Source: Caulobacteraceae bacterium (GTDB taxonomy: Bacteria > Pseudomonadota > Alphaproteobacteria > Caulobacterales > Caulobacteraceae). From it: a stretch of 64,000 bases of DNA. The stretch's first letter is position 1. Every line of letters starts with the position of its first letter. The notes under the pieces are model-generated. The model was not told where the DNA came from, did not search any database, and saw only the letters and a program-made list of their open reading frames with translations. Below, piece after piece: positions 1 through 64,000 of the stretch. The DNA is taken from assembly GCA_947475875.1 (NCBI GenBank), contig CANJME010000003.1, forward strand, positions 62,001-126,000, given 5' to 3'. The translations under genes and the position numbers were made by a program.

Positions 1-424
1 TCTGGTTGGCGATCTTTCGCAAGGCCGCGGTCAGCGGCGCCGGCGCTGTGGCAATGGCCCGGTCGAGCTGGGCCTTCGAGAGCTTCAGGTCGCGGTTGAT
101 CAGATCGCCGGCCGCCTCCTGGCGAAGGCCGCTGAGCAGCACTTCATCGCCCGTCGGCTGGTCCTGGTTGATGCTGGGCGAGCAGGCCACCGCGCTTTGC
201 AGGGTGTTGGCCCGGATCGCCGCCGTCGCCCGGTCGATCGCCGCGGCGTCGCGCGCCTCGATGGCGCTGAGCAGCGGGGCGCGAGCATCGATTCGCAGCT
301 TGTTCCAGACGCAGCGCGGCAGAGCCAGAAGGTCGGCGGGCGGTGCTGCGCCTTGCGCGGCAACCTCAATCGGGGCCGCCAGGCAGAGGGCCAGCGCGAT
401 CAGGGCAAGAAAAGGAGGTTTCAT
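1..424 (-). CDS. secreted hypothetical protein, 3' end outside window
   Basis: The reading frame opens at an ATG (422-424) and runs open to the left edge, so only about 141 residues are visible. It begins with a signal peptide (MKPPFLALIALALCLAAP...VAAQ), which predicts export. Residues about 34-41 read LPRCVWNK, and a later stretch reads LKLSKAQLDRAIATAPA. The next gene upstream on the same strand (484-1071) has matching motifs (MPRCVWGK and LTREKLDAAIAAAPA) at similar places, so the two are probably tandem paralogues. I do not recognise a named family and assign no function. The frame is supported by the signal peptide and the shared motifs; the opposite-strand frames here have no such support. 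Confidence 0.72.
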   Translation of the reverse strand, partial: MKPPFLALIALALCLAAPIEVAAQGAAPPADLLALPRCVWNKLRIDARAPLLSAIEARDAAAIDRATAAIRANTLQSAVACSPSINQDQPTGDEVLLSGLRQEAAGDLINRDLKLSKAQLDRAIATAPAPLTAALRKIANQ

Positions 425-483
425 GGCCAAGACCGATAGCCCGACAAAACGGCGGGGCCAAGGCGGCAAGAGATCGCGCCACG

Positions 484-1071
484 CTACGGTGTTGCCGCCG
501 CGTAACGCTCAGCCAGAACCTTCAGCTGGAAGGCGTTCATCACATAGGTCGAGATCAGATAGGCGCTGCGGGTTTTTGGCGCGCCGTCAAACGTCGGCTG
601 GCCGAGGGCCTCGAAGACCGGCTTCATCGACGGGAAGCGGACCGGATCGATGCGCCGGGGCCCGGCGGCCTCAGCCAGGGTGCGGGCGGCGATGGCGGTT
701 TCGGCGGGCGCGGCGGCGATCGCGGCGTCCAGCTTTTCGCGGGTCAGCCCGAGCTCGCGACCCATCTGATCGGCCAGGGATTCCTGATTGAAGCCGATGA
801 TCATGATCTTTACCGATGCGGCCGGATCGCGTCCGGCCATGGCGGCGCAGGCCCTGGCGTCCTCGGCGCTCTTGTCCGCCAGGTGGACGACCAGGACATC
901 CACCGCCGCCAGATTGAGATCATCGGTGCCGCGGTTGATCAGCACCTTGTCGGCGGCCGACGCCTTGCCCCACACACAGCGCGGCATGGCCGCCATCTCC
1001 GCGGCCGGAGTTCCGGCGGCGAGCGTCGGGACGGCGAGGAGGAGGCAGGTGAGGGCGAGCCGGGCTTTCAT
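484..1071 (-). CDS. secreted hypothetical protein, tandem paralogue of its neighbour
   Basis: The product is 195 residues with an N-terminal signal peptide ending near TLAAG, so it is expected in the periplasm or outside the cell. It shares a CVW-containing motif (MPRCVWGK, near residue 30) and a second motif (GLTREKLDAAIAAAPAE) with the protein encoded just downstream at 1-424. The two genes lie 59 bp apart on one strand and may be co-transcribed. The single Cys in CVW and a second Cys near residue 75 could form a disulfide, which is inference. No family was recognised. Confidence 0.75.
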   Translation of the reverse strand: MKARLALTCLLLAVPTLAAGTPAAEMAAMPRCVWGKASAADKVLINRGTDDLNLAAVDVLVVHLADKSAEDARACAAMAGRDPAASVKIMIIGFNQESLADQMGRELGLTREKLDAAIAAAPAETAIAARTLAEAAGPRRIDPVRFPSMKPVFEALGQPTFDGAPKTRSAYLISTYVMNAFQLKVLAERYAAATP

Positions 1072-1199
1072 CAGCGTGAGATTAGACTACCGCCGCCCTT
1101 CGAGCCAATCGTCCATCTCCGGTCCGCGCTCTGCGGATGGACGCGGCCGCCGGAATGCGTCATCCAGCGCCTGCAATCGAGTGCGGGAACGAGCTGGTC

Positions 1200-1859
1200 A
1201 TGGACCTGGAAGAAGTCTGGCGCATCCGCGAGGAGGAAATCTATCCGGCCCTCTACGGCCGGGCGGTGCGGGGAATCTTTCCGCTGAGCCGCGACCTCTT
1301 TCGACAACGGTTCGGCAAGGCCGATCCCGACCCGCGCTGGCTGCGCCACGGCGTTATCGAGTTCACGCCGACGGCGGAGCGGCCCTCGTGGCTCTACGTC
1401 ACCTCCGGCTATTCCAATCCCTGGGATCAGGACCCGGCGACCTATGACCCTGAGGGCGATTCCGGCTCGGGCATCGAGCTGATGTTCGCCTCCACCGAAC
1501 AGGGCGGCTGGGCTGTCGATCTTCTGCAGAGCCTGCTGGCCTTCGATCTGCTGCACGCGGCCGGGCACTATCCGGACCAGCCGCCGCCGCGCATGGGGGA
1601 TCTGATCCCGCTGCGTACAGGTATCAACGGCGATCCGGCCTGCGCCCTTCGCGGGGTGATCATGACGCCGGCCGAAGCCGCGCCCGCCGAGTTCACCCTG
1701 CCGTCGGGGCGGGTGCTGATGGTCGGCTTCACCGGCGTCACCGAGGCCGAACTCGGTTACGGCCGCCGCCAGGGCCCCAAACCCCTGATCGAACTGCTGC
1801 GGGCCGCGGGCGCCCATCCGGTCACCGATCCGCGACGCACATCGGTGGTAAAGCCATGA
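1200..1859 (+). CDS. suppressor of fused (SUFU) domain protein
   Basis: The product is about 219 residues and matches the bacterial SUFU-domain pattern: an early YVTSGYS segment, a GIELMFAS segment, an amphipathic LLQSLLAFDLLHAA helix, and a C-terminal half with LPSGRVLMVGFTGVTEAEL. Bacterial SUFU proteins are small cytosolic proteins with no settled function; some are immunity or adaptor proteins. I chose the ATG at 1200 (MDLEEVWRIREEE) because homology-like sequence begins there. An in-frame ATG at 1137 would add 21 residues of low-complexity sequence. The stop codon overlaps the next start by 4 bp (ATGA), so the two genes are translationally coupled. Confidence 0.8.
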   Translation: MDLEEVWRIREEEIYPALYGRAVRGIFPLSRDLFRQRFGKADPDPRWLRHGVIEFTPTAERPSWLYVTSGYSNPWDQDPATYDPEGDSGSGIELMFASTEQGGWAVDLLQSLLAFDLLHAAGHYPDQPPPRMGDLIPLRTGINGDPACALRGVIMTPAEAAPAEFTLPSGRVLMVGFTGVTEAELGYGRRQGPKPLIELLRAAGAHPVTDPRRTSVVKP

Positions 1860-2101
1860 AACCGATCGAGTTTTCGAAAGAAGAGACGGGCGCGATTGTG
1901 GCCGCCCTTCAAAAGTACTTCCGTGACGAACTCGACACCGAACTCGGCAAGCTGCCAGCCGAGCTCCTGCTGGACTTCCTCAAAACCGCCATCGGCGGCC
2001 ATTTCTATAATCGCGGGCTATACGACGCCCAGGCCTTGTTCGCGGCCCGGTCCGACGAGCTGGTCGAAGCGATCTACGGTCTCGAGCAACCGGTCGCGTA
2101 G
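1856..2101 (+). CDS. DUF2164 family protein
   Basis: This 81-residue protein opens with MKPIEFSKEETGAIV, followed by LQKYFRDELDTELGKLPAELLLDFL and FYNRGLYDAQALF, the hallmark pattern of DUF2164. Members are small cytosolic proteins of unknown function that span nearly the full length of the family, as here. The gene overlaps the SUFU-domain gene upstream by 4 bp, so the two probably form a two-gene operon. Confidence 0.88.
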   Translation: MKPIEFSKEETGAIVAALQKYFRDELDTELGKLPAELLLDFLKTAIGGHFYNRGLYDAQALFAARSDELVEAIYGLEQPVA

Positions 2102-2111
2102 CGCCGGAGCG

Positions 2112-2363
2112 CTATCGCCGTATCAACCGCAACAACAAGAGCAGGATAATCGCCCCCACGGTCGCGCCCACAATGGCGCCGAGAATGCCCTGTCCGGTCA
2201 TGATCCCGAGGCGCCCGAAAACCCAGCCGCCGATGAACGATCCGACGATCCCGACAACGATGTTGCCGAGCAAGCCAAAGCCGAAGCCCTTGACGACGAT
2301 TCCAGCCAGCCAGCCGGCGATCGCGCCGACCAACAGCCAGATAATCAGTGTTTCCATTGACAT
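2112..2363 (-). CDS. GlsB/YeaQ/YmgE family stress-response membrane protein
   Basis: The product is 83 residues with three hydrophobic, glycine-rich segments: LIIWLLVGAIAGWLAG, LGNIVVGIVGSFIGGWVF and ILGAIVGATVGAIILLLLL. The glycine spacing is typical of transglycosylase-associated (YeaQ/GlsB) inner-membrane proteins, which are often stress induced. I chose the ATG at 2363, which has GGGAG six bases upstream; longer readings toward 2435 have no membrane-protein character. It converges on the DUF2164 gene with a 10-bp gap. Physiological role is not evident from this locus. Confidence 0.9.
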   Translation of the reverse strand: MSMETLIIWLLVGAIAGWLAGIVVKGFGFGLLGNIVVGIVGSFIGGWVFGRLGIMTGQGILGAIVGATVGAIILLLLLRLIRR

Positions 2364-2498
2364 GCTTGTCTCCCGGTCCGGCGGTGCGCCGGCGCCAACG
2401 GGAAACATTCTCCCGCCCTGCCCGTAACAACTCACAAGCTTGGGCTTGGTTCAACGTTGAGGCGCGCCGATCTGAATGAACTCGTGCCTGCGATGCGA

Positions 2499-4631
2499 CT
2501 AGCCACGCCACATCGCCTCGTAGGCGGCTTCCAGAGCTTGAGCGAATCCCCCGGCGTCGAAGAGCGCTGAGGTTTGTTGGTTTTCGGCGAGCCGGGCTCG
2601 GATTGCAGCCAGTTCGCCAGGATCACCTGCCAGCTTCAGGGCCAGCGCCTCGTAGGCGGCCAGGTCCGGCGTGATCAGCTCCGGCAGGCCCACCGCCTGC
2701 AGCAGGCTGGCGCCGACCCGTCCCGCAAACGTGTTCCCCTGGCAGGTCAGCACCGGCAAACCGGCCCAGAGCGCGTCCAGGGCGGTGGCGTGGGCATTGT
2801 AGGGCAGGGTGTCGAGGAAGAGGTCGGCCAGGCCGTGGAGCGCCAGGTGACGGTCGAAGGCGATGCGATCCTTGAAGATCAGGCGCTGCGGGTCGATACC
2901 CCGCCCGGCCGCCTCGCGCCGTAGGTTCTCCTCGGCGCGGCTGCTGTCGCGATGCAGCCACAGAACACTCCCCGGCGTCTTCGCCAAAAGCCGCATCCAG
3001 ACGTCGAAGACCTCGGGACTGAGCTTCCAGGCGGTGTTGAAACAGGCGAAGACGAAACCTGTCTCCGGCAGCCCGGTCTCGGCCCGGCTCGGTGTTTCCG
3101 CAGGCGCGGGCTGGGCGCGGTCGCCCGCCAGATAGCAGCCGGGCAAACGCACGACCGCCTCGTCATAGAAAGGCCTCTCAGCCAACGGAATGACCGTCTC
3201 GTCGGCGATGATGTGGTCGATGAAGGGCGCGCCCATGGTTCCGGGGAATCCCAACCAGGCGGCCTGCAGCGGGGCCGGCCGGCGAGCGAGAACGCCGGGG
3301 CGGGCGAGGCCCGTGTGTCCCACCAGATCGACGGCGATGTCGACTTCGAGGTCGAACAGGAGCTGTGCGGTCTCTCCATCCGACAGCGCCCGCACATCGT
3401 GGAAGGCGTCACAGGCCGCGGCGATGCGCCCGGCCAACTCGCCGTCTTCCTCCGGCCCAAACGAAATACCGATGATCTCGAAGTGATCGCGGTCGTGCGC
3501 TTCCAGGATCGAGGCCATCAGCCGGCCCACAGGATGGTCGCGAAAATCCCCCGACAGATAGGCAATGCGCAGGCGCGCATGCGGGCGATGCTGGCCGGTC
3601 CAGAGCGGCGCTGGCGGACGGGCGATCTGATTGGCGGTGAACTTGCGGGCGCAGCGTTGCTGCGCGTCCGGATCGGTCGGATAGGCCAGCGCCGTCAGGG
3701 GCGCGATGATCGAGCTCTCATCGGCGATGCGCGCGGTCATTCCGGCGGCGTAACGGGCGCGACGCGGCCAGTCGCAAAGCCGGGTGACGCAGTCGGCCGC
3801 GCCGCCGAACGCCAGCGGGTGATCCGGCGCCGCGGCCAGCGCCGCCTCAAAGCTCGCCAGCGCCTCCTCATAGCGGGCCCGCACATGCAGCACGTTGCCG
3901 CGATTGGTCAGGGCGTGAGCATGTGTGGGTGAAATCGCCAGGGCGCGGTCATAGGCGGCCAGGGCTTCGTCCCATCGACCGACGGCGCGCAAGGCTCGCC
4001 CGTAAGCGTTCCAGGTTTCGGCATCGCCTGGCTGCAGGGATAGCGCCCGCTCCAGACTGCCCAGAGCCTCGCCCGCACGGTCGAGGACCAGCAGGGCGGC
4101 TCCGCGCCGGCCGAGCGCCTGGGCGAAGTCCGGCCGCAGCTTCACGGTGGCGTCGAACCCCGCCAGGGCCTCGTCGTGACGGTCGGCCGCCGCCAGCGCG
4201 ACGGCGCGGTTGAAGTGCGCCTCGGCGTAGGCGGGTTTCAGTCCGATGGCGCGGTCATAGCTCTCGATGGCCTCGGCGCCCCGGTCCAGGGCGCGCAGGG
4301 TGTTGCCGCGGTTGTACCAGGCCGGGGCCATGTCTGGCTGGCTGATCAGCGCGAGATCAAAGTCGGCGAGGGCGGCCGCCAGACGTCCCAGGCGATGCAG
4401 CACATTGGCCCGGTTGAACAGGGTCTCGGCGTGACCGGGCCTGAGGACCAGCGCCCGGCCGTAGCTGGCCAGCGCCACCTCGCTCTTTCCCTGCGCATCC
4501 TGGGCGAAGGCCAGCACGTGCCAGGCCTCGAAGGCGGCGGGATCGGCAGCGGTGATCGTCAGGCAGATGCTTTCCGCCTCGGCGGTCAGGCCGGCCTGAA
4601 GCGCCGCGATGGCGCGCTCGAGTGGGTCCAT
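2499..4631 (-). CDS. TPR-repeat O-GlcNAc transferase-like glycosyltransferase (GT41/SPINDLY type)
   Basis: The 710-residue product has about eight TPR units in its first ~285 residues, for example PAWYNRGNTLRALDRGAEAI and its relatives at 34-residue spacing. A GT41 domain follows from about residue 350. It carries GDFRDHPVGRLM, whose His matches the catalytic-base region of O-GlcNAc transferase, then LVGHTG and GFPGTMG, and FNTAWKLSPEV, whose Lys matches the UDP-binding Lys. The family moves a sugar from a nucleotide donor to Ser/Thr of target proteins; in Caulobacter relatives the targets include flagellins. Target and donor here are unknown. I chose the ATG at 4631 (MDPLERAIAALQ) because the frame farther upstream lacks homology-like sequence. 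Confidence 0.88.
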   Translation of the reverse strand: MDPLERAIAALQAGLTAEAESICLTITAADPAAFEAWHVLAFAQDAQGKSEVALASYGRALVLRPGHAETLFNRANVLHRLGRLAAALADFDLALISQPDMAPAWYNRGNTLRALDRGAEAIESYDRAIGLKPAYAEAHFNRAVALAAADRHDEALAGFDATVKLRPDFAQALGRRGAALLVLDRAGEALGSLERALSLQPGDAETWNAYGRALRAVGRWDEALAAYDRALAISPTHAHALTNRGNVLHVRARYEEALASFEAALAAAPDHPLAFGGAADCVTRLCDWPRRARYAAGMTARIADESSIIAPLTALAYPTDPDAQQRCARKFTANQIARPPAPLWTGQHRPHARLRIAYLSGDFRDHPVGRLMASILEAHDRDHFEIIGISFGPEEDGELAGRIAAACDAFHDVRALSDGETAQLLFDLEVDIAVDLVGHTGLARPGVLARRPAPLQAAWLGFPGTMGAPFIDHIIADETVIPLAERPFYDEAVVRLPGCYLAGDRAQPAPAETPSRAETGLPETGFVFACFNTAWKLSPEVFDVWMRLLAKTPGSVLWLHRDSSRAEENLRREAAGRGIDPQRLIFKDRIAFDRHLALHGLADLFLDTLPYNAHATALDALWAGLPVLTCQGNTFAGRVGASLLQAVGLPELITPDLAAYEALALKLAGDPGELAAIRARLAENQQTSALFDAGGFAQALEAAYEAMWRG

Positions 4632-4731
4632 GAGGCGTTGGCTCGGTGTTTTGGCCCTAGTGCACGGCCATAGGGCGCTTGTCGATGCCGATGTCGAGCC
4701 ATAGACAGGGCTATATTTCGGCGCGGGGATC

Positions 4732-6225
4732 ATGCGGTCCAGTTTGTTGAGTTTGTTCCTCGGGGTGGCCCCAGCAGTGCTGGCGGTCCAGCCGGCGCCT
4801 GTGCAGCGATTCCATGCCGAGCGCGTGCTGGGAACGACCTTCGATATGGTGACGGTCGGACTGTCGCTCGGGGACGCCTTGCGCGCCCAGGGCGCGGCGC
4901 TTGGCGAGATCGCCCGGCTGGACCGGGTGTTGAGCGGCTGGCGTGAAGACTCTGAATTGGCGGTGCTCAATCGCTCGAATGGCGCCTTCGCCGCATCGCA
5001 CGATCTATTCGAAGTCATCGCGGCCTGTGAGGCCTGGCGCGAGTCTACGGGCGGCCGCTTCAACGCTCGTCTGGGCAAGGTCGAGGCCGTCTGGGACGCC
5101 GGCGAGCGGGCCGGCCTGGCGCCCGCCGCCGCCGCACTCGCCCCGGTGCTGACAGGCGCACATGAGCCGGCGCGGCTGGATGCGGCGGCGCGCACGATCG
5201 ACAGGGGCGGGGCGGTCTTCGCCATCGACGCCCTCGCCAAGGGTTATATCGTCGATGCGGCGCTGAGGGCTGCCAAAGCCGCGGCGCCCCAGGCCGCCGG
5301 CTTTCTGGTCAACATTGGCGGCGATCTGGCCTGTCACGGGATGGGGCCCGGCGGTGAACCCTGGCGGGTGGGGATCGCGGCGGGCGGCGAGGGGGTCAAC
5401 CAGGCGTCCGAACGGTACATCCGCCTTTCAAGCGGGGGCGTGGCGACGAGCGGGCTGGGCGAACGTGATCGGGTGATCGGCGATGTTGCTCATGGCCGCA
5501 CGCTCGATCCGGCGAGCGGTGCGCCGGCGACAGCTCGGCTTGCTACCGTCACGGCGCCGACCACGGCTGAGGCCGACGCGCTGGCCACGGCATTTTCCGT
5601 GATGCCGCCGCAGCAGGCTATCGCCTTTGCCGACGCCCGCCCGGGTGTCGCGGCGCGTATCGTCGATGCGCAGGGGCTTGTGCATCCATCAGCTCGCTGG
5701 CGCGATGAATCCGCGCCGGTCAGGCTCCAGAGCGTGGCCGAAACCCTGCCGGCGCTGCCGTCCGGCAAACCCTGGCCGCAGGATTTCAGGGTCGCCATCG
5801 GCTACACCATTTTTGGTGGCGTGGAGCATCCGCCGATGATGGTGATCTATGTCACCGACGCGCGCGGCGCGCTGATCCGCACTGTCGGTTCGGTCGGCAA
5901 GGCGCCGGTCCGGTTTCTGGACTCCAACTATGTCTGGCATGGAGCCTGGAAAAAGAAAGTTCCGGCCACGACGGTCGAGGACAAGACCCATCCGACCCGC
6001 CCGCCCGGCCACTACACCATGATGTGGGACGGCAAGGACGACTACGGCCGGCCGGTCCCGCAAGGTCGCTACACGATCAATATCGAAGCCTCCCGCGAAC
6101 AGGGCGGGCACGGGGTGCAAAAGATCGTCCTCGACCTGGGCGCGCTGCCGACTTCAGGCCTGGCGCCGCCGGCCGAAGAAGCCGGGCCGGCCAGCGCGCG
6201 CTATGGGGTCACTCAGGGCGGCTAG
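4732..6225 (+). CDS. FAD:protein FMN transferase (ApbE) fused to a DUF2271 domain
   Basis: The 497-residue product starts with a signal peptide (LLSLFLGVAPAVLA). Residues about 25-330 are ApbE-like: GTTFDMV, a WREDSELAVLNRS segment, and IDALAKGYIVDAAL with NIGGDLACHG, typical of the FAD/Mg-binding core that covalently attaches FMN to Thr of redox proteins in the periplasm. Residues about 350-475 form a DUF2271 domain (VIYVTDARGALIRTVG, HTRP-type Pro-rich turn, GRYTINIEASREQGGHG). Separate ApbE and DUF2271 proteins occur in iron- and redox-related loci; here they are one polypeptide. No flavoprotein target is seen nearby. GGGGATC lies just before the ATG. Confidence 0.87.
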   Translation: MRSSLLSLFLGVAPAVLAVQPAPVQRFHAERVLGTTFDMVTVGLSLGDALRAQGAALGEIARLDRVLSGWREDSELAVLNRSNGAFAASHDLFEVIAACEAWRESTGGRFNARLGKVEAVWDAGERAGLAPAAAALAPVLTGAHEPARLDAAARTIDRGGAVFAIDALAKGYIVDAALRAAKAAAPQAAGFLVNIGGDLACHGMGPGGEPWRVGIAAGGEGVNQASERYIRLSSGGVATSGLGERDRVIGDVAHGRTLDPASGAPATARLATVTAPTTAEADALATAFSVMPPQQAIAFADARPGVAARIVDAQGLVHPSARWRDESAPVRLQSVAETLPALPSGKPWPQDFRVAIGYTIFGGVEHPPMMVIYVTDARGALIRTVGSVGKAPVRFLDSNYVWHGAWKKKVPATTVEDKTHPTRPPGHYTMMWDGKDDYGRPVPQGRYTINIEASREQGGHGVQKIVLDLGALPTSGLAPPAEEAGPASARYGVTQGG

Positions 6226-6569
6226 TTGCCACCCGGGATCGGCAGGATTTCCATGGTCTCCACGCGATCGCCGGGAAAGATCATGAAGTGGGGATGGTTT
6301 TCGAACATCTTCGCCGCTGCCTCGTGGCTCTCGGCGTGGACGATCGTGTAGCCGCCCACGGCGTTGCGCATGTCGGCTACGCCTGACTTCGATGTTGATT
6401 TGGTCCGGCCCAGCGGGCCGCCGCCATCGACCAGAACCGCCTGGTGATCGGTCTGCCACTTGCCCCACGCCGACATGCCCTTGGCCATGGTCGCCTCATC
6501 GGGCATCGGCATGTCTTTGCCGATATTCTCGGCCTTGCCCATGTAGAGGGCCAGGAACTTCTTCATCAT
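6222..6569 (-). CDS. YCII-related domain protein
   Basis: The product is 115 residues: MMKKFLALYMG, then MSAWGKWQTDHQAVLVDGG, GYTIVHAESHEAAAKMF and NHPHFMIFPGDRVETMEILP. This is the YCII-like/DGPF-type alpha-beta fold found in small stand-alone proteins that often accompany ECF sigma factors; no such sigma factor is present here. GAGGAGA stands directly before the first of two ATGs, which fixes the start at 6569. The 3' end overlaps that of the convergent ApbE gene by 4 bp. Activity is unknown. Confidence 0.85.
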   Translation of the reverse strand: MMKKFLALYMGKAENIGKDMPMPDEATMAKGMSAWGKWQTDHQAVLVDGGGPLGRTKSTSKSGVADMRNAVGGYTIVHAESHEAAAKMFENHPHFMIFPGDRVETMEILPIPGGN

Positions 6570-6630
6570 CGTCTCCTCGTGTTTGTGTGACGGTCGTTGA
6601 ACCCGCCGCCACAGCAGCCTGTTCCGTATC

Positions 6631-7614
6631 CTACATCCGCTTGCCGTACTGGACAGCGATGCGGCCCTTACCCTGGCCCATATCGATCCAGCCAGTCCAG
6701 CCCGGCTGGCGGTCAGCGCGCACCTGATAGTCCTGGCCGCCGCGGGCATTGAGCAGCCAGATCGACGGGCCGCCTTCCCAGAATTGCTTCTCGTCCTCGG
6801 TGGCTTCGCGCCAGGTTCCGCGGATGGTCGAGCGGTTGTCGCCCAGCACGTTCCAGACATAGGTGTGATCGGCGTTGATGGTGATCTCGCCCAGCCGGGC
6901 CGCGGCGTCGGTGGTTTCCAGCACTGTGCGGCCGCCCGCCTGTCTGACGCTCTGGGCGGCGCGAACCTGCGAGGTCAGGGCGAAGTGGCCGATGTAGGCC
7001 GACAACGTCGGCGTTGGACCGTAGTTGGCGCCGATCGCCGAGGTGATGTGGACCGAGTTGGCCCCGATTGCCCCCAGCTGGTTGTCGAAGGGCAGCGACC
7101 ACACGAAGCTGACGCCGCGGGCCTTGATGAAATCGCGGATCTGCGCCAGCGCCGCTTCGCGGTTGGGGTTGGCATAGGGATCGCCGGGACCCATCGCCTG
7201 GCGCGCATAGGCCAGCACCTGAGCTTCGGTGAGCAGGCCCGCACCCTGCGGGATGGCCGGAACGGGTGCGGCCTTGGTGGGCGCGGCCGGCGCCTTCGCG
7301 GGCGCCGCGGCGGTCTTCGCGCCTGGCGCTGGCCCGGCCGCAGGCTGGGCGGGTTGGCGAGGCCGCACATCGCTCAACGAATAGGCGCTCTGGTAGCCCT
7401 CGGGAAAGAATTGCGAGGGCGCGCGGCGGATCACCACCTGGCTGTTTCCAGGCGTCATGGTAACGACGACGCCCGGGGCCCAGCTCGAGCCGTCCTTGTA
7501 TTCGATCAGCTGGCCGGCCGTGAACTGGGCGAAGGCCGGAACGGCGACCATGATGGCGAGCACCGCCGCGAGGGCGAGGCTGAGGCGCCCGCGCCCGGAT
7601 TTGACTAGCCGCAT
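6631..7614 (-). CDS. secreted hypothetical protein with Pro/Ala-rich linker
   Basis: The product is 327 residues. A signal peptide (LSLALAAVLAIMVAVPAFA) is followed by a short beta-rich domain (AGQLIEYKDGSSWAPGVVV), then a Pro/Ala/Lys-rich linker near residues 85-125. The C-terminal half carries ITINADHTYVWNV and RGTWREATEDEKQFW, a repeated-strand pattern seen in many secreted beta proteins, but I cannot name a family. The ATG at 7614 was chosen because it directly precedes the signal peptide and has AAGG upstream. It is divergent from the cytochrome-like gene at 7792, so the 177-bp gap should hold both promoters. Confidence 0.8.
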   Translation of the reverse strand: MRLVKSGRGRLSLALAAVLAIMVAVPAFAQFTAGQLIEYKDGSSWAPGVVVTMTPGNSQVVIRRAPSQFFPEGYQSAYSLSDVRPRQPAQPAAGPAPGAKTAAAPAKAPAAPTKAAPVPAIPQGAGLLTEAQVLAYARQAMGPGDPYANPNREAALAQIRDFIKARGVSFVWSLPFDNQLGAIGANSVHITSAIGANYGPTPTLSAYIGHFALTSQVRAAQSVRQAGGRTVLETTDAAARLGEITINADHTYVWNVLGDNRSTIRGTWREATEDEKQFWEGGPSIWLLNARGGQDYQVRADRQPGWTGWIDMGQGKGRIAVQYGKRM

Positions 7615-7729
7615 GACCTTGATCCCCGTGAGCGCCGAGGGTGCGCAAGAAACCGTCTCCGGCGCAAGGTATTCACGAGTTTTCTTGCATCCATTGCGCC
7701 TTTTCGCAGCCACTCAAGGTTCAGCAGGC

Positions 7730-7753
7730 TTGACGCTTGCTTAATGCTATGCA
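7730..7753 (+). promoter_or_regulatory. candidate housekeeping promoter of the CxxCH protein gene
   Basis: TTGACGC at 7730-7736 is followed after 9 bases by GCTATGCA at 7746-7753. This resembles the Caulobacter housekeeping pattern TTGACGS ... GCTANAWC, although the spacer is one base shorter than usual and the second box is imperfect. It lies about 40 bases before the ATG at 7792. This is a pattern match only. Confidence 0.35.
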
Positions 7754-7791
7754 ATACAAGCTACTGGTGTTTACAAGATAGGGGCTGCATC

Positions 7792-8568
7792 ATGAACCGG
7801 CGTTTCAAACCCTTGGTGGGCGCGAGCCTGGCCATCCTTGTCGCCGGCGCGGCGGCCGCGCAAAGCACGGCGACCCCGACCGACGCCCAGATCGGCGATT
7901 CCCGCCTGGCGGTGTCCACGCTCGTGCGCGAGGATATTTTCGCCGGCTTCCTGGGCGCCGACATGACCGCGCTGGCCCGCGGCGAGGCCAATCTCGACAA
8001 GCTCTACACCGCTCGGCCGAACGCCCGCGGCGAGACACGAGCCTGGCAGGCCGGGGCGGCGATGTACCGCGCTGTCCGCGCCCGCGAGGCGGGCAACAAC
8101 GCCGAGTACGCAACGCTCTACGCCAAGGCCCTCGGCTATCTGACCGAGGCCGACCAGTTCGTCGCCACCCAGCCGGTGGTCTCGGCGATCGGCGGGGGCC
8201 TGGCCGTGCTCTGGGGTGACCGCGTCGCGCCGGCCGACCGCGCGCCGCTGTGGAACCGCGCCTACGGCTACTTCCAGGGACTGACCAACGCCCAGGCGCC
8301 GGTGATCGCCGCCCTGCCGCCACACATCCGTGGCGAAAGCCTCGGGGGCCTGGTCATGGCCGCCCAGCGTTCGGGCCGCGAAGCCGAGGCCAATGCGGCG
8401 CTGGAGAAGTTCCTGCCGCTGGCGGCCGGTACGCCCTATGAGGCCAATGCCCTGAAGTGGAAGAACGACCCGTCTTCCCGCGCCACCACCAACCTCGGCT
8501 GCCTCAGCTGCCACGACGACGGGCGCCTGGCCCCGACCGTGCGCCGCCTGCCCGTCCCGGCCGCCTAG
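7792..8568 (+). CDS. secreted protein with a single C-terminal CxxCH heme motif
   Basis: The 258-residue product has a signal peptide ending in AAAAQ. Its middle is helical and Ala-rich, with repeat-like segments such as NNAEYATLYAKALGYLTEADQ and EANAALEKFLPLA. Residues about 237-241 are CLSCH, a c-type heme attachment motif, only 17 residues from the C-terminus and with no Met afterwards to act as axial ligand. That is unlike a normal cytochrome c domain; a His from elsewhere could serve, or the motif may bind a metal. I chose the ATG at 7792 because it directly precedes the signal peptide. The next gene follows on the same strand after 103 bp. The family is not recognised. Confidence 0.8.
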   Translation: MNRRFKPLVGASLAILVAGAAAAQSTATPTDAQIGDSRLAVSTLVREDIFAGFLGADMTALARGEANLDKLYTARPNARGETRAWQAGAAMYRAVRAREAGNNAEYATLYAKALGYLTEADQFVATQPVVSAIGGGLAVLWGDRVAPADRAPLWNRAYGYFQGLTNAQAPVIAALPPHIRGESLGGLVMAAQRSGREAEANAALEKFLPLAAGTPYEANALKWKNDPSSRATTNLGCLSCHDDGRLAPTVRRLPVPAA

Positions 8569-8581
8569 GGACTATTCTTTC

Positions 8582-8610
8582 GCGCCAGGGGCCCGGCAAG
8601 CCCTTGGCGC
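8582..8610 (+). terminator. possible terminator hairpin after the CxxCH protein gene
   Basis: GCGCCAGGGG (8582-8591) pairs with CCCTTGGCGC (8601-8610), nine Watson-Crick pairs and one G-T, around a 9-base loop. It begins 13 bases after the stop codon. There is no T-run after it, so it may attenuate or protect mRNA rather than fully terminate. Confidence 0.4.
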
Positions 8611-8671
8611 ATTAGTGGTTGCCTTCGGACCTGATCGGACCGAACTTGTGGAAAAACCACAAGGGGAAACC

Positions 8672-10555
8672 ATGACCATCTCTCGTTCGATCCTGAAAAT
8701 CGCCGCGTCGATGTCGGTGCTGTCCGCCGCCCTGGCGCTCTCCGGCTCTATCGTCATGCCTCAGACCGCCGCGGCGCAGGGCGCCGCCAGGGTGGCCAAT
8801 CCGACCGTAACGGGCCCCATCGCCGCCCATGGCCCGCTGGGCTCGGCGGCCCACGACTATCCGTGGGGCGCGACCATGCACAACCTGGCCGCCGTCGGTT
8901 ACGTCGAGGAGGAGTACTTCTTCGAAGGCACGGCCACCCGCTTCAACACCCCGAACGGACAGCCCGCGACGGTCGCCGACAGCGGCCACAAGTACAAGAC
9001 CCGCATGCTGGTCCGCCGGCCCAAGGATGCGAAGAAATTCAACGGCACGGTGCTGGCCGAGTGGACCAACGTCACCCCCGGATATGACCTCGACGCCATG
9101 TGGGGGAGCAGTTTCGAGCACATCATCCGCGGCGGATACGCCTGGGTGGGCATCAGCGCCCAGCGCGTCGGCCTGCAGCAACCGCCGAATGGCGCCAAGC
9201 TGTGGAGCCCCATCCGCTATGCTTCGATCGATGTCACCGAGGGCGGCAAGTACAATCAGGACGAGCTCTCCTACGACATCTATGCGCAGGGCATGCAGGC
9301 CCTGAAGAGCCCGCAAGGGATCAATCCGCTGGGCAACCTGCATCCTCAGCGTCTGATCGCCATGGGCGCCTCGCAATCGGCGGGACGCCTTGGGACCTAC
9401 ATCAACTCGCTGCACGGCCAGCTGGGCGGGCCGGTGGACGCCTACATCCTGTCGATCGGTGGCGCGCGCATCCGTGACGACATCCCTGTGCCGGTGTTCA
9501 AGGTGCTGTCAGAGACCGACATCCCCGGTCAGATCCCGCAACGCCAGCCCGACACCGACAAATACCGCCTGTGGGAAGTGCCCGGCGCCAGCCATTCGGG
9601 CCAGCGGACGGGCTACAATTCCGGCGCCCTCAACCGCCGCGACGGGGTGACCCGCGAGGCGGCGGTCTGCACCTATCCGATGTGGCCGCGAGTGCCGATC
9701 AGCTTTGTGCTGGGCTCATCGTATGACCTGACCAACAAGTGGGTCAAGGACAAGACCCCACCTCCGATCGCGCCCAGGGCCGAGTTTACCACCCGTGAAG
9801 CCCCGCCGCCGGCGGCGGCTCCGGCTGGCGCTCCCGGTGGCCGGGGCGGTGCGCCAGCGGGCGCTGCTGCAGCTGGCGGTCGCGGGGGCGCAGGAGGCGC
9901 TCCGGCAGGCGCTGCCGGTGGTCGTGGCGGCGGCGGTGGCGGCGGACGCGGTGGCGGAACCATCAACGAGCTTACCCGCGACGCGCGGGGCAATACGCTC
10001 GGTGGCATCCGCCTGTCGGAGTTCCAGGTGGCGACCTCGCTGTCCTCCCGCGAGAACACCGGCAACAGCTTTTGCAACCTCTATGGCCGCTACGAGCCGT
10101 TCACCGACGAAGTGATCAACCAGCTCTACCCGACCCACGCGGCCTATGTGACGGCGGTGAAGGCCCAGAACGCGGCCAACCTCAAGTCCGGGTTCATCCA
10201 GGCGGCGGACGCCAGGCGCTCGGACCACCGGGCGGAGACCTCGTACATCGGCTCGGGCGCCCCCTGCAAAGCCGCCTGCCGGCTGGCCCAGGACCTCGGC
10301 GACATGACCTACATCTACATGGGAGAGCTGAAAGAGGTCGAAAGGATGGGCGATGCGGCAGCCGCCATCACCCGCCAGATCGCCAGGACCGACGGCTCGA
10401 AAGGCAAGCCCGCCGATCGCGACAGGGCCAAGGCCATGGTCGCCAAATACCTCACCGACCTGCACGCCCTGAAGGCGAAGGGGACGATCACCGAAACCGT
10501 CGACAAGGAACTGACCACCGGCGCCAATGCGGTGGCGACGGCGCTGGGGGCTTAG
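8672..10555 (+). CDS. secreted alpha/beta hydrolase-domain protein with Gly/Ala/Arg-rich insert
   Basis: The 627-residue product has a signal peptide ending TAAAQ. The N-terminal ~360 residues fit the alpha/beta hydrolase domain typified by DUF-type 'alpha/beta hydrolase domain-containing protein' families: VLAEWTNVTPGYDLD, the elbow GASQSAG with probable nucleophile Ser near residue 233, and a GASHSGQ segment with a candidate catalytic His. Residues about 376-430 form a low-complexity insert of PAGA/GGRGG units that splits the domain from a second conserved part (LYGRYEPFTDEVINQLYP). AAGGGGAAACC precedes the ATG. Substrate is unknown; an esterase role is the best inference. Similar Gly/Arg-rich stretches end both PQQ dehydrogenases at 37.7-42.4 kb. 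Confidence 0.82.
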   Translation: MTISRSILKIAASMSVLSAALALSGSIVMPQTAAAQGAARVANPTVTGPIAAHGPLGSAAHDYPWGATMHNLAAVGYVEEEYFFEGTATRFNTPNGQPATVADSGHKYKTRMLVRRPKDAKKFNGTVLAEWTNVTPGYDLDAMWGSSFEHIIRGGYAWVGISAQRVGLQQPPNGAKLWSPIRYASIDVTEGGKYNQDELSYDIYAQGMQALKSPQGINPLGNLHPQRLIAMGASQSAGRLGTYINSLHGQLGGPVDAYILSIGGARIRDDIPVPVFKVLSETDIPGQIPQRQPDTDKYRLWEVPGASHSGQRTGYNSGALNRRDGVTREAAVCTYPMWPRVPISFVLGSSYDLTNKWVKDKTPPPIAPRAEFTTREAPPPAAAPAGAPGGRGGAPAGAAAAGGRGGAGGAPAGAAGGRGGGGGGGRGGGTINELTRDARGNTLGGIRLSEFQVATSLSSRENTGNSFCNLYGRYEPFTDEVINQLYPTHAAYVTAVKAQNAANLKSGFIQAADARRSDHRAETSYIGSGAPCKAACRLAQDLGDMTYIYMGELKEVERMGDAAAAITRQIARTDGSKGKPADRDRAKAMVAKYLTDLHALKAKGTITETVDKELTTGANAVATALGA

Positions 10556-10965
10556 GCTTCAGGCCTGCTCTGCGGAACGCATTGCGCCTCCCCTCCGGCA
10601 ACGGGCGGGAGGCGTCAGTGTCTTGGGGCCCCGACGGCTATTTTGCGAGCGAGCGGGTGATCACGACCGCGCCCGCCTGGTCAGAAGACGTCGCCGATGT
10701 CTGGAAAGGCATGCCGGTCGCCGTCGCCCGGGCGACTTTCGCCGCTTCCACGACCAGCGGTTCCGTCCCTGGAAAATCAGCGCCTACATTGCGCCAGGGC
10801 TCGGTCCCGACGACGCTGCTGACGCCTCTGCGAACCCCGTCCGTCATGACGGCCTCCGTTCCGTGATGGCTGATCCTAGCACTGACACCGAAAACCCTGT
10901 CACCGAAATTTCCCGGATTGCGCTAAACTCAAGCTTGCGCACGGCCGAGAGCCGCATGAGGGGAG
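10556..10965. other. 410-bp gap without a supported gene
   Basis: Several short frames cross this stretch on both strands, but none has a plausible start signal, a signal peptide or a family pattern. The longest minus-strand one (10638-10847) is Ala/Thr/Val-rich and unconvincing. Nothing else stands out. Confidence 0.5.
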
Positions 10966-11304
10966 ATGAAGCCTGCAAAAATTCATCTGTTGGGCGCGTG
11001 GGCGCTCGCCGCTTTCAGCCTGTACCTGGACCGGCCCGTGGCGGCGCAGAACACGACCTGCGTGGTTCCAGTCGTGCCGCCCCTGTCGGGTTGGCCCGTA
11101 CACCCGGCGTGCCTGCCGGATAGGCCCGCCTGCTCCACCGCCAAGGGCGGCTCCAGCCGCGCCCAGATCGACACCTATAACACCGCGCTGGATGTCTATG
11201 ACCCCGAGGCCGACGGCTATGTCGTGCAGCTCAACTACTATGTGAGCCAGGCCCAGGCCTACAGCCGCTGCGAGGTGGGCGTGCTCAACGCGCAGAAGGG
11301 ATAG
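10966..11304 (+). CDS. small secreted hypothetical protein
   Basis: The product is 112 residues with a signal peptide (LLGAWALAAFSLYLDRPVAAQ). The mature part has four Cys residues (NTTCVVP, HPACLP, PACSTA, SRCEVG) and two Tyr-rich segments, TYNTALDVYDPEADGY and LNYYVSQAQAYSRC. The cysteines suggest disulfides in the periplasm. GAGGGG lies just upstream of the ATG. I do not recognise the family. Confidence 0.72.
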   Translation: MKPAKIHLLGAWALAAFSLYLDRPVAAQNTTCVVPVVPPLSGWPVHPACLPDRPACSTAKGGSSRAQIDTYNTALDVYDPEADGYVVQLNYYVSQAQAYSRCEVGVLNAQKG

Positions 11305-11381
11305 GGGGAGGGGTTTTGTGAACTGTCACCCAAATCTCTCCACCGAAGGCGAGGTATTAGGACGCCAGCTGGGCAGTTGTT

Positions 11382-13187
11382 CTAATCCGCGTCCATCTTC
11401 AGCGCCGCGATAAACGCCTCCTGCGGGATCTCGACCTTCCCGTACTGCCGCATCTTCTTCTTTCCGGCCTTCTGTTTGTCGAGCAGCTTGCGCTTGCGTG
11501 ACGCGTCGCCGCCGTAGCATTTGGCGGTGACGTCCTTGCGCAGGGCCCGCACGGTCTCGCGGGCGATGATCTTGCCGCCGAGCGCCGCCTGGATGGGGAT
11601 GGTGAACATGTGGGGGCGGATCAGTTCGGCCATTTTCTCGCACATTGAGCGACCACGGGCCTCGGCCCGGCCGCGGTGGACGAGCATGGAGAGGGCGTCG
11701 ACCGGCTCGGCGTTGACCAGGATGTTCATCTTGACGAGGTCGCCCTCGCGGTAGTCCTCCAGGCTGTAGTCAAAGCTGGCGTAGCCCTTGGAGACGCTCT
11801 TCAGCCGGTCGTAGAAATCGAACACCACTTCGTTCAGCGGAAGGTCGTAGACCACCAGAGCCCGCGAACCGACGTAGGAGAGCTCGCGCTGCGCGCCGCG
11901 TCGGTCCTGGCAGAGCTTGATCACCTGGCCCAGGTATTCGTCCGGCGTCAGGATGGTGGCCTTGATCCACGGCTCGGCGATGGAGGCGACCTTGACCGGG
12001 TCGGGCATGTCGGCGGGATTGTGCAGTTCGATCACTTCGCCGTTGGTCAGGGTGATCTTGTAGATGACCGACGGGGCCGTCGCGATCAGGTCGAGGTTGA
12101 ATTCGCGGGAGAGGCGCTCCTGGACGATCTCCAGGTGCAGCAGGCCGAGGAAGCCGCAGCGAAAGCCGAAGCCCAGGGCGGCGCTGGTTTCCATCTCATA
12201 GGTGAAACTGGCGTCGTTCAGGCGCAGGCGCCCGACCGCGGCGCGCAGATCCTCGAAGTCGGCTGCGTCGACCGGGAAGAGGCCACAGAACACCACAGGC
12301 TGCACTTCCTTGAAGCCCTGCAGGGGGGCGTCGGTGGGACGTTTGTCGTCGGTGATGGTGGCGCCGACCGCGGCGTCGGCGACCTCCTTGATCTGGCCGG
12401 TGAAGAAGCCGATCTCGCCGGGGCCCAGTTCGGAGACATCCGTCGCCTTGGGTTTGAACACCCCGATCTTGTCGAGCTTGTAGATCGCGCCGGTCTGCAT
12501 CATCCGCACGGTCATGCCGGCCTTGAGCACCCCGTCGAACACGCGGATCAGCACGACAACGCCCAGATAGGGGTCGTACCAGGCGTCGACCAGCAACGCC
12601 TTCAAGGGCGCGGCCGCATCGCCCTTTGGCGGCGGCAGGCGGGTGACGATGGCCTCCAGCACATCGGCGATGCCGATGCCGGTCTTGGCGCTGCACAGCA
12701 CCGCGTCGGAGGCGTCGAGGCCGATGACGTCCTCGATCTGCTGGCGGATGCGGTCGGGCTCGGCGGCCGGCAGGTCGATCTTGTTGAGGACCGGCACGAT
12801 CTCGTGGTTGTTGTCGATGGCCTGATAGACATTGGCGAGCGTCTGGGCCTCGACGCCCTGGCTGGCGTCCACCACCAGGATCGAGCCTTCGCAGGCGGCC
12901 AGGGATCGGCTGACCTCATAGGCGAAGTCCACATGCCCCGGCGTGTCCATCAGATTGAGGATGTAGGTCTCGCCATCGGCGGCCTTGTAGTCGAGGCGCA
13001 CGGTCTGGGCCTTGATGGTGATGCCCCGCTCGCGCTCGATATCCATGGAATCGAGCACCTGTTCCTTCATCTCACGCTCGGTCAGCCCGCCCGTGGCCTG
13101 GATCAGCCGGTCGGACAGGGTGGATTTGCCATGGTCGATGTGGGCGACGATGGAAAAGTTGCGGATGCGGGAAAGAGGGGTGGACAT
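11382..13187 (-). CDS. lepA: elongation factor 4 (back-translocating ribosomal GTPase LepA)
   Basis: The product is 601 residues, full length for the family. The G domain starts with AHIDHGKST (residues 15-23), followed by [17 protein letters not shown] and NKIDLPAA, the G1 to G4 motifs. The C-terminal LepA-specific domain ends with [18 protein letters not shown] and [11 protein letters not shown]. LepA binds ribosomes, back-translocates or remodels stalled complexes and aids 30S biogenesis. It stands alone on the minus strand between two plus-strand genes. Confidence 0.98.
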
Positions 13188-13268
13188 GCGGGGCGTCTAG
13201 CACATTCGGGGGCCTCAAGCGCAAGACCGGCTGGACTTGTGCCTGCGGCGCCATTCGCAAGAAAATAT

Positions 13269-13454
13269 AACCACAAAGGCACAAAGGAAGATCAAGGTTT
13301 CACGAAGGGACCTTTGTCCCTCGGCGCCTTTGGGGCCGACCGGCGATCAGATTTGACCGCGGCGTAGCCGCCGCAAGAAACCTGGGCTCGCATCCGGCCT
13401 TGGGGATGACCAAGAGCTTTGTGTAGCTTGATCTTCCTTTGTGTCTTTGTGGTT
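13269..13454. repeat. 186-bp inverted-repeat (MITE-like) element, ACAAAGG type
   Basis: The arm at 13269-13296 begins AACCACAAAGGCACAAAGG. It is matched in inverted orientation at 13427-13454 over 28 bases with one mismatch. Each arm contains short ACAAAGG-type direct repeats. The 130 bp between them has no credible gene. It lies in the divergent gap between lepA and the EipA gene. Its layout resembles the CACGGAG-type elements at 27.8 and 29.9 kb, but the arm sequence differs. Confidence 0.75.
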
Positions 13455-13589
13455 TTCTTACTTTCCTGCTGATCGACAGGCGCGGACAAGCCGCGCCGGG
13501 GTCATACCCGCAAAAATCGCCCACCGTCTCAAACCGGACTCAAAGCGGAGTACACTCGGCTGCAGTTGATTCTGCCCCGGAGAGACCAC

Positions 13590-14189
13590 ATGGACCGCAG
13601 AGCCCTGATCACCGCCGCCGGCGCGCTGGCTGTCACCGGTTGCGCCTCCACTTCGTCAGAGCCCTCGGGCGGCCTCAATCGCCAGACCACCGGCGACAAG
13701 GTCGCCACCTACACCCGTGATGAGCTGGTGCCGGCGGTGTCGGACTTCTTCGGGGTGACGGTGGAAGCGGCCGGCGCGGTGATCGAGCGCATCTTCGGCG
13801 ACAACGGCCGGCCCACGGGCTACATCGCCGGCGAGGAGGGCTCGGCGGCGGTCACCGTCGGGGCCCGCTACGGCCGCGGCCTGCTCTACATGAAGGCCGA
13901 GAAGGACCCCAAGGAGGTGTTCTGGCAGGGTCCGTCTATCGGCTTTGACGCCGGCGCGAATGCGTCACGCACCTTCATCCTCTGCTACAATCTGTTCTAC
14001 CCCGACGCCATCTACCGCCGCATTCCGGGCGTCGAAGGCAGCGCCTATCTGGTCGGCGGCATGGGCGTGAACTACATGCGCGGCGATGGTTTGACCCTGG
14101 CCCCGATCCGCGCGGGCGTCGGCCTGCGCCTGGGCGCGAACGTGGGGTATCTGAGCTTCTCGCGACAACGGAACGCGCTGCCGTTCTAG
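13590..14189 (+). CDS. eipA: EipA/DUF1134 family cell-envelope lipoprotein
   Basis: The 199-residue product has a lipoprotein signal with lipobox AVTGC (Cys about residue 18), then a DUF1134 domain: VGARYGRGLLYMK, FWQGPSIGFDAGANASR, YRRIPGVEGSAYLVGG and a C-terminal PIRAGVGLRLGANVGYLSF. EipA of Brucella is a periplasmic beta-barrel protein needed for envelope integrity, and the Caulobacter orthologue is also conserved. GGAGAGACCAC precedes the ATG at 13590; a longer start at 13566 would bury the signal peptide. The symbol is by family resemblance. Confidence 0.85.
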   Translation: MDRRALITAAGALAVTGCASTSSEPSGGLNRQTTGDKVATYTRDELVPAVSDFFGVTVEAAGAVIERIFGDNGRPTGYIAGEEGSAAVTVGARYGRGLLYMKAEKDPKEVFWQGPSIGFDAGANASRTFILCYNLFYPDAIYRRIPGVEGSAYLVGGMGVNYMRGDGLTLAPIRAGVGLRLGANVGYLSFSRQRNALPF

Positions 14190-14201
14190 TTTCGCAAACG
14201 G

Positions 14202-14231
14202 CCGTCATCCCTGCTTTCGCTGGGATGACGG
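14202..14231. repeat. REP-like palindrome between convergent genes
   Basis: CCGTCATCCC (14202-14211) pairs perfectly with GGGATGACGG (14222-14231) around a 10-base loop. Similar 'GTCATCCC...GGGATGAC' palindromes are dispersed in many alphaproteobacterial genomes. It sits between the 3' ends of the EipA and xseA genes, so it may also act as a two-way terminator. Confidence 0.65.
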
Positions 14232-14244
14232 ATGTGGATAGACC

Positions 14245-15639
14245 TTAGAACAAGCTTCCCTGGTCGGGCGGCGCAGCTTTGCCCTTCGGAGCGGCCTTGC
14301 CGTCCACCACGGCTCCCCGCCGTCCGTCGCTGAACACCAGCTCCACCGCCTCCCCGCTCGCCAGCCCCTTGGCCGACCGCGCCAGGGATCCATCAGCGTG
14401 ATGCACCCGGGCAAACCCCCGTTCCAGCGGACCGTCCGGGCTCAGCGATCGCAGCAATTTGTCCAGTGACGTAACCCGCTCGGCCGCTGAGCCCAGCGTC
14501 CGCCGCACGGCCGGAGACAGGCGGGCCGAGACCCGCGCCACGCGGTCGCCCTCGACCGTCAGATGCCGCGCCAACAGTCCAGGCTTCAACGGCGAAGACA
14601 CCCGCGCGAACGCCTGATCATGCACCGCCACATTCCGCGCCAGCCCGGCCGACAGCCGCCCGGCGGCGAGGTCAAACCGCTGGCTCGCCACCGCCAGGAG
14701 ATCCTCGCGCCGGGGAAGGCCTCGCCCGGCCGAAATCAGCCGCTGACGGCGATCCTCGACGATGCGCCCGCCGGCCCGGGTCAGCCGTTGGGACGCGCCC
14801 ATGACGCTGGCCCGCAGTTCGGAGATCACCGGCGTCGCCATCTCGGCCGCGGCGGTGGGCGTCGGCGCCCGCCGGTCGGACACGAAATCGATCAGGGTGG
14901 TGTCGGTCTCGTGGCCCACGGCCGAGATCAGCGGGATGTCATAGGCCGCCACGGCCCGCGCCAGGGACTCGTCGTTGAAGCACCAGAGGTCCTCCACCGA
15001 TCCGCCGCCGCGCGCCACGATGACCACGTCGGGCCGGGGGGTGAAGGCCGAAAATCCGGCCAGCGCCGCCATCACCTGGCCAGGCGCCGCTTCGCCCTGC
15101 ACCACTACCGGCCAGACGATGACACGGGCCGGCCAGCGGTCGCGGATGCGGTGCAGGATGTCGCGGATGACCGCGCCCGTCGGGCTGGTGATGACGCCGA
15201 TGACGGCGGGCATGGTGGGGATCGGCCTTTTGCGCTCCGGCGCGAAGAGACCCTCGTCGCGCAGGCGCTCCTTGAGCCGCTCCAGTTGGGCGAGCAGGGC
15301 GCCGACGCCGGCCGGTTCCAGGCTGTCGATGACGATCTGGTAGCGCGAACCGGCGGGATAGGTGGTGATCTTGCCGGTGACGATGACCTCAAGGCCCTGT
15401 TCGGGCCGCACCATCAGCTTGCCCACCGAGCCGCGCCAGATGACCCCGTCGATGGAGGCCTTGTCGTCCTTCAGCGTCAGATAGACGTGGCCGTTGGCAT
15501 GGTGCGTAACCTTGGAAACCTCGCCGCGCAGGCGGACGAACCCGTAGGCGTCCTCGAGGGTGCGTTTGAGAGCGAACGAGAGCTCGCTGACCGACCAGGC
15601 CGGGGCGTTATCGCCGGGGGGTGGGGATTCGTCGCTCAT
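14245..15639 (-). CDS. xseA: exodeoxyribonuclease VII large subunit
   Basis: The product is 464 residues. An N-terminal OB-fold ([40 protein letters not shown]) precedes the catalytic core, with [29 protein letters not shown] and [26 protein letters not shown] split across residues about 130-280. A helical C-terminal arm follows. With XseB it degrades single-stranded DNA processively. The small-subunit gene is not in this window. The end, [18 protein letters not shown], matches the family. Confidence 0.97.
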
Positions 15640-15658
15640 GCGCCAACGCTACTCCCTT

Positions 15659-15809
15659 CCCCCTTGAGGGGGGAAGGGTAGGGGATGGGGGTGCTCGCAC
15701 CGGCGGCGACAAATGGGGCTCTGATGGGTGGTCGCGGCAGAATACCATGCACGAATTTCAACGGGCGGCGAGAGCACCCCCATCCCCGACCCTTCCCCCC
15801 TCAAAGGGG
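15659..15809. repeat. 151-bp inverted-repeat element with 38-bp arms
   Basis: The arms at 15659-15696 and 15772-15809 are inverted copies with two mismatches in 38 bases. Each arm contains its own small hairpin around TTGA or TTTGA flanked by C and G runs. The 75-bp centre is non-coding. The unit lies between the divergent xseA and the small secreted-protein gene. The sequence resembles dispersed 'CCCTTGAGGGGG' repeats common in Caulobacter-type genomes, which is recalled and not searched. Confidence 0.75.
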
Positions 15810-15854
15810 GAAGGGGGCGTGGTCCAATCTCGCTTTCCAGACGTATCCCGACTG

Positions 15855-16193
15855 ATGTTTCTCTTGCTCCTTCTCCTCCTCGCCCCGCCGCCCGCCACCG
15901 GCCACTGGATCATCGACGGCAATGTCGACAACAAGCCGTTCGTTCTGCACTGCGACCTGATCCAGACGGGTGAGGCATTGACCGGGACCTGCCACGACTA
16001 CACCCCCACCGGCAAAGCCCATCGCCTGACCTCGGGGTCGGTGAAGGGCGACAAGGTGCGATTCGTCTATCAGTCGAACTACCTCTTGCTGAAGTTCGAC
16101 GCGGTCTACGAAGGAACGATCACCGCCACGACCATGTCGGGCGCGGCCTCGGCGGCGGGGAAAGTTGGGACGTTTTCGGCAAAACGCGCTTAG
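15855..16193 (+). CDS. small secreted hypothetical protein
   Basis: The product is 112 residues: a short signal peptide (MFLLLLLLLAPPPATG), then alternating strand-like segments HWIIDGNVDNKPFVLHC, LTGTCHDY, LTSGSVKGDKVRFVYQ and FDAVYEGTITATTMSGAAS. The spacing of G-x-V-x-GD-x-V-x-F is like small lipocalin-type or fatty-acid-binding beta barrels that measure polarity by strand pairing, but no family can be named. Two Cys residues may form a disulfide. No strong ribosome-binding site precedes the ATG. Confidence 0.68.
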   Translation: MFLLLLLLLAPPPATGHWIIDGNVDNKPFVLHCDLIQTGEALTGTCHDYTPTGKAHRLTSGSVKGDKVRFVYQSNYLLLKFDAVYEGTITATTMSGAASAAGKVGTFSAKRA

Positions 16194-16202
16194 CCCCCTC
16201 CG

Positions 16203-16240
16203 CCCCTGCGGGGCCGCCTCCCCCGGTGTGCCGGGGGAGG
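16203..16240 (+). terminator. GC-rich hairpins between genes, possible terminator
   Basis: CCTCCCCCGG (16217-16226) pairs perfectly with CCGGGGGAGG (16231-16240) around TGTG, and a smaller GCCCCTGCGGGGC hairpin precedes it at 16203-16215. They lie between the small secreted-protein gene and purD. There is no T-run, so this may be a dispersed repeat fragment instead. Confidence 0.4.
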
Positions 16241-16284
16241 TGTGCGGTTGACCCTCCAGCCGGACTCCGGCGATACGCCCTCCC

Positions 16285-17556
16285 ATGAACATCCTCGTCA
16301 TCGGCTCGGGTGGGCGCGAACATGCGCTGGCGTGGAAGATCGCGGCCTCGCCGCTGACCACGCGCCTGGTCTGCGCGCCGGGCAACCCGGGCATGGAGGG
16401 CCTCGCCGAATGCCGGCCCATCAAGACGACCGACGTTCCGGCGCTGGTCGCCCTGGCCAAGGAAATCGCCGCCGACCTTGTCGTCGTCGGACCCGAAGCG
16501 GCGCTGGAGGTTGGCATCGCCGATGAACTGAAACGGGCGGGGATCGCCTGTTTCGGCCACTCCATGGACGGCGCCCGCATCGAGACCTCCAAGGTCTTCC
16601 TGAAAGCCTTCGCCGAACGCCACGGCCTGCCCACCGCTCGCCACGGCGCCTTCGATCAGGCCGCGCCCGCCAAGGCGTTCCTGGACGGGCTCAAGCCGCC
16701 CTATGTGATCAAGTCCGATGGCCTCACCGCCGGCAAGGGCGTGATCATTGCGCCGACCCGCGCGGAAGCTGAGGCGGCGATCGACGACATGCTGGCCGGC
16801 CGGTTCGGCGACGCCAGCACCCGGCTGGTGATCGAGGAATTCCTGCCCGGCGAAGAGGCCTCGCTGTTCGCCCTGACCGACGGGACCGCGTCCCTGCTGA
16901 TCGGCGGCGCCCAGGACCACAAGCGCGCCTATGACGGCGACCTTGGCCCCAACACCGGCGGCATGGGCGCCTATTCGCCGGCGCCCGTGCTCAGCGCGGC
17001 CGTCGAGGCGCTCGCCGACCAGACCCTGATCCGCCCGACCGTCGCCGGCATGGCCGCAGAGGGCGCGCCGCTCTGCGGGGCCGTCTTCGCCGGCCTGATG
17101 ATCGAGGACGGGACCCCGCGCCTGGTGGAATACAACGCCCGCTTCGGCGATCCGGAATGCCAGGTGCTGATGTTGCGGCTGGAGAGCGATCTGGTCCCCT
17201 ATCTGATGGCTTGCGCCAAGGGCACGCTGGCGAAAATGCCGCCGCTGGTCTGGCGAAACGAGGCCGCCGTCTGCGTGGTCATGGCCTCGGACGGCTATCC
17301 GGAAAACCCAGTCACCGGCTCGATCATCCGGGGGGCCGAGCAGGATTTCGGGCCGAGCGTCACCATCTTTCACGCCGGGACCATGCGCGACGCTGATGGG
17401 ACCCTACGCGCGGCGGGCGGGCGGGTGCTCAACATCTGCGCCCTGGGAGAAACGCTGGCGGAGGCGCGCGACGCCGCCTACGCCGCCGTCGACCGCATCA
17501 ACTGGCCGGGCGGCTTTTGCCGGCGTGATATTGGCTGGCGCGCGCTAGCCCGCTAA
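16285..17556 (+). CDS. purD: phosphoribosylamine--glycine ligase
   Basis: The 423-residue product has the GARS layout. The N-terminal domain starts ILVIGSGGREHALAWKIA, the ATP-grasp region contains YVIKSDGLTAGKGVII and NTGGMGAYSPAPV, and the metal-binding segment is EYNARFGDPECQ. The C-terminal domain follows. It catalyses the second step of purine synthesis, joining glycine to phosphoribosylamine with ATP. It stands between a small secreted-protein gene and an APH-type kinase gene with no other purine genes nearby. Confidence 0.98.
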   Translation: MNILVIGSGGREHALAWKIAASPLTTRLVCAPGNPGMEGLAECRPIKTTDVPALVALAKEIAADLVVVGPEAALEVGIADELKRAGIACFGHSMDGARIETSKVFLKAFAERHGLPTARHGAFDQAAPAKAFLDGLKPPYVIKSDGLTAGKGVIIAPTRAEAEAAIDDMLAGRFGDASTRLVIEEFLPGEEASLFALTDGTASLLIGGAQDHKRAYDGDLGPNTGGMGAYSPAPVLSAAVEALADQTLIRPTVAGMAAEGAPLCGAVFAGLMIEDGTPRLVEYNARFGDPECQVLMLRLESDLVPYLMACAKGTLAKMPPLVWRNEAAVCVVMASDGYPENPVTGSIIRGAEQDFGPSVTIFHAGTMRDADGTLRAAGGRVLNICALGETLAEARDAAYAAVDRINWPGGFCRRDIGWRALAR

Positions 17557-17585
17557 AGGCTCTGGCAGCACGCATGGGAGTACGC

Positions 17586-18656
17586 ATGGCGCTTACAGCC
17601 GAGCAGGAACGCGAACAGCAGAATTCGGGCGTCAAGGATGTCGCCGAGGCCCACCGCTTTGACGAAGCGCGCCTCGCGGCCTGGATGGAAGCCAATGTCG
17701 AGGGCTACGCCGGCCCGCTGGAAGTGCGCCAGTTCAAGGGCGGCCAGTCGAACCCGACCTATCAACTCGTTACACCGGGCAAGAAGTACGTCCTGCGCCG
17801 CAAGCCGCCCGGCATCCTCTTGCCATCCGCCCATGCGGTGGACCGCGAGTACAAGGTACTCTCCGCCCTCTACCCGACCGGCTTTCCGGTGGCCCGCACC
17901 TATGGGCTGTGTGAGGACGAAAGCGTCCTTGGCACGATTTTCTACGTCATGGACATGGTCGAGGGCCGCATCCTCTGGGACCAGACCCTGCCAGCCTATT
18001 CGCCCGCCGAACGCCGCCCGATCTATATGGCCCAGGTCAAGACCCTGGCTGATCTGCACAACACCGATCACGTGGCGATCGGCCTTGGCGATTTCGGCAA
18101 GCCCGGCAACTATTTCGCCCGCCAGATCAACCGCTGGACCAAGCAGTACAAGGCCTCGGAGACCGAGGTTCATCCCGAGATCGACCGGCTGATCGAATGG
18201 CTGCCGGCGACCGTGCCGGACGATGATCTGACCACCGTCGTCCACGGCGACTACCGGCTGGACAACATGATCCTGCACGCCACCGAGCCGCGCGTCGCCG
18301 CCGTGCTGGACTGGGAGCTTTCCACACTCGGCAATCCGCTGGCCGACTTCACCTATTTCCTGATGAACTGGATCAACGGTCCGCTGGCAGGGATCGCCGA
18401 CAAGGCCGCCCACGGCTGCCCGACAACGGACGAGGTGGTGGCCTATTATTGCGAACTGACCGGCCGTTCAGGCCTGCCTGACCTCAACTGGTACTGCAGC
18501 TACAACAGCTTCCGCCTGGCCGGCATTCTGCAGGGCATTGTCGGGCGGGTGCGCGATGGCACCGCCAATTCGCCCCATGCGCTGGCCCAGGCCGACCGCG
18601 TGCCGATCCTGGCCAGAGCCGCCTGGGACTTCGCCGTCAAGGCCGGGGCGAAATAG
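17586..18656 (+). CDS. APH-type phosphotransferase family protein (ACAD10/11 N-terminal-like)
   Basis: The 356-residue product has a kinase-like fold: SNPTYQLVTPGKKYVLRRKPPG for the nucleotide lobe, VVHGDYRLDNMIL with the catalytic HGDxxxxN motif, and AAVLDWELSTLGNPLADF with the metal-binding Asp. This matches the aminoglycoside-phosphotransferase-like group fused to ACAD10/11 in animals, thought to phosphorylate hydroxyacyl-CoA compounds. GGGAG six bases before the ATG at 17586 favours it over the ATG at 17574. The 3' end overlaps the convergent lpxK gene by 20 bp. The substrate is unknown; 48-56 kb of this window does hold acyl-CoA genes. Confidence 0.88.
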   Translation: MALTAEQEREQQNSGVKDVAEAHRFDEARLAAWMEANVEGYAGPLEVRQFKGGQSNPTYQLVTPGKKYVLRRKPPGILLPSAHAVDREYKVLSALYPTGFPVARTYGLCEDESVLGTIFYVMDMVEGRILWDQTLPAYSPAERRPIYMAQVKTLADLHNTDHVAIGLGDFGKPGNYFARQINRWTKQYKASETEVHPEIDRLIEWLPATVPDDDLTTVVHGDYRLDNMILHATEPRVAAVLDWELSTLGNPLADFTYFLMNWINGPLAGIADKAAHGCPTTDEVVAYYCELTGRSGLPDLNWYCSYNSFRLAGILQGIVGRVRDGTANSPHALAQADRVPILARAAWDFAVKAGAK

Positions 18657-19650
18657 CTTTCGCCAGCAGGGCGTCCAGCGCCTTTTCGGTCTCAAAGCGG
18701 GCCCGCACCGGCCAGGCAACAATCCGCTCGCGCCAGGCGGGCGGCAGACGCATCCAATCCTTTTCGGTGGTGACCAGACCCGCGCCGGCCGCCTTGGCCC
18801 GCGCCGCCAGCCGTTCCAGCGTCGCCTCGTCATAGCGTGCGTGATCGGGAAACTCGGCGAAGAAGACCAGGTCGCAACCCGCCGCCTTTAGCGCCCGCTC
18901 GACTTTCCAGGGCTTGCCGACGCCGGCAAAGCCGATCTGCGGGCCGCTCGGCGGCGGGCCGGCCGGCTCCAGCCGGGCGATGAGGATGGGCGTCTTTCCG
19001 AACAGGGCGACAAGCTCGGGGTCGGCTTTTTTCAAATCGGCGGGCAGCAGGATGATCACTCCGTCGGCGCGGGCGAGCCCCGCCGCGATCGGCTCGCGTA
19101 AGGGGCCGGCAGGCATCACCCGCTCATCGCCGAACGGCCATTCACCGTCGCGGGTCTCGCCGTCGACCACGACCAGCGACAGGGCCTTCCTGACCGACGG
19201 GTTCTGGTGGCCGTCATCCATGACGATGACCTGTGCCCCGCCGTCGGCCGCGGCCTGAACGCCGCTCGGGCGGTCAGTGGCGATCCAGACTGGCAGATCC
19301 CGGGCCAGCATCACCGGCTCATCGCCAACATCGCCGGCGTCATGAACGGAAAGGTCGACGTGAACCGGCCCACTCAGACGTCCACCGTGGCCGCGAGACA
19401 GGACGTGGGCGGCAAGACCCGAGGCGATTAGCCGCCCGGTGATCTCGCGCACGATCGGCGTCTTGCCGGCGCCACCGACGGTCAGGTTGCCGATGCAGAT
19501 CACCGGCACAGGCGGATCCAGCGGCTCGGTCACCGCAAAGCGCCGCGCGGTGGCCCGCGTCCAGAGCCAGGACGCGGGTTTGAGCACCAGCGCCGCCAGC
19601 GGCGGCTTGACCGCCCGTCTGTACCACCAGCGCGGCGTGATCCAGTTCAC
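18637..19650 (-). CDS. lpxK: tetraacyldisaccharide 4'-kinase
   Basis: The 337-residue product has the LpxK P-loop GNLTVGGAGKTPI near residue 50, then HVLSRGHGGRL, VMDDGHQNP and a C-terminal GLVTTEKDWMRLP. LpxK phosphorylates the lipid A disaccharide at the 4' position on the inner face of the inner membrane. I chose the GTG at 19648-19650 (VNWITPRWW) because it overlaps the waaA stop as GTGA; the longer frame running into waaA is a shadow. It is the last gene of the envelope block on this strand. Confidence 0.96.
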   Translation of the reverse strand: MNWITPRWWYRRAVKPPLAALVLKPASWLWTRATARRFAVTEPLDPPVPVICIGNLTVGGAGKTPIVREITGRLIASGLAAHVLSRGHGGRLSGPVHVDLSVHDAGDVGDEPVMLARDLPVWIATDRPSGVQAAADGGAQVIVMDDGHQNPSVRKALSLVVVDGETRDGEWPFGDERVMPAGPLREPIAAGLARADGVIILLPADLKKADPELVALFGKTPILIARLEPAGPPPSGPQIGFAGVGKPWKVERALKAAGCDLVFFAEFPDHARYDEATLERLAARAKAAGAGLVTTEKDWMRLPPAWRERIVAWPVRARFETEKALDALLAKAISPRP

Positions 19651-20894
19651 GGCAGCAGGCGGGTGATCAGGGCCCACCCCTCCTCGAACGCCGTCCCCTG
19701 GGTGTCGGCGAAGGCCTGGCCGGCCTTGGCCAGTTTGTCGTGCGCCGTCCTGTCGGCAAGCAAAGCGCTGACACGCGCGCCGAGGCTGGCGGGCTCGACT
19801 ATCTCGACCGCGCCAACGGCGCCCATGGTGGCGAAGAGTTCGGCGTTCTTGTGCACGAAAGGTCCGCTGATCGTAGGTGTGCCCAGCCGCGCCGGTTCCA
19901 GCGGATTGTGACCGCCGATGTCCGGAACGAAGCTCCCGCACAATACCACGAGATCGCCGAGCCGCAGGAAGAGGCCCATCTCGCCCAGGGTGTCGGCAAC
20001 ATAGACATCGGCGTTCTTGTCCAATGGCGCACCCGCGGCCCGCCTCTCGACCGCACGACCACAACTGAATGCCAAAGTCGATGCAACTGAGTCTCCACGC
20101 TGCGGATGGCGCGGAATGACAATGAGGATTGGCCCAGGAGGGACAGCCGTTGCGATGATCTCTTCTTCGCCCGGGTGCGTGCTGGCCGCGACAACGATCC
20201 GGCGGCCCTTCAACACCGCCTTAAGGCGCTTCAGTTCGGACTCGTCGCAGGGCAGGGCGGCAGCCAGCAGCTTGAGATTGAGGATTGGGCCCGGATTCAT
20301 GCCGAACGTTTTGAGCCGGCTCACAGTCTCTTCGTCCTGCGGCAGGATCAGGTCGAAGCGGCCGAGCAGATCGCGCGCGGCGGCGGGGCGCTTGGCCCAG
20401 CCTTTGGCGGAGGACTCGGTCAGCCGGGCCGAGACGAGGGCGAGTTTGGCGCCGCTCGCATCCGCTGCGCTGATCAGATTGGGCCAGAGGTCGCTTTCGC
20501 AGAGCATGGCGAGGTCGGGTTTCCAGTGGGCCATGAAGCGGGCGACGGCGTGCGGGCCATCAACCGGAATGTACTGGTGGATGACGCCGGCCGGCAAGCG
20601 CTTGGCGAGCAGCTCGGCCGAGGTGACCGTGCCGCTGGTCACCAGGATTGAAAGGCCCGGCCGCTCAGCCCGGATGCGGTCGATCAGGGTCAGCAGCGAG
20701 ATCGTCTCGCCCACCGAAACCCCGTGCAGCCAGACGAGTTGGCCTTCCGGCCGGGGTAGCGAGGCCCGCCCCAGCCGCTCGCCCATTCGCGCGGGGTCTT
20801 CCTTGCCCTTGCCGGCGCGGGCGCCCAGCACCAGCGGCGCAAACGGTTCGAACAGGCCCGTCCCCAGCCGGTAGAGGGCCAACGCCAGGCTCAC
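19647..20894 (-). CDS. waaA: 3-deoxy-D-manno-octulosonic acid transferase (Kdo transferase)
   Basis: The 415-residue product has the GT30 pattern: an N-terminal hydrophobic helix (LALALYRLGTGLFEPFAPLV), WLHGVSVGE with the catalytic Glu, LVTSGTVTSAELLAKRLP, CESDLWPNL and a C-terminal GGHNPLEPARLGTP. WaaA attaches Kdo to lipid A precursors at the inner membrane. Start is a GTG (20892-20894) that overlaps the DUF374 stop as GTGA, and its own stop overlaps lpxK the same way, so the genes are translationally coupled. Confidence 0.96.
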   Translation of the reverse strand: MSLALALYRLGTGLFEPFAPLVLGARAGKGKEDPARMGERLGRASLPRPEGQLVWLHGVSVGETISLLTLIDRIRAERPGLSILVTSGTVTSAELLAKRLPAGVIHQYIPVDGPHAVARFMAHWKPDLAMLCESDLWPNLISAADASGAKLALVSARLTESSAKGWAKRPAAARDLLGRFDLILPQDEETVSRLKTFGMNPGPILNLKLLAAALPCDESELKRLKAVLKGRRIVVAASTHPGEEEIIATAVPPGPILIVIPRHPQRGDSVASTLAFSCGRAVERRAAGAPLDKNADVYVADTLGEMGLFLRLGDLVVLCGSFVPDIGGHNPLEPARLGTPTISGPFVHKNAELFATMGAVGAVEIVEPASLGARVSALLADRTAHDKLAKAGQAFADTQGTAFEEGWALITRLLP

Positions 20895-21574
20895 TGAACG
20901 AGGGCCTCGGCCCGCCGGGTGACGGCGTTCAGCTTTTCGGTCCAGATTTTGGCGAGGTCGACCGGGTCATCGTACTTGCCGGCCGTGAACGGACCGTCCC
21001 AGACCAGGGCCGCCTTGCCGAAGGGTAAGGGGAATACCGTCTTGTCCCAGGATTTGAACCGGATGCACGGCTTGCAGGCCATGCCGATGAGCAGCACCTT
21101 GGCCCCGGTCACCCGGGCTAGCATCGGGGTGCCTTCGCCCATGATGTGGGCCGGGCCCTTGGGACCGTCGGGCGTGATGGCCATGGCGTTGCCGGCCTTG
21201 ATCCAGCGCACCATCTCGCGAAAGGCGCCCGAGCCGCCTTTTTCGCCGCTGGAGTCCTCATCGGCGCGCGAGCCGCGGATGGAGGGAAAGCCCAGCCGCG
21301 CCACGATCTGGGTGATCAGTTCGCCATCCGCCGACTTTGAAACCAGCGCATAGAGTGTCTGGGGCGCGTTTTTATCCCAAGGGGTTGGCGAGAGCGGAAT
21401 GCGCGCGTGCCAGAAGCACATCATCGCGCCCTGACCTGGCAGGGCCCAGACGCCCTCGGCCCGCTCGCGCCCCTCGTGGGTCCAGCGCAGGGTCAGATAG
21501 GTGATGCGCAGATAAAGCGCGATGATCGACGCCGCCAGGCGGATCAGCCACAGCTGCCGAACCACGCTCCTCAC
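20891..21574 (-). CDS. DUF374 lysophospholipid-acyltransferase family protein
   Basis: The 227-residue product has an N-terminal membrane helix (LWLIRLAASIIALYLRITYL), then CFWHARIPLSP with an acyltransferase-type H residue, and GFPSIRGSRADEDSSGEKGG, ITPDGPKGPAHIM. This is the DUF374 pattern, related to the late lipid A acyltransferases, and the gene commonly accompanies waaA in alphaproteobacteria. A role in acylating a lipid A precursor is inferred from that context. Starts with GTG overlapping the ABC exporter stop by 4 bp. Confidence 0.92.
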   Translation of the reverse strand: MRSVVRQLWLIRLAASIIALYLRITYLTLRWTHEGRERAEGVWALPGQGAMMCFWHARIPLSPTPWDKNAPQTLYALVSKSADGELITQIVARLGFPSIRGSRADEDSSGEKGGSGAFREMVRWIKAGNAMAITPDGPKGPAHIMGEGTPMLARVTGAKVLLIGMACKPCIRFKSWDKTVFPLPFGKAALVWDGPFTAGKYDDPVDLAKIWTEKLNAVTRRAEALVQ

Positions 21575-23346
21575 CCGGCGCGCTCCAGCACATCGAGATG
21601 CTGGGCCGAGGCCAGGCGCTGGTAGAGCCCGCCCTGGCGCATCAGGTCCGAGTGAGTTCCGGTCTCGACGATCTTGCCCGCCTCGATGACGTGAATGCGG
21701 TCGGCGCTGCGCACGGTGGAAAGCCGGTGGGCGATCATGATAGTGGTCCGCCCGCTCATCAGCCGCTCCAGCGCGATTTGGACCTGGGCCTCGGATTCGG
21801 TGTCGAGCGCGCTGGTGGCTTCATCCAGCAACAGGATCGGCGCATCTTTCAGGAAGGCGCGCGCAATGGCGATGCGCTGGCGCTGGCCGCCGGACAGGCG
21901 CGATCCAGCCTCACCGACGGTGGTGTCATAGCCCTTGGGCAGGGCGGCGATGAAGTCGTGGGCCGCGGCCTGGGCGGCGGCGGCGGCGATCTCGGCGTCC
22001 GTTGCATTGGGTTTCGCGTAGGCGATGTTGGCCCGGATGGTGTCGTCGAACAGGAAGGGCTCTTGCGTCACCAGCGCGATGCGGTCGCGGATCGAGCGCT
22101 GGGTGACGGAGCGGACATCCTGGCCGTCGATCAGCACCGCGCCAGCGGTAACGTCATAGAAGCGCGGGATCAGGTTAAGGATCGTGCTCTTGCCGCCACC
22201 GGACGGCCCGACCAGGGCGACCGTCTCTCCCCGCGCCACCTCGAAACTGACGCCCGCCAGGGCCGGCGCGGCGTCGCCGTAGGCGAAGCTCACCTTGTCA
22301 AATTTGATGGTCGAAGGACCGGCCGCCAGCGGCATCGCATCGGGCCTGTCCTTGAGCGCCGGCTCGATATCCAGGGTCTGGAAGAGGCGACCCGCCGCCA
22401 CGGTCGCCTCGGCGATGACGGTCTGGTTGCCGCCCAGCTGGCGCAGCGATTGCGCGGCCTGGGTCAGGGCGACGAGAAAGACCGCGAACGCGCTGGCGGT
22501 CATGCCGCCGTTGAACGCCCGCCAGCCGGCATAGATCAGCACGGCGGCCACCACCTGCACCATCAGCGCATCGACGATGGGTCCGGCCAGCGCCTTGGCG
22601 TTGGTGCCGCGCACCAGGAACACCTGACGCCGTTCGATGACCTTTTTGACCCGCTCGCGCTCATAGGCCTCACGGCCCTCGATCTTGACGATCTTGACCC
22701 CGTCGAGACCTTCGAGGATCGCGGTCGACAGCACCGAGGTCTCGCCCATAGCGCCTTGCGCCGCCCGGCGGCTGCGGCCGGAATATTTGCGGATGATCAT
22801 GAAGGCGATCGGCGCGCCGACCAGCACGATACCGGTCAGGATCGGGTCGGTGGTGGCCATGTAGATGATCATGCCCAGCGCGATCAGGCCCTGCTGGACG
22901 TAGTTCACGGCGATATTGGTCGAGCCGTCGCGCACCAGATTGGCGTCGAACAGCATGGACGAGACGTGCTGGCCCGAATGGGCGGCCTGCAGACGGATCA
23001 GGTCCGCGCCAATCAGGCGGCTGAAGAGATCAAGCTGCAGCTCGCCCACGACCATGTGGCCAATGCGGTTGATCAGGCGCAGCTGCACGGCCAGCGCCAG
23101 CCCCCGCGCGATGCCGACGGCCGCGATGATCGAAGGGTAGAGCCAAAGCGCCCCGGGCTCGCGTACTTCCAGCAGGGCGTGGATGGCCCGTTGCAGCAGG
23201 AAGGTGAAGGCGGCGGAAAGGCCCGCGATCACCACCGCCAGCAGAAACGAGACCGCCAGACCCTTCCAGTGCGGCTTCAGATATTCCCGCGCCACACGCC
23301 GGATGATGGCGAGGTCGGAATGACCGGCTGGCGCGGGCGAATTCAT
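21571..23346 (-). CDS. MsbA-like ABC exporter, fused membrane and ATPase domains
   Basis: The 591-residue product has six predicted membrane helices in its first ~320 residues, then an ATPase domain with GPSGGGKST (Walker A), TQEPFLFDDTIRANI (Q-loop), LSGGQRQRI (signature), ILLLDEATSALD (Walker B) and IAHRLSTV (H-loop). The position beside waaA, lpxK and DUF374 makes lipid A flipping across the inner membrane the best inference, as MsbA does; the substrate is not proven by sequence. The start at 23346 has AAGGGAC upstream; a frame extending to 23799 is a shadow of neighbouring genes. GTGA overlap with the next gene. Confidence 0.93.
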   Translation of the reverse strand: MNSPAPAGHSDLAIIRRVAREYLKPHWKGLAVSFLLAVVIAGLSAAFTFLLQRAIHALLEVREPGALWLYPSIIAAVGIARGLALAVQLRLINRIGHMVVGELQLDLFSRLIGADLIRLQAAHSGQHVSSMLFDANLVRDGSTNIAVNYVQQGLIALGMIIYMATTDPILTGIVLVGAPIAFMIIRKYSGRSRRAAQGAMGETSVLSTAILEGLDGVKIVKIEGREAYERERVKKVIERRQVFLVRGTNAKALAGPIVDALMVQVVAAVLIYAGWRAFNGGMTASAFAVFLVALTQAAQSLRQLGGNQTVIAEATVAAGRLFQTLDIEPALKDRPDAMPLAAGPSTIKFDKVSFAYGDAAPALAGVSFEVARGETVALVGPSGGGKSTILNLIPRFYDVTAGAVLIDGQDVRSVTQRSIRDRIALVTQEPFLFDDTIRANIAYAKPNATDAEIAAAAAQAAAHDFIAALPKGYDTTVGEAGSRLSGGQRQRIAIARAFLKDAPILLLDEATSALDTESEAQVQIALERLMSGRTTIMIAHRLSTVRSADRIHVIEAGKIVETGTHSDLMRQGGLYQRLASAQHLDVLERAG

Positions 23347-23399
23347 GTCCCTTGGGGTGGGGTGTCGCGCCGAAAGTGTCAAGGCGCGGACGCGATGGC

Positions 23400-23636
23400 C
23401 TAGTGCTTGTCGTCGTCCGAATCCGGATCGAGCAGCCGGTGCGCGTGGATGATGAAATAGCGCATGTGGGCGTTGTCGACGGTGGCCTGGGCCTTGCCCT
23501 TCCACGCCTTGTAGGCCTCTTCGTAGTTGGGATAGGCGCCAACCAGGTCGACCTTGGACAGGTCGCGGAATTCGATGCTCTGGAGATCCTTCAGCTCGCC
23601 GCCGATGAGCAGGTGAAGAAGTTGGGATTGGGGCAT
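23400..23636 (-). CDS. DUF4170 family protein
   Basis: The 78-residue protein (QLLHLLIGGELKDLQSIEF, LVGAYPNYEEAYKAWKGKAQATVDNAHMRYFIIHAHRLLDP) fits DUF4170, a small cytosolic family usually found beside the CysQ-like phosphatase and lipid A genes of alphaproteobacteria. Its function is unknown. It sits between the phosphatase gene (20 bp away) and the ABC exporter gene (53 bp away) on the same strand. Confidence 0.9.
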   Translation of the reverse strand: MPQSQLLHLLIGGELKDLQSIEFRDLSKVDLVGAYPNYEEAYKAWKGKAQATVDNAHMRYFIIHAHRLLDPDSDDDKH

Positions 23637-23656
23637 GGGGCTGTCCGTGGGGCTGA

Positions 23657-24436
23657 TCAGTCTTCGATATGCGCGAGTCTCTCAAGCAACAATGAATGCA
23701 GTGCGGGCCCGGCGCAAACCAGTGAGCGCTGCTGCGGAATTGGGCGGTTGTAGAGAAAGGTCCGGCCCAGATGGTCGGTGGCAAGGCCGCCGGCCTCATG
23801 AATGATCAGGTCGCCAGCGGCCAGATCCCAATCGTGCTTGAGCACCGCCGACAGGGTGGCGTCGAATGCGCCGGATCCGACCAGCGACATGCGCAGGGCG
23901 AGCGAATTGCAGTTGACGATCTGCATCTGCGGCCAGGGCTGCGGCCAGTCCCGATCAGTGAACAGGCGCTCGTAGGCCAGCATTGACGCGCCCTCGATCG
24001 TGGCCCGGTCACTGACGGTGACCGGCGCGCCGTTCAGCCGCGCGCCCTGACCGGCCGCCGCCTCATAGAACTCATCGAGGGTGGGGGCATAGACGACGCC
24101 GGCGATGGGCCGGCCGTCCTCGATCACTGCCGAGCAGATGCTCCACCACGGCTTGTCCTTCATGAAGGCGCTGGTGCCGTCGATAGGGTCGGAGAGGAAG
24201 AGGCGGGATTTGGTCAGGCGGTCGGGGGTGTCGGGGGTTTCTTCCGAGAGCCAGCCATAGTCGGGGCGGGCGGCCAGCAGTTGCTCCTTCAGGAAGGCGT
24301 CGATGGCCAGGTCAGCGTCGGTGACCGGCGATCCGCCGGGTTTTTGCTGGATATTCAGACCCTGCCTGCGCATCGCCAGCGCGCGCTGTCCCGCCTCGCG
24401 TACGACCTCTTTCAGCAGATCGAGATCGGCGCTCAT
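23657..24436 (-). CDS. inositol-monophosphatase family phosphatase (CysQ-like)
   Basis: The 259-residue product has the Mg-dependent phosphatase motifs: VTDADLAID, WLSEETPD with a metal-binding Glu, DPIDGTSAF, and WDLAAGDLIIHEAGG near residue 200. These mark the IMPase/CysQ/FBPase superfamily. CysQ hydrolyses 3'-phosphoadenosine 5'-phosphate; inositol or other sugar phosphates remain possible. Start overlaps the pmbA stop as ATGA. The adjacency to DUF4170 and MsbA-like genes is common in alphaproteobacteria. Confidence 0.91.
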   Translation of the reverse strand: MSADLDLLKEVVREAGQRALAMRRQGLNIQQKPGGSPVTDADLAIDAFLKEQLLAARPDYGWLSEETPDTPDRLTKSRLFLSDPIDGTSAFMKDKPWWSICSAVIEDGRPIAGVVYAPTLDEFYEAAAGQGARLNGAPVTVSDRATIEGASMLAYERLFTDRDWPQPWPQMQIVNCNSLALRMSLVGSGAFDATLSAVLKHDWDLAAGDLIIHEAGGLATDHLGRTFLYNRPIPQQRSLVCAGPALHSLLLERLAHIED

Positions 24437-25764
24437 TGCCCGGCGATCGCCACCGCATCGAAGAGGAGCGAAGGGGTGTTGGTCGAGGAGCGAAACTCCA
24501 GGTCCGCGCCCGGAACCATCCGGGCGTAGAGGTCGATCAGATTGCCGGCCACGGTGACCTCATTGACCGGATATTCGATCTGGCCGTTCTCGAACCAGAA
24601 GCCGGAGACGCCCACTGACCAGTCGCCTGTGTTGGCGTTGAGCGATGGGCCGAACATCGAGGTGACGAAGAGGCCTCGCCTGGCCTGGACCAGAAGACCG
24701 GCCAGATCAACGGGCCCGGGCTGGAGGGTCAGATTGTTGGTCCCGACGGTCGGCGGCGTCGCCATGGAGCGCGAGGCGTGGCCGGTAGGCTTCTGATCCA
24801 GCTGCCGGGCGGAGGCCATGGTGTGCAGGAAGGTGGTCAGGACGCCGTCCTGGATCAGATTGTAGTCGCGGGTCGGCAGGCCCTCATCGTCGAACGGGGC
24901 CGAGCCCAGGCCGCGCTTGCGGTGCGGCTCTTCGTAGAGGCGGATGCCCCTGGCGAACACGGGCTGGCCGAGCTTGTCCTTCAGGAACGAGTTGCCCCGC
25001 GCCACCGAGGGGCCCGAGATGGCGCCGATCAGCGGACTGATGACGGAGGCGGCGATCTTGTTTTCGAAAATCACAGCCGCCGTGGTCGATTTGATCTTGC
25101 GCGCGCCGAGCGCCCCAACCGCTTCCTGGCCGGCCACCTGGCCCATGGCGTGGAGCGAAGGCATGTCGGACGCCCAGCGCACCGAGCGGCCTTCGCCGCC
25201 GCGTTCCATATTGTCGCCGTCGCCGGCGATGATTGAGGCGTAGGTCGAGTGGCTGGAAGTCTGGTGCGCGCCGAGGAAGCCCTCGGTGGTGGCGAAGAGC
25301 CAGCGACTGGTTCCCCACGAAGCCGACCCACCCTCGCTGTTGGTTACCCCGGTGACGGCCCGCGCCGCGTCCTCGATCTCAAGCGCGTGGGCCTCCAGGG
25401 CCTCGGCGGTGGGTTGCGAGGGATCGAAGATATCAAGGTCCGGGAACGGTCCCCGGGCGATCAGCTCGGCGGGGGCCAGGCCCGCGTATTTGTCCTCAGG
25501 CGCGAGCCTCGCCATCGCCACGGCCCGCTCGACCAGGCGGGCGACAGCCTCCGGCGACAGATTGGAGCCGGCGACGGTCGCCTGCCGCTTGCCGACGAAG
25601 ACGCGAAGGCCGAGGTCGCGCGATTCCGAGCGCTCGACTTCTTCCAGCGCGCCGAGGCGCACGCCGACGGAGAGCGACTGGCTCTCGGCGATCACAGCTT
25701 CAGCGGTGTCGGCGCCGGCGCGTTTGGCTTGCGCAAGCAGGCCTTCGAGAAAATCAGGGGTCAT
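24433..25764 (-). CDS. pmbA: metalloprotease PmbA (TldD/PmbA family)
   Basis: The 443-residue product begins FLEGLLAQAKRAGADTAEAVIAESQSLSVGVRLG and continues with SRDLGLRVFVGKRQA and HSTYASIIAGDGDNMERGGEGR, and ends with the PmbA pattern NLIDLYARMVPGADLEFRSSTNTPSLLFD. With TldD it forms a peptidase involved in microcin and CcdA processing. TldD is not in the window. Length equals the usual ~445. The ATG at 25764 overlaps the MAPEG stop by 4 bp, and its stop overlaps the phosphatase start. Confidence 0.95.
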   Translation of the reverse strand: MTPDFLEGLLAQAKRAGADTAEAVIAESQSLSVGVRLGALEEVERSESRDLGLRVFVGKRQATVAGSNLSPEAVARLVERAVAMARLAPEDKYAGLAPAELIARGPFPDLDIFDPSQPTAEALEAHALEIEDAARAVTGVTNSEGGSASWGTSRWLFATTEGFLGAHQTSSHSTYASIIAGDGDNMERGGEGRSVRWASDMPSLHAMGQVAGQEAVGALGARKIKSTTAAVIFENKIAASVISPLIGAISGPSVARGNSFLKDKLGQPVFARGIRLYEEPHRKRGLGSAPFDDEGLPTRDYNLIQDGVLTTFLHTMASARQLDQKPTGHASRSMATPPTVGTNNLTLQPGPVDLAGLLVQARRGLFVTSMFGPSLNANTGDWSVGVSGFWFENGQIEYPVNEVTVAGNLIDLYARMVPGADLEFRSSTNTPSLLFDAVAIAGQ

Positions 25765-26171
25765 GACGGGATCGCGTACACCAAAAGCGCCACGGCGGTG
25801 AACAGATAGCTGACCCAGGTGACCATCATGCCAATCGAGCGGAACCACGAGGTTCCGGCTGAGCGCGACAACCCGACCGCATGGATTACGCGGCCGGCAA
25901 ACAGGCTCACGCCTGCCAGGTGAACGACCAGCGGCATGGCGCCCGCCAGCGCCAGCAGCACCAGCCCCCCGATGCCGGCGGGCACATATTCGGCGGCGTT
26001 GCCGAAGGCTCGCACGGCGGCAGTCAGCCGCGGCTCGTCGCCGTGGCCCTCGGCGATGTCGTGCGCGCGCCGCTGGCGGGTGACCAGCACCGACAAGAGC
26101 AGCATCAGGATGATCAGCAGGCCTGACCACAGGGCGGCGGCGTGGGCGGCGGGCGGTGGTTCGAAAGGCAT
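25761..26171 (-). CDS. MAPEG family membrane protein
   Basis: The 136-residue product has four hydrophobic segments (AALWSGLLIILMLLLSVLV, PAGIGGLVLLALAGAMPLVV, LAGVSLFAGRVIHAVGLS, IGMMVTWVSYLFTAVALLVY). NAAEYVPAGI and AGRVIHAVG match the conserved Glu/Pro and Arg-x-x-His positions of MAPEG proteins, which bind glutathione in the membrane. Activity (glutathione S-transferase or peroxidase) is inferred from family only. It is the first gene of the pmbA-phosphatase segment. Confidence 0.9.
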   Translation of the reverse strand: MPFEPPPAAHAAALWSGLLIILMLLLSVLVTRQRRAHDIAEGHGDEPRLTAAVRAFGNAAEYVPAGIGGLVLLALAGAMPLVVHLAGVSLFAGRVIHAVGLSRSAGTSWFRSIGMMVTWVSYLFTAVALLVYAIPS

Positions 26172-26207
26172 GGCGGGTTATCTGTCACACGCCGGAGGAG
26201 ATGGGAA

Positions 26208-27713
26208 TTACGGCAAGCCGAGCTTCGACCACTTTTCGGTGACCGTTTGCACCACCTCGGGGTCCATGGCGATTTTCTGGCCCCAGTCGCGGTGGGTTTC
26301 GGGGGGCAGTTTGTTGGTGGCGTCGAGGCCGATCTTCGATCCCAGGCCGCTCTCGGGACTGGCGAAATCAAGGTAGTCGATGGGCGTGCCTTCGATGACG
26401 GTGATGTCGCGGGCCGGATCCATGCGGGTGGAGAGCGCCCACATCACGTCTTTCCAGTTCCTGGCGTCGATGTCGTCGTCCACGACGATGACCCACTTGG
26501 TGTACATGAACTGGCGAAGGTAGCTCCAGACCGCCATCATTACGCGCTTGGCGTGGCCGGGGTAGCGCTTCTTCATCGAGACCACGGCGATGCGGTAGGA
26601 ACAGCCCTCGGGCGGCAGCCAGAAGTCGACGATCTCGGGGAACTGCTGCTGGAAGAGCGGGATGAACACCTCGTTGAGCGCCTCACCAAGAACGCTGGGC
26701 TCGTCGGGCGGGCGGCCGGTGTAGGTGGTCAGGTAAATCGGTTTCTTCCGCATGGTGATCGCGGTCACCTGGAAGACGGGGAACTTCTCGACCGAATTGT
26801 AATAGCCGGTGTGGTCGCCGAACGGACCTTCATCCTCGTATTCGTCGAGCAGCACGTGGCCCTCGATGACGATTTCCGCCTGGGCCGGCACCAGCAGGGG
26901 CACGGTTTTCGCCTTGACCAATTCGACCTTGGCGTCGCGCAGCAGGCCGGCGAACTGGTACTCGGATAGTGTGTCGGGAACCGGCGTCACCGCCGCGAGG
27001 ATCACGCCCGGGTCGGCGCCGAGAACGGCGCAGGCGGGTAGGGGTTCGCGCTTTCCCGCCTGTTTGTGGCGGGCGTAGTGCTGGGCGCCGCCGCGGTGGG
27101 CGAGCCAGCGCATAATGCAGCGGTCCTTGCCGATCACCTGCATCCGGTAGATGCCGAGATTGAAGTCGTCTTCGCGGGACGTGCCTGGCCCCTTGGTGAC
27201 GACCAGCGGCCAGGTAATCAGCGGCCCGGCATCGCCCGGCCAGCACGTCTGGATCGGCAGTTTCGAAAGGTCGATCTGGTCGCCGGTCAGCACGACCTCC
27301 TGCACCGGCGCCGAACGCACGGTCTTTGGCCGCATGCTCATGACGGTCTTCATCAGCGGCAGCATTTTTGCGGCGTCAGCTACGCCGCGCGGCGGTTCGG
27401 GCTGGCGCAGGAAGGCCAGCAGGTCGCCGACTTCGCGCAGGTCGGCGGCGGTCTCCCGCGCCTTGCCGCCAAGGGTCACACCCATGGCCACGCGTTTGAC
27501 GGTCCCGAAGAGGTTGGCGAGGCATGGGATGTCGGACACCTGGCCATCGGCCCGCACCGGGTTTTCGAACAGTACGGCGGGCCCGCCCGTACGGACCAGG
27601 CGGTCGCAGATCTCGGTCATCTCCAGAACGGTCGAGACGGGCTCGGTCACCCGCACCAGTTCCCCGGCGGCGTCCAGCTTGTCGATGAAGTCGCGCAAGG
27701 AGCGGTAGGCCAT
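26208..27713 (-). CDS. ubiD: UbiD family decarboxylase (4-hydroxy-3-polyprenylbenzoate decarboxylase)
   Basis: The 501-residue product opens [22 protein letters not shown] and holds [38 protein letters not shown], a prenyl-FMN-binding stretch typical of UbiD, and [11 protein letters not shown]-like [19 protein letters not shown]. It removes the carboxylate in ubiquinone synthesis with prenylated FMN made by UbiX, which is not in the window. Length matches the ~490-residue norm. UbiA is encoded 1.2 kb upstream on the same strand. Confidence 0.96.
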
Positions 27714-27785
27714 GGCGGAGCTATAGCGGAGGGGCTGGTGAATCCAAATCGCGCCCGCGGCTTACCCGCGCCTTCGGCGCGGTTG

Positions 27786-27916
27786 AAATAAGTACACGGA
27801 GGTCACGGAGCCCTCGGGCGAGCCCGAGGGCATGCACAGAGATCGCGGATTTCTCAGAGCCAGCTCTGACCCTCCGTGTCCTCCGTGTCTCCTCCGTGAT
27901 CTCCGTGTACTTATTT
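27786..27916. repeat. 131-bp MITE-like element with CACGGAG-type terminal inverted repeats
   Basis: The left end (27786-27809, starting AAATAAGTACACGGAGGTC) matches the inverted right end (27893-27916) over 24 bases with one mismatch. The same arm sequence bounds the gene-bearing element at 29919-30398. Inside lies a perfect 10-bp stem with GA loop (27810-27819 with 27822-27831) and CACAGAGATCGCGGA (27835-27849), nearly identical to 29949-29963 of the larger element. It has no gene. It looks like an internally deleted derivative. A TTG flanks both sides, possibly by chance. Confidence 0.8.
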
Positions 27917-27954
27917 TTGATGCGCGCTCCGCGCGCGTGACTAGGATTTCGTAG

Positions 27955-28302
27955 TCAGGATTTCAGGCCCGCCTCGTAGTCCTTCAGCCACTTCTTGGGC
28001 GCATGCTTGCGCCAGGTGCGCATCAGGAAGGCGCGCAGCTGTTCGGGTTCCACCGAGGCGATCCGCACCAGCACATAGGGCCAGTCGCGGTAGTGGGCGG
28101 TGAAGTGGAACGTGTCAGGATCGATCTGGCAAAGCATGTCGCGCTCATCGATCGGCACCGAGCCGATCACCAGGCTCTCGTCGTCGCGGCGCAGGCGCGT
28201 GAAAAATTTTCCGAAGCATTTGTACGAGGGGTGGCCGTAGCTGGTTCCTTCGACGACTTCCGGGAAGGCCATGATCAGGGTGTGGACTTCGTCCTTCCTC
28301 AC
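27955..28302 (-). CDS. MmcQ/YjbR family DNA-binding protein
   Basis: The 115-residue product starts at a GTG (28300-28302) that overlaps the methyltransferase stop as GTGA. Pattern: VHTLIMAFPEVVEGTSYGHPSYK, FFTRLRRDDESLVI, and a C-terminal LRAFLMRTWRKHAPKKWLKDYE. YjbR-type proteins have a MotA/CyaY-like double-wing fold and are thought to bind DNA; physiological targets are unknown. It is the last gene of the ubiA-methyltransferase operon. Confidence 0.88.
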   Translation of the reverse strand: MRKDEVHTLIMAFPEVVEGTSYGHPSYKCFGKFFTRLRRDDESLVIGSVPIDERDMLCQIDPDTFHFTAHYRDWPYVLVRIASVEPEQLRAFLMRTWRKHAPKKWLKDYEAGLKS

Positions 28303-28949
28303 GCGATGAAACTCCAGACACCCGTCTTTTTCACTTCCATGTCCTCAAGTTCCCGGGTGGTCGCGACCTGATACTCGGCCAGCTTCGTCATGCCGTCCTT
28401 CGGAAAATACGTCCTTCCGGGGTCGCCGACCAATACGGTTGAGCCAGTGTCCCTCGCCGCCTTGAGCCAGGCCACGACCCGTTCGGCCAGGGGTTTTTCG
28501 TAGCAAATGTCGCCGGCCAGAACGACGTCCGCGGCCGGGCAGGGCGCGTCGAGCAGATTGGTGGATGTAAAGTCGCAGGAAACCCCATTGGCTGCGGCGT
28601 TCAGCGAAAGCGCCGCGCCGCAGAACTCGTCGATATCGGCGGCCAGCACATGCGCCGCGCCGGCCTTCATGGCGGCGATGGCGACGATGCCGGAGCCGGA
28701 CGCGAAGTCGACAACCCGTTTGCCGGCGACGATGTCCGGATTGTCGAGGATGTGGCGGGCCAACGCCTGCCCACCGGCCCAGGCGAAGGCCCAGAACGGG
28801 GGCGGTAGGCCCATCTGGCCGAGTTCTTCCTCGGTCTTGCGCCAGATTGGCGTGATCTCGTCGGCCAGGTGCAAAACCAGTTCCGGCGTATGCGGTGGAG
28901 TTTGCAGACGGGTGTTGGCGAGGATGAAGGCCTCGCAGCCCTCGATCAC
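28299..28949 (-). CDS. class I SAM-dependent methyltransferase, ETFB lysine-methyltransferase type
   Basis: The 216-residue product has PPFWAFAWAGGQALARHIL, the SAM-binding motif VVDFASGSGIVAIAAMKAG, an acidic LAADID, and VLAGDICYEKP, as in the COG3897 group. The Agrobacterium member of this family trimethylates lysine of the electron-transfer flavoprotein beta subunit. Assigning that substrate here is inference. The GTG at 28947-28949 overlaps the ubiA stop as GTGA, and its stop overlaps the YjbR start, so the three genes are translationally coupled. No ETF genes are in the window. Confidence 0.85.
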   Translation of the reverse strand: MIEGCEAFILANTRLQTPPHTPELVLHLADEITPIWRKTEEELGQMGLPPPFWAFAWAGGQALARHILDNPDIVAGKRVVDFASGSGIVAIAAMKAGAAHVLAADIDEFCGAALSLNAAANGVSCDFTSTNLLDAPCPAADVVLAGDICYEKPLAERVVAWLKAARDTGSTVLVGDPGRTYFPKDGMTKLAEYQVATTRELEDMEVKKTGVWSFIA

Positions 28950-29875
28950 AGCACGCCCGCGGCGCCGGGCCACAGACCCGCGACGAGGCCGGCGAAGACG
29001 ATCAGTCCGGCCGCGCGGTTGGATTTGAAGAGTTTGAGGGCGAGCGCCGGGTCGTCTGTTCGCACCCGGCTGGCTTGCCACGAGAGGTGCAGCGCGAAGA
29101 GGCCGGCGAAGGGCAGGAAAAGCGGGCCGATGCCGCCGGCCCGGGCAGCCGCGACAACCAGCGTGGCCGCGACGGTGTAAAAGGCCAGGACGCCCCAACG
29201 GGCCCGCTCGCCCAGCCGCCGCGCCGATGACTTCACTCCGACCAGGGCGTCATCCTCGATGTCCTGGATGGCGTAGGTGGTGTCGTATCCCAGGGTCCAG
29301 GCAATGCCCGAAGCGTAGAGAAGGACAGCGGCGACATCGATCCTGCCGCTTGCCGCCGCATAACCCACCATGGCCCCCCAGTTGAAGGTCAGACCCAGCC
29401 ATGCCTGAGGCCACCAGGTGATCCTCTTCATGAACGGATAGGCCGCGACCAGCGCCAGCGAGCCTACGCCAAGCAGGATGGCGACCGGGCCGAGGGTGAC
29501 AAGAATGCCCACCGAGATGACGCAGCAGGCCGCCAGAAACGCCCAGGCCTGCTTGACGCTGATCTGTCCCGACGGGATCGGCCGGGCGGCGGTGCGAGCC
29601 ACCCTGGCGTCGATATCGCGGTCGACGATGTCGTTGTAGGCGCACCCCGCCGCCCGCATCAGCGCCGCGCCTATGGCGAAGGCGATCAGCAGCCAGGGGC
29701 TGGGCCATTTGTGCTGCGATGACGCCGCCAGCGCGATCCCCTGCCAGCCGGGCAGCATGAGAAGCCAGATCCCGATCGGCCGATCAAACCGCCCCAGTTT
29801 CAGCCAAGGCCGCAAGCTTGGCGGCGCAAGGCGATCCACCCAGTTGGCGGGCGCGGCGTCGGGAAGGGCGGTCAT
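28946..29875 (-). CDS. ubiA: 4-hydroxybenzoate polyprenyltransferase
   Basis: The 309-residue product is a polytopic membrane protein with about eight helices. It carries the first Asp-rich motif NDIVDRDIDARVART (near residue 80) and the second, YAIQDIEDDALVGVKSSA. These bind the Mg-prenyl diphosphate, which is transferred to 4-hydroxybenzoate in ubiquinone synthesis. The N-terminal DRLAPPSLRPWLKLGRFDRPIG is typical. I chose the ATG at 29875; a longer frame to 29920 enters the neighbouring repeat and is probably not used. Confidence 0.95.
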   Translation of the reverse strand: MTALPDAAPANWVDRLAPPSLRPWLKLGRFDRPIGIWLLMLPGWQGIALAASSQHKWPSPWLLIAFAIGAALMRAAGCAYNDIVDRDIDARVARTAARPIPSGQISVKQAWAFLAACCVISVGILVTLGPVAILLGVGSLALVAAYPFMKRITWWPQAWLGLTFNWGAMVGYAAASGRIDVAAVLLYASGIAWTLGYDTTYAIQDIEDDALVGVKSSARRLGERARWGVLAFYTVAATLVVAAARAGGIGPLFLPFAGLFALHLSWQASRVRTDDPALALKLFKSNRAAGLIVFAGLVAGLWPGAAGVL

Positions 29876-29918
29876 GATTGGCGGTATAGCGAGATACGAT
29901 GCAGGCGGCGAGGTGAGC

Positions 29919-30398
29919 AAAATAAGTACACGGAGGTCACGGAGGAGACACAGAGATCACGGAGTTCGTGGCTCACAGAACCCTGCGGCGAATGCCCTGC
30001 TTAAGCACGGGCACATTGAAATTGATAAGGTAGCCAAGTCTTCGGCCGGACAGGCGCAGATAGGTCAAGAGCTGCGCCTCGTGGACCGCCGCCAATTGTT
30101 CAACTGCTTTGACCTCCACGACGACCAAATCGTCGACGAGCAGATCGATGCGGTAGCCAATGTCAATTCGCACCTCACCCAACACGGCCGGCAACGCGAG
30201 TTGCCGGTCAACCTTGTGTCCGTCCTTTGTCAATTCGTGAGCGAGGAACGCTTCGTAAGCATTTTCAAGCAACCCTGGCCCAAAAGTTCGGCGCACGTTG
30301 AGTGCCGCTCCGAGCACTGCAGTACCGATCTCGTCGACCGCACTCAGATCTTCTCCGTGAACTCCGTGCATCCTCCGTGACCTCCGTGTACTTATTTT
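29919..30398. mobile_element. 480-bp element: perfect 28-bp terminal inverted repeats around a GxxExxY gene
   Basis: The left arm 29919-29946 begins AAAATAAGTACACGGAGGTC and is an exact inverted copy of 30371-30398. Imperfect CACGGAG/CACAGAG units extend each arm inward to about 45 bases. The only gene inside (29973-30371, minus) starts with the last bases of the right arm. A non-coding relative with the same ends lies at 27786-27916. No obvious target-site duplication is seen (gagc on the left, tcaa on the right). No transposase of a known type is inside. Mobility is inferred from the arms and the second copy. Confidence 0.75.
29973..30371 (-). CDS. GxxExxY protein with PD-(D/E)xK-like motif
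   Basis: The 132-residue product carries the defining motif at G33-x-x-E36-x-x-Y39 (FGPGLLENAYEAFL). A nuclease-like signature follows: D76 (YRIDLLVDD), then E86-V-K88 (VVVEVKAVE), then QLLTYLRLSG and LGYLINFN. This family belongs to the PD-(D/E)xK clan, but no activity is established that I know of. The ATG lies at 30369-30371, within the right inverted repeat, and the first residues (MHGVHGED) are translated repeat units. The CGGAGG units of the repeat also supply Shine-Dalgarno-like sequence nine bases upstream. Nearly all of the 480-bp element is this gene. Confidence 0.9.
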   Translation of the reverse strand: MHGVHGEDLSAVDEIGTAVLGAALNVRRTFGPGLLENAYEAFLAHELTKDGHKVDRQLALPAVLGEVRIDIGYRIDLLVDDLVVVEVKAVEQLAAVHEAQLLTYLRLSGRRLGYLINFNVPVLKQGIRRRVL

Positions 30399-30578
30399 TC
30401 AAAAAGAACAAAAAAAGAACAATTATTGCTTGGTCAAGCCACGCCTCAACGTTTCGTGGGCATTTTGGCCACAGGCGTCACTAATTCGCATAACGCGGGT
30501 AACTTCGCTCGCCAGGCGAGGCGACTTCATATATTCGGGCCGGCTTTTTTCTGCAGATCAGGCCCCATCAGGCACACC
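30399..30578. other. AT-rich gap upstream of the second ABC exporter
   Basis: The first 30 bases after the element are A-rich (AAAAAGAAC and AAAAAAAGAAC repeats), unlike the surrounding GC-rich DNA. The gap should contain the promoter of the exporter gene; I see no clear boxes. Confidence 0.4.
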
Positions 30579-32372
30579 ATGAGCGACACCACTTTTGACG
30601 ATGAGGACGACGAAAGGCGTCCCCGGCTTTTGACCAACAGCCAGCTGATGGGCTTCATCGCCCGCCGCTGGATGGACCACCCGCGCCGGTTCTTCATCAT
30701 GACCAGCCTCTTCGCGCTGGCGACCTTCTGCGAGCTCGCCATTCCCTGGGCGGCGGGCGGGCTGGTCGACGCGGTCTCCGCGGTTGAGCGCGTGTCCGCC
30801 GCCGCCTGGTCGGCCTGGGCCACGCTCGCTGTCATCTACATCGCCTATTACACGACCCGCACCTTCGCCTTCCGCAACATGAACCAGTTCAGTTCGCGGA
30901 ACATGGAAAAGCTGATCACCGACGGCTTTACACGCGTGCAGGCGTTCTCGGCCGACTGGCATGCCTCGACTTTCGCCGGCGCTACGGTGCGCAAGGTGAC
31001 GCGCGCCATGTGGGGTTTTGACGCCGCAACAGACGGCATCCTGCTGATGCTGGGTCCGACGGTGATCGTGCTGACGGGCTTGGTAATCACCATCAGCCTG
31101 CGCTGGCCGATCGTCGGGCTCTATGCGGCCGGGCTGATCGGCGGCTTTGTCGCCTTCCAGCTGATCATGATGAAGCACTTCATCCGGCCGGTGAACCTGA
31201 CCTCCAATGCGCTCGACACCCGCATCGGCGCGAGCCTGGCCGACGCCATCAGCGCCAATCCGGTGGTCAAGGGCTTCGGCGCCGAGGAACGCGAAGAGGC
31301 GCGGTTCGCGGCGCTGGCCCGCACCTGGCAGCAGGCGGTCGCGCGCACCTGGAACCGCTTCAACATCGTCGGCATGTGCTCAAACGTCATGATGGTGCTG
31401 CTGCAGGGCGGCCTGACCGGCCTGCTCATCTGGCGCTGGACCAAGGGCGAGGCCTCGCCAGGTGATGTGGCCTTCGCCATCACCTCGTTCATGCTGATGC
31501 AGAGCTACCTGCGCAATTTCAACGAGATCACCCGCACCCTGCAAAAAGGGTTCGACGACGTGCTGGACGTCGCCCAGTTCCTGCGCACCGACCCGCAGCT
31601 GGCCGACCAACCCGGCGCGCCGGCTTTCCGTGGCCTGTCCGGTGAGATCGTCTTTGAAGACGTGCGGTTCGGCTATCAAAACCAGGCGCAGGATCTCTAT
31701 CAGGACTTCTCCCTGGTGATCCGGCCGGGTGAGCGGATCGCACTCGTTGGCCCCACGGGCGCCGGCAAGTCGACCTTCGTCAAGCTGATCCAACGGCTCT
31801 ATGACCTGCAGGCCGGCCGCATCGTCATTGACGGCCAGGACATCTCGCAGGTGTCGCAAGGCTCCCTGCGCCGGGCCATCGCCACGGTGCCGCAGGACCC
31901 GGCGCTGTTTCACCGCTCGATCGCCGAGAATATCGCCTATGCGCGGCCCGATGCGACCCAGGACGAAATCGAACTGGCGGCCCGCCGGGCCCGCGCGCAT
32001 GACTTCATCGCCGTGCTGCCGAAAGGCTACGACACCCTGGTCGGCGAGCGGGGGGTGAAACTCTCCGGCGGCGAGCGCCAGCGGGTGGCGATCGCGCGCG
32101 CCTTCCTCGCCGACGCGCCGATCCTGGTTCTGGACGAGGCGACCTCATCGCTCGACGTCGCCACCGAGCGGCAGGTGCAGGCTGCGACCGAGGAGTTGAT
32201 GAAGGGCCGCACCACCATCGTCATCGCCCACCGCCTGTCGACCATCCGCTCGGCCGACCGCATCCTGGTGTTCGAAGACGGCCGCATCGTCGAAGAAGGC
32301 CGCCACGCCGACCTGGTGGCGCGGGGCGGGGCGTATGCGCGCCTGCACGCGGTGACGGAAGGGACGGGGTGA
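30579..32372 (+). CDS. ABC exporter, fused membrane and ATPase domains
   Basis: The 597-residue product has an acidic start (MSDTTFDDEDDERRPRLLT), six membrane helices to about residue 330, and an ATPase domain: GPTGAGKST, VPQDPALFHRSIAENIAYA, LSGGERQRV, ILVLDEATSSLD and IAHRLSTI. It is a type IV (MsbA/multidrug-like) homodimeric exporter half with no substrate hint. It is distinct from the MsbA-like exporter at 21.6 kb and lies outside the lipid A block. I chose the ATG at 30579 over earlier in-frame starts because the earlier part is not protein-like. Its stop overlaps the next start (GTGATG). Confidence 0.92.
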   Translation: MSDTTFDDEDDERRPRLLTNSQLMGFIARRWMDHPRRFFIMTSLFALATFCELAIPWAAGGLVDAVSAVERVSAAAWSAWATLAVIYIAYYTTRTFAFRNMNQFSSRNMEKLITDGFTRVQAFSADWHASTFAGATVRKVTRAMWGFDAATDGILLMLGPTVIVLTGLVITISLRWPIVGLYAAGLIGGFVAFQLIMMKHFIRPVNLTSNALDTRIGASLADAISANPVVKGFGAEEREEARFAALARTWQQAVARTWNRFNIVGMCSNVMMVLLQGGLTGLLIWRWTKGEASPGDVAFAITSFMLMQSYLRNFNEITRTLQKGFDDVLDVAQFLRTDPQLADQPGAPAFRGLSGEIVFEDVRFGYQNQAQDLYQDFSLVIRPGERIALVGPTGAGKSTFVKLIQRLYDLQAGRIVIDGQDISQVSQGSLRRAIATVPQDPALFHRSIAENIAYARPDATQDEIELAARRARAHDFIAVLPKGYDTLVGERGVKLSGGERQRVAIARAFLADAPILVLDEATSSLDVATERQVQAATEELMKGRTTIVIAHRLSTIRSADRILVFEDGRIVEEGRHADLVARGGAYARLHAVTEGTG

Positions 32373-33025
32373 TGGCCGCATCGGTCATCGGCCCCGGCTG
32401 GCAGGACGCGCTCAGCCAAAGCCCATACCGCCTGAGGTTCGAGCTCGGCGGTGAAATGCTATCGAACATTGAGCAGCCCGTTGAGCGGTTTGTTCAGGCG
32501 TTCGACCGCGCGCGGGCGATCATCGGCGAGGTCTTTGCCAAGTCTCAGTCTGAGATCGGCGTGATCGGATTTTGGCCTCTCGAAGAAGACCAACTCTTCG
32601 CGCCCCCGTTCAAGCCCGGCGAGACCGGTCTCGATTGCCTCAAGCGACTCGGCTTTCCCGATTTCGCACCGATCTCGACTTGGAGGGCGCATCCCAAGTG
32701 GGTGGCGGAAGAAGACAAGAACGAGGACTCGCTCTTCGATTGGCATGCCTATGACCTGACTGGCCGCAGTACGGTCCGCGACATCCTCATCTGGGGTGCG
32801 GTGGCGTGCGAAATGCCAATCCAGCCCTGGGCGCCGGTCGTCGCATATATGTTCGATCCGGACGCCTCGATTGAAGCGTTCGTCTACGACGACCGTGGAA
32901 TGGATGTGACCGCCCTTACAGCCGAGGCGCTTTTGCCGCTCTACCGACGTTACGATGCGTGGCTGTTGGACTACGACCGCCCAAGAATGGCGGAAGCTTT
33001 TGGACCCCAGGTCTTGAGTGACTAG
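32372..33025 (+). CDS. DUF3885 domain protein
   Basis: The 217-residue product reads SPYRLRFELGGEML, VQAFDRARAIIGEVFA, EIGVIGFWPLEEDQL, and a C-terminal FVYDDRGMDVTALTAEALLPLYRRYDAWLLDYDR. The RFELGG opening and YDDRGMDV end match the DUF3885 pattern found in immunity-like and stand-alone proteins. Function is unknown. A GTG at 32369 directly before the ATG could also start translation. Codon use is slightly less GC-biased than neighbours, and the gene overlaps the ABC exporter stop by 1 bp. Confidence 0.72.
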   Translation: MAASVIGPGWQDALSQSPYRLRFELGGEMLSNIEQPVERFVQAFDRARAIIGEVFAKSQSEIGVIGFWPLEEDQLFAPPFKPGETGLDCLKRLGFPDFAPISTWRAHPKWVAEEDKNEDSLFDWHAYDLTGRSTVRDILIWGAVACEMPIQPWAPVVAYMFDPDASIEAFVYDDRGMDVTALTAEALLPLYRRYDAWLLDYDRPRMAEAFGPQVLSD

Positions 33026-33057
33026 ACCGGGCGGGCCGATCCGGCGACTGTGCGGGG

Positions 33058-33339
33058 GTGAACAGCCCGCCCGCGCGCCGTCGAAAACTACATCCCGCCG
33101 CCCGCACGGCGCTCGATGCCCTCGGCGCGGTCTGTGTGGTGCTGGGGACCATCGGCATATTCGTGCCGTTCGTCTGGCCGACCTTTGAGTTCTATCTGGT
33201 CGCGGTGCTGTGTTTCCTGAAGACACGCCCGGGCGCGGTGCGTCCCCTGTTGCGGGTTCCCAAGGTCGGCAAGGCGGTGATCTGGTTCCTGCGCTGGCGG
33301 CCGTTTGGCGGGAAAAAGAAGAAGCGCGGTTCAGCCTGA
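33058..33339 (+). CDS. small YbaN/DUF454-like membrane protein
   Basis: The 93-residue product starts with a GTG. After a basic N-terminus it has LDALGAVCVVLGTIGIFVPFVWPTFEFYLVAVLCFLKT in two hydrophobic helices, then RPLLRVPKVGKAVIWFLRW and a Lys-rich tail. The G-x-x-G-I-F-x-P-x-x-P-T-x-x-F pattern with a PKVGKAV segment resembles DUF454/YbaN inner-membrane proteins. The match is imperfect and function is unknown. It overlaps the convergent gene at 33331 by 9 bp. Confidence 0.65.
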   Translation: MNSPPARRRKLHPAARTALDALGAVCVVLGTIGIFVPFVWPTFEFYLVAVLCFLKTRPGAVRPLLRVPKVGKAVIWFLRWRPFGGKKKKRGSA

Positions 33340-33636
33340 AGTCAGGCGCCGCTGGTTGGCGCGGACCTTGCGCCGATAGTGCCGCACGGCCGTGCGAGTA
33401 GCCGATACCGGGGTCATCCCCATGGCGCCGGACATCGCTTTGACCTGCAGGGCGCCGAGAGCTTCGATCTTTTCGCCGATCATGCGGCCGGTCTCGGCCT
33501 GGGCGCCCGGCCCGCCGGCGGCGAGCTTTAAGGTTCTAAGGCCGATGACCGCTGAAGCCTCGAGGCTGAGCGCCCACATGTCAAAGCCAAGGCTGAAAGC
33601 CTGATGGGGCGAAAACAGATTGGGGATTCGGGACAT
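33331..33636 (-). CDS. hypothetical helical protein
   Basis: The 101-residue product (FSLGFDMWALSLEASAVIGLRTLKLAAGG, GEKIEALGALQVKAMSGAMG, ATRTAVRHYRRKVRANQRRL) is predicted to be mostly amphipathic helix with a basic C-terminus. The pattern is like small phasin-type or granule-associated proteins, which is a loose resemblance only. The ATG at 33636 was chosen over a longer frame because family-like sequence begins near it. It follows the membrane-protein gene at 33672 on the same strand and may be co-transcribed. Confidence 0.62.
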   Translation of the reverse strand: MSRIPNLFSPHQAFSLGFDMWALSLEASAVIGLRTLKLAAGGPGAQAETGRMIGEKIEALGALQVKAMSGAMGMTPVSATRTAVRHYRRKVRANQRRLTSG

Positions 33637-33671
33637 GATTTTGGAACGGTGCGCCAAAGCAGAGGTTCCGT

Positions 33672-34214
33672 CTATAGCGGCGGCGCCTTGGGATCGAAGC
33701 TTCTGCGCCGCCAGGCCGAAAGCCAGGGCAGAGGGCACAGCAACAGCAACAGAACGAAAACCAGTCGGGACGAGAGGTCCGCCCCCAGGGCCGGTTGACC
33801 GGAGGCGACCGTCGCGACCAGCACCAGGATCACCCCGCCGGCCAGGATCGCGAGTACGCCGCCATAGATGCCGGCGGCCGGGCGGTCGGAGAGCATGAAG
33901 GCGGCTTTCGGCGCAGCCTGGGCGGCCTGCGCCAAGACCGCCTGCGCAAAGGGCGTGAAGGTGTCGGACTGGTCGACCCTGAGGCCAAACCGGGCGTAGC
34001 TGTGCGAGCTGATCGCCACGCGGCGGCGGCGAAAGCCGAGCACCAGAATCTGTTCGCCCGGCGCCATGCGGTCCGCGCCATTCACCAGTTGCGCGCGCCG
34101 CAGGTCTTTCAGGGTGAAATGGGCCTTGCGGGGGCCATCTTCGCTCAGAACGCCGTCCTCGAGCCGGAAGATCGTCGGCTTGCCCAACGCGCCCCGGCGA
34201 ACCTCGTAGATCAC
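33672..34214 (-). CDS. hypothetical membrane protein with two C-terminal helices
   Basis: The 180-residue product has a soluble N-terminal domain of about 110 residues with beta-rich character (MIYEVRRGALGKPTIFRLEDG, VLGFRRRRVAISSHSYARFGLRVD) and two membrane helices, YGGVLAILAGGVILVLVATVAS and LVFVLLLLLCPLPWLSAW. The start is a GTG that overlaps the folB stop as GTGA, so it is translated from the folB transcript. No family recognised. Confidence 0.75.
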   Translation of the reverse strand: MIYEVRRGALGKPTIFRLEDGVLSEDGPRKAHFTLKDLRRAQLVNGADRMAPGEQILVLGFRRRRVAISSHSYARFGLRVDQSDTFTPFAQAVLAQAAQAAPKAAFMLSDRPAAGIYGGVLAILAGGVILVLVATVASGQPALGADLSSRLVFVLLLLLCPLPWLSAWRRRSFDPKAPPL

Positions 34215-34615
34215 GTTTTTTCGAGCACCAGTTCGACGCCGGCGGCCTGCGCCTGCGGAGCCAGGGCTTGCGGCTTTTCGACCCGCACCCGGACGCGCCG
34301 GGCGCGGGGGTCTTCGAGGCAGGCGCGGGCCAGATGTTCAGCGAAGGTCTCGACCAGCTTCAGGTGCCCTTCGGCGGCAATGCGGCTGGCCGCGGCGGTG
34401 ATCGTCTCGTAATTGATGGTGTCGGCGATGGTCTCGAAGCCCTCGGCGGCGATGCTCACCTCCACATCGATGACCAGCGGCTGGGTGCGGCCATGTTCGT
34501 GGGCGTGGATGCCGATCTGCGCCTGCACCGCAATTCCCCGCACAAAGATGCTGGCGGCGGAAAGGCGCACGCCGGTCTTGTCAGTCAGAGGCGGGAAGGG
34601 GATGGGCTCGACCAT
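34211..34615 (-). CDS. folB: dihydroneopterin aldolase
   Basis: The 134-residue product has RGIAVQAQIGIHAHEHGRTQPLVIDVEV and TIADTINYETITAAAS, the FolB pattern with the conserved Tyr, then HLKLVETFAEHLARACLED and VRVRVEKPQALAPQAQAAGV. FolB converts dihydroneopterin to 6-hydroxymethyl-dihydropterin in folate synthesis. It lies 9 bp after a FolM-like reductase gene on the same strand and overlaps the membrane-protein gene by 4 bp, forming a pterin-related operon. Confidence 0.94.
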   Translation of the reverse strand: MVEPIPFPPLTDKTGVRLSAASIFVRGIAVQAQIGIHAHEHGRTQPLVIDVEVSIAAEGFETIADTINYETITAAASRIAAEGHLKLVETFAEHLARACLEDPRARRVRVRVEKPQALAPQAQAAGVELVLEKT

Positions 34616-34624
34616 GGGCGCCTT

Positions 34625-35353
34625 CTATCGGGAGATCAGATGCTGGCCGGCGTCGACCGCGATCATCTGGCCTGTAACACTCGAAGCCCCGATCAGGTAG
34701 CGCAGGGCCTGTGCAATATCTTCCGGATCGACGGCGCGGGCGAGGGGTGTTGCGGCCACTTCCGCCGCGAAATGGGCCGCGGTCTGGTGGATGGAGGGCA
34801 GCGTTGGGCCGGGTCCGATGCCGTTCACCCGGATGCGGGGGGCGAGCGCCCGGGCGGCGATCTGGGTCGCGGTCCAGAGCGAGGTCTTGCTCAGGGTGTA
34901 GCTGAAGAATTCAGGCCCCGGATGCAGCACACGCTGGTCGAGGATGTTGACCACCAGGCCGTCGCGGTCCTTTGGCAAGGCGGCTGCAAACGCCTGGGTG
35001 AGCAGCACGGGCGCGCGCAGATTTACCGCCAGATGCTCGTCCCACGAGGTGGTGGTGAGGGTGGCCAGCGAGTCTTCCTCGAACAGGGAGGCGTTGTTGA
35101 CCAAAAGGGTGACGGGCCCGAGCACTTGCGCCGCGGCCAGGATCGCGGCCGGCGCGGCGGGGTCGGCGAGATCGGCGGCGAACACCGCGGCCCGGCGGCC
35201 CAGCGCCCCGATCTCGCTAGCCAGCGAGGCCGCGTCGGCCTCAGCATGGCGGTGATGGATCAGGACATCATAGCCGCATCCGGCGGCGGCCAGCGCCAGC
35301 GCCCGGCCTATGCGGCGAGGCGCGCCCGTGACGATCGCGGTTGCCTGCGACAT
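34625..35353 (-). CDS. SDR family oxidoreductase, FolM-like (dihydromonapterin/dihydrofolate reductase)
   Basis: The 242-residue product has the SDR NAD(P)-binding motif TGAPRRIGRA near residue 10, NNASLFEED, and the active-site YTLSK near residue 156, with GPGPTLPS and VTGQMIAVDAGQHL at the C-terminal end. The arginines after TGA and absence of the usual TGxxxGIG suit pteridine-reductase/FolM proteins. Adjacency to folB supports a pterin substrate. Exact substrate is inference. Confidence 0.85.
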   Translation of the reverse strand: MSQATAIVTGAPRRIGRALALAAAGCGYDVLIHHRHAEADAASLASEIGALGRRAAVFAADLADPAAPAAILAAAQVLGPVTLLVNNASLFEEDSLATLTTTSWDEHLAVNLRAPVLLTQAFAAALPKDRDGLVVNILDQRVLHPGPEFFSYTLSKTSLWTATQIAARALAPRIRVNGIGPGPTLPSIHQTAAHFAAEVAATPLARAVDPEDIAQALRYLIGASSVTGQMIAVDAGQHLISR

Positions 35354-35378
35354 GGCCTCTCCGGCCGGGGCGGAAGGG

Positions 35379-35459
35379 TCAGTCGAAGTGACCGAACCGG
35401 ACCTTGTTCAGAATGGCGTAGATGGCCAGAAAGCCGAAGATGATAGCGATGGCGACCAT
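35379..35459 (-). CDS. 26-residue small membrane protein
   Basis: An ATG at 35457-35459 opens a 27-codon frame encoding MVAIAIIFGFLAIYAILN plus a KVRFGHFD tail, i.e. one membrane helix with a positively charged end. It lies 25 bp upstream of the FolM-like gene on the same strand. It is too short for routine gene finding. The clean helix and placement support translation; no function is known. Confidence 0.55.
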   Translation of the reverse strand: MVAIAIIFGFLAIYAILNKVRFGHFD

Positions 35460-35594
35460 GGTCGAAGCCCCGAGACTCTGTTGGCCCCGAATTAGACGTC
35501 CGCGCGCGCCGGGGCAAGGCGTCTTCCGAAACTAGCGCCGATAAGCCATATAGTCGGCCAAACGCCAAAAACCTCGAATTCCGGGAGACCTGCC

Positions 35595-37034
35595 ATGCGC
35601 GACTATCTGAAGTTCTACATCGACGGAAAATGGGTCGATCCGGTGCAACACCGCACCCTGGACGTGATCAATCCCGCCAATGAGGAAGTGGCCGGCCACA
35701 TCTCGCTGGGCGCCCAGGCCGATGTCGATGCGGCCGTAGCCGCCGCCAAGAAGGCTTTTCCGTCGTGGTCGCGCACGAGCCGCGAAGAGCGCATCGAGCT
35801 CTTGCAGGCGATCCTGGCCGAATATCAAAAGCGTTTCGGGGACATCGCCGCGGCCGTCACCGAGGAAATGGGCGCGCCCGCCAGCCTCGCCCAGCGCGCC
35901 CAGGCCCCGATCGGCATGGGCCACTTCGCCACCGCTATTGAGGTGCTGAAGACCTTCTCGTTCGATCAGGACCGCGGCACGACCCATATCGTCAAGGAAC
36001 CGATCGGCGTCTGCGGCTTCATCACGCCCTGGAACTGGCCGCTCAACCAGATCGCCTGCAAGGTCGCCCCGGCGCTCGCCACCGGCTGCACCATGGTGCT
36101 GAAGCCTTCTGAAATTGCCCCCTTCTCGGGCTACATCTTCGCCGAGGTGCTGGATGCGGCGGGCGTGCCCGCCGGTGTCTTTAATCTGGTCAATGGCGAC
36201 GGCCCCACCGTGGGCGCGGCGATCGCCTCGCACCCGGACGTCGACATGGTCTCGTTCACCGGCTCGACCCGGGCCGGCATCGAGGTCGCCCGGGCGGCGG
36301 CCCCGACCGTCAAGCGCGTCCACCAGGAACTGGGCGGCAAGAGCCCGAACATCATTCTCGATGACGAAATCTTCGCCAAGTCCGTCTCCGGCGGCGTCAA
36401 GCACGTGATGAACAACTCCGGCCAGTCCTGCAATGCGCCGACCCGCATGCTGGTGCCGGCAAAACGCATGCCCGAGGCCATCGAGGTGGCGCGCGCCGCG
36501 GCGGAAGGCACTATCGTCGGCGATCCGGCCGGCAACGCCACCATCGGCCCGGTGGTCTCCGAGCTGCAGTGGAACAAGATCCAGAGCCTGATCAAAAAAG
36601 GCATCGAGGAGGGTGCGACGCTGGTCGCCGGCGGCCCCGGCAAGCCCGAGGGCCTGGAGAAGGGCTATTACGTAAAGCCCACCGTCTTCGCCAATGTCAC
36701 CAACGACATGACCATCGCGCGCGAGGAAATCTTCGGACCGGTCGTCACCATCCTTGGCTACGACAGCGTCGACCAGGCCATCGAGATCGGCAACGACACC
36801 GAGTACGGCCTGGCCGCCTATATCGGTGGCTCGGACCTGGCCAAGGTTCGCGAAATCGCTTCACGACTGCGCGCCGGCCAGGTGTCGATCAACGGCGCCG
36901 GCGGCGATCTGATGGCCCCCTTCGGCGGCTACAAGATGAGCGGCAACGGGCGCGAATGGGGAGACTTCGCCTTCCACGAATTCCTGGAAGTCAAAGCCGT
37001 GCTCGGCTTTTCGCCGAAACAGGCGGCGGAGTAA
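35595..37034 (+). CDS. aldehyde dehydrogenase family protein
   Basis: The 479-residue product starts with FYIDGKWVDP and shows the class signatures: FITPWNWPLNQ (NAD-binding Asn), VSFTGSTRAGIEVARAA, ELGGKSPNIIL (general base Glu), GQSCNAPTRML (catalytic Cys near 280) and EIFGPVVTILGYD. It oxidises an aldehyde to an acid with NAD(P). No operon partner identifies the aldehyde, though two PQQ alcohol dehydrogenases begin 700 bp downstream and would produce aldehydes in the periplasm. A cytosolic location is expected because no signal peptide is present. Confidence 0.95.
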   Translation: MRDYLKFYIDGKWVDPVQHRTLDVINPANEEVAGHISLGAQADVDAAVAAAKKAFPSWSRTSREERIELLQAILAEYQKRFGDIAAAVTEEMGAPASLAQRAQAPIGMGHFATAIEVLKTFSFDQDRGTTHIVKEPIGVCGFITPWNWPLNQIACKVAPALATGCTMVLKPSEIAPFSGYIFAEVLDAAGVPAGVFNLVNGDGPTVGAAIASHPDVDMVSFTGSTRAGIEVARAAAPTVKRVHQELGGKSPNIILDDEIFAKSVSGGVKHVMNNSGQSCNAPTRMLVPAKRMPEAIEVARAAAEGTIVGDPAGNATIGPVVSELQWNKIQSLIKKGIEEGATLVAGGPGKPEGLEKGYYVKPTVFANVTNDMTIAREEIFGPVVTILGYDSVDQAIEIGNDTEYGLAAYIGGSDLAKVREIASRLRAGQVSINGAGGDLMAPFGGYKMSGNGREWGDFAFHEFLEVKAVLGFSPKQAAE

Positions 37035-37041
37035 GGCTTAT

Positions 37042-37173
37042 TTTCCCTCCCGCTTGTCGGGAGGGTGGCTCGGTGCGGAGCGCCGAGACGGGTGGGCGAG
37101 TCTGGTGGAAGCACTGGCGTTGCCCACCCTGGCGGCTGACGCCGCCTGTCCCTCCCGACAAGCGGGAGGGAAA
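37042..37173. repeat. 132-bp inverted-repeat element with perfect 24-bp arms
   Basis: The arm at 37042-37065 (starting TTTCCCTCCCGCTTGTCGG) is an exact inverted copy of 37150-37173. Each arm is itself a small hairpin, CCCTCCCG with CGGGAGGG. The ~84-bp centre also has inverted stretches (gggtgggcgag with ttgcccaccc). It is non-coding and sits 8 bp after the aldehyde dehydrogenase stop. It may serve as that gene's terminator as well as being a mobile-derived repeat. Confidence 0.75.
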
Positions 37174-37226
37174 TTTCTCAGACCTCTGGTCGCCTCGTCA
37201 CGACTCCTCTTGCCCCAACTATATAT

Positions 37227-37246
37227 ATATAATATGCACACTATAT
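37227..37246 (+). promoter_or_regulatory. candidate operator overlapping the -10 box of the YtrA-type gene
   Basis: ATATA (37227-37231), three bases, TGCA (37235-37238), three bases, TATAT (37242-37246) form an inverted repeat. It overlaps TATAAT at 37228-37233 and the start codon at 37245. This is a fitting place for autorepression by the GntR-type regulator encoded next to it. The preceding 37220-37234 run is nearly pure alternating AT in a GC-rich genome. Confidence 0.45.
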
Positions 37247-37643
37247 GGGGTCATCCTCCAACATCCTCCGCTTCGGGCCGATTTCGATCGCCTCTCCGGC
37301 GCCGCTCTATGAGCAGGTGGTCGCGGCGGTGAAGCGTGAGGTCGCGGCCGGGCGACTCGGACCCGGCGATGCCCTGCCTTCGCTGCGCGTGCTCTCGGCC
37401 GACCTGCTGGTCAGCCTGATCACCATCAAGCGGGCCTACGAGGAACTCGAACGCGACGGGGTGATCTACAGCCGTCAGGGCCTCGGCGCCTTCGTTACCG
37501 AGGCGGGCGCCGGACGCATCCGCGGCGAACTGCTTGTAAGGGCAGGCGAAGCGCTACGCATCGCGGTCGAATCCGGACGCCAGGCCGGGCTATCCGACCG
37601 CAACCTCGCCGGCATGCTCAGGACTGAACTTGCCGCGCACTGA
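37245..37643 (+). CDS. GntR family transcriptional regulator, YtrA type
   Basis: The 132-residue product has an N-terminal winged helix: PLYEQVVAAVKREVAAGRLGPGDALPSLRVLSADLLVSLITIKRAYEELERDG in segments, with GLGAFVTEAG as wing, then a short helical dimerisation tail. This is the YtrA subfamily, usually next to ABC transporter genes it controls; no such genes are adjacent. TATAAT ends 11 bases before the ATG, so the transcript would be leaderless or nearly so. The next gene on the same strand is a PQQ dehydrogenase 87 bp away, which it might regulate. Confidence 0.88.
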   Translation: MGSSSNILRFGPISIASPAPLYEQVVAAVKREVAAGRLGPGDALPSLRVLSADLLVSLITIKRAYEELERDGVIYSRQGLGAFVTEAGAGRIRGELLVRAGEALRIAVESGRQAGLSDRNLAGMLRTELAAH

Positions 37644-37729
37644 CGAGGGATTGAATTTGTTCCCGCGACGGGCCAACCTTGCGCCCAAACAAGGCCGTTA
37701 AGGCCGATCTCGTCTGGGGAGCATTCAGA

Positions 37730-39958
37730 ATGGCGTTTCGGTTCAAATCCATGGCGATCATCGCCGCGTCCGTGCTGGCGGTCATTTCGCTGGGCGTGGT
37801 GGCGGCGACCGCACAGGGCTCGCGCCCGTTCGGCGCGGCGGCGGTGAACAAGGCCCGCCACGTGAACGCCAATTCCGAACCCGGAACCTGGATGAGCGCC
37901 GGGCGCACCTATGACGAACAGCGCTACAGCCCGCTTACCCAGATCAACACCGCCAACGTCAAGGACCTGGGCCTGGCCTGGTTCGCAGACATCAATACGG
38001 ACGCCAAACAGGAAGCCACCCCGGTTATCGTCGACGGCGTGCTCTACGTCTCGACCAACTGGAGCATGGTCAAGGCTTTCAACGCCAAGACCGGCGAGAA
38101 GCTGTGGGAATGGGATCCGCAGGTGAACCGCGCCGAGATCGGCCGCATCTCCTGCTGTGGCACGGTCAACCGCGGGGTGGCGATCTGGGAAGGCCACGTC
38201 ATCGCCTCGGTGCTGGACGGGCGCCTAGTCTCGCTCGACGCCAAGACCGGCCGGGTAGTGTGGTCGACGCAAACCACCCCCTTGGCTGACCCCTACACGA
38301 TCACCATGACGCCACGCGTCGCCAACGGCAAAATCTTCATCGGTAACGCCGGCGCGGAATATACCGTCCGGGGCTATGTCTCGGCCTATGATGTCAAGGA
38401 TGGCAAGCTGCTGTGGCGCTTCTACACCGTGCCGGGCAACCCGAACGATCCGAACAACAAGGATCCGGAAATCCTGAAGCGCTACGCCGCCACCTGGAAG
38501 GGTGAGTGGTGGAAGTTCGGCGGCGGCGCGACCGCCTGGGACACCTTTGTCTACGATCCGCAGACCAACCTCGTTTATTTCGGCACGGGCAACGGCCTTT
38601 CCTGGTCACAGGACATCCGCAGCCCCGGCGGCGGCGACAACCTGTTCGTCTCCTCGATCATCGCGCTGAACGCCGACACCGGCGCCTACGCCTGGCACTT
38701 CCAGGAAACCCCGGGCGACGAGTGGGACTTCGACAACACCAATCCGCTGATGGTCGCCGACCTGACCATCCACGGCCGCAAGCGCCATGTGATCATGCAG
38801 GCGCCCAAACAGGCCTTCTATTACGTCTGGGACGCCAAGACCGGCGAGCTCCTGCGCGCCGACCAGTACGCGCCCCAGAACTGGGCCAAGAGCATCGACC
38901 TGAAAACGGGTCGCCCGGTCGAAAACCCGGCCGCCCGGTACGGCGTCGGCCGCCCGGCGATCGTGCAACCTGCGGCGCTCGGCGCCCACAACTGGCACCC
39001 GATGTCATTCAGCCCACGCACGGGCTGGGTGTATTTCTCGGTCACCGAGAGCACCGCCGGCTACGGCACCCAGAACCCGGAGACCTTCCAGGTGAAGACC
39101 CGGGCCAACAACACCGGCGTTGACCGGGCGGCGGCCGCGCCGCTGTTCGCCGCGCCGGGAGCGCCGAGACAAGGCAATATCAAGAGCTATTTGATGGCCT
39201 GGAACCCCAGCGAGGGTAAGGAAGTCTGGCGGGTGGACAATCCGGTTTACGGCGCGTCCGGCACCATGACGACCGCCGGCGACCTGGTATTCACCGGCAG
39301 CGCCCAGGGCGACTTCTCCGCCTATAACGCCCGCAACGGTCAGAAACTCTGGTCGACGTCCGCCAACGCGCGGGTTGAGGCGGCCGCCTCGTCCTACATG
39401 ATCGACGGCGTTCAGTACGTCGCGGTTCTTGTGGGCTCGAGCATGCCGCAGGGCGTGGTTCGCACGTCGACGGTCAGCCAGAACAACTCGCGCCTGCTCG
39501 TCTACAAGCTGGGCGGAACCGCCAAACTGCCGACCACGCCGGTGGTTACGGCCGGCACGACAGCGAGCCCGACCGGGCCCGTGCTCGATCCGCCGCTCTA
39601 TGCCGGCACCAACGAGGACTTCATCTTCGGCGAGCGCCAATACGGTGAGAACTGCTCGGGTTGCCACGGCCTGAACGGCGGCGGCGGCTCGGCGCCGGAC
39701 CTGCGCTACTCGCGCCTGCTGCGCGATCAGGCTGGCTTCAGGGCGGTGGTGTATGGCTCCCGTGTCAACGGCGGCATGCCCTCGTTCCAGGGCCGCATGC
39801 AGCAAACCGACGTGGACTCGGTCTTCCAGTACATCATCCGCAGGGCCAACGACGAAAAGCAGGTCCAGCAGGCGGCGGGACGTGGGGCCGGGAACGGTGG
39901 CGCGCCAGGCGCCGCCGGCGCCGGCCGCGGCGGCGGACGGGGAGGACGGGGGGGCTAG
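37730..39958 (+). CDS. PQQ-dependent alcohol dehydrogenase with fused cytochrome c (methanol/ethanol family)
   Basis: The 742-residue product has a signal peptide ending TAQG. A PQQ beta-propeller spans about residues 30-580: the vicinal disulfide C142-C143 (ISCCGTVNRG), GNGLSWSQDIRSPGGGDNLF in segments, and D333-F-D335 (EWDFDNTN), with D333 as catalytic base. In lanthanide-using XoxF-type enzymes an Asp two residues after the base binds the metal, and D335 is in that place. A c-type heme domain follows (CSGCH 642-646, Met in GGMPS). It ends with a Gly/Arg/Ala-rich tail of ~35 residues. It would oxidise an alcohol in the periplasm. GGGGAGC precedes the ATG. Confidence 0.93.
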   Translation: MAFRFKSMAIIAASVLAVISLGVVAATAQGSRPFGAAAVNKARHVNANSEPGTWMSAGRTYDEQRYSPLTQINTANVKDLGLAWFADINTDAKQEATPVIVDGVLYVSTNWSMVKAFNAKTGEKLWEWDPQVNRAEIGRISCCGTVNRGVAIWEGHVIASVLDGRLVSLDAKTGRVVWSTQTTPLADPYTITMTPRVANGKIFIGNAGAEYTVRGYVSAYDVKDGKLLWRFYTVPGNPNDPNNKDPEILKRYAATWKGEWWKFGGGATAWDTFVYDPQTNLVYFGTGNGLSWSQDIRSPGGGDNLFVSSIIALNADTGAYAWHFQETPGDEWDFDNTNPLMVADLTIHGRKRHVIMQAPKQAFYYVWDAKTGELLRADQYAPQNWAKSIDLKTGRPVENPAARYGVGRPAIVQPAALGAHNWHPMSFSPRTGWVYFSVTESTAGYGTQNPETFQVKTRANNTGVDRAAAAPLFAAPGAPRQGNIKSYLMAWNPSEGKEVWRVDNPVYGASGTMTTAGDLVFTGSAQGDFSAYNARNGQKLWSTSANARVEAAASSYMIDGVQYVAVLVGSSMPQGVVRTSTVSQNNSRLLVYKLGGTAKLPTTPVVTAGTTASPTGPVLDPPLYAGTNEDFIFGERQYGENCSGCHGLNGGGGSAPDLRYSRLLRDQAGFRAVVYGSRVNGGMPSFQGRMQQTDVDSVFQYIIRRANDEKQVQQAAGRGAGNGGAPGAAGAGRGGGRGGRGG

Positions 39959-40096
39959 AGCGCCCCCCGCGCCTCCCACGACGAACTTTCTGCGACCTTA
40001 CGCGCGGTAATTCCCGTTGAATTTGCCGCGCCAGACGCTAACGCTGTCAGCGAATGGGCCCTTAGAGCCCGAAAGCTTCGTCTGGGAGTGAACGGA

Positions 40097-42391
40097 ATGC
40101 GATTTTCCAGGACCGTAATGGTCACGGGCGCCTTGCTGGCGGCCGCATTGGTGGGGTTGGGCGCACTGGCGCAGACCGCGCCCAAACAGGGCGCGCCGGC
40201 CAAGGCGGTAGCGGCGGTCAAATCCGCCGGGCGCGCTATCGGCTCAGCGGCGGTGAATGCCGCGCGCCTGCTCAACGCCAATTCCGAGCCCGGCAGCTGG
40301 CTGACCGCCGGCCGGGACTACAGCGAACAGCGCTACAGCCCGCTGACCACGATCAACGCCACCAACGTCAAGAACCTGGGCCTGGCCTGGTCGGGTGACA
40401 TCGACACCATCAATGCTCAGGAATCCACGCCCGTCATCGTCGATGGGGCCATGTATCTCACGACCAACTGGAGCATCGTGAAGGCCTATAACGCCAAGAC
40501 CGGCGAAAAACTTTGGGAATACGATCCCAGGGTAGATCGGGTGGCGACGGCCCCGATCGCCTGCTGCGGCACAGTCAACCGCGGCGTCGCGGTATGGAAC
40601 GGCAAGGTCTATGTCGCCGCGCTCGACGGCCGCCTGATCGCCCTCGACGGTAAAACCGGCGCGGTCAAATGGTCGGTGCAGACCACCGATCCGAAGCAGC
40701 CCTATACCATCACCCAGGTGCCGCGCATCGTGCGCGGCAAGGTCATCATCGGCAACGCCGGCGCGGAGTACACCTGCCGCGGCTATGTCTCGGCCTATGA
40801 TTCAGAGACCGGGCGGATGATCTGGCGCTTCTACACCGTGCCCGATAACCCCAACGATCCGAACAACAAGGATCCCGAAATTCTCAAGCGTTACGCCGCC
40901 ACTTGGAAGGGTGAGTGGTGGAAGCTCGGTGGCGGAGCCACGGCCTGGGACACCATCGTCTACGATCCGAAGACGGACCTCGTCTATTTCGGCACCGGCA
41001 ACGGGTTGGCCTGGTCGCAGGACATCCGCAGCCCCGGCGGCGGCGACAACCTGTTCGTCTCTTCGATTATCGCGCTGAAGCCCGATACCGGCGAATACGT
41101 CTGGCACTATCAGGAAACCCCGGGCGATGAGTGGGACTACGACAACACCAATCCGCTGATGACCGCCGACATCATGGTCAATGGGCGGATGCGTCACGTG
41201 CTGATGCAGGCGCCCAAGCAGGCGTTCTTCTATGTGTGGGACGCCAAGACCGGCGAACTTCTGCGCGCCGACCAGTATGCACCGCAGAACTGGGCGAAGG
41301 AGATCGATCTGAAGACAGGTCGCCCGGTCGAAAACCCGGCGGCGCGTTACGGCGTTGGCCGTCCGGCGCTGGTCTATCCGGCCGCGCTCGGCGCCCACAA
41401 CTGGCACCCGATGGCGTTCAGCCCGAAGACCAACCTCGTCTACATACCGGTCACCGAGAATACGACCGCCTACAGCAGCGCCAATCCGGCCGAGTTCAAG
41501 GTCAACCCGCGCGGCTACAACACCGGCAACAGCAACGCCGGCACGGCCGAACTGTTCAACCAGCCCGGCGCGCCGCCGCGGGGCAACATCAAGAGCTATC
41601 TGCAGGCCTGGAACCCGTCGACCGGCAAGGAGGCCTGGCGCGCGCCCGACACCGTCTATGGTGCCCACGGCGTCATGGCGACGGCGGGTGACCTGGTCTT
41701 CACCGGCAACGCCGACGGCAACTTCAACGCCTTTGACGCCCGCACTGGAACCAAGCTGTGGTCCTTCCAGACCCAGGCTCGCGTGCAGGCCGCCCCGTCG
41801 ACCTATTCCATCGATGGCGAGCAGTATGTGGCCATCCTGGTGGGCGGCGGCGGCGTGCCGCCCAATCAGGTGCGCACCAGCCCGCTGGCGGCCAACAACT
41901 CGCGCATCCTGGTGTTCAAGCTGAACGCCAAGGGCGCGCTTCCGACCGCTCCGTTCCAGCAGGGTCCGGCCCCCGCTGGCCGCTCGCTCAATCCGCCGCT
42001 GAACACCGCGACGAACGAGCAGGTGATTGACGGTGAAAACCTCTACGGCAAGAACTGCTTCACTTGCCACGGCCAGGCGGCGACGGGCGGAGGCTCGGGT
42101 CCCGACCTTCGATACTCGCCGCTTCTGCGTGACCCGGCCGGCTTTGCCCGCACGGTTACCGCTGGCACCAACAACGGCATGCCCGGCTTCCGCAATCTGC
42201 AGGCCGAGGAAGTCACCTCGCTGCTGGCCTATGTGGTGCGCCGCGCCAATGACGAGAAAGACGTCCAGGCAGGTCAGGCGGCTGGCCGCGGCGGCGGACG
42301 CGGTGGCGCTCCGGCCGCCGGCGGTCGTGGAGGCCCTGCGCCCGGCGCGGCGGCTCCGGCTCCCGCCGGACGGGGCGGGCGCGGGGGTTAG
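40097..42391 (+). CDS. second PQQ-dependent alcohol dehydrogenase with fused cytochrome c
   Basis: The 764-residue product is a close tandem paralogue of the preceding gene: ANSEPGSWLTAGRDYSEQRYSP, vicinal CC (IACCGTVNRG), and D347-Y-D349 (EWDYDNTN), again with the Asp expected in lanthanide-binding members. The heme motif is CFTCH (654-658), with Met in NGMPGF. A Gly/Arg/Pro/Ala-rich tail of ~45 residues ends the protein. The signal peptide ends ALAQT. GGGAG eight bases upstream of 40097 decides that start over the GTG at 40088. The 138-bp gap to the first copy suggests a duplication. PQQ synthesis genes are not in the window. Confidence 0.93.
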   Translation: MRFSRTVMVTGALLAAALVGLGALAQTAPKQGAPAKAVAAVKSAGRAIGSAAVNAARLLNANSEPGSWLTAGRDYSEQRYSPLTTINATNVKNLGLAWSGDIDTINAQESTPVIVDGAMYLTTNWSIVKAYNAKTGEKLWEYDPRVDRVATAPIACCGTVNRGVAVWNGKVYVAALDGRLIALDGKTGAVKWSVQTTDPKQPYTITQVPRIVRGKVIIGNAGAEYTCRGYVSAYDSETGRMIWRFYTVPDNPNDPNNKDPEILKRYAATWKGEWWKLGGGATAWDTIVYDPKTDLVYFGTGNGLAWSQDIRSPGGGDNLFVSSIIALKPDTGEYVWHYQETPGDEWDYDNTNPLMTADIMVNGRMRHVLMQAPKQAFFYVWDAKTGELLRADQYAPQNWAKEIDLKTGRPVENPAARYGVGRPALVYPAALGAHNWHPMAFSPKTNLVYIPVTENTTAYSSANPAEFKVNPRGYNTGNSNAGTAELFNQPGAPPRGNIKSYLQAWNPSTGKEAWRAPDTVYGAHGVMATAGDLVFTGNADGNFNAFDARTGTKLWSFQTQARVQAAPSTYSIDGEQYVAILVGGGGVPPNQVRTSPLAANNSRILVFKLNAKGALPTAPFQQGPAPAGRSLNPPLNTATNEQVIDGENLYGKNCFTCHGQAATGGGSGPDLRYSPLLRDPAGFARTVTAGTNNGMPGFRNLQAEEVTSLLAYVVRRANDEKDVQAGQAAGRGGGRGGAPAAGGRGGPAPGAAAPAPAGRGGRGG

Positions 42392-42418
42392 GCCTCCTCC
42401 TTAGCCTCAAGAGCTTTT

Positions 42419-42454
42419 CGGGATCGCGACGTTCGTCGCGGTCCCGAATTGTTT
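42419..42454 (+). terminator. intrinsic terminator after the PQQ dehydrogenase pair
   Basis: The arms 42419-42431 and 42434-42446 (CGGGATCGCGACG and CGTCGCGGTCCCG) pair at 12 of 13 positions with a TT loop, 28 bp after the stop, and are followed by AATTGTTT. Confidence 0.6.
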
Positions 42455-42544
42455 GTGGGGCAGGCGAAGGTTCCAACTCGCCCAAAACCAGCCAAGGAAG
42501 CAAACGGTCGGCCGTGTGGGGTCGATGCGCGAGAATGATCGCTC

Positions 42545-42928
42545 ATGTCCCGCGCTCTGCACCTAACCCAAATCCTGATCCTGTCGGCTGCTCTGACCGC
42601 GCCGTCGGTTATTCCCGCCGAGGCTTGCTGTGGCGGCTACGCGCCAAGCGTACCCGTGATCGTGTTCTCACCCGATGAAATTCAGATCACAGAGCCGGTC
42701 CAACCGGCAGAGGCGCCGTCGCCGTCGGCGGTCGTTGCGGTGCGTCAGACAGCAAAACGGCGTCCGGATCGCTCCGGACGCCGCCATGCCTTGATCGGGA
42801 GGTTCCGGCCTAGCGCTTGGTGCGCAGGGTCAGGCCGAAGGTTCTGGGTGCGCCCAGGAACGCGTCATAGACGCTCTGCGGGTCCGAAACCGCCAGCGAT
42901 CCGGAGGCCACCTGCAGCGGGCCGTTGA
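42545..42928 (+). CDS. doubtful secreted ORF overlapping the receptor gene
   Basis: The first ~70 residues (signal-peptide-like LTQILILSAALTAPSVIPAEA, then CCGGYAPSVPVIVF) could be a real small exported protein. The remainder crosses the receptor gene's terminator and 119 bp of its coding end on the other strand and is Arg/Pro-rich shadow sequence. A true gene would have to be this overlap or a frameshifted remnant. Confidence 0.22.
   Translation: MSRALHLTQILILSAALTAPSVIPAEACCGGYAPSVPVIVFSPDEIQITEPVQPAEAPSPSAVVAVRQTAKRRPDRSGRRHALIGRFRPSAWCAGSGRRFWVRPGTRHRRSAGPKPPAIRRPPAAGR
42754..42782 (-). terminator. intrinsic terminator of the TonB-dependent receptor gene
   Basis: On the minus strand, a perfect 10-bp stem (42773-42782 with 42759-42768, GGCGTCCGGA type) with a 4-base loop is followed by a TTTT run (42754-42757). 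It lies 27 bp after the receptor stop codon. Confidence 0.75.
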
Positions 42929-45392
42929 AGCCGACCTGGATGTAGTCGGTGTCGAACAGGTTGTCGGCCCACAGTTCAAACGTCCACTTCTCGTCCGGGG
43001 TGCCGACGCCGATGCGGGCGTTGATCACGGTGTATCCGGGCTGGCTTTTGGAGTGGTGGAGATCCGAGCCGGTATTGAAGTCCGAGTTGAACTTGCCCGA
43101 CATGTTCATGCGCAGCTCGAGCTTGTCATTCAGCGGTTTCTCGTAGGTGCCCGAGAGGGTGAACGAGGTGCGGGGCGCAAAGCCCAGGCGTTGGCCGGGC
43201 AGGTTGGCCAGGATGGAGAAGTGGGTCGGATCCGCCAGATCGGCCGCGACGAAGTTGCCGATCTTGGTGTTGGCGAAAGTCGCCCCGCCCTGCAGCGTCA
43301 GGCCTTGCATCGGCGGCAGGTACATGAAGTCGAGGTCCACGCCTTCCGAGGTCACTTTCGGCAGGGTCTCGACGATGAACTGGGTGCCGGTGAAGGTGTT
43401 GAGCTGGAAGTCCTTGAAGGTCTGGCTGAAAATCGCGCCATTGAAGGACAGGTGGTTGTTCATCCACTGGGTCTTGGCGCCCAACTCGTAGGACTCCACG
43501 GTTTCGGGCGCGAACGCGGTGTTCGTCGCCGGGCCGTAGGTGAAGATACCCGCGCTTGAGCCAGCCGCGGTGCCGGCCACGATGCCGGTCACATTGGTCA
43601 CGCGGTCGAGGTTGAAGCCGCCGGCCTTGAACCCGCGCGAATAGGACGCGTAGGTCATCATGTCCGGATTGATCCGGTAGGCCAGCTTGGCGGTTCCCGA
43701 CACGTTGTCGTCGTCCAGAGATTGCTTCAGGGCGCCCAGGGCGTCGAATGCCGGGTTTTCAAAGCCCAGGCAAAGGCCGCCGACAATGCTCTGAACCGCC
43801 GCCGTCCGTTGCGCCTGGGTGACGCCGAAGGCCGGGTTGGCCTGCAGGTTGTTGAGCGTGGCCGCGCTGGTCAGGGCCGGTGACTGACAGGACCCCGAGG
43901 TGGTGTGGAAGTTGGAGACCGCATCCTTCTTGTCGCTGGTGTAGCGCAGGCCCAGGGTGCCGGTCAGCTGGTCGCTGAAGGCGAAGTCGCCGTTGGCGAA
44001 GATCGCGTAAGTGGTGTCACGCTGCGAGTGGGTGTCGGTCGTGCCGTTGGTCGGCAGGAAGGTGTTGGCCGAGGTCAGGCCGAGCAGACTCGGTACGCCG
44101 CTCAGTACGCGATTGGCGAAAAAGGCATAGTAATCAGAGCCATAACGGAACGCCAAACCGGTATCGAGGTCTTCACGGGCGTAGAAGGCGCCGACCGTCC
44201 AGTTCAGATTGCCGCGCTCGCCGGCCAGACGCAGTTCCTGCGACAGCTGCTCGAACTTCGTAAATGTCGTGCCGTCGTTCGGACGATAGACGATGTCGGC
44301 TGCCGTGAAGTCGGTGTCCTGTGCGACCTTGAGGTCAAAGCTGCGCGCTGCGGTGATCGAGGTCAGCTTGGCGTTGCCGAAGTCATAGGTCGCCTCGGCG
44401 GAGATGCCGTCATCGGTGACGTCCTGGTCGTTCGGACGATTGAGATAGGCCGTCCGGTCGAAGGGCGTGCTGGTCAGGTCGATGGAGCCCGGCTTGACCA
44501 GGTTGATTGAAACGCCCCGCCCGTTATTCCGAAGAGGATCGCCCGCCGGCAGGGAGGTATTGGCCTGCTGGGTGCCGACGTAGAGCTGCACGGCGCCGCA
44601 ACAGCTTTCGTTGCGCTCGGTATGGTCGGCGATAACCCGCAGCGAGAAATTGTCATTGGGCAGGGCCAGGATCTGGCCCCGCGCCGTAAAGAACTGCTGG
44701 GTGTTGTCATCGCGCGGGCGGTTCGCGCCCAGGGTCACGACATCCAGGAAGCCATCGCGCTTGCGGCCGGCCAGATAGAGGCTGCCAGCCAGGGTCTCGC
44801 CCGAGATCGGGCCGCTCATGTTGGCCGAGGCGCCCCAGGCGGCGAAGTTGCCGTGCGTCAGTTCGCCTTCGAAGGACCTGGTGAACGAGGGCTCCTTGGT
44901 GAAGATGTTGATCACGCCAGCCGAGGTGTTCTTTCCGAACAGTGTGCCTTGCGGGCCTTTGAGCACCTCGATCTGTTGAACATCGCCCAGATCGCCGAAG
45001 CCGACGCCGTTGCGCGGGCGATAGACGCCGTCGATGACCACGCCGACCGAAGATTCCAGACCGGGGTTATCACCCACCGTGCCGACGCCGCGAATGCGGG
45101 CGGTGACGCTGGTCTCGTTCGAGGTCGCGGTGACGATCAGACCCGGGGTCAGGATCGTCAGTTCACGGATGTCCCTGACACCGGCGTCCTGCAGCAGTTG
45201 TTCGCCGGCGACATTGTCGACCATCGGCACGTCCTGCAGCCGCTGTTCGCGTTTCTGCGGGCTAACCATGATTGAATCGACTGTGGTCACCGGCTCATCC
45301 GGATCGGCCGGTTGAGCGAACGAGGCGCCGGCCATCGCGCCGGACAGTATCAAGGCGGACGCGCTGCCGCTGATCAGGTATTTGAAGCGCAT
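42810..45392 (-). CDS. TonB-dependent outer-membrane receptor
   Basis: The 860-residue product has a signal peptide (ISGSASALILSGAMAGASFAQ). A plug domain follows, VPMVDNVAGEQLLQDAGVRDIRELTIL and RIRGVGTVGDNPG, VIDGVYRPRNGVGFGDLGDVQQIEVLKGPQGTLFGKNTSAG in segments. The barrel of about 620 residues ends with WADNLFDTDYIQ and FGLTLRTKR. It would import a substrate too large for porins with energy from TonB. The start at 45392 has GGGAGACAAC upstream. The neighbouring PQQ dehydrogenases make a role in uptake of alcohol-linked compounds or lanthanide chelates conceivable, which is speculation. Confidence 0.94.
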   Translation of the reverse strand: MRFKYLISGSASALILSGAMAGASFAQPADPDEPVTTVDSIMVSPQKREQRLQDVPMVDNVAGEQLLQDAGVRDIRELTILTPGLIVTATSNETSVTARIRGVGTVGDNPGLESSVGVVIDGVYRPRNGVGFGDLGDVQQIEVLKGPQGTLFGKNTSAGVINIFTKEPSFTRSFEGELTHGNFAAWGASANMSGPISGETLAGSLYLAGRKRDGFLDVVTLGANRPRDDNTQQFFTARGQILALPNDNFSLRVIADHTERNESCCGAVQLYVGTQQANTSLPAGDPLRNNGRGVSINLVKPGSIDLTSTPFDRTAYLNRPNDQDVTDDGISAEATYDFGNAKLTSITAARSFDLKVAQDTDFTAADIVYRPNDGTTFTKFEQLSQELRLAGERGNLNWTVGAFYAREDLDTGLAFRYGSDYYAFFANRVLSGVPSLLGLTSANTFLPTNGTTDTHSQRDTTYAIFANGDFAFSDQLTGTLGLRYTSDKKDAVSNFHTTSGSCQSPALTSAATLNNLQANPAFGVTQAQRTAAVQSIVGGLCLGFENPAFDALGALKQSLDDDNVSGTAKLAYRINPDMMTYASYSRGFKAGGFNLDRVTNVTGIVAGTAAGSSAGIFTYGPATNTAFAPETVESYELGAKTQWMNNHLSFNGAIFSQTFKDFQLNTFTGTQFIVETLPKVTSEGVDLDFMYLPPMQGLTLQGGATFANTKIGNFVAADLADPTHFSILANLPGQRLGFAPRTSFTLSGTYEKPLNDKLELRMNMSGKFNSDFNTGSDLHHSKSQPGYTVINARIGVGTPDEKWTFELWADNLFDTDYIQVGFNGPLQVASGSLAVSDPQSVYDAFLGAPRTFGLTLRTKR

Positions 45393-45660
45393 GTTGTCTC
45401 CCGGTAAGACAGGTTTGTTGATGTCGACGTGTTCTTCCCTGACGGGCAAATACAATGCGCCCATCGAATGCTGAGTTGATGCTGCTTCGCACCTTTCCAC
45501 AAGGTTTACCTGATGTTACGTCAACTACTTTTCGGGTTTGAGTGTTGCGGTTTTGGTACAAGTGGCGTTAGCTGAACGGCGCTCGGCGAAATCACGCTTT
45601 GACTGTGCCCATAGCCGCTTTCGGTCGACTGCCCCGCGAGATGGGCTAATAAGGTGGCCG

Positions 45661-46842
45661 ATGACTCCCACCCCTCGCCCCCGCTCAGCCCTTCGGCAGT
45701 TCATGCAAAACGAAGCGTCCGCCGGCGTGATCCTGGCGGCGGCCGCCCTGATCGCGCTGATTGCGGCCAACACCCCGCTGAGCAAGCTCTATATTGACCT
45801 GATCAACCTGCCGCTCAGCGTCTGGCGGGCGGGCAATACGCCGGCGAGGCTGGTCGAGTGGGTCAACGACGGGCTGATGGCATTGTTTTTCCTGCTGATC
45901 GGCCTTGAGATCAAACGCGAGCTCTACGACGGTCAGCTTGCCACCTGGCCGAGGCGCATGCTGCCGGGGCTGGCCGCGATCGGCGGCATGGTTGTCCCGG
46001 GGCTGGTCTATCTGACGGCCAATCTGTTTCCTGGCGGTGATCTTCGGGGCTGGGGCATCCCGACCGCCACGGATGTTGCCTTCGCCCTGGGCATCCTGAC
46101 GCTTCTGGGACCGCGCGTGCCGGTGTCGCTGAAGGTTTTTGTGACCGCCCTGGCCATCCTGGACGATCTGGGCGCCATCGTGGTCATCGCGCTCTTTTAC
46201 AGCAAGGGCCTGCACCTGACGGCTCTGGCGGGAGCGGGGCTGGTGCTCTTCATGATGCTGGTGATCAATCGCCTGCATGTGGTGAAGGTCTGGCCCTACG
46301 TGGTTCTGGCGGCCATCCTGTGGTGGTTTGTCTACAAGTCCGGGATCCATGCCAGCATGGCCGGCGTCGCCGCCGCGGCGATGATCCCGGTCCGCCGCAC
46401 GCCGACACAGCCCCTCTCCGAGCGCTCGCCGCTGCACCGGCTGGAAAACGGTCTTCAGGGCTGGGTCGCCTACGGCGTCTTGCCGCTCTTCGCCTTCGTC
46501 AACGCCGGTGTGCCGGTAACCGCTATTGGCTGGCAGCCCCTTGCGGCGCCAACGTCGATTGGTGTTGTCCTCGGTCTTTTGATCGGCAAGCAGATCGGCG
46601 TCTTCGGCGTATGCTGGCTGGCGGTCCGCTTCGGGCTGGCGGAGAAACCCGCCGGGGCCAGTTGGGCGCAGATCCACGGGGTGGCGGTGCTCTGCGGCGT
46701 GGGCTTCACCATGAGTCTGTTCATTGGCGTGCTGGCCTTTCCGCACGAAGACGCCGTCAAGAGCGCTGTCATTCTGGGCTCGGCGCTCGCCGGCGTTCTC
46801 GGCGCAGGATTGCTCTATCTTGCGGGCCGGCGGCGGCCTTGA
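45661..46842 (+). CDS. nhaA: Na+/H+ antiporter NhaA
   Basis: The 393-residue product has about 12 membrane helices with the NhaA pattern: FLLIGLEIKREL, GWGIPTATDVAFALGIL (Asp of the ion site), VTALAILDDLGAIVVIALFYS (the paired catalytic Asp residues) and GFTMSLFIGVLAF. It exchanges sodium for protons to hold cytosolic pH. Its stop overlaps the selO start by 1 bp (TGATG), so the two are probably co-expressed. I chose the ATG at 45661; an ORF from 45538 has no support before that. Confidence 0.96.
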   Translation: MTPTPRPRSALRQFMQNEASAGVILAAAALIALIAANTPLSKLYIDLINLPLSVWRAGNTPARLVEWVNDGLMALFFLLIGLEIKRELYDGQLATWPRRMLPGLAAIGGMVVPGLVYLTANLFPGGDLRGWGIPTATDVAFALGILTLLGPRVPVSLKVFVTALAILDDLGAIVVIALFYSKGLHLTALAGAGLVLFMMLVINRLHVVKVWPYVVLAAILWWFVYKSGIHASMAGVAAAAMIPVRRTPTQPLSERSPLHRLENGLQGWVAYGVLPLFAFVNAGVPVTAIGWQPLAAPTSIGVVLGLLIGKQIGVFGVCWLAVRFGLAEKPAGASWAQIHGVAVLCGVGFTMSLFIGVLAFPHEDAVKSAVILGSALAGVLGAGLLYLAGRRRP

Positions 46843-48254
46843 TGCCCACAGGCGCGGCCTGGCGGCCCGATCCGATGTTCGCAGGTCTGGGGACCGAGTT
46901 CCATGATCTGGTCGCGCCGGCCGAATTCCCGAAAACGATCATGCGGTTCCGCAATGACCGCGCCGCCGCCTCGGTTGGCCTTGATAACCTGACGGATGAC
47001 GAGTGGCTGGCGGCTTTCGCCCGGTTCGAAACCTTGCCGGGACAACCGGCGCCGGTGGCCATGCGCTATCACGGCCACCAGTTCCGCACCTACAACGCGG
47101 ACCTCGGCGACGGGCGGGGGTTTCTGTTCGCCCAGATGCGCGAGGCCGGGACGGGCCGCCTGCTCGATTTCGGAACCAAGGGGTCGGGCAGGACGCCATG
47201 GTCACGGTCCGGCGACGGGCGGCTGACGCTAAAGGGCGGGGTGCGCGAGGTGCTGGCCGCCGCCATGCTGGAAGCGCTGGGCGTGCCGACAAGCCGGGCT
47301 TTTTCACTGATCGAAACCGGCGAAGCTTTGAACCGGGGTGATGAGCCTTCGCCGACGCGATCCTCGGTGCTGGTCCGCCTGCAGCACAGCCACGTGCGGT
47401 TCGGGACTTTCCAGCGGCTGGCGTATTTCGAAAAACCGGAGCTCATCCGAACGCTCACCGATCATGTCATCGAGGCCTATCACCCCGATGCGGCGGGCCC
47501 CGCCGCTATGCTGGAAAGGATCGTCGCCGCCACCGCCCGAATGACCGCCCGCTGGATGACCGCCGGGTTCGTGCATGGCGTGCTCAACACCGACAACATG
47601 AACGTCACCGGCGAGAGTTTCGATTACGGCCCCTGGCGCTTCCTGCCGCACAACGACCCGAACTTCACCGCCGCCTATTTCGATCACTCGGGGCTCTATT
47701 CGTTCGGTCGCCAGCCGGAAGCAGCGTTCTGGAACCTGCAGCAACTGGCCGGGAGCCTGAGCCTGATCGAGGACGAGGATGCGCTGGTCGCGGCGCTCAA
47801 TACCTTCTCGCCAATCTATGCCCGCGAACTGGCCGCCGCCATGATCGAGCGGCTGGGCGTCGCCTCGGCTGGTGAGGACGCCGACATCGCCCTGGTCAAC
47901 GCCGCCTTCAAGGCTCTGGCCGCCGGCGGCGAGGCCCTGCGCTGGGAGCCGTTCTTCTTCGACTGGTTCTGCGGCCCGGCCTCGGAAGACCGCGCGATGC
48001 AGGGTCCCCGCGCCGGGATCTACGCGGCCGACGCGTTTTCCGCATTCCGTAAGCTGTTGTCGGCCGCCACGCCCGACCGGCCGGAAAGGCTGGCCGCCAC
48101 GCCGTTCTCCAGGTCCGAACCGGAAGAGCTGCTGATCGACGACGTCGAATCCATTTGGGCCGCAATCGACGAACATGACGACTGGACAGTGTTCGAAGCC
48201 AAACTGGCCCGGATCGACACAGCGAGGCTGGCCTACGGACTCAGCGCCCCTTGA
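46842..48254 (+). CDS. selO: protein adenylyltransferase SelO
   Basis: The 470-residue product fits SelO/YdiU: YHGHQFRTYNADLGDGRGFLF, DFGTKGSGRTPWSRSGDGRLTL with the nucleotide-binding Lys, VQHSHVRFG-type LVRLQHSHVRFGTFQ, GFVHGVLNTDNMNVTG and SFDYGPWRFL. SelO is a pseudokinase-fold enzyme that transfers AMP to Ser/Thr/Tyr of proteins involved in redox balance. The C-terminus lacks the Sec/Cys tail of animal forms, as usual in bacteria. Its 3' end overlaps the convergent enoyl-CoA hydratase gene by 14 bp. Confidence 0.95.
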   Translation: MPTGAAWRPDPMFAGLGTEFHDLVAPAEFPKTIMRFRNDRAAASVGLDNLTDDEWLAAFARFETLPGQPAPVAMRYHGHQFRTYNADLGDGRGFLFAQMREAGTGRLLDFGTKGSGRTPWSRSGDGRLTLKGGVREVLAAAMLEALGVPTSRAFSLIETGEALNRGDEPSPTRSSVLVRLQHSHVRFGTFQRLAYFEKPELIRTLTDHVIEAYHPDAAGPAAMLERIVAATARMTARWMTAGFVHGVLNTDNMNVTGESFDYGPWRFLPHNDPNFTAAYFDHSGLYSFGRQPEAAFWNLQQLAGSLSLIEDEDALVAALNTFSPIYARELAAAMIERLGVASAGEDADIALVNAAFKALAAGGEALRWEPFFFDWFCGPASEDRAMQGPRAGIYAADAFSAFRKLLSAATPDRPERLAATPFSRSEPEELLIDDVESIWAAIDEHDDWTVFEAKLARIDTARLAYGLSAP

Positions 48255-48990
48255 AGTTCCCGGGCCGGCGTTCGCCCACCGCCTTGACGCCTTCTGCGAA
48301 GTCTTCGGTGGCGCGCAGCCAGGTCTGTTCCTTTTGCTCGTGGGCCGTCTGCGCCTTGACTGCGGCGGCCAGGTCTCCGCGCATGGTCTTGCGGGTGGAT
48401 TGCACCGCCAGCGGAGCGTTCTCGGCGATCTCTGTCGCCATGGCCAGGGCCCCTGCGCGCAGGGCTTCCGGTTCGGTGACGGCGTCCGCCAGGCCCCAGG
48501 CAAGCGCCTCGTCGGCCTTGATCCTCCGGCCGGTCAGGAACATCAGGCTGGCGCGCTGGGTCCCGATCAGGCGGGGGAGGGTATGGGTCAGGCCAAAACC
48601 GGGGTGGAAAGCGAGTTTGACGAAATTGGCGGCGAACCGGGCGTCGGTTGCGGCGACGCGGAAATCAGCCATGACGGCGAGGCCCAGGCCCGCCCCAACC
48701 GCCGCGCCCTGCACGGCGGCGACGATCGGCTTCTTCGTGGCGAACAGGCGCACGGCCTGGACATAGAGATCGCCCACCACCAGCTGGCCCTCGCGGGGCG
48801 CTGAAAAATCGGCCCCGGCGCAGAAGTTCTTGCCCGTCGAACACAGCAAGATTGCCCGGACGCTCTCGTCCTCGTCGAGGATCTCGAACGTCTGCGCCAG
48901 TTCCTGGATCAAGGTCACCGAGACGTGGTTGTTGGGTGGATTGTCGATCTCGACGACGGCCACAAAGCCCTCATTAGCGACAGTGATCAT
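48241..48990 (-). CDS. enoyl-CoA hydratase/isomerase family protein
   Basis: The 249-residue product has the crotonase fold: VAVVEIDNPPNNHVS, AILLCSTGKNFCAGADFS (first oxyanion strand), and AAVQGAAVGAGLGLAVMADFRVA (second). ARFAANFVKLAFHPGFG takes the place of the usual catalytic Glu-containing segment, so the exact reaction is open. The start overlaps the preceding acyl-CoA dehydrogenase stop by ATGA, so the two enzymes act in one pathway. Confidence 0.9.
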   Translation of the reverse strand: MITVANEGFVAVVEIDNPPNNHVSVTLIQELAQTFEILDEDESVRAILLCSTGKNFCAGADFSAPREGQLVVGDLYVQAVRLFATKKPIVAAVQGAAVGAGLGLAVMADFRVAATDARFAANFVKLAFHPGFGLTHTLPRLIGTQRASLMFLTGRRIKADEALAWGLADAVTEPEALRAGALAMATEIAENAPLAVQSTRKTMRGDLAAAVKAQTAHEQKEQTWLRATEDFAEGVKAVGERRPGNFKGR

Positions 48991-50153
48991 CGGTTTCCTC
49001 CCAAAACGTTGCGGGCCACGACCCAGCGGTGGACTTCGGACGGTCCGTCATAGATGCGCATGTTGCGCACCTGGGCGGCCATCATCTGCAGCGGCAGTTC
49101 CTTGGTCATGCCCATGGCGCCGAAGCACTGCATGGCGTGATCGAGCACGTTCCAGGCCATCTCGGTGGCGAACACCTTGGCCATGGAGATCTCTTTGCGG
49201 ATATCGCGGCCGGCGTCGAGCTTGGCCGCCGCATCATAGGTCATCAGCCGCGCGGCGTGAATCTGGATGGCCGCGTCGGCGATCCACCACTGCACCGCCT
49301 GGCGGTCCGACAACGGCTGGCCAAAAGTGACCCGTGTCGGCGCAAATTCGCTCATCATCTCTAGCGCCCGCTGGGCCGCGCCAACGCACCAGGCCGCCAT
49401 CTGCAGGCGCCGCGTGCCGAGCCGCAGTTGCATCGGCCCAAAGCCGTTGCCCTCGGTGCCGAGCAGCTTGTCCGCCGGAATGCGGCAATCTTCCAGCGCC
49501 ACCTCATAGGTGGTCGCCCCGCCGATCATCGGGATCTTGCGCAGCACGTTGAAGCCGGGCGTTCCCTTGTCGACCAGGAAGGCCGAGATGCCGCCGCGCG
49601 CGCCCTTTTCCTTGTCGGTCACCGCCATCAGGATGGTGAAATCGGCGTCGGCCGCGCGGCTCGTCCAGATCTTGCGGCCGTTGATTACCCAGTCCTCGCC
49701 GTCGCGCACCGCCCGCGTGATCATCCCGGCGGGGTCGGCCCCTGCGTCGGGCTCTGAAATGCCGATGGCCGAGATCGCCTCGCCGCGCGCATAGGGCTCC
49801 AGATACTGGCGCTTCTGGGCCTCGTTGCAGGTGGCCATCAGCATCCGCAAGTTCGGGCTGTCGGGCGGGATGGTGTAGGCGACGCACGTGCGGCCCACCT
49901 CCTCATTGACCCCCACCATGGCTACGCCCGGCAGGTCAGCCCCGCCGTATTCCTCAGGCGCGTCGAGGCCCCACAGGCCCAGCTCGCGCGCCACCGCATC
50001 GACCTTCAGCCGCTCGTCCTCAGGCAAGCCCGCGCCCAGGCCCTCGGCGTCGCGCGCCAGCACCAGGCCTTCGCGCGGCAAGAGCTGGTCGCGCACGAAA
50101 TTGGCGACCAGGTCCTTGAGCATGCGATGCTCTTCGGAAAGTTCGAAATCCAT
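48987..50153 (-). CDS. acyl-CoA dehydrogenase family protein (ACAD10/11-like)
   Basis: The 388-residue product has MDFELSEEHRMLKDLVANFV, AIGISEPDAGADPAG, WVINGRKIWTSRA, TFGQPLSDRQAVQWWIADA and the end MRIYDGPSEVHRWVVARNVLG. The catalytic-base position of typical enzymes (IYEG) is Asp here (IYDG), as in ACAD10/11-like members that act on unusual acyl-CoAs such as 4-hydroxy or branched forms. GGGGAGAGCCC precedes the ATG at 50153; longer upstream frames are shadows. Coupled by 4-bp overlap to the crotonase. Confidence 0.92.
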   Translation of the reverse strand: MDFELSEEHRMLKDLVANFVRDQLLPREGLVLARDAEGLGAGLPEDERLKVDAVARELGLWGLDAPEEYGGADLPGVAMVGVNEEVGRTCVAYTIPPDSPNLRMLMATCNEAQKRQYLEPYARGEAISAIGISEPDAGADPAGMITRAVRDGEDWVINGRKIWTSRAADADFTILMAVTDKEKGARGGISAFLVDKGTPGFNVLRKIPMIGGATTYEVALEDCRIPADKLLGTEGNGFGPMQLRLGTRRLQMAAWCVGAAQRALEMMSEFAPTRVTFGQPLSDRQAVQWWIADAAIQIHAARLMTYDAAAKLDAGRDIRKEISMAKVFATEMAWNVLDHAMQCFGAMGMTKELPLQMMAAQVRNMRIYDGPSEVHRWVVARNVLGGNR

Positions 50154-50231
50154 GGGCTCTCCCCTTGCGGCCAACGCATAGGACTCGCGCCCGCGCTTCG
50201 CAACGGCGAAGGGGTGATCTATCGTCTGGCC

Positions 50232-51878
50232 ATGGATAGCGCTGAGCCCACCCCTGCCGAGGTCTTGAACCAGCCACCGCCGCTGGAGAACTACGATCTC
50301 TTCCGGTCGGACACCGCTCTGGTCGAGGCCGTCACCCGCGACGGGGCTCACTGGGGCTTTGACGATCTCTCGGCTTTCGGCCGCACCATGGGCAAGGCCG
50401 AGACCCTGGCGCTGGGCGATACGGCCAACCGCGAGGTCCCGAAACTGCGCCCCGTAGACCGCTACGGCCACCGCATCGACGCGGTGGACTTCCATCCCGC
50501 TTACCACGCCCTCATGGCCATGCAGATCGCGCAAGGCGTCCACTGCTCGCCCTGGTCGGACCCCAAGCCCGGCGCTCAGGTGCATCGCGCCGCCGGCCTC
50601 TATCTCTCCGCCCAGGTGGAGGCCGGCACCGGCTGTCCGGTCTCGATGACCTATGCGGTGGTTCCGGTGTTGCGCCAGGCGCCCGAGATCGCGTCGGAAT
50701 GGATCCCGCGCCTGTTCTCCCGCACCTACGATCCGGCCCACAAACCGGCAACCGAGAAGGCCGGCGCCCTGATCGGCATGACCATGACCGAGGCGCAAGG
50801 CGGCAGCGACCTTCGCAGCAACACCACCCGCGCCGAACCCATGGGCCGGGCCGGGACAGGGGAGGCCTACCGCGTCACCGGCCGAAAATGGTTCATGTCC
50901 GCCCCCATGTGCGACGCCTTCCTGGTGTTGGCCCAGGCGCCGGGCGGCCTGGCCTGTTTCTTCCTGCCGCGTTGGAAACCGGACGGCACGCTCAACGCCC
51001 TTCGCCTGGTGCGGCTGAAGGACAAGCTCGGCAACCGCTCCAACGCCTCGTCCGAGGTAGAATTCGAAGGCGCCTACGCCGTCATGATCGGCGACGAGGG
51101 CCGGGGCATCCCGACGATCATCGAGATGGCCTCCTACACGCGGCTCGACAATGTGGTGGCGAGCGCGGGCATCCAGCGCCGGGCCGTCGCCGAGGCCATC
51201 CATCACGCCACCCACCGCTCGGCCTTCCAGAAGCGTCTGATCGACCAGCCGCTGATGACCGGTGTCCTCGCCGACCTCGCGCTCGAGACCGAAGCCGCCA
51301 CCGCGCTCGCCTTCCGCCTGGCGCGGGCCTTCGATAACGATGCCGACGAGCAGGAAGTGGCGCTGCGCCGCGTGATCACCCCGGCCGCCAAGTTCTACAT
51401 CTGCAAGCGCGGTCCTGCCCTCGCCGCCGAGGCGCTCGAAGTGCTGGGCGGCAACGGCTACATCGAGGAAAGCGGCATGCCGCGCATCTATCGCGAGCTG
51501 CCGATCAATTCGATCTGGGAAGGTTCGGGCAACGTCATGGCGCTCGATACCGCCCGGGCGCTGGACCGCCATCCCGCCTGCGGCGACGCGCTGATCGCCG
51601 AACTGATGCTGTCAAAAGGCGCCGACGGCCGCCTCGACGCCGCCATCGAGTCCCTCTCCGACACCCTGATGACGAGGCCCGCCGAGTCCGACCTGCGCCG
51701 TTTCTGCCAGGAGGTGACGCTCACCCTGCAAGCCGCGCTCCTCGCCCGCCACGCCCCGCCCGCCATCTCCGATGCTTTCATCGCGAGTCGCCTTTCGCGG
51801 GAGGATGGTCGAGTGTTCGGAACCCTGCCATCTGGCTGCGACGTGCGGGCCATTGTAGATCGGGCGGCGCCGCAATGA
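50232..51878 (+). CDS. acyl-CoA dehydrogenase family protein, AidB type
   Basis: The 548-residue product is near the ~541-546 residues of AidB: PPPLENYDLFRSDTALVEAV, AQVEAGTGCPVSMTYAVVPVL, MTMTEAQGGSDLRSNTTRA, MSAPMCDAFLVLAQ, EVLGGNGYIEESGMPRIYRELPINSIWEGSGNVMALD in segments. AidB-type proteins bind FAD and DNA and protect against alkylation, but this gene's 4-bp overlap with a crotonase gene suggests a metabolic acyl-CoA role. I chose the ATG at 50232; a GTG at 50217 or farther starts cannot be ruled out. Confidence 0.9.
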   Translation: MDSAEPTPAEVLNQPPPLENYDLFRSDTALVEAVTRDGAHWGFDDLSAFGRTMGKAETLALGDTANREVPKLRPVDRYGHRIDAVDFHPAYHALMAMQIAQGVHCSPWSDPKPGAQVHRAAGLYLSAQVEAGTGCPVSMTYAVVPVLRQAPEIASEWIPRLFSRTYDPAHKPATEKAGALIGMTMTEAQGGSDLRSNTTRAEPMGRAGTGEAYRVTGRKWFMSAPMCDAFLVLAQAPGGLACFFLPRWKPDGTLNALRLVRLKDKLGNRSNASSEVEFEGAYAVMIGDEGRGIPTIIEMASYTRLDNVVASAGIQRRAVAEAIHHATHRSAFQKRLIDQPLMTGVLADLALETEAATALAFRLARAFDNDADEQEVALRRVITPAAKFYICKRGPALAAEALEVLGGNGYIEESGMPRIYRELPINSIWEGSGNVMALDTARALDRHPACGDALIAELMLSKGADGRLDAAIESLSDTLMTRPAESDLRRFCQEVTLTLQAALLARHAPPAISDAFIASRLSREDGRVFGTLPSGCDVRAIVDRAAPQ

Positions 51879-52684
51879 GCGACATCACAGACCATGCTTG
51901 GATGACTATCCGCGTCGACCGCGACGGGCCCATCGTCACCGTCACCCTGAACCGCCTGGAAAAGCGCAATGCCCTGAACGGCGAGCTGATGGCCGAACTG
52001 ACCGAGGCGGCGCGGGCTCTGCGCCTCAAGGCTGATGTCCGCGCCGTCATCCTGGCCGGAGGACTGGAGAATTTTTCCGCCGGCGCTGACCTGGGCGGCA
52101 TCAAGGACCGCACAACCGGGCCCACGCTGCTGGAATCCCGCGAAGCGGTCATGGCCGGGCCCGACCTCTGCCGCGCCTGGGAGGAGATCGAGGCGGTCAC
52201 CATTGCCGCCGTCGAGGGCTATTGTCTGGGCGGCGCCTGCGCTCTGGCCGTGGCCTGCGACTTCCGCATCATGGGCGAGGGCGCGTCCTTCCGCCTGCCG
52301 GAGGTGCCGCTGGGTATCAACATGAGCTGGCGCTCCGTGCCCCGCATCACCGCCCTCGTCGGTCCCGCTCGCGCCAAGCGGTTCATCATGTTCGGCGAGG
52401 CTGCCGACGCCAAAACCTGCCTCGACTGGGGCCTCTGCGACGAGGTGACGGAAAAGGGCGGTGCACTGGCGGCCGCGCGGGTCTGGGCGGACAAGGTCGC
52501 CGCCCTGCCGCCGATCCCGGTGCGGATGACCAAGGAGGCGGTCAATGTCTCGGCAGGCGCGATGAATTTCGCCACCAGCTTCATGGACCGCGACCAGTAT
52601 TTGCTCGCCGCCCGTTCGAACGATTTCAAGGAAGGCGCCAAGGCGTTCTTCGAAAAGCGCAAAGGCAAGTTCGAGGGCGACTAG
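51875..52684 (+). CDS. enoyl-CoA hydratase/isomerase (crotonase) family protein
   Basis: The 269-residue product has VTLNRLEKRNALNGELMAEL, AVILAGGLENFSAGADLGG, IAAVEGYCLGGACALAVACDF (oxyanion hole) and RLPEVPLGINMSW, then a helical tail with AKAFFEKRKGKFEGD. It opens with an ATG overlapping the AidB-like stop. Its 3' end overlaps the convergent CoA ligase gene by 4 bp. Usual cytosolic hydratase or isomerase; substrate not evident. Confidence 0.92.
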   Translation: MSDITDHAWMTIRVDRDGPIVTVTLNRLEKRNALNGELMAELTEAARALRLKADVRAVILAGGLENFSAGADLGGIKDRTTGPTLLESREAVMAGPDLCRAWEEIEAVTIAAVEGYCLGGACALAVACDFRIMGEGASFRLPEVPLGINMSWRSVPRITALVGPARAKRFIMFGEAADAKTCLDWGLCDEVTEKGGALAAARVWADKVAALPPIPVRMTKEAVNVSAGAMNFATSFMDRDQYLLAARSNDFKEGAKAFFEKRKGKFEGD

Positions 52685-54369
52685 AGCCCCAGCCGCTCGG
52701 TGTGCTCAGCCCGCAGTTGCCGCTTGGCGATCTTGCCGGTGGCGATCCTCGGCAGGGGTTCGGATTCCACATGCAGGTAGCGGGGAATTTCAAACTTCGC
52801 CAACCGCCCGGCCAGGAACTCGCACATGGCCTCGTGGCTGACCGGTGCGGTGGCGTAGACCGTTGCGCCGACCTCTTCGCCCAACCGTTGATCCGGCACG
52901 CCATAGACGCAGGCCTCGAGGATGTTCGGGTGTTCCAGGAGCGCGGCTTCCACCGCGCCGCAGCCGATGTTTTCGCCGCCGCGGATGACCAGGTCCTTGA
53001 TGCGGTCGACGATGTACACAAAGCCGTCCTCGTCGATGTAGGCCACGTCGCCGGTCTTGAACCAGTCGCCGTCCACGAAAGACTCGGCATTGGCCTCGGG
53101 CCGCTTCCAGTATTCACGCATCATGGCGACGCCGCGGATCTGCAGTTCGCCGCGCTCGCCGACGCCCAGCACCTTGCCCGAGGCCGGATCGACAAAGCGC
53201 AGGTCCATCACCGCCGAACAGCGGCCCGAACTGAGCGGATGACTCAGATAGTCGCCGGCCCCGATGCCGACCCCGATGGCGTTGGTCTCGGTCATGCCCC
53301 AGCCGGTTCCGGGCCGGGCGTTCTGGAACACCGCGTCGATGGCCTTCACCTGCTCGGGGGCCCGGGCCGCGCCACCGCCGCCCATGACGGACAGCGAGCT
53401 CATGTCGCGGTTGGATCGGCGGGCGACCTCGACCAGGTCGCCGGTCACCGCGGGCGGTCCCGCGAAGTGGGTGATCCGCTCGCGCTCGATCAGTTCGGCG
53501 GCCTTCTCGGCGTCCCACTTGTACATCGAGACGATGCGGCGCTGATACCGGTAGCAGGCCAGATAGACCGCATGCATGCCGGTGACGTGGAACAATGGAA
53601 TGCCCAGCAGGGCCACCGTCTGCGGCGCGTCCGGCTCCGGCGCGGGGACCAGGCCCGTCATCACCGCCGCGCCGGCGTCGACTTCCCAGGAGAGCAAGGC
53701 GTGGATCACAGCGCGATGGGACGAAACCGACCCCTTCGGCGCCCCCGTCGAGCCCGAGGTATAGAGCATGATGGCGTTGTCATCCGGACCGAAATCCGCA
53801 GCCGGCATGACGTCCAGTCCGGGACGGCGGGCGAGCACCGAGTCCCATGCATCGACGCCCGCGGGGGCGGGCCCTGAAAGCCTCGTGCCGATCACTTTCA
53901 GATCAGCGGGCGCATCGTGGCAGGCGGCCAGGCGGTCCAGCCGCTCCTGGTCGGCGACCAGCACCGTGGCGCCGGAATTCTTCAGCCCGTATTCCATCTC
54001 GTGCGGCTGCCAGAGCGAGTTCATGGCCACGGCCATGGCGCCGATCGCCGTCGCTGCCTGGAAGGCGATGATCCATTCCGGATAGTTGCGCATGGAGATG
54101 GCGACCCGATCGCCCTTCTTGACGCCGTAATCTTCCACCAGCGCCGCGGCCAGGGCGCAGGAAGCTTTCCAGACGTCCTCGTAGGTCAGCCGCTCATCTT
54201 CGTAGACCAGGAATTCCCTGTCGCTGCGGGTCGCCGCATAGATGTCCCGCAGGGTCGGGGGCGCGTTCACGAACACCCGCACGTCGTGTCCCAGCACCAT
54301 AGCCGGGGCGATCTCAAACGGCTGGCCCGGCGCTGTCAGCTGGGCAAGCGCTTCCTTCCTCGTGACCAA
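52681..54369 (-). CDS. class I adenylate-forming acyl-CoA ligase
   Basis: The 562-residue product has MLYTSGSTGAPKGSVSSHRA (P-loop), GIPLFHVTG, GWGMTETNAIG, DGDWFKTGDVAYID, VDRIKDLVIRGGENI and PRIATGKIAKRQLR (C-terminal catalytic Lys), so it activates a carboxylate with ATP and makes a CoA thioester. The acid is unknown; the neighbouring crotonases and dehydrogenases would degrade the product. The only start reaching the N-terminal domain is a TTG at 54367-54369 (MVTRKEALAQL), with GGAAGG upstream. Confidence 0.92.
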   Translation of the reverse strand: MVTRKEALAQLTAPGQPFEIAPAMVLGHDVRVFVNAPPTLRDIYAATRSDREFLVYEDERLTYEDVWKASCALAAALVEDYGVKKGDRVAISMRNYPEWIIAFQAATAIGAMAVAMNSLWQPHEMEYGLKNSGATVLVADQERLDRLAACHDAPADLKVIGTRLSGPAPAGVDAWDSVLARRPGLDVMPAADFGPDDNAIMLYTSGSTGAPKGSVSSHRAVIHALLSWEVDAGAAVMTGLVPAPEPDAPQTVALLGIPLFHVTGMHAVYLACYRYQRRIVSMYKWDAEKAAELIERERITHFAGPPAVTGDLVEVARRSNRDMSSLSVMGGGGAARAPEQVKAIDAVFQNARPGTGWGMTETNAIGVGIGAGDYLSHPLSSGRCSAVMDLRFVDPASGKVLGVGERGELQIRGVAMMREYWKRPEANAESFVDGDWFKTGDVAYIDEDGFVYIVDRIKDLVIRGGENIGCGAVEAALLEHPNILEACVYGVPDQRLGEEVGATVYATAPVSHEAMCEFLAGRLAKFEIPRYLHVESEPLPRIATGKIAKRQLRAEHTERLGL

Positions 54370-54483
54370 GCGCAGACTTCCTTCCCGAATTTATTTTGCG
54401 CCTTCCCTAGCGTCCGGCCGGGCCAGCGTCGATTCCTTTTGTTACAGTCGAAATCTACCATCGGTCGGGCTGTCGACGTCCGA

Positions 54484-55242
54484 TCACCCGCCCGTGTGCG
54501 GAACGCCATAGATACGCGTGCCGCAGGCCACGATGTTTCCGGTCTCATCCACCAGCCCCAGCTCGTGGGCCCGGCGGGTGAACGCCTCATGATCCCACAC
54601 GCCCACATCGAAGGCGCTGACTCCGTCGCCTCGCCCGTCCGTCGCGCGGACAAAACGGATGACGCTGTCGGTCAATGGAATTTCGACCGACTCGCCTTCT
54701 GTGACGACCTTTTCGCCCAGCACCTCTGCCCAACGCGCGGCCATGGCGCCGGGGTTGTCGCTCTGCAGTTCCACACCGGTGATCCCGGTGCAGACCGAGG
54801 TGTCGATCGTCTCCCGCCAGTTCGGCCCCGCCCATTCCCAGTGTTCCCAGGGCGTCATCTCATCGACCGAGACGATGGCCCCGCCGATGTCCTTGGGGTG
54901 CAGGTGCGACATGGCGTAGCGCGGCCCCTCGGCCTGTTCGATCACCCGCACATTTTTCTCGGCCAGCAGCGCCCGGGCCTTGCCGATATCCTCGACCTGG
55001 AAGATGGCCATATAGCCCCCGTCACCGCCGCGTTTTTCGATCAGGCGACCCGCCGTCGTTCCGGGCTGGGTGGGGACCACCACCTCCAGAAAGGTTTCGC
55101 CCACCGCCATCACCGCGTTCTCAAGCCCGAACTTGCCGACGCCCGGATCGTTGTAGGCGACCTTGATCCCCAGAAGGGCCGTGAGGTCGGCAACTGCCGG
55201 AGCCAGTTTGTCGGCGACGAGCGCGACCTGCCGAAGACGCAT
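54484..55242 (-). CDS. VOC family protein (glyoxalase-like)
   Basis: The 252-residue product has an N-terminal glyoxalase-like module (MRLRQVALVADKLAPAVADLTALLG, AVMAVGETFLEVVVPTQPGTTAGRLIEKRG) with Glu and His metal-site candidates, and a second half with GVELQSDNPGAMAARWAEVLG that repeats the fold. VOC enzymes bind a divalent metal and act on acyl-CoA epimers, lactoyl-glutathione or aromatic diols. GAGAGG precedes the ATG at 55242. Placed between a CoA ligase and a crotonase, an acyl-CoA epimerase-like role is possible, not shown. Confidence 0.87.
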   Translation of the reverse strand: MRLRQVALVADKLAPAVADLTALLGIKVAYNDPGVGKFGLENAVMAVGETFLEVVVPTQPGTTAGRLIEKRGGDGGYMAIFQVEDIGKARALLAEKNVRVIEQAEGPRYAMSHLHPKDIGGAIVSVDEMTPWEHWEWAGPNWRETIDTSVCTGITGVELQSDNPGAMAARWAEVLGEKVVTEGESVEIPLTDSVIRFVRATDGRGDGVSAFDVGVWDHEAFTRRAHELGLVDETGNIVACGTRIYGVPHTGG

Positions 55243-55324
55243 GATGAACCTCTCTTGACGCAAGGCCGGGAAAGACCTTTGGGTCGACCTTAGAACAAGA
55301 CATCGACCCAGGGGAACGCCCACC

Positions 55325-56152
55325 ATGAGCGCCAAATCAATCGACACCGGCACTGACCACCTGCTGGCCTCGCTGGACGAAGGCGTCCTGACCCTCACCC
55401 TCAACCGGCCCGAGGCGCGCAACGCCATGTCGGGCGAGATGAACGCCGCGCTCGCGGCCCAGCTCGCCGCCGCCGAGGTCGATCCGGCGGTCAAGGCGAT
55501 TGTGCTGACCGGGGCCGGCAAGGGTTTTTGCGCCGGCGGCGATGTGAAGAGCATGAACGCCCGCAATGAGGGCTCGGCCGCGCCGATCACCATCGATGAG
55601 GCGATCCATCGCCAACGCCTCAACCAGCGCGCCACGGCCGGCAAGCTGTTCCGGATGCCCAAGCCCGTTCTGGCCTCGCTTCCGGGCGCGGCGGCGGGCG
55701 CCGGGTTCGCGCTCGCCATGGCCTGCGACATGCGGATCATGGCCGACGGCGCCATTTTGACCACCGCCTTCGCGCGTGTCGGGTTCGCCGGCGACTACGG
55801 CGGCACCTATTTCCTCACCCAGCTGGTCGGCGCAGCAAAGGCGCGCGAAATGTACATGCTGTCGGATCGCATCGGCGCCGAGGAGGCCCTGCGCCTGGGC
55901 CTCGTCAACTGGGTGGTCCCCGCCGACGACCTGGCCGCCAAAACCCGCGAGATCGCTCTGCGTCTGGCGAACGGGCCGACCGTCGCCTACCGCTACATGA
56001 AGGAAAACCTCAACCGCGCCATGCACGCTGACGTCGAAGATTGCCTCGACATGGAGGCGACCCACCACATCCACTGTGGTCAGACCGAGGACCACAAGGA
56101 AGCGACGAAGGCCTTCGTGGACAAACGCGAACCGGTGTTCAAGGGTCGCTGA
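55325..56152 (+). CDS. enoyl-CoA hydratase/isomerase (crotonase) family protein
   Basis: The 275-residue product has LTLNRPEARNAMSGEMNAAL, AIVLTGAGKGFCAGGDVKSM, ASLPGAAAGAGFALAMACDMRIM and RVGFAGDYGGTYFLTQLVG, with DYGGTYFL in the region of the catalytic acid. An insert RNEGSAAPITIDEAIHRQRL precedes the second oxyanion strand. It is the third crotonase of this region. Its stop overlaps the next start by 1 bp (TGATG). Confidence 0.92.
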   Translation: MSAKSIDTGTDHLLASLDEGVLTLTLNRPEARNAMSGEMNAALAAQLAAAEVDPAVKAIVLTGAGKGFCAGGDVKSMNARNEGSAAPITIDEAIHRQRLNQRATAGKLFRMPKPVLASLPGAAAGAGFALAMACDMRIMADGAILTTAFARVGFAGDYGGTYFLTQLVGAAKAREMYMLSDRIGAEEALRLGLVNWVVPADDLAAKTREIALRLANGPTVAYRYMKENLNRAMHADVEDCLDMEATHHIHCGQTEDHKEATKAFVDKREPVFKGR

Positions 56153-57075
56153 TGGTTTCGGAAGCTCCCACGCCGACCGGCAAGCTGGGCCGGGCCGTGT
56201 TTTGCGGTCTGGCGCGCAACAGCGGCGACAGCCTGCCCCTGGTGCTGGCCAATATCGACGCCATGGCCTCGCTGTTCGACGAGGTCGCCTTCATCATGGT
56301 CGAGAACGACTCGGACGATGCCACCAAGGCCACGCTCAAAGCCTGGTGCGCCGGGCGGCCGACGGCCCGGCTGATGGAGTTCGACGGCATAGACAAGCAG
56401 GTCCCCATCCGCACCCTGCGTCTTGCCCGTCTGCGCAAGCTTTGCGTGTCGCTGGTCAAGGCCGAGTATGCCCACTTCGACTACATGATCCCGGTGGATT
56501 GCGACGACGCCAATATCCTGCCGTTCAACCTCGACGCGGTGCGGCGTGCGGTCGAGTTTCTCGCCGCCGATCCGGTCTGCGCCGCCGTCTTTCCCAATCA
56601 GGACGGCCTGTATTTCGACACCTGGGCTCTTCGCTGCGACGGCTGGTGCCCGGGCGATATCTGGGAGGAGGCGCTCGACTACTCCATCGAGCACCGCGTC
56701 TCCGATGAGGTGGCCTTTAACAATACGGCGAGAAAGGTCGGGTCCATGAAGCTCGACCCGGAGTTGCCGCCTTTGCAGGTCTATTCGGCCTTCGGCGGGA
56801 CCGGGATTTACAAGGTCGGCAGCGTGCTTCGCAACCGGCGGAACTACATCGGTTACAAGACCAAGATGCTGCCCGCCGAGGGAGGGCCGCGGGAATTCGG
56901 CTGGCAAACCTGCGAGCACGTCAGCTTCAACGTCGGGTTCATTGAACTCGGGCAAACGCTCTACATTCTGCCGTTCTGGCTCAATCGCCTGACGCCGGTG
57001 TTGTTCCTGAAACCGTCTGCCTTTCACGCCATGATCTTCGAGCTGGGGACCCTCGGGTCAAATCGTCAGGCGTAG
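56152..57075 (+). CDS. putative glycosyltransferase (CAP59/CMT1-like)
   Basis: The 307-residue product starts VFCGLARNSGDSLPLVLANIDAMAS, then EVAFIMVENDSDDATKATLKAWC and YMIPVDCDDANILPFNLDA, with a DCDD motif where GT-A transferases bind a metal and nucleotide sugar. The pattern resembles fungal capsule mannosyltransferase CMT1/CAP59 and bacterial relatives. It overlaps the crotonase gene stop, although a pathway link is unlikely. Acceptor and sugar are unknown. No membrane segment is evident. Confidence 0.68.
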   Translation: MVSEAPTPTGKLGRAVFCGLARNSGDSLPLVLANIDAMASLFDEVAFIMVENDSDDATKATLKAWCAGRPTARLMEFDGIDKQVPIRTLRLARLRKLCVSLVKAEYAHFDYMIPVDCDDANILPFNLDAVRRAVEFLAADPVCAAVFPNQDGLYFDTWALRCDGWCPGDIWEEALDYSIEHRVSDEVAFNNTARKVGSMKLDPELPPLQVYSAFGGTGIYKVGSVLRNRRNYIGYKTKMLPAEGGPREFGWQTCEHVSFNVGFIELGQTLYILPFWLNRLTPVLFLKPSAFHAMIFELGTLGSNRQA

Positions 57076-57155
57076 GCCGCGCTCTTTCGTCTCGGGCATG
57101 CGGCGGCCAATCCTGCTAAGCTCCCGCCTTCCGCTTGATTCCATACGGGATAATC

Positions 57156-57596
57156 ATGATGCGTCGGTCTGCGGCGAGCGAGGAGGGAGCACGGCTGCTG
57201 CAGTACGGCGCCTTGCCTTACCGCGAAGCGAACGGCGTCGAGGTGCTGCTGGTGACGTCCCGCGAGACCCGCCGGTGGGTCATCCCCAAGGGCTGGCCGA
57301 TGAACGATCTGTCAGGGCCCCAGGCCGCCGCCCAGGAAGCCTTCGAGTAGGCCGGCGTCACCTGCCGGGCCGAAGACGCGGCGCTGGGCGCCTTCCGCTA
57401 CTGGAAGCGGCTGAAATCCGGGGACGCGGTCGAGTGCGAGGTGGTGGTCTTTCCGATGAGCGTCGGCGAAGAGCACGAAGAGTGGCCCGAGAAGCACCAG
57501 CGCGAACGGCGCTGGTTCGGCCCCACCGATGCCTCGGAGGCGGTCGACGAGGAAGATCTGAAGGAAATTATTCTGCAGTTCGCGAACGCTCGGTAG
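57156..57596 (+). pseudogene. Nudix hydrolase gene broken by a TAG in the Nudix box
   Basis: The frame reads GALPYREANGVEVLLVTSRE, TRRWVIPKGWPMNDLSGPQAAAQEAFE, then TAG (57348-57350, codon 65), then AGVTCRAEDAALGAFRYWKRLK to a stop at 57594-57596 with the reading frame unchanged. In intact relatives the box ends REAYEEAG, so the TAG replaces the second metal-binding Glu codon (GAG to TAG, one base). The box Arg is also Gln. The protein would lack its catalytic site, so the gene is probably inactive. No frameshift is seen. An IS6-like element begins 12 bp downstream. Confidence 0.85.
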
Positions 57597-57607
57597 GCCG
57601 GTCCGCC

Positions 57608-58423
57608 GGTGCTGTCAGTCTAACGGCGACTTGTCTCCGCCAACCGCTGATGCCCCGCTCTGGAGACGCTATGAGACCGATTTCATACAAGCGCCACCGA
57701 TTTCCGAAGGACGTCATCCGGTATGCGGTATGGCTCTATTTCCGCTTCACGATGAGCTTCCGCGACGTCGAGGATATGATGGCTGAACGCGGCGTCGACG
57801 TCAGCTACGAGACGATCCGGTGCTGGACCTTGAAGTTCGGACCGGCCATGGCGGCGAACCTTCGCCGGCGCAGATCGCCTCCGACGGGGCGGTGGCATCT
57901 CGACGAGATGGTCGTGAAGATCGGGGGCCAGCGGATGTGGATGTGGCGGGCCGTGGACGATGAGAGCGAGGTGCTGGACGTCCTGGTTCAGAAGCGACGC
58001 AACAAGGCCGCGGCCCTTAAGCTGCTTCGGAAATTGTTGAAGCGCCAGGGCGGCCGGCCCGAGAAAATCGTGACCGACGGCTTGGCGTCATATAAGGCCG
58101 CGGTGCGGATTCTGGGTTGCGCCGATCGTCACAAGCCAGGGCGATTACGAGACAATAATCGGGTGGAAAACTCTCACCTTCCTATCCGTCGGCGGGAGCG
58201 GAAGATGCAAAGGTTCAAGTCCCAGGGCCAAGCCCAACGTTTCGTTTCAACCCATGGAGCCGTCTACAACACCTTCGCCGTTCAGCGTCACCTGATCTCC
58301 AGATCCACCCTTCGGACCTTCCGGGCGGCGGCGATGGAGGCGTGGGCGAAAGCGACGGAAGCCAACGGCTGAGATCGAGCGATCGGGGGGATTGCGGCCT
58401 TGAGCGGTTTACCTGACAACGCC
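57608..58423 (+). mobile_element. IS6-family insertion sequence, 816 bp
   Basis: The transposase gene (57671-58372) is flanked by ends that match in inverted orientation: GGTGCTGTCAGTCTAACGGC at 57608 and GGCGTTGTCAGGTAAACCGC read inward from 58423, about 13 to 14 of 20 bases. Length suits IS6 (about 0.8 kb). The 8 bases outside each end differ (ggtccgcc and gttcaaat), so no target duplication remains. The ends are an alignment by eye and the exact boundary is uncertain. Confidence 0.72.
57671..58372 (+). CDS. IS6-family transposase
   Basis: The 233-residue product starts MRPISYKRHRFPKDVIRYAVWLYFRF. The N-terminal helix-turn-helix (VDVSYETIRCW) is followed by the DDE core: WHLDEMVVKI (first Asp), KIVTDGLASYKAAV (second Asp) and DNNRVENSHLPIRRRERKM (Glu). 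It appears intact. IS6 elements move by replicative cointegrate formation and cause deletions next to themselves, which may explain the missing target duplication. Longer frames reading in from the Nudix region (57098) are not real fusions. Confidence 0.94.
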   Translation: MRPISYKRHRFPKDVIRYAVWLYFRFTMSFRDVEDMMAERGVDVSYETIRCWTLKFGPAMAANLRRRRSPPTGRWHLDEMVVKIGGQRMWMWRAVDDESEVLDVLVQKRRNKAAALKLLRKLLKRQGGRPEKIVTDGLASYKAAVRILGCADRHKPGRLRDNNRVENSHLPIRRRERKMQRFKSQGQAQRFVSTHGAVYNTFAVQRHLISRSTLRTFRAAAMEAWAKATEANG

Positions 58424-58728
58424 GTTCAAATACAGGAAGAAACGACCAACCCGATGGCTGTAACCCGTACTACAGCGGGGATTCGGCGACATTTCGTACG
58501 ATCAAATGGCGTCGGAAATCTGTAAATTCCCTGTAAAATTCCCTGTTAGCAGGGAAACCGTCACGTCATTCGGGAGGCGGAGACTGGGGCCCCAATGGGG
58601 CCCCAGCGGCGCCTTTTTGGCCTTGAAAGAACGGGGGGAGGTGACGGTTTGAACCGCGGGAACTGGGGCAGTGCGCGGGGTTGCCGGGAATGTGCGCCGC
58701 CAGGAGACGAATGGTGGTGACTGGCTGG
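58424..58728. other. 305-bp gap with repeats and a large palindrome
   Basis: No gene was found. It holds two AAATTCCCTGT copies at 12-bp spacing (58524-58534, 58536-58546), TTCCCTG paired with CAGGGAA (58539-58545 with 58550-58556, loop TTAG), and the perfect 23-base palindrome at 58584-58606. It separates the IS6 element from the tRNA-Arg gene. Repeats like TTCCCTG...CAGGGAA are familiar near tRNAs in alphaproteobacteria, but I could not search. Confidence 0.6.
58584..58617 (+). terminator. strong palindrome followed by a T-run
   Basis: CTGGGGCCCCA (58584-58594) and TGGGGCCCCAG (58596-58606) are perfect inverted copies around one A; ten bases later comes TTTTT (58613-58617). It could end transcription leaving the IS6 element, or be part of a repeat associated with the nearby tRNA. 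Confidence 0.45.
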
Positions 58729-58802
58729 CGGCCCGGAAGGGACTCGAACCCCCGACCTTCGCTTTAGGAAAGCGCTGCTCTATCCTGCTGAGCTACCGGG
58801 CC
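58729..58802 (-). tRNA. tRNA-Arg (anticodon CCU)
   Basis: On the minus strand the 74-base sequence folds as a cloverleaf. The acceptor GGCCCGG (58802 side) pairs with CCGGGCC (58730-58736). The D stem is GCTC/GAGC, and the T loop TTCGAGT lies between GGGGG and CCCTT, with two G-T pairs. The anticodon loop TTCCTAA gives CCU, which reads AGG Arg codons. The anticodon stem has one G-A mismatch at its base. CCA is not encoded. It decodes a rare Arg codon in high-GC genomes. tRNA genes such as this often serve as integration sites; no integrase is seen nearby. Confidence 0.93.
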
Positions 58803-58931
58803 GCACCGTGGGCCTCATAACCGAAAGCGGCGACCGGCCAAAGCCTTTCAGGCGCTAGTCCTGCCCGGCGCCGTGCACTATGCTCCGGATGCAAGTTCGT
58901 GAGCGCGGGGGCGCTCGTCGGGGGAGAGGCC

Positions 58932-60281
58932 ATGGGGTTCCTGCGTATTTTCAAAAACATGTTCGTGCAGACGCTGATCGGCGTTGCGCTGGGCATCGTT
59001 GCGGGCCTGATGTGGCCGAGCTTTACCGACCCCGCCACGCATGTGAAGGTCATCGGCGTCGCCGAAAAGCTGAAACCGCTGGGCGATGGCTTCATCAACC
59101 TCGTCAAGATGAGCATCGGGCCGATCATCTTCTGCACCGTGACGGTCGGCATCGCTCGGATGAACGACCTGAAATCGTTCGGCCGGGTCGGCGGCAAGGC
59201 GTTGATCTATTTCGAAGTGGTCTCGACCATCGCCCTGCTGATCGGCGTTGCGGTGGCGACGCTGCTGCCCATGGGCGCGGGGATGCACTATACGCCCTCC
59301 GAAGCCGACGCGGCGGCCGTGGCGACCTATGCGGCCAAGGCCCACGACATGAGCTTTGCTGGCTTCCTGCTCAGCATGATCCCGACCACCGTGGTCAGCG
59401 CCTTTGCCGAGGGCAATCTTTTGCAGGTGCTGGTGGTGTCGGTTCTGACCGGCATCGCCTGCACCAAGCTGGGTCCGTTGGGGCACAAGGTGGCGGACGC
59501 CCTGGAGAAGGTCTCCAAGGTGTTCTTCGCGATCATCAACATGCTGGTGTTGCTGGCTCCCATCGGTGCGTTCGGGGCCATGGCCTACACCGTCGGAAAG
59601 TTTGGGCCGGAGAAGCTTCTAAACCTGGCAGCGCTCGTCGGGGTCTTTTATGCGACCTCGGCCTTTTTCATTGTCGTGGTGCTGGGCGCTATCTGCCGTC
59701 TGGCCGGCTTCTCGTTCTTCAAGTTCTTCCGCTACATCTGGCGTGAGTTCGAGGTCGTGTTCAGCGCCTTCTCGTCGGAGGCGGCCCTCCCGCAGTTGAT
59801 GGTCAAGCTGGAGCGGCTGGGCGCTTCGAAGTCGGTCGTCGGGCTGGTGGTGCCCACCGGCTATTCGTTCAACCTCGACGGCACCAACATCTATATGACG
59901 CTGGCCACCCTGTTCCTGGCTCAGGCCATGGATATCCACCTGTCGGTCATGCAGATCGTGGTGATCATGGGCATCGCCATGCTGACCTCCAAGGGCGCGA
60001 GCGGCGTCTCCGGAGCGGGCTTCATTACGCTGGCGGCTACCCTGCAGGTGATCCCGGACATTCCCGTGGCTGCGCTCGGGCTCATACTCGGCGTCGACCG
60101 GTTCATGAGCCACTGCCGGGCGCTGACCAACTTCATGGGCAATGCGGTGGGCAGCCTGGTTATCGCCGCCTGGGACGGCGCCCTCGACCGCGAGGTGCTG
60201 CACCGCGAGCTCGACAAAGGGCCCGGTCCAGCCTTCCCGGGCGAGATGGTTCCCGCCCACGACGAGACGGGTCCGGATTGA
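58932..60281 (+). CDS. dctA: dicarboxylate/amino acid:cation symporter (DctA-like)
   Basis: The 449-residue product has eight-helix DAACS features: [18 protein letters not shown], the hairpin-loop motif [58 protein letters not shown] and a C-terminal [13 protein letters not shown]. It imports C4-dicarboxylates or related acids with protons or sodium. GGGGAGAGGCC directly before the ATG at 58932 decides the start over a GTG at 58899. It overlaps the next gene by 4 bp. Confidence 0.93.
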
Positions 60282-61021
60282 TCGACAGGCGCGCCTTCGC
60301 CCTGGGCCTGGCGGCAACCGCCGCGTCCTGTGCGCGCGGGCCCAACCTCGACCGCCTGACGCTTGGCGAGCAGGGCCGGGCGGTCGGCGTCCGTTCAGGC
60401 GAGGTGCTGAACCTGGACTCGGGCCTGGAGGTGCGCCTCGCCGGCATCGAGGCGCCCAATGGTTCCGAACCGCTCGCCAATGAAGCGCGCGCGCTGCTCT
60501 CGGCCGCCGTGCTCGGCAAGCCCGTGACGCTGCTTTACGGCGGCCTCAAGCGTGATCGCTATGAACGCGCCCTGGCCCACGTTCGCCTCGAGGCCGGCCG
60601 GCGCTGGATGCAGGGCGAGGTCCTGGCCGCGGGCCTGGCGCGGGTGCGCACCTATCCCGATAACAGGGCCCTGGCCGCCGAGATGCTGCAGGCCGAGGCG
60701 AGGGCCCGGCGCGCGAAAAAGGGCCTGTGGGCGATCGATGCCTACAGGGTGCTGCTACCCTACGAGTGCCCCGGCAAATCGGGCTTCCAGATCGTCGAGG
60801 GCAAGGTCAGGCAGGTTGCGGTGACGAGCGGCTCGGTGCTGCTCGACTTCCAGGGCGGCGGGGCCCGCGCCGAAGTCCCGAGGTTTGTCTCCGCCGATTT
60901 CGCCGCCGCCGGTCACGCGCCGGAGGGTCTGAAAGATCGTTTGATCCGCGTGCGGGGAAACTTGCGGGACGGCGTGATCCGCCTCAACCACCCCGAGACG
61001 CTGGAGATGCTCAGGAATTGA
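60278..61021 (+). CDS. thermonuclease-like (SNase) lipoprotein
   Basis: The 247-residue product has a short signal with lipobox TAASC (Cys near residue 18), so it is probably an anchored envelope protein. An SNase-type domain follows, [41 protein letters not shown] and [14 protein letters not shown], with Arg/Glu residues where the nuclease has its active site; the usual metal-binding Asp is replaced, so activity is uncertain. A further ~90-residue domain has beta character ([18 protein letters not shown]). The start is a TTG (60278-60280) overlapping the dctA stop as TTGA. Confidence 0.78.
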
Positions 61022-61055
61022 CACTCGCTTTTCCTGAGCCGAAAGCCCTCACCAC

Positions 61056-61745
61056 ATGCAGATATCCAACAGTCACCGCTTTATCTTCGTCCACATCCCG
61101 AAGACCGCCGGCTCGTCCATCGAGAACGCGCTGTTGCCCTATTGCAGCGTCCATCCCTGGAAGGGACTCAACTTCCAAATCTCGCGCCTGCCGATCCGCC
61201 AGAGCCCGGAGAAAGTCATCCTGCGCCGCCACGTTACGGCGCGTTGGGCCAAGATCAAATTACCGCCAGAAGTCTTTGATAGTTACATCAAATTTGCCGT
61301 TGTCCGAAACCCATACGACCGGGCGATTTCGCATTTTCACTGGCAGCAGGAAGACCCCACTCAGCGCCACTATGAGCGCACCAAAAAGATGAGCTTCCTC
61401 GACTACCTGCAAGACTATGAACGCCGTCAGCGATTCCACGACGAGCGCCAGGTCCGCTACGTTACCGACGCCTCGGGAAGGCTGATGGTCGACTATCTCA
61501 TCCGCTTCGAGAACCTCGCCGAAGAGTTCGGGCTGCTCATGAAAAAAGTCGGTCTCGACAAGGAAATCAGTCTGCCCTGGGACAACCGCTCGCAGCGCAA
61601 GGGCTACGAAGAGTATTTCGCCGATCCGGAGGTGCTGGCCCTGACCCGCAAGATCTTCGCCCGGGATTTCGAGTTCCTCGGCTACGACCTGGATGTCAGC
61701 AAGCGCGCCTCGTCCAGCACGTTGGGGCGGGTCAAGGCAGGGTAA
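61056..61745 (+). CDS. sulfotransferase family 2 domain protein
   Basis: The 229-residue product has FIFVHIPKTAGSSIENALLPYC (5'-phosphosulfate-binding loop near residue 15), VVRNPYDRAISHFHW (3'-phosphate-binding Arg/Ser) and YLIRFENLAEEF. This is the carbohydrate-type sulfotransferase pattern: it moves sulfate from PAPS to a sugar or lipid acceptor. No membrane segment is present. It is less GC-biased than its neighbours in places, hinting at horizontal transfer, which is soft evidence. Its 3' end overlaps the convergent methyltransferase gene by 14 bp. Confidence 0.88.
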   Translation: MQISNSHRFIFVHIPKTAGSSIENALLPYCSVHPWKGLNFQISRLPIRQSPEKVILRRHVTARWAKIKLPPEVFDSYIKFAVVRNPYDRAISHFHWQQEDPTQRHYERTKKMSFLDYLQDYERRQRFHDERQVRYVTDASGRLMVDYLIRFENLAEEFGLLMKKVGLDKEISLPWDNRSQRKGYEEYFADPEVLALTRKIFARDFEFLGYDLDVSKRASSSTLGRVKAG

Positions 61746-62358
61746 TCAGCACCGGCAGGGCGCCCGTCTCGTGCAGCCACGCCGCGCCCAGCGCCAGCGG
61801 CACGCCGAGGAGGAAGAGCAGGCCATCGACGAAGGTCATGGTCACCAGCCGCGGGCGTACTTCCAACGTCTCGACCGTACGCCATAGCGCCGGATTGGGG
61901 ATGAACCGCGGGGTCCTGCCCAGATAGGCCAGATAGGGCTCGCCCAGGGCGCCGGTCAGGAAAGCCTCTTCCTTCTTCACTGTGACGAAGAAGACAATGA
62001 CGACAAGCAGGGTGGTGACGAGGGCCACCGTCAGGCTGCCGATCTGGGCGCCGAAGCCGAAGGCGCCGATGAACGAGAAAAAGTAGAGTGGATTGCGGCA
62101 CAACGAATAGGGCCCGATGTCGACCAGCTGCATCGACTTGCGTCCGCCGATGAACAGGGTGCACCAGCACCGGCCCAGGATGCAGATGAGAATGGCGGCG
62201 AGCCCTGCGCCGATCACGGCGGCCGGCCACCAGGGCGTGACCTCACGGCTGCCGACCAGCCCGAACGCGGCGATGATCAGCACCGCCACGCCTACCAGCA
62301 CGCCCCGGCGGCGAAGCTGGGTGTTGTGCAGAGCGCTGGGTGGCGGCGAGGCGGGCAT
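61732..62358 (-). CDS. isoprenylcysteine carboxyl methyltransferase-like (ICMT/PEMT) membrane protein
   Basis: The 208-residue product has about five membrane helices and the SAM-binding signature DIGPYSLCRNPLYF followed by LTVALVTTLLVVIVFFVTVKKEE and YLAYLGRTPRFIP, which define the ICMT/PEMT-like methyltransferases. Substrate could be a phospholipid or an isoprenoid. It stands alone. Start at 62358 (ATG) precedes the first helix. Confidence 0.88.
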   Translation of the reverse strand: MPASPPPSALHNTQLRRRGVLVGVAVLIIAAFGLVGSREVTPWWPAAVIGAGLAAILICILGRCWCTLFIGGRKSMQLVDIGPYSLCRNPLYFFSFIGAFGFGAQIGSLTVALVTTLLVVIVFFVTVKKEEAFLTGALGEPYLAYLGRTPRFIPNPALWRTVETLEVRPRLVTMTFVDGLLFLLGVPLALGAAWLHETGALPVLITLP

Positions 62359-62402
62359 GATAGCCCGGAACTAGTGCGCTTTCCCGAAAAGGGGAAGCAC
62401 GA

Positions 62403-64000
62403 TCACAGCCGCTTGCAGCTGTCCGCCGGCCCTGCGTCGAGGTCGAGGCACCGGCCGTCCACATCGCCGGCCGGGATGCGCACACCGATCAGGGCCGCCA
62501 GACTGGGCGCGATATCAACCGTCTCGATCGGCAACGGCTGCTCGAACCCGGCCATTCCGGGGCGATAGAAGACGATCGGCACTCGCCGGTCGTAGTCCCA
62601 GGGCGAGCCGTGGGTAGCGACCGAATTGCCGCCGGCGGCGATGATCGAGGTGACGTTCGGCCTTAGCGCCACCACCAGATCGCCGGAGCGCTGGGCGTCA
62701 TAGCTCTCGCGGAACCGCTCGATCAGGCTCCACTCGGTGACCGCGCGGGTGGGGTGGGAAGTGGCGCGGATCTCCTCGGCGGTGAACACCGCCTCAACCT
62801 GCGGATCGGCCTGCAGGCGCGCCTTCAGCGCAGCGATTGCGCGAGGCCGCATGGCGGCGGGCACGGCGGGGGTCAGGTAGATGTCGCCGGCTATGCCTTC
62901 GCCATCGATGATCTGGCCGGAAAGGCCCAGTTGCGCGGCCACTGCATCACCGACCGCGCGCAACGCCAGGCCCGGCGCCAGCCTTTGCTCGGCGGGCTGG
63001 GCGCGCAGATCACTGCGCTCGGGCGCATCATGGCCGCCGTGGTCGGCGGTGAGCGCCACCACATAGGGAACCCCGCTCGCATCCAGCGCCTTCAGGATGC
63101 GGCCGATATTGGCGTCCAGAGCAGCCATTTGGGCGCACATCTCCGCGCCCCCGGGGCCATAGCGGTGACCGACATAATCGGTGGCCGACAGGCTGATGGC
63201 CAGCAGATCGGGGGAAGGGCCCTGACCCAGCTTCATCTCCTTCACCAGCCGCACGGCCAGGTCGGTGGTGGCATCGTCCAGTTCCGCGCTGGCCCGAAAG
63301 GCGACCAGGTCGCCGGCCGCGCGGGCCTGCGGCACACCCAGGGTGCGTGCGCCCGAGGTCACCGGCATGACGCTCTGGCGGCACGATGCCGGCAGGCGCG
63401 CCGGGGCCGGCTTGGCCAGGGCCTGGGTTACGCGCGCGTTCACTGCGGCGACCGATGCCGGCGCGCCCGTGCGCCCCGGCAAGGTTGCAAAGCCCTTGTC
63501 GCGCCAGAACCAGATCTGGTCGGTGTTCTTGCCGCCCATCATCACCGCGGCGCGGTCCTTGCCGGCCACCGCGACGATCCGCGAGCGCGCATCGGCCGCC
63601 TTCATCCGATCGCCCAGGGTCGGGACCCGCAGGGCGTTCGCGGTCACCACATAGTTGGCGGTGGCCCCATCAGACAGCGCCGGGTCCTCGGCGCAGTAAA
63701 CCTGCTTGGCGGTGCGCGAGACGGTGAAATCCCACCAGTTGTTGGCGATGACCCCCGTTCGCGCCGGCCGGTCGCCGGTCAGGATGGTGGAATGTCCCGG
63801 GCAGGTCTCGGTCGCGCCATGACTCTGATAGCCTGAGGCGAACACCACCCCCCCGGTCAGCCGGCGCATCCCGCCGGTATAGGTCTGCCGGTATTGGGCG
63901 AAGAGGTCGGCCGAAAACTGGTCCACGGCGATGGCCACCACCAGCTTCGGCGGCGGCGGTTCTGCCGCGCGCGCCGAGGTCGCCAGCAAGGCCGTCGCCG
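62403..64000 (-). CDS. alkaline phosphatase family protein (PafA/SPAP-like), 5' end outside window
   Basis: The visible part has 532 residues and enters from the right edge within a signal peptide (ALLATSARAAEPPP); the true start lies beyond 64000. The superfamily zinc and nucleophile residues are all present: AIAVDQFS (Asp), GATETCPGHSTI with a Thr nucleophile as in PafA/SPAP, SLSATDYVGHRYGP (Asp, His), LTADHGGHD (Asp, His) and SVATHGSPWDY (His). It would hydrolyse phosphate mono- or diesters in the periplasm. No phosphate-starvation box can be seen because the promoter is outside. Confidence 0.92.
   Translation of the reverse strand, partial: ATALLATSARAAEPPPPKLVVAIAVDQFSADLFAQYRQTYTGGMRRLTGGVVFASGYQSHGATETCPGHSTILTGDRPARTGVIANNWWDFTVSRTAKQVYCAEDPALSDGATANYVVTANALRVPTLGDRMKAADARSRIVAVAGKDRAAVMMGGKNTDQIWFWRDKGFATLPGRTGAPASVAAVNARVTQALAKPAPARLPASCRQSVMPVTSGARTLGVPQARAAGDLVAFRASAELDDATTDLAVRLVKEMKLGQGPSPDLLAISLSATDYVGHRYGPGGAEMCAQMAALDANIGRILKALDASGVPYVVALTADHGGHDAPERSDLRAQPAEQRLAPGLALRAVGDAVAAQLGLSGQIIDGEGIAGDIYLTPAVPAAMRPRAIAALKARLQADPQVEAVFTAEEIRATSHPTRAVTEWSLIERFRESYDAQRSGDLVVALRPNVTSIIAAGGNSVATHGSPWDYDRRVPIVFYRPGMAGFEQPLPIETVDIAPSLAALIGVRIPAGDVDGRCLDLDAGPADSCKRL

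Follow-up and report, generated by a model that had tools for sequence, protein, structure and literature searches.

Insertion sequences carry short inverted ends around one gene, and their gene-less derivatives (MITEs) share these ends only; both are mostly intergenic (PMC10969869). Proteins of the Rpn family (YhgA-like, Transposase_31) have been linked to RecA-independent horizontal transfer (PMC5350276) and are described as toxin–antitoxin defence proteins in another study (PMC10327210). They form another family of the PD-(D/E)xK superfamily. Our search of open papers found none that treats GxxExxY as a mobile-element gene, and the sequences of the units described below were not found there either. 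GxxExxY genes are common and, to our knowledge, have had no role assigned to them so far.

The GxxExxY gene considered here lies in a window of 64 000 nucleotides (the whole stretch of DNA that was analysed) from a member of the Caulobacteraceae with a genome of 2.85 Mb in 49 contigs. The relevant features of the window are the following.

29919–30398, minus strand: gene-bearing GxxExxY element, entire unit, 480 bp; the site is empty in sister species G001
29919–29964, plus strand: downstream arm of the gene, AAAATAAGTA and then four CAC(G/A)GAG-type units; the first 28 nt match the other arm exactly
30353–30398, minus strand: arm upstream of the gene; its units provide the ribosome-binding GGAGG, the ATG and the N-terminal codons (MHGVHGE)
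29973–30371, minus strand: GxxExxY gene, 132 amino acids, PD-(D/E)xK fold, with Glu36, Asp76, Glu86, Lys88, Gln100 and Tyr104
28946–29920, minus strand: flanking ubiA (UbiA prenyltransferase); the listed TTG-start frame extends to the element edge
30579–32372, plus strand: flanking ABC transporter gene, inside ORF 30426–32372
27786–27916, no strand assigned: gene-less element (MITE) whose arms are those of the gene-bearing unit, with GC hairpins just outside both ends
13264–13459, no strand assigned: gene-less element with the arms of the C18-type gene-bearing element, AACCACAAAGGCACAAAGGAAG

The first-pass annotation of this DNA had described a single gene filling a unit with perfect 28 bp terminal inverted repeats. 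On recheck, the arms 29919–29946 and 30371–30398 are indeed exact 28-base reverse complements, and the repeat continues to 46 nt at 91% identity (29919–29964/30353–30398), which makes it the strongest inverted repeat with a spacing below 700 bp in the whole window. The sole gene found is GxxExxY/PDDEXK_3. The placement of its start codon and ribosome-binding site in the repeat, also proposed at that stage, is borne out: the ATG begins at 30371, the innermost base of the exact arm, and the preceding GGAGG comes from a CACGGAGG unit of the right arm. A second relative had been announced 2 kb away. An element is present there, 131 bp long (27786–27916) and with the same arms, but it lacks the gene. 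The real start of ubiA is probably nearer to 29875 than the listed TTG start. Two more inverted repeats in the window (15659–15809 and 37042–37173, scores 32 and 24) are devoid of CACxxxG units.

The window protein is a clear member of TIGR04256 GxxExxY (E 3e-36, 124.3 bits against a cut-off of 35) and of PF13366 PDDEXK_3 (E 1.6e-35, 122.4 bits against a cut-off of 22), library models that name the protein only. Gly33, Glu36 and Tyr39 of the GxxExxY motif, previously picked out from the single sequence, are invariant across the aligned family members. The same holds for Asp76, Glu86 and Lys88, for which a PD-(D/E)xK-like site had been suggested together with a check of column conservation: Glu36, Asp76, Glu86, Lys88, Gln100 and Tyr104 are all invariant in 20 diverse members with 32–69% identity to the window protein. 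Values of dN/dS of 0.12–0.19 show that purifying selection acts on the protein.

An AlphaFold2 model of the window protein (pLDDT 91.9) has Cas4 SSO0001 as its best fold match (Foldseek E 6e-3; VIA Z 9.6 over 99 residues, 3.9 Å); the Foldseek rows that follow include AdnAB and lambda-type exonuclease domains. VIA matches below Z 8 are too frequent to carry weight. As modelled, the protein has the PD-(D/E)xK core fold with the Asp and the Glu-x-Lys in place; nuclease activity is inferred. The 132 residues include zero cysteines and hence no ligands for an iron–sulfur cluster, and the protein is therefore not a Cas4. Its fold relatives include defence and toxin nucleases. PADLOC gave only weak Cas4 matches (2e-4), PHROG gave one weak match to an unknown family, and a search of the PDB by sequence found no relative. 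PF04754 (Rpn/Transposase_31) is not matched by the window protein, and PF13366 was the sole Pfam family reported at E 0.001. In the Brevundimonas group, Leu/Ile versus Phe after an Asp-Gly pair appeared by eye to track A versus C at position 6 of the unit; these candidate specificity residues are not claimed to read the unit because the pattern follows two main clades.

The arm recurs throughout the host genome. Its 26-base core has 42 matches with up to three mismatches, compared with 0 for the reversed control of the 26-mer in the same genome at the same tolerance, and the recurrence is therefore not due to chance. The window-type matches pair into 21 gene-less elements (106–209 bp), one decayed copy and one gene-bearing unit; the genome search for the arm that the first-pass annotation had recommended thus returned many copies with as well as without the gene. 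Using TIGR04256, five full genes and one partial gene were found. Each full copy has an inverted repeat of its own (41–53 nt) and forms a unit of 471–495 bp, with 458–493 bp in relatives. The arms differ among the five copies and all consist of C-x-C-x-x-x-G units at 9–10 bp spacing. When the genome was searched with each of the five arm types, gene-less copies turned up for four of them (21 of the window type, eight of C18, three of C4 and one of C11), the C28 element alone having none. The element at 27786–27916 and the other gene-less copies fit the description of MITEs: they are short, lack a gene and have the same inverted ends as a gene-bearing element in their genome. Among the gene-less window-type copies, the best pairs are 90–95% identical and their flanks are near background (median flank score of 0.47, and 0.37–0.61 in the best pairs), from which it follows that most of these copies were dispersed and are not segmental duplicates. 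Sister species G001 has one or two such gene-less copies and G002 has none. A second genus (G140 and G096) repeats the cognate pattern, with dozens of matches to the ends of the element that it carries itself. A RAYT as the mover was rejected, the host genome giving 0 matches to PF01797 (Y1 transposase) in a search that found its positive controls. A decayed copy in the form of a truncated GxxExxY gene without detectable ends is also present in this genome (G000:C4:6084–6281; loci L030 and L297).

Occupied and empty sites in sister species, a comparison that had likewise been advised, were both encountered. In G001 the ubiA and ABC-transporter alignments are 29 bp apart, as against 589 bp between the same alignment ends in the window. 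G001 lacks the gene-less copy at 27786–27916 at the syntenic place, and both G001 and G002 lack the one at 13264–13459, such that three of the three window sites are empty in G001. At the sister-species counterpart of this first copy, at 27.8 kb in the window, a different palindromic repeat is found (CTTCGAGACGCCC...GCGTCTCGAAG; L123, about 380–530). Many Brevundimonas copies are found at one or the other of two sites. One Brevundimonas site is occupied by a full element in 14 of 81 genomes, and in most of the others its place is taken by a short spacer or by an unrelated repeat. Some loci are common to several species of one genus. A single site in another Caulobacteraceae genus (L084, L343, L344 and L348) carries different GxxExxY-type elements in different species, one of them nested: G140 has a gene-bearing element, G096 nested gene-less ones with other units, and G063 and G135 gene-less ones of further types. 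Such spacers have therefore been hit repeatedly.

Exchange of whole units between hosts is best seen at the Brevundimonas site. In the flanks, L092 pairs with L093 and L094 with L095, whereas in the gene L092 pairs with L094 and L093 with L095. On the gene data the flank pairings are rejected (p-AU ≤5e-5 for two of three, 0.012 in the remaining case), and so are the gene pairings on the flank data (p-AU ≤1e-7). Informative sites switch from the host tree to the gene tree sharply at the element edges, without a long tract in the flanks. Across 13 of the 14 Brevundimonas loci, similarity of the arms tracks that of the gene (r = 0.75; partial r = 0.74 given the flank, p < 1e-4, 0 of 10 000 permutations) and is unrelated to the flank once the gene is accounted for (partial r = −0.01). 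Each arm also resembles its own partner more, on average, than partners from other species. Within the limits of what sequence comparison can demonstrate, the element has thus been exchanged between species independently of the neighbouring sequence. G140 carries two copies, 17 kb apart, that share an identical stretch of ∼390 bp reaching to the right end, beyond which their flanks differ. Their left parts are clearly less alike, so conversion between elements explains the pair as well as transposition does. Gene conversion, with a resident and an incoming element as partners, is also compatible with this pair and with the same-site swaps.

A direct mark of insertion is lacking. Target duplications at filled sites had been put forward as a further check, and none was found: the 51 gene-bearing elements show no excess of direct repeats at any offset, and the 21 gene-less elements show no target duplication, with small excesses only at offsets inside flanking hairpins or arm ends. 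For the gene-bearing elements this argues against ordinary DDE chemistry. The spacers of the sister species are too diverged for the exact insertion point to be read from empty sites, and in the absence of any polymorphic insertion seen between near-identical strains the exact junctions remain uncertain by perhaps 25 bp. GC hairpins are found outside 32 of the 38 ends of short gene-less copies, compared with about 11% of non-coding positions, and outside none of the six ends of long gene-less or gene-bearing copies. In the short copies (L009–L024) they lie ∼2–5 nt from the ends and vary in sequence (for example CCGCGCCTTCGGCGCGG); those of the 27786–27916 element are at window positions 27766–27782 and about 27921–27937. 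The hairpins could either belong to the short elements or reflect a preference for certain targets, and the account of a selfish element does not explain them.

The family is widespread. In the host family the gene is present in 52 of 149 genomes, with one to six copies each, and its flanks form an inverted repeat scoring >14 in 43 of 58 loci, compared with 5 of 174 in the exchanged-flank control. In a sample of named genomes, 34 of 75 loci score at least 14 versus 32 of 375 with exchanged flanks, a control that is raised because all ends share the unit. Pairs of CAC-type units at 9–10 bp spacing occur on both sides of the gene in 94 of 153 sampled loci, drawn from many phyla, and in 0.3% of shuffled sequences. 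The consensus unit reads C, A (77%), C, mostly A/G, A/G, A (74%) or C, and G (81%), positions 1, 3, 5 and 6 being partly fixed beforehand by the search pattern. Matched ends were obtained in about 13 named phyla of the named collection, and ∼40–55% of the sampled GxxExxY genes have no clear matching ends, through decay, loss or the limits of detection. Copy number reaches 15 in some genomes, and one genome holds many decayed copies. Elements are met inside conserved operons, between genes of the same direction; examples are fabD and fabG on a Sphingomonas replicon and radA and its neighbour in Bacteroides. GxxExxY was found in four records of the plasmid collection and in no record of the phage collection searched.

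Microcystis provides observations of a different kind. At a shared locus (L189, L252–L256, L264 and L265) the upstream arm forms a head-to-tail array of a 33/34 bp unit, in about four to nine copies depending on the strain. In L255, from one strain, genes for an apparent small antitoxin and an apparent PIN-domain protein separate successive arms as judged by eye (about 580–1200), and capture of cargo by recombination between repeats is possible. The same locus has solo arms within an apparent methylase-like open frame (about 2300–2330 and 2460–2530), as if the arm had been absorbed into coding sequence; the first of these is present in all Microcystis strains compared. Dispersed 36 bp repeats of Microcystis were considered as solo moving ends and discarded. 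Those examined sit inside another repeat with ends GGCTCT and are therefore not evidence of movement.

We consider it likely, though well short of certain, that the unit is a minimal selfish intergenic element in which a RecB/Cas4-like PD-(D/E)xK nuclease recognizes its own iterated ends and moves them. As judged by comparing genomes, the unit structure, patchy presence, filled and empty sites, host-independent exchange, cognate gene-less copies and selection on the protein are established, and with them mobility and the coupling of end and gene. The GxxExxY units are on this sequence-based evidence a widespread family of mobile elements without a known transposase. The role of the nuclease as mobilizer is inferred, as are unit binding, cutting, end pairing and joining by the nuclease or the host; there is no biochemical evidence of cutting or joining. 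The minimal mobile element with nothing but a nuclease-fold protein that was envisaged at the outset is accordingly supported in its layout, which withstood each refuting condition set at that stage, with catalysis of movement by the nuclease left as an inference.

The small nuclease, of the RecB/lambda-exonuclease/Cas4-like branch, would bind the iterated 9–10 bp units, probably as an oligomer, bring the two ends together and cut there. The element, or a gene-less derivative with the same ends, would then pass to a preferred intergenic site, freed or copied, or alternatively an incoming element would replace the resident one. Final joining would be left to host repair, without target duplication. 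With the start codon in the arm, expression would depend on an intact end. End and gene would stay coupled because one arm holds both the ribosome-binding site and the start codon, and lineages that drifted to their own unit sequence would each have a protein that works on its own ends and its own gene-less copies. Repression of the GxxExxY protein by its own binding at the arm is no more than a guess.

The unit might instead be mobile but moved in trans by a host or unlinked transposase or recombinase, with the nuclease as a passenger (toxin, defence factor or regulator). The defence and toxin nucleases among the fold relatives agree with such a role, as do the Rpn proteins of the same superfamily, reportedly toxin–antitoxin defence proteins (PMC10327210), and gene-less copies outnumber gene-bearing ones. 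We nevertheless regard this as unlikely. The ends co-vary with the GxxExxY gene and differ among elements of one genome, and four of the five types have gene-less copies of their own, a combination that one common trans-acting enzyme does not predict; nor does the genome have a RAYT gene or the unit any other gene. A homing-like process, in which the nuclease acts at one fixed site, cleaving alleles that are empty or heterologous, and homologous repair copies the element with little or no true transposition, has to contend with >30 gene-less copies scattered over unrelated places of a single genome, with gene-bearing copies at unrelated sites within genomes and with flanks that follow the host tree close to the element, leaving no co-conversion tract. 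It would suit the concentration of Brevundimonas copies at two sites, the repeated replacement at one of them, the absence of target duplications and the conversion-like identical pair in G140, and on balance it seems improbable.

Finally, the gene could be an ordinary vertically inherited one, its arms forming a regulatory or RNA-level structure (a 46 bp stem, mRNA ends) kept by compensatory change. The arms would pair in the transcript, and the loci common to several species of a genus are in line with vertical descent. This explanation is already contradicted by the conflict of the gene tree with the host tree at the best-sampled locus and by the gene-less copies. The patchy presence of the gene and the resemblance between units within one arm, which a stem does not need, also speak against it, and we give it hardly any credence.

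For the selfish element moved by its own nuclease, we give about even odds to the stronger proposal that the GxxExxY protein alone represents a new transposase class, with ∼125 residues, autonomous elements of <500 bp in many phyla and diverged cognate protein–end pairs, that reads 9–10 bp units and moves itself and gene-less copies.

If GxxExxY proteins drive mobile elements, a single explanation would cover many annotated small proteins together with the dispersed CACGGAG/CACAGAG/CACAAAG repeats around them, and a mobilizing system based on one 125-residue enzyme that recognizes its ends in modular fashion would be unusually small. The natural protein–end pairs (five in one genome, clean swaps at one site) make its specificity directly testable.

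Rpn nucleases, which we take to belong to the same superfamily as the window protein, form a separate Pfam family to which this protein has no match, and we know of no unit-built ends for Rpn genes. The resemblance to Cas4, RecB and lambda exonuclease lies in the best fold matches and in the QxxxY motif; unlike Cas4, the window protein is shorter and has no iron–sulfur cysteines, and the unit has no Cas1 partner. With REP/RAYT systems the family shares short dispersed inverted repeats in intergenic places, but the host genome has no Y1 transposase. Free-standing homing endonucleases are likewise small intergenic nuclease genes gained repeatedly at one site, whereas the window family has its own inverted ends and gene-less copies and no co-conversion of flanks. 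Inverted ends, gene-less derivatives and intergenic places are held in common with insertion sequences and their MITEs. From DDE-type insertion sequences the window unit differs in having PDDEXK_3 as its only gene, a PD-(D/E)xK nuclease in place of a DDE transposase, in the absence of any target duplication found and in ends built of iterated 9–10 bp units, and its 480 bp compare with about 800–2000 bp for insertion sequences (PMC10969869).
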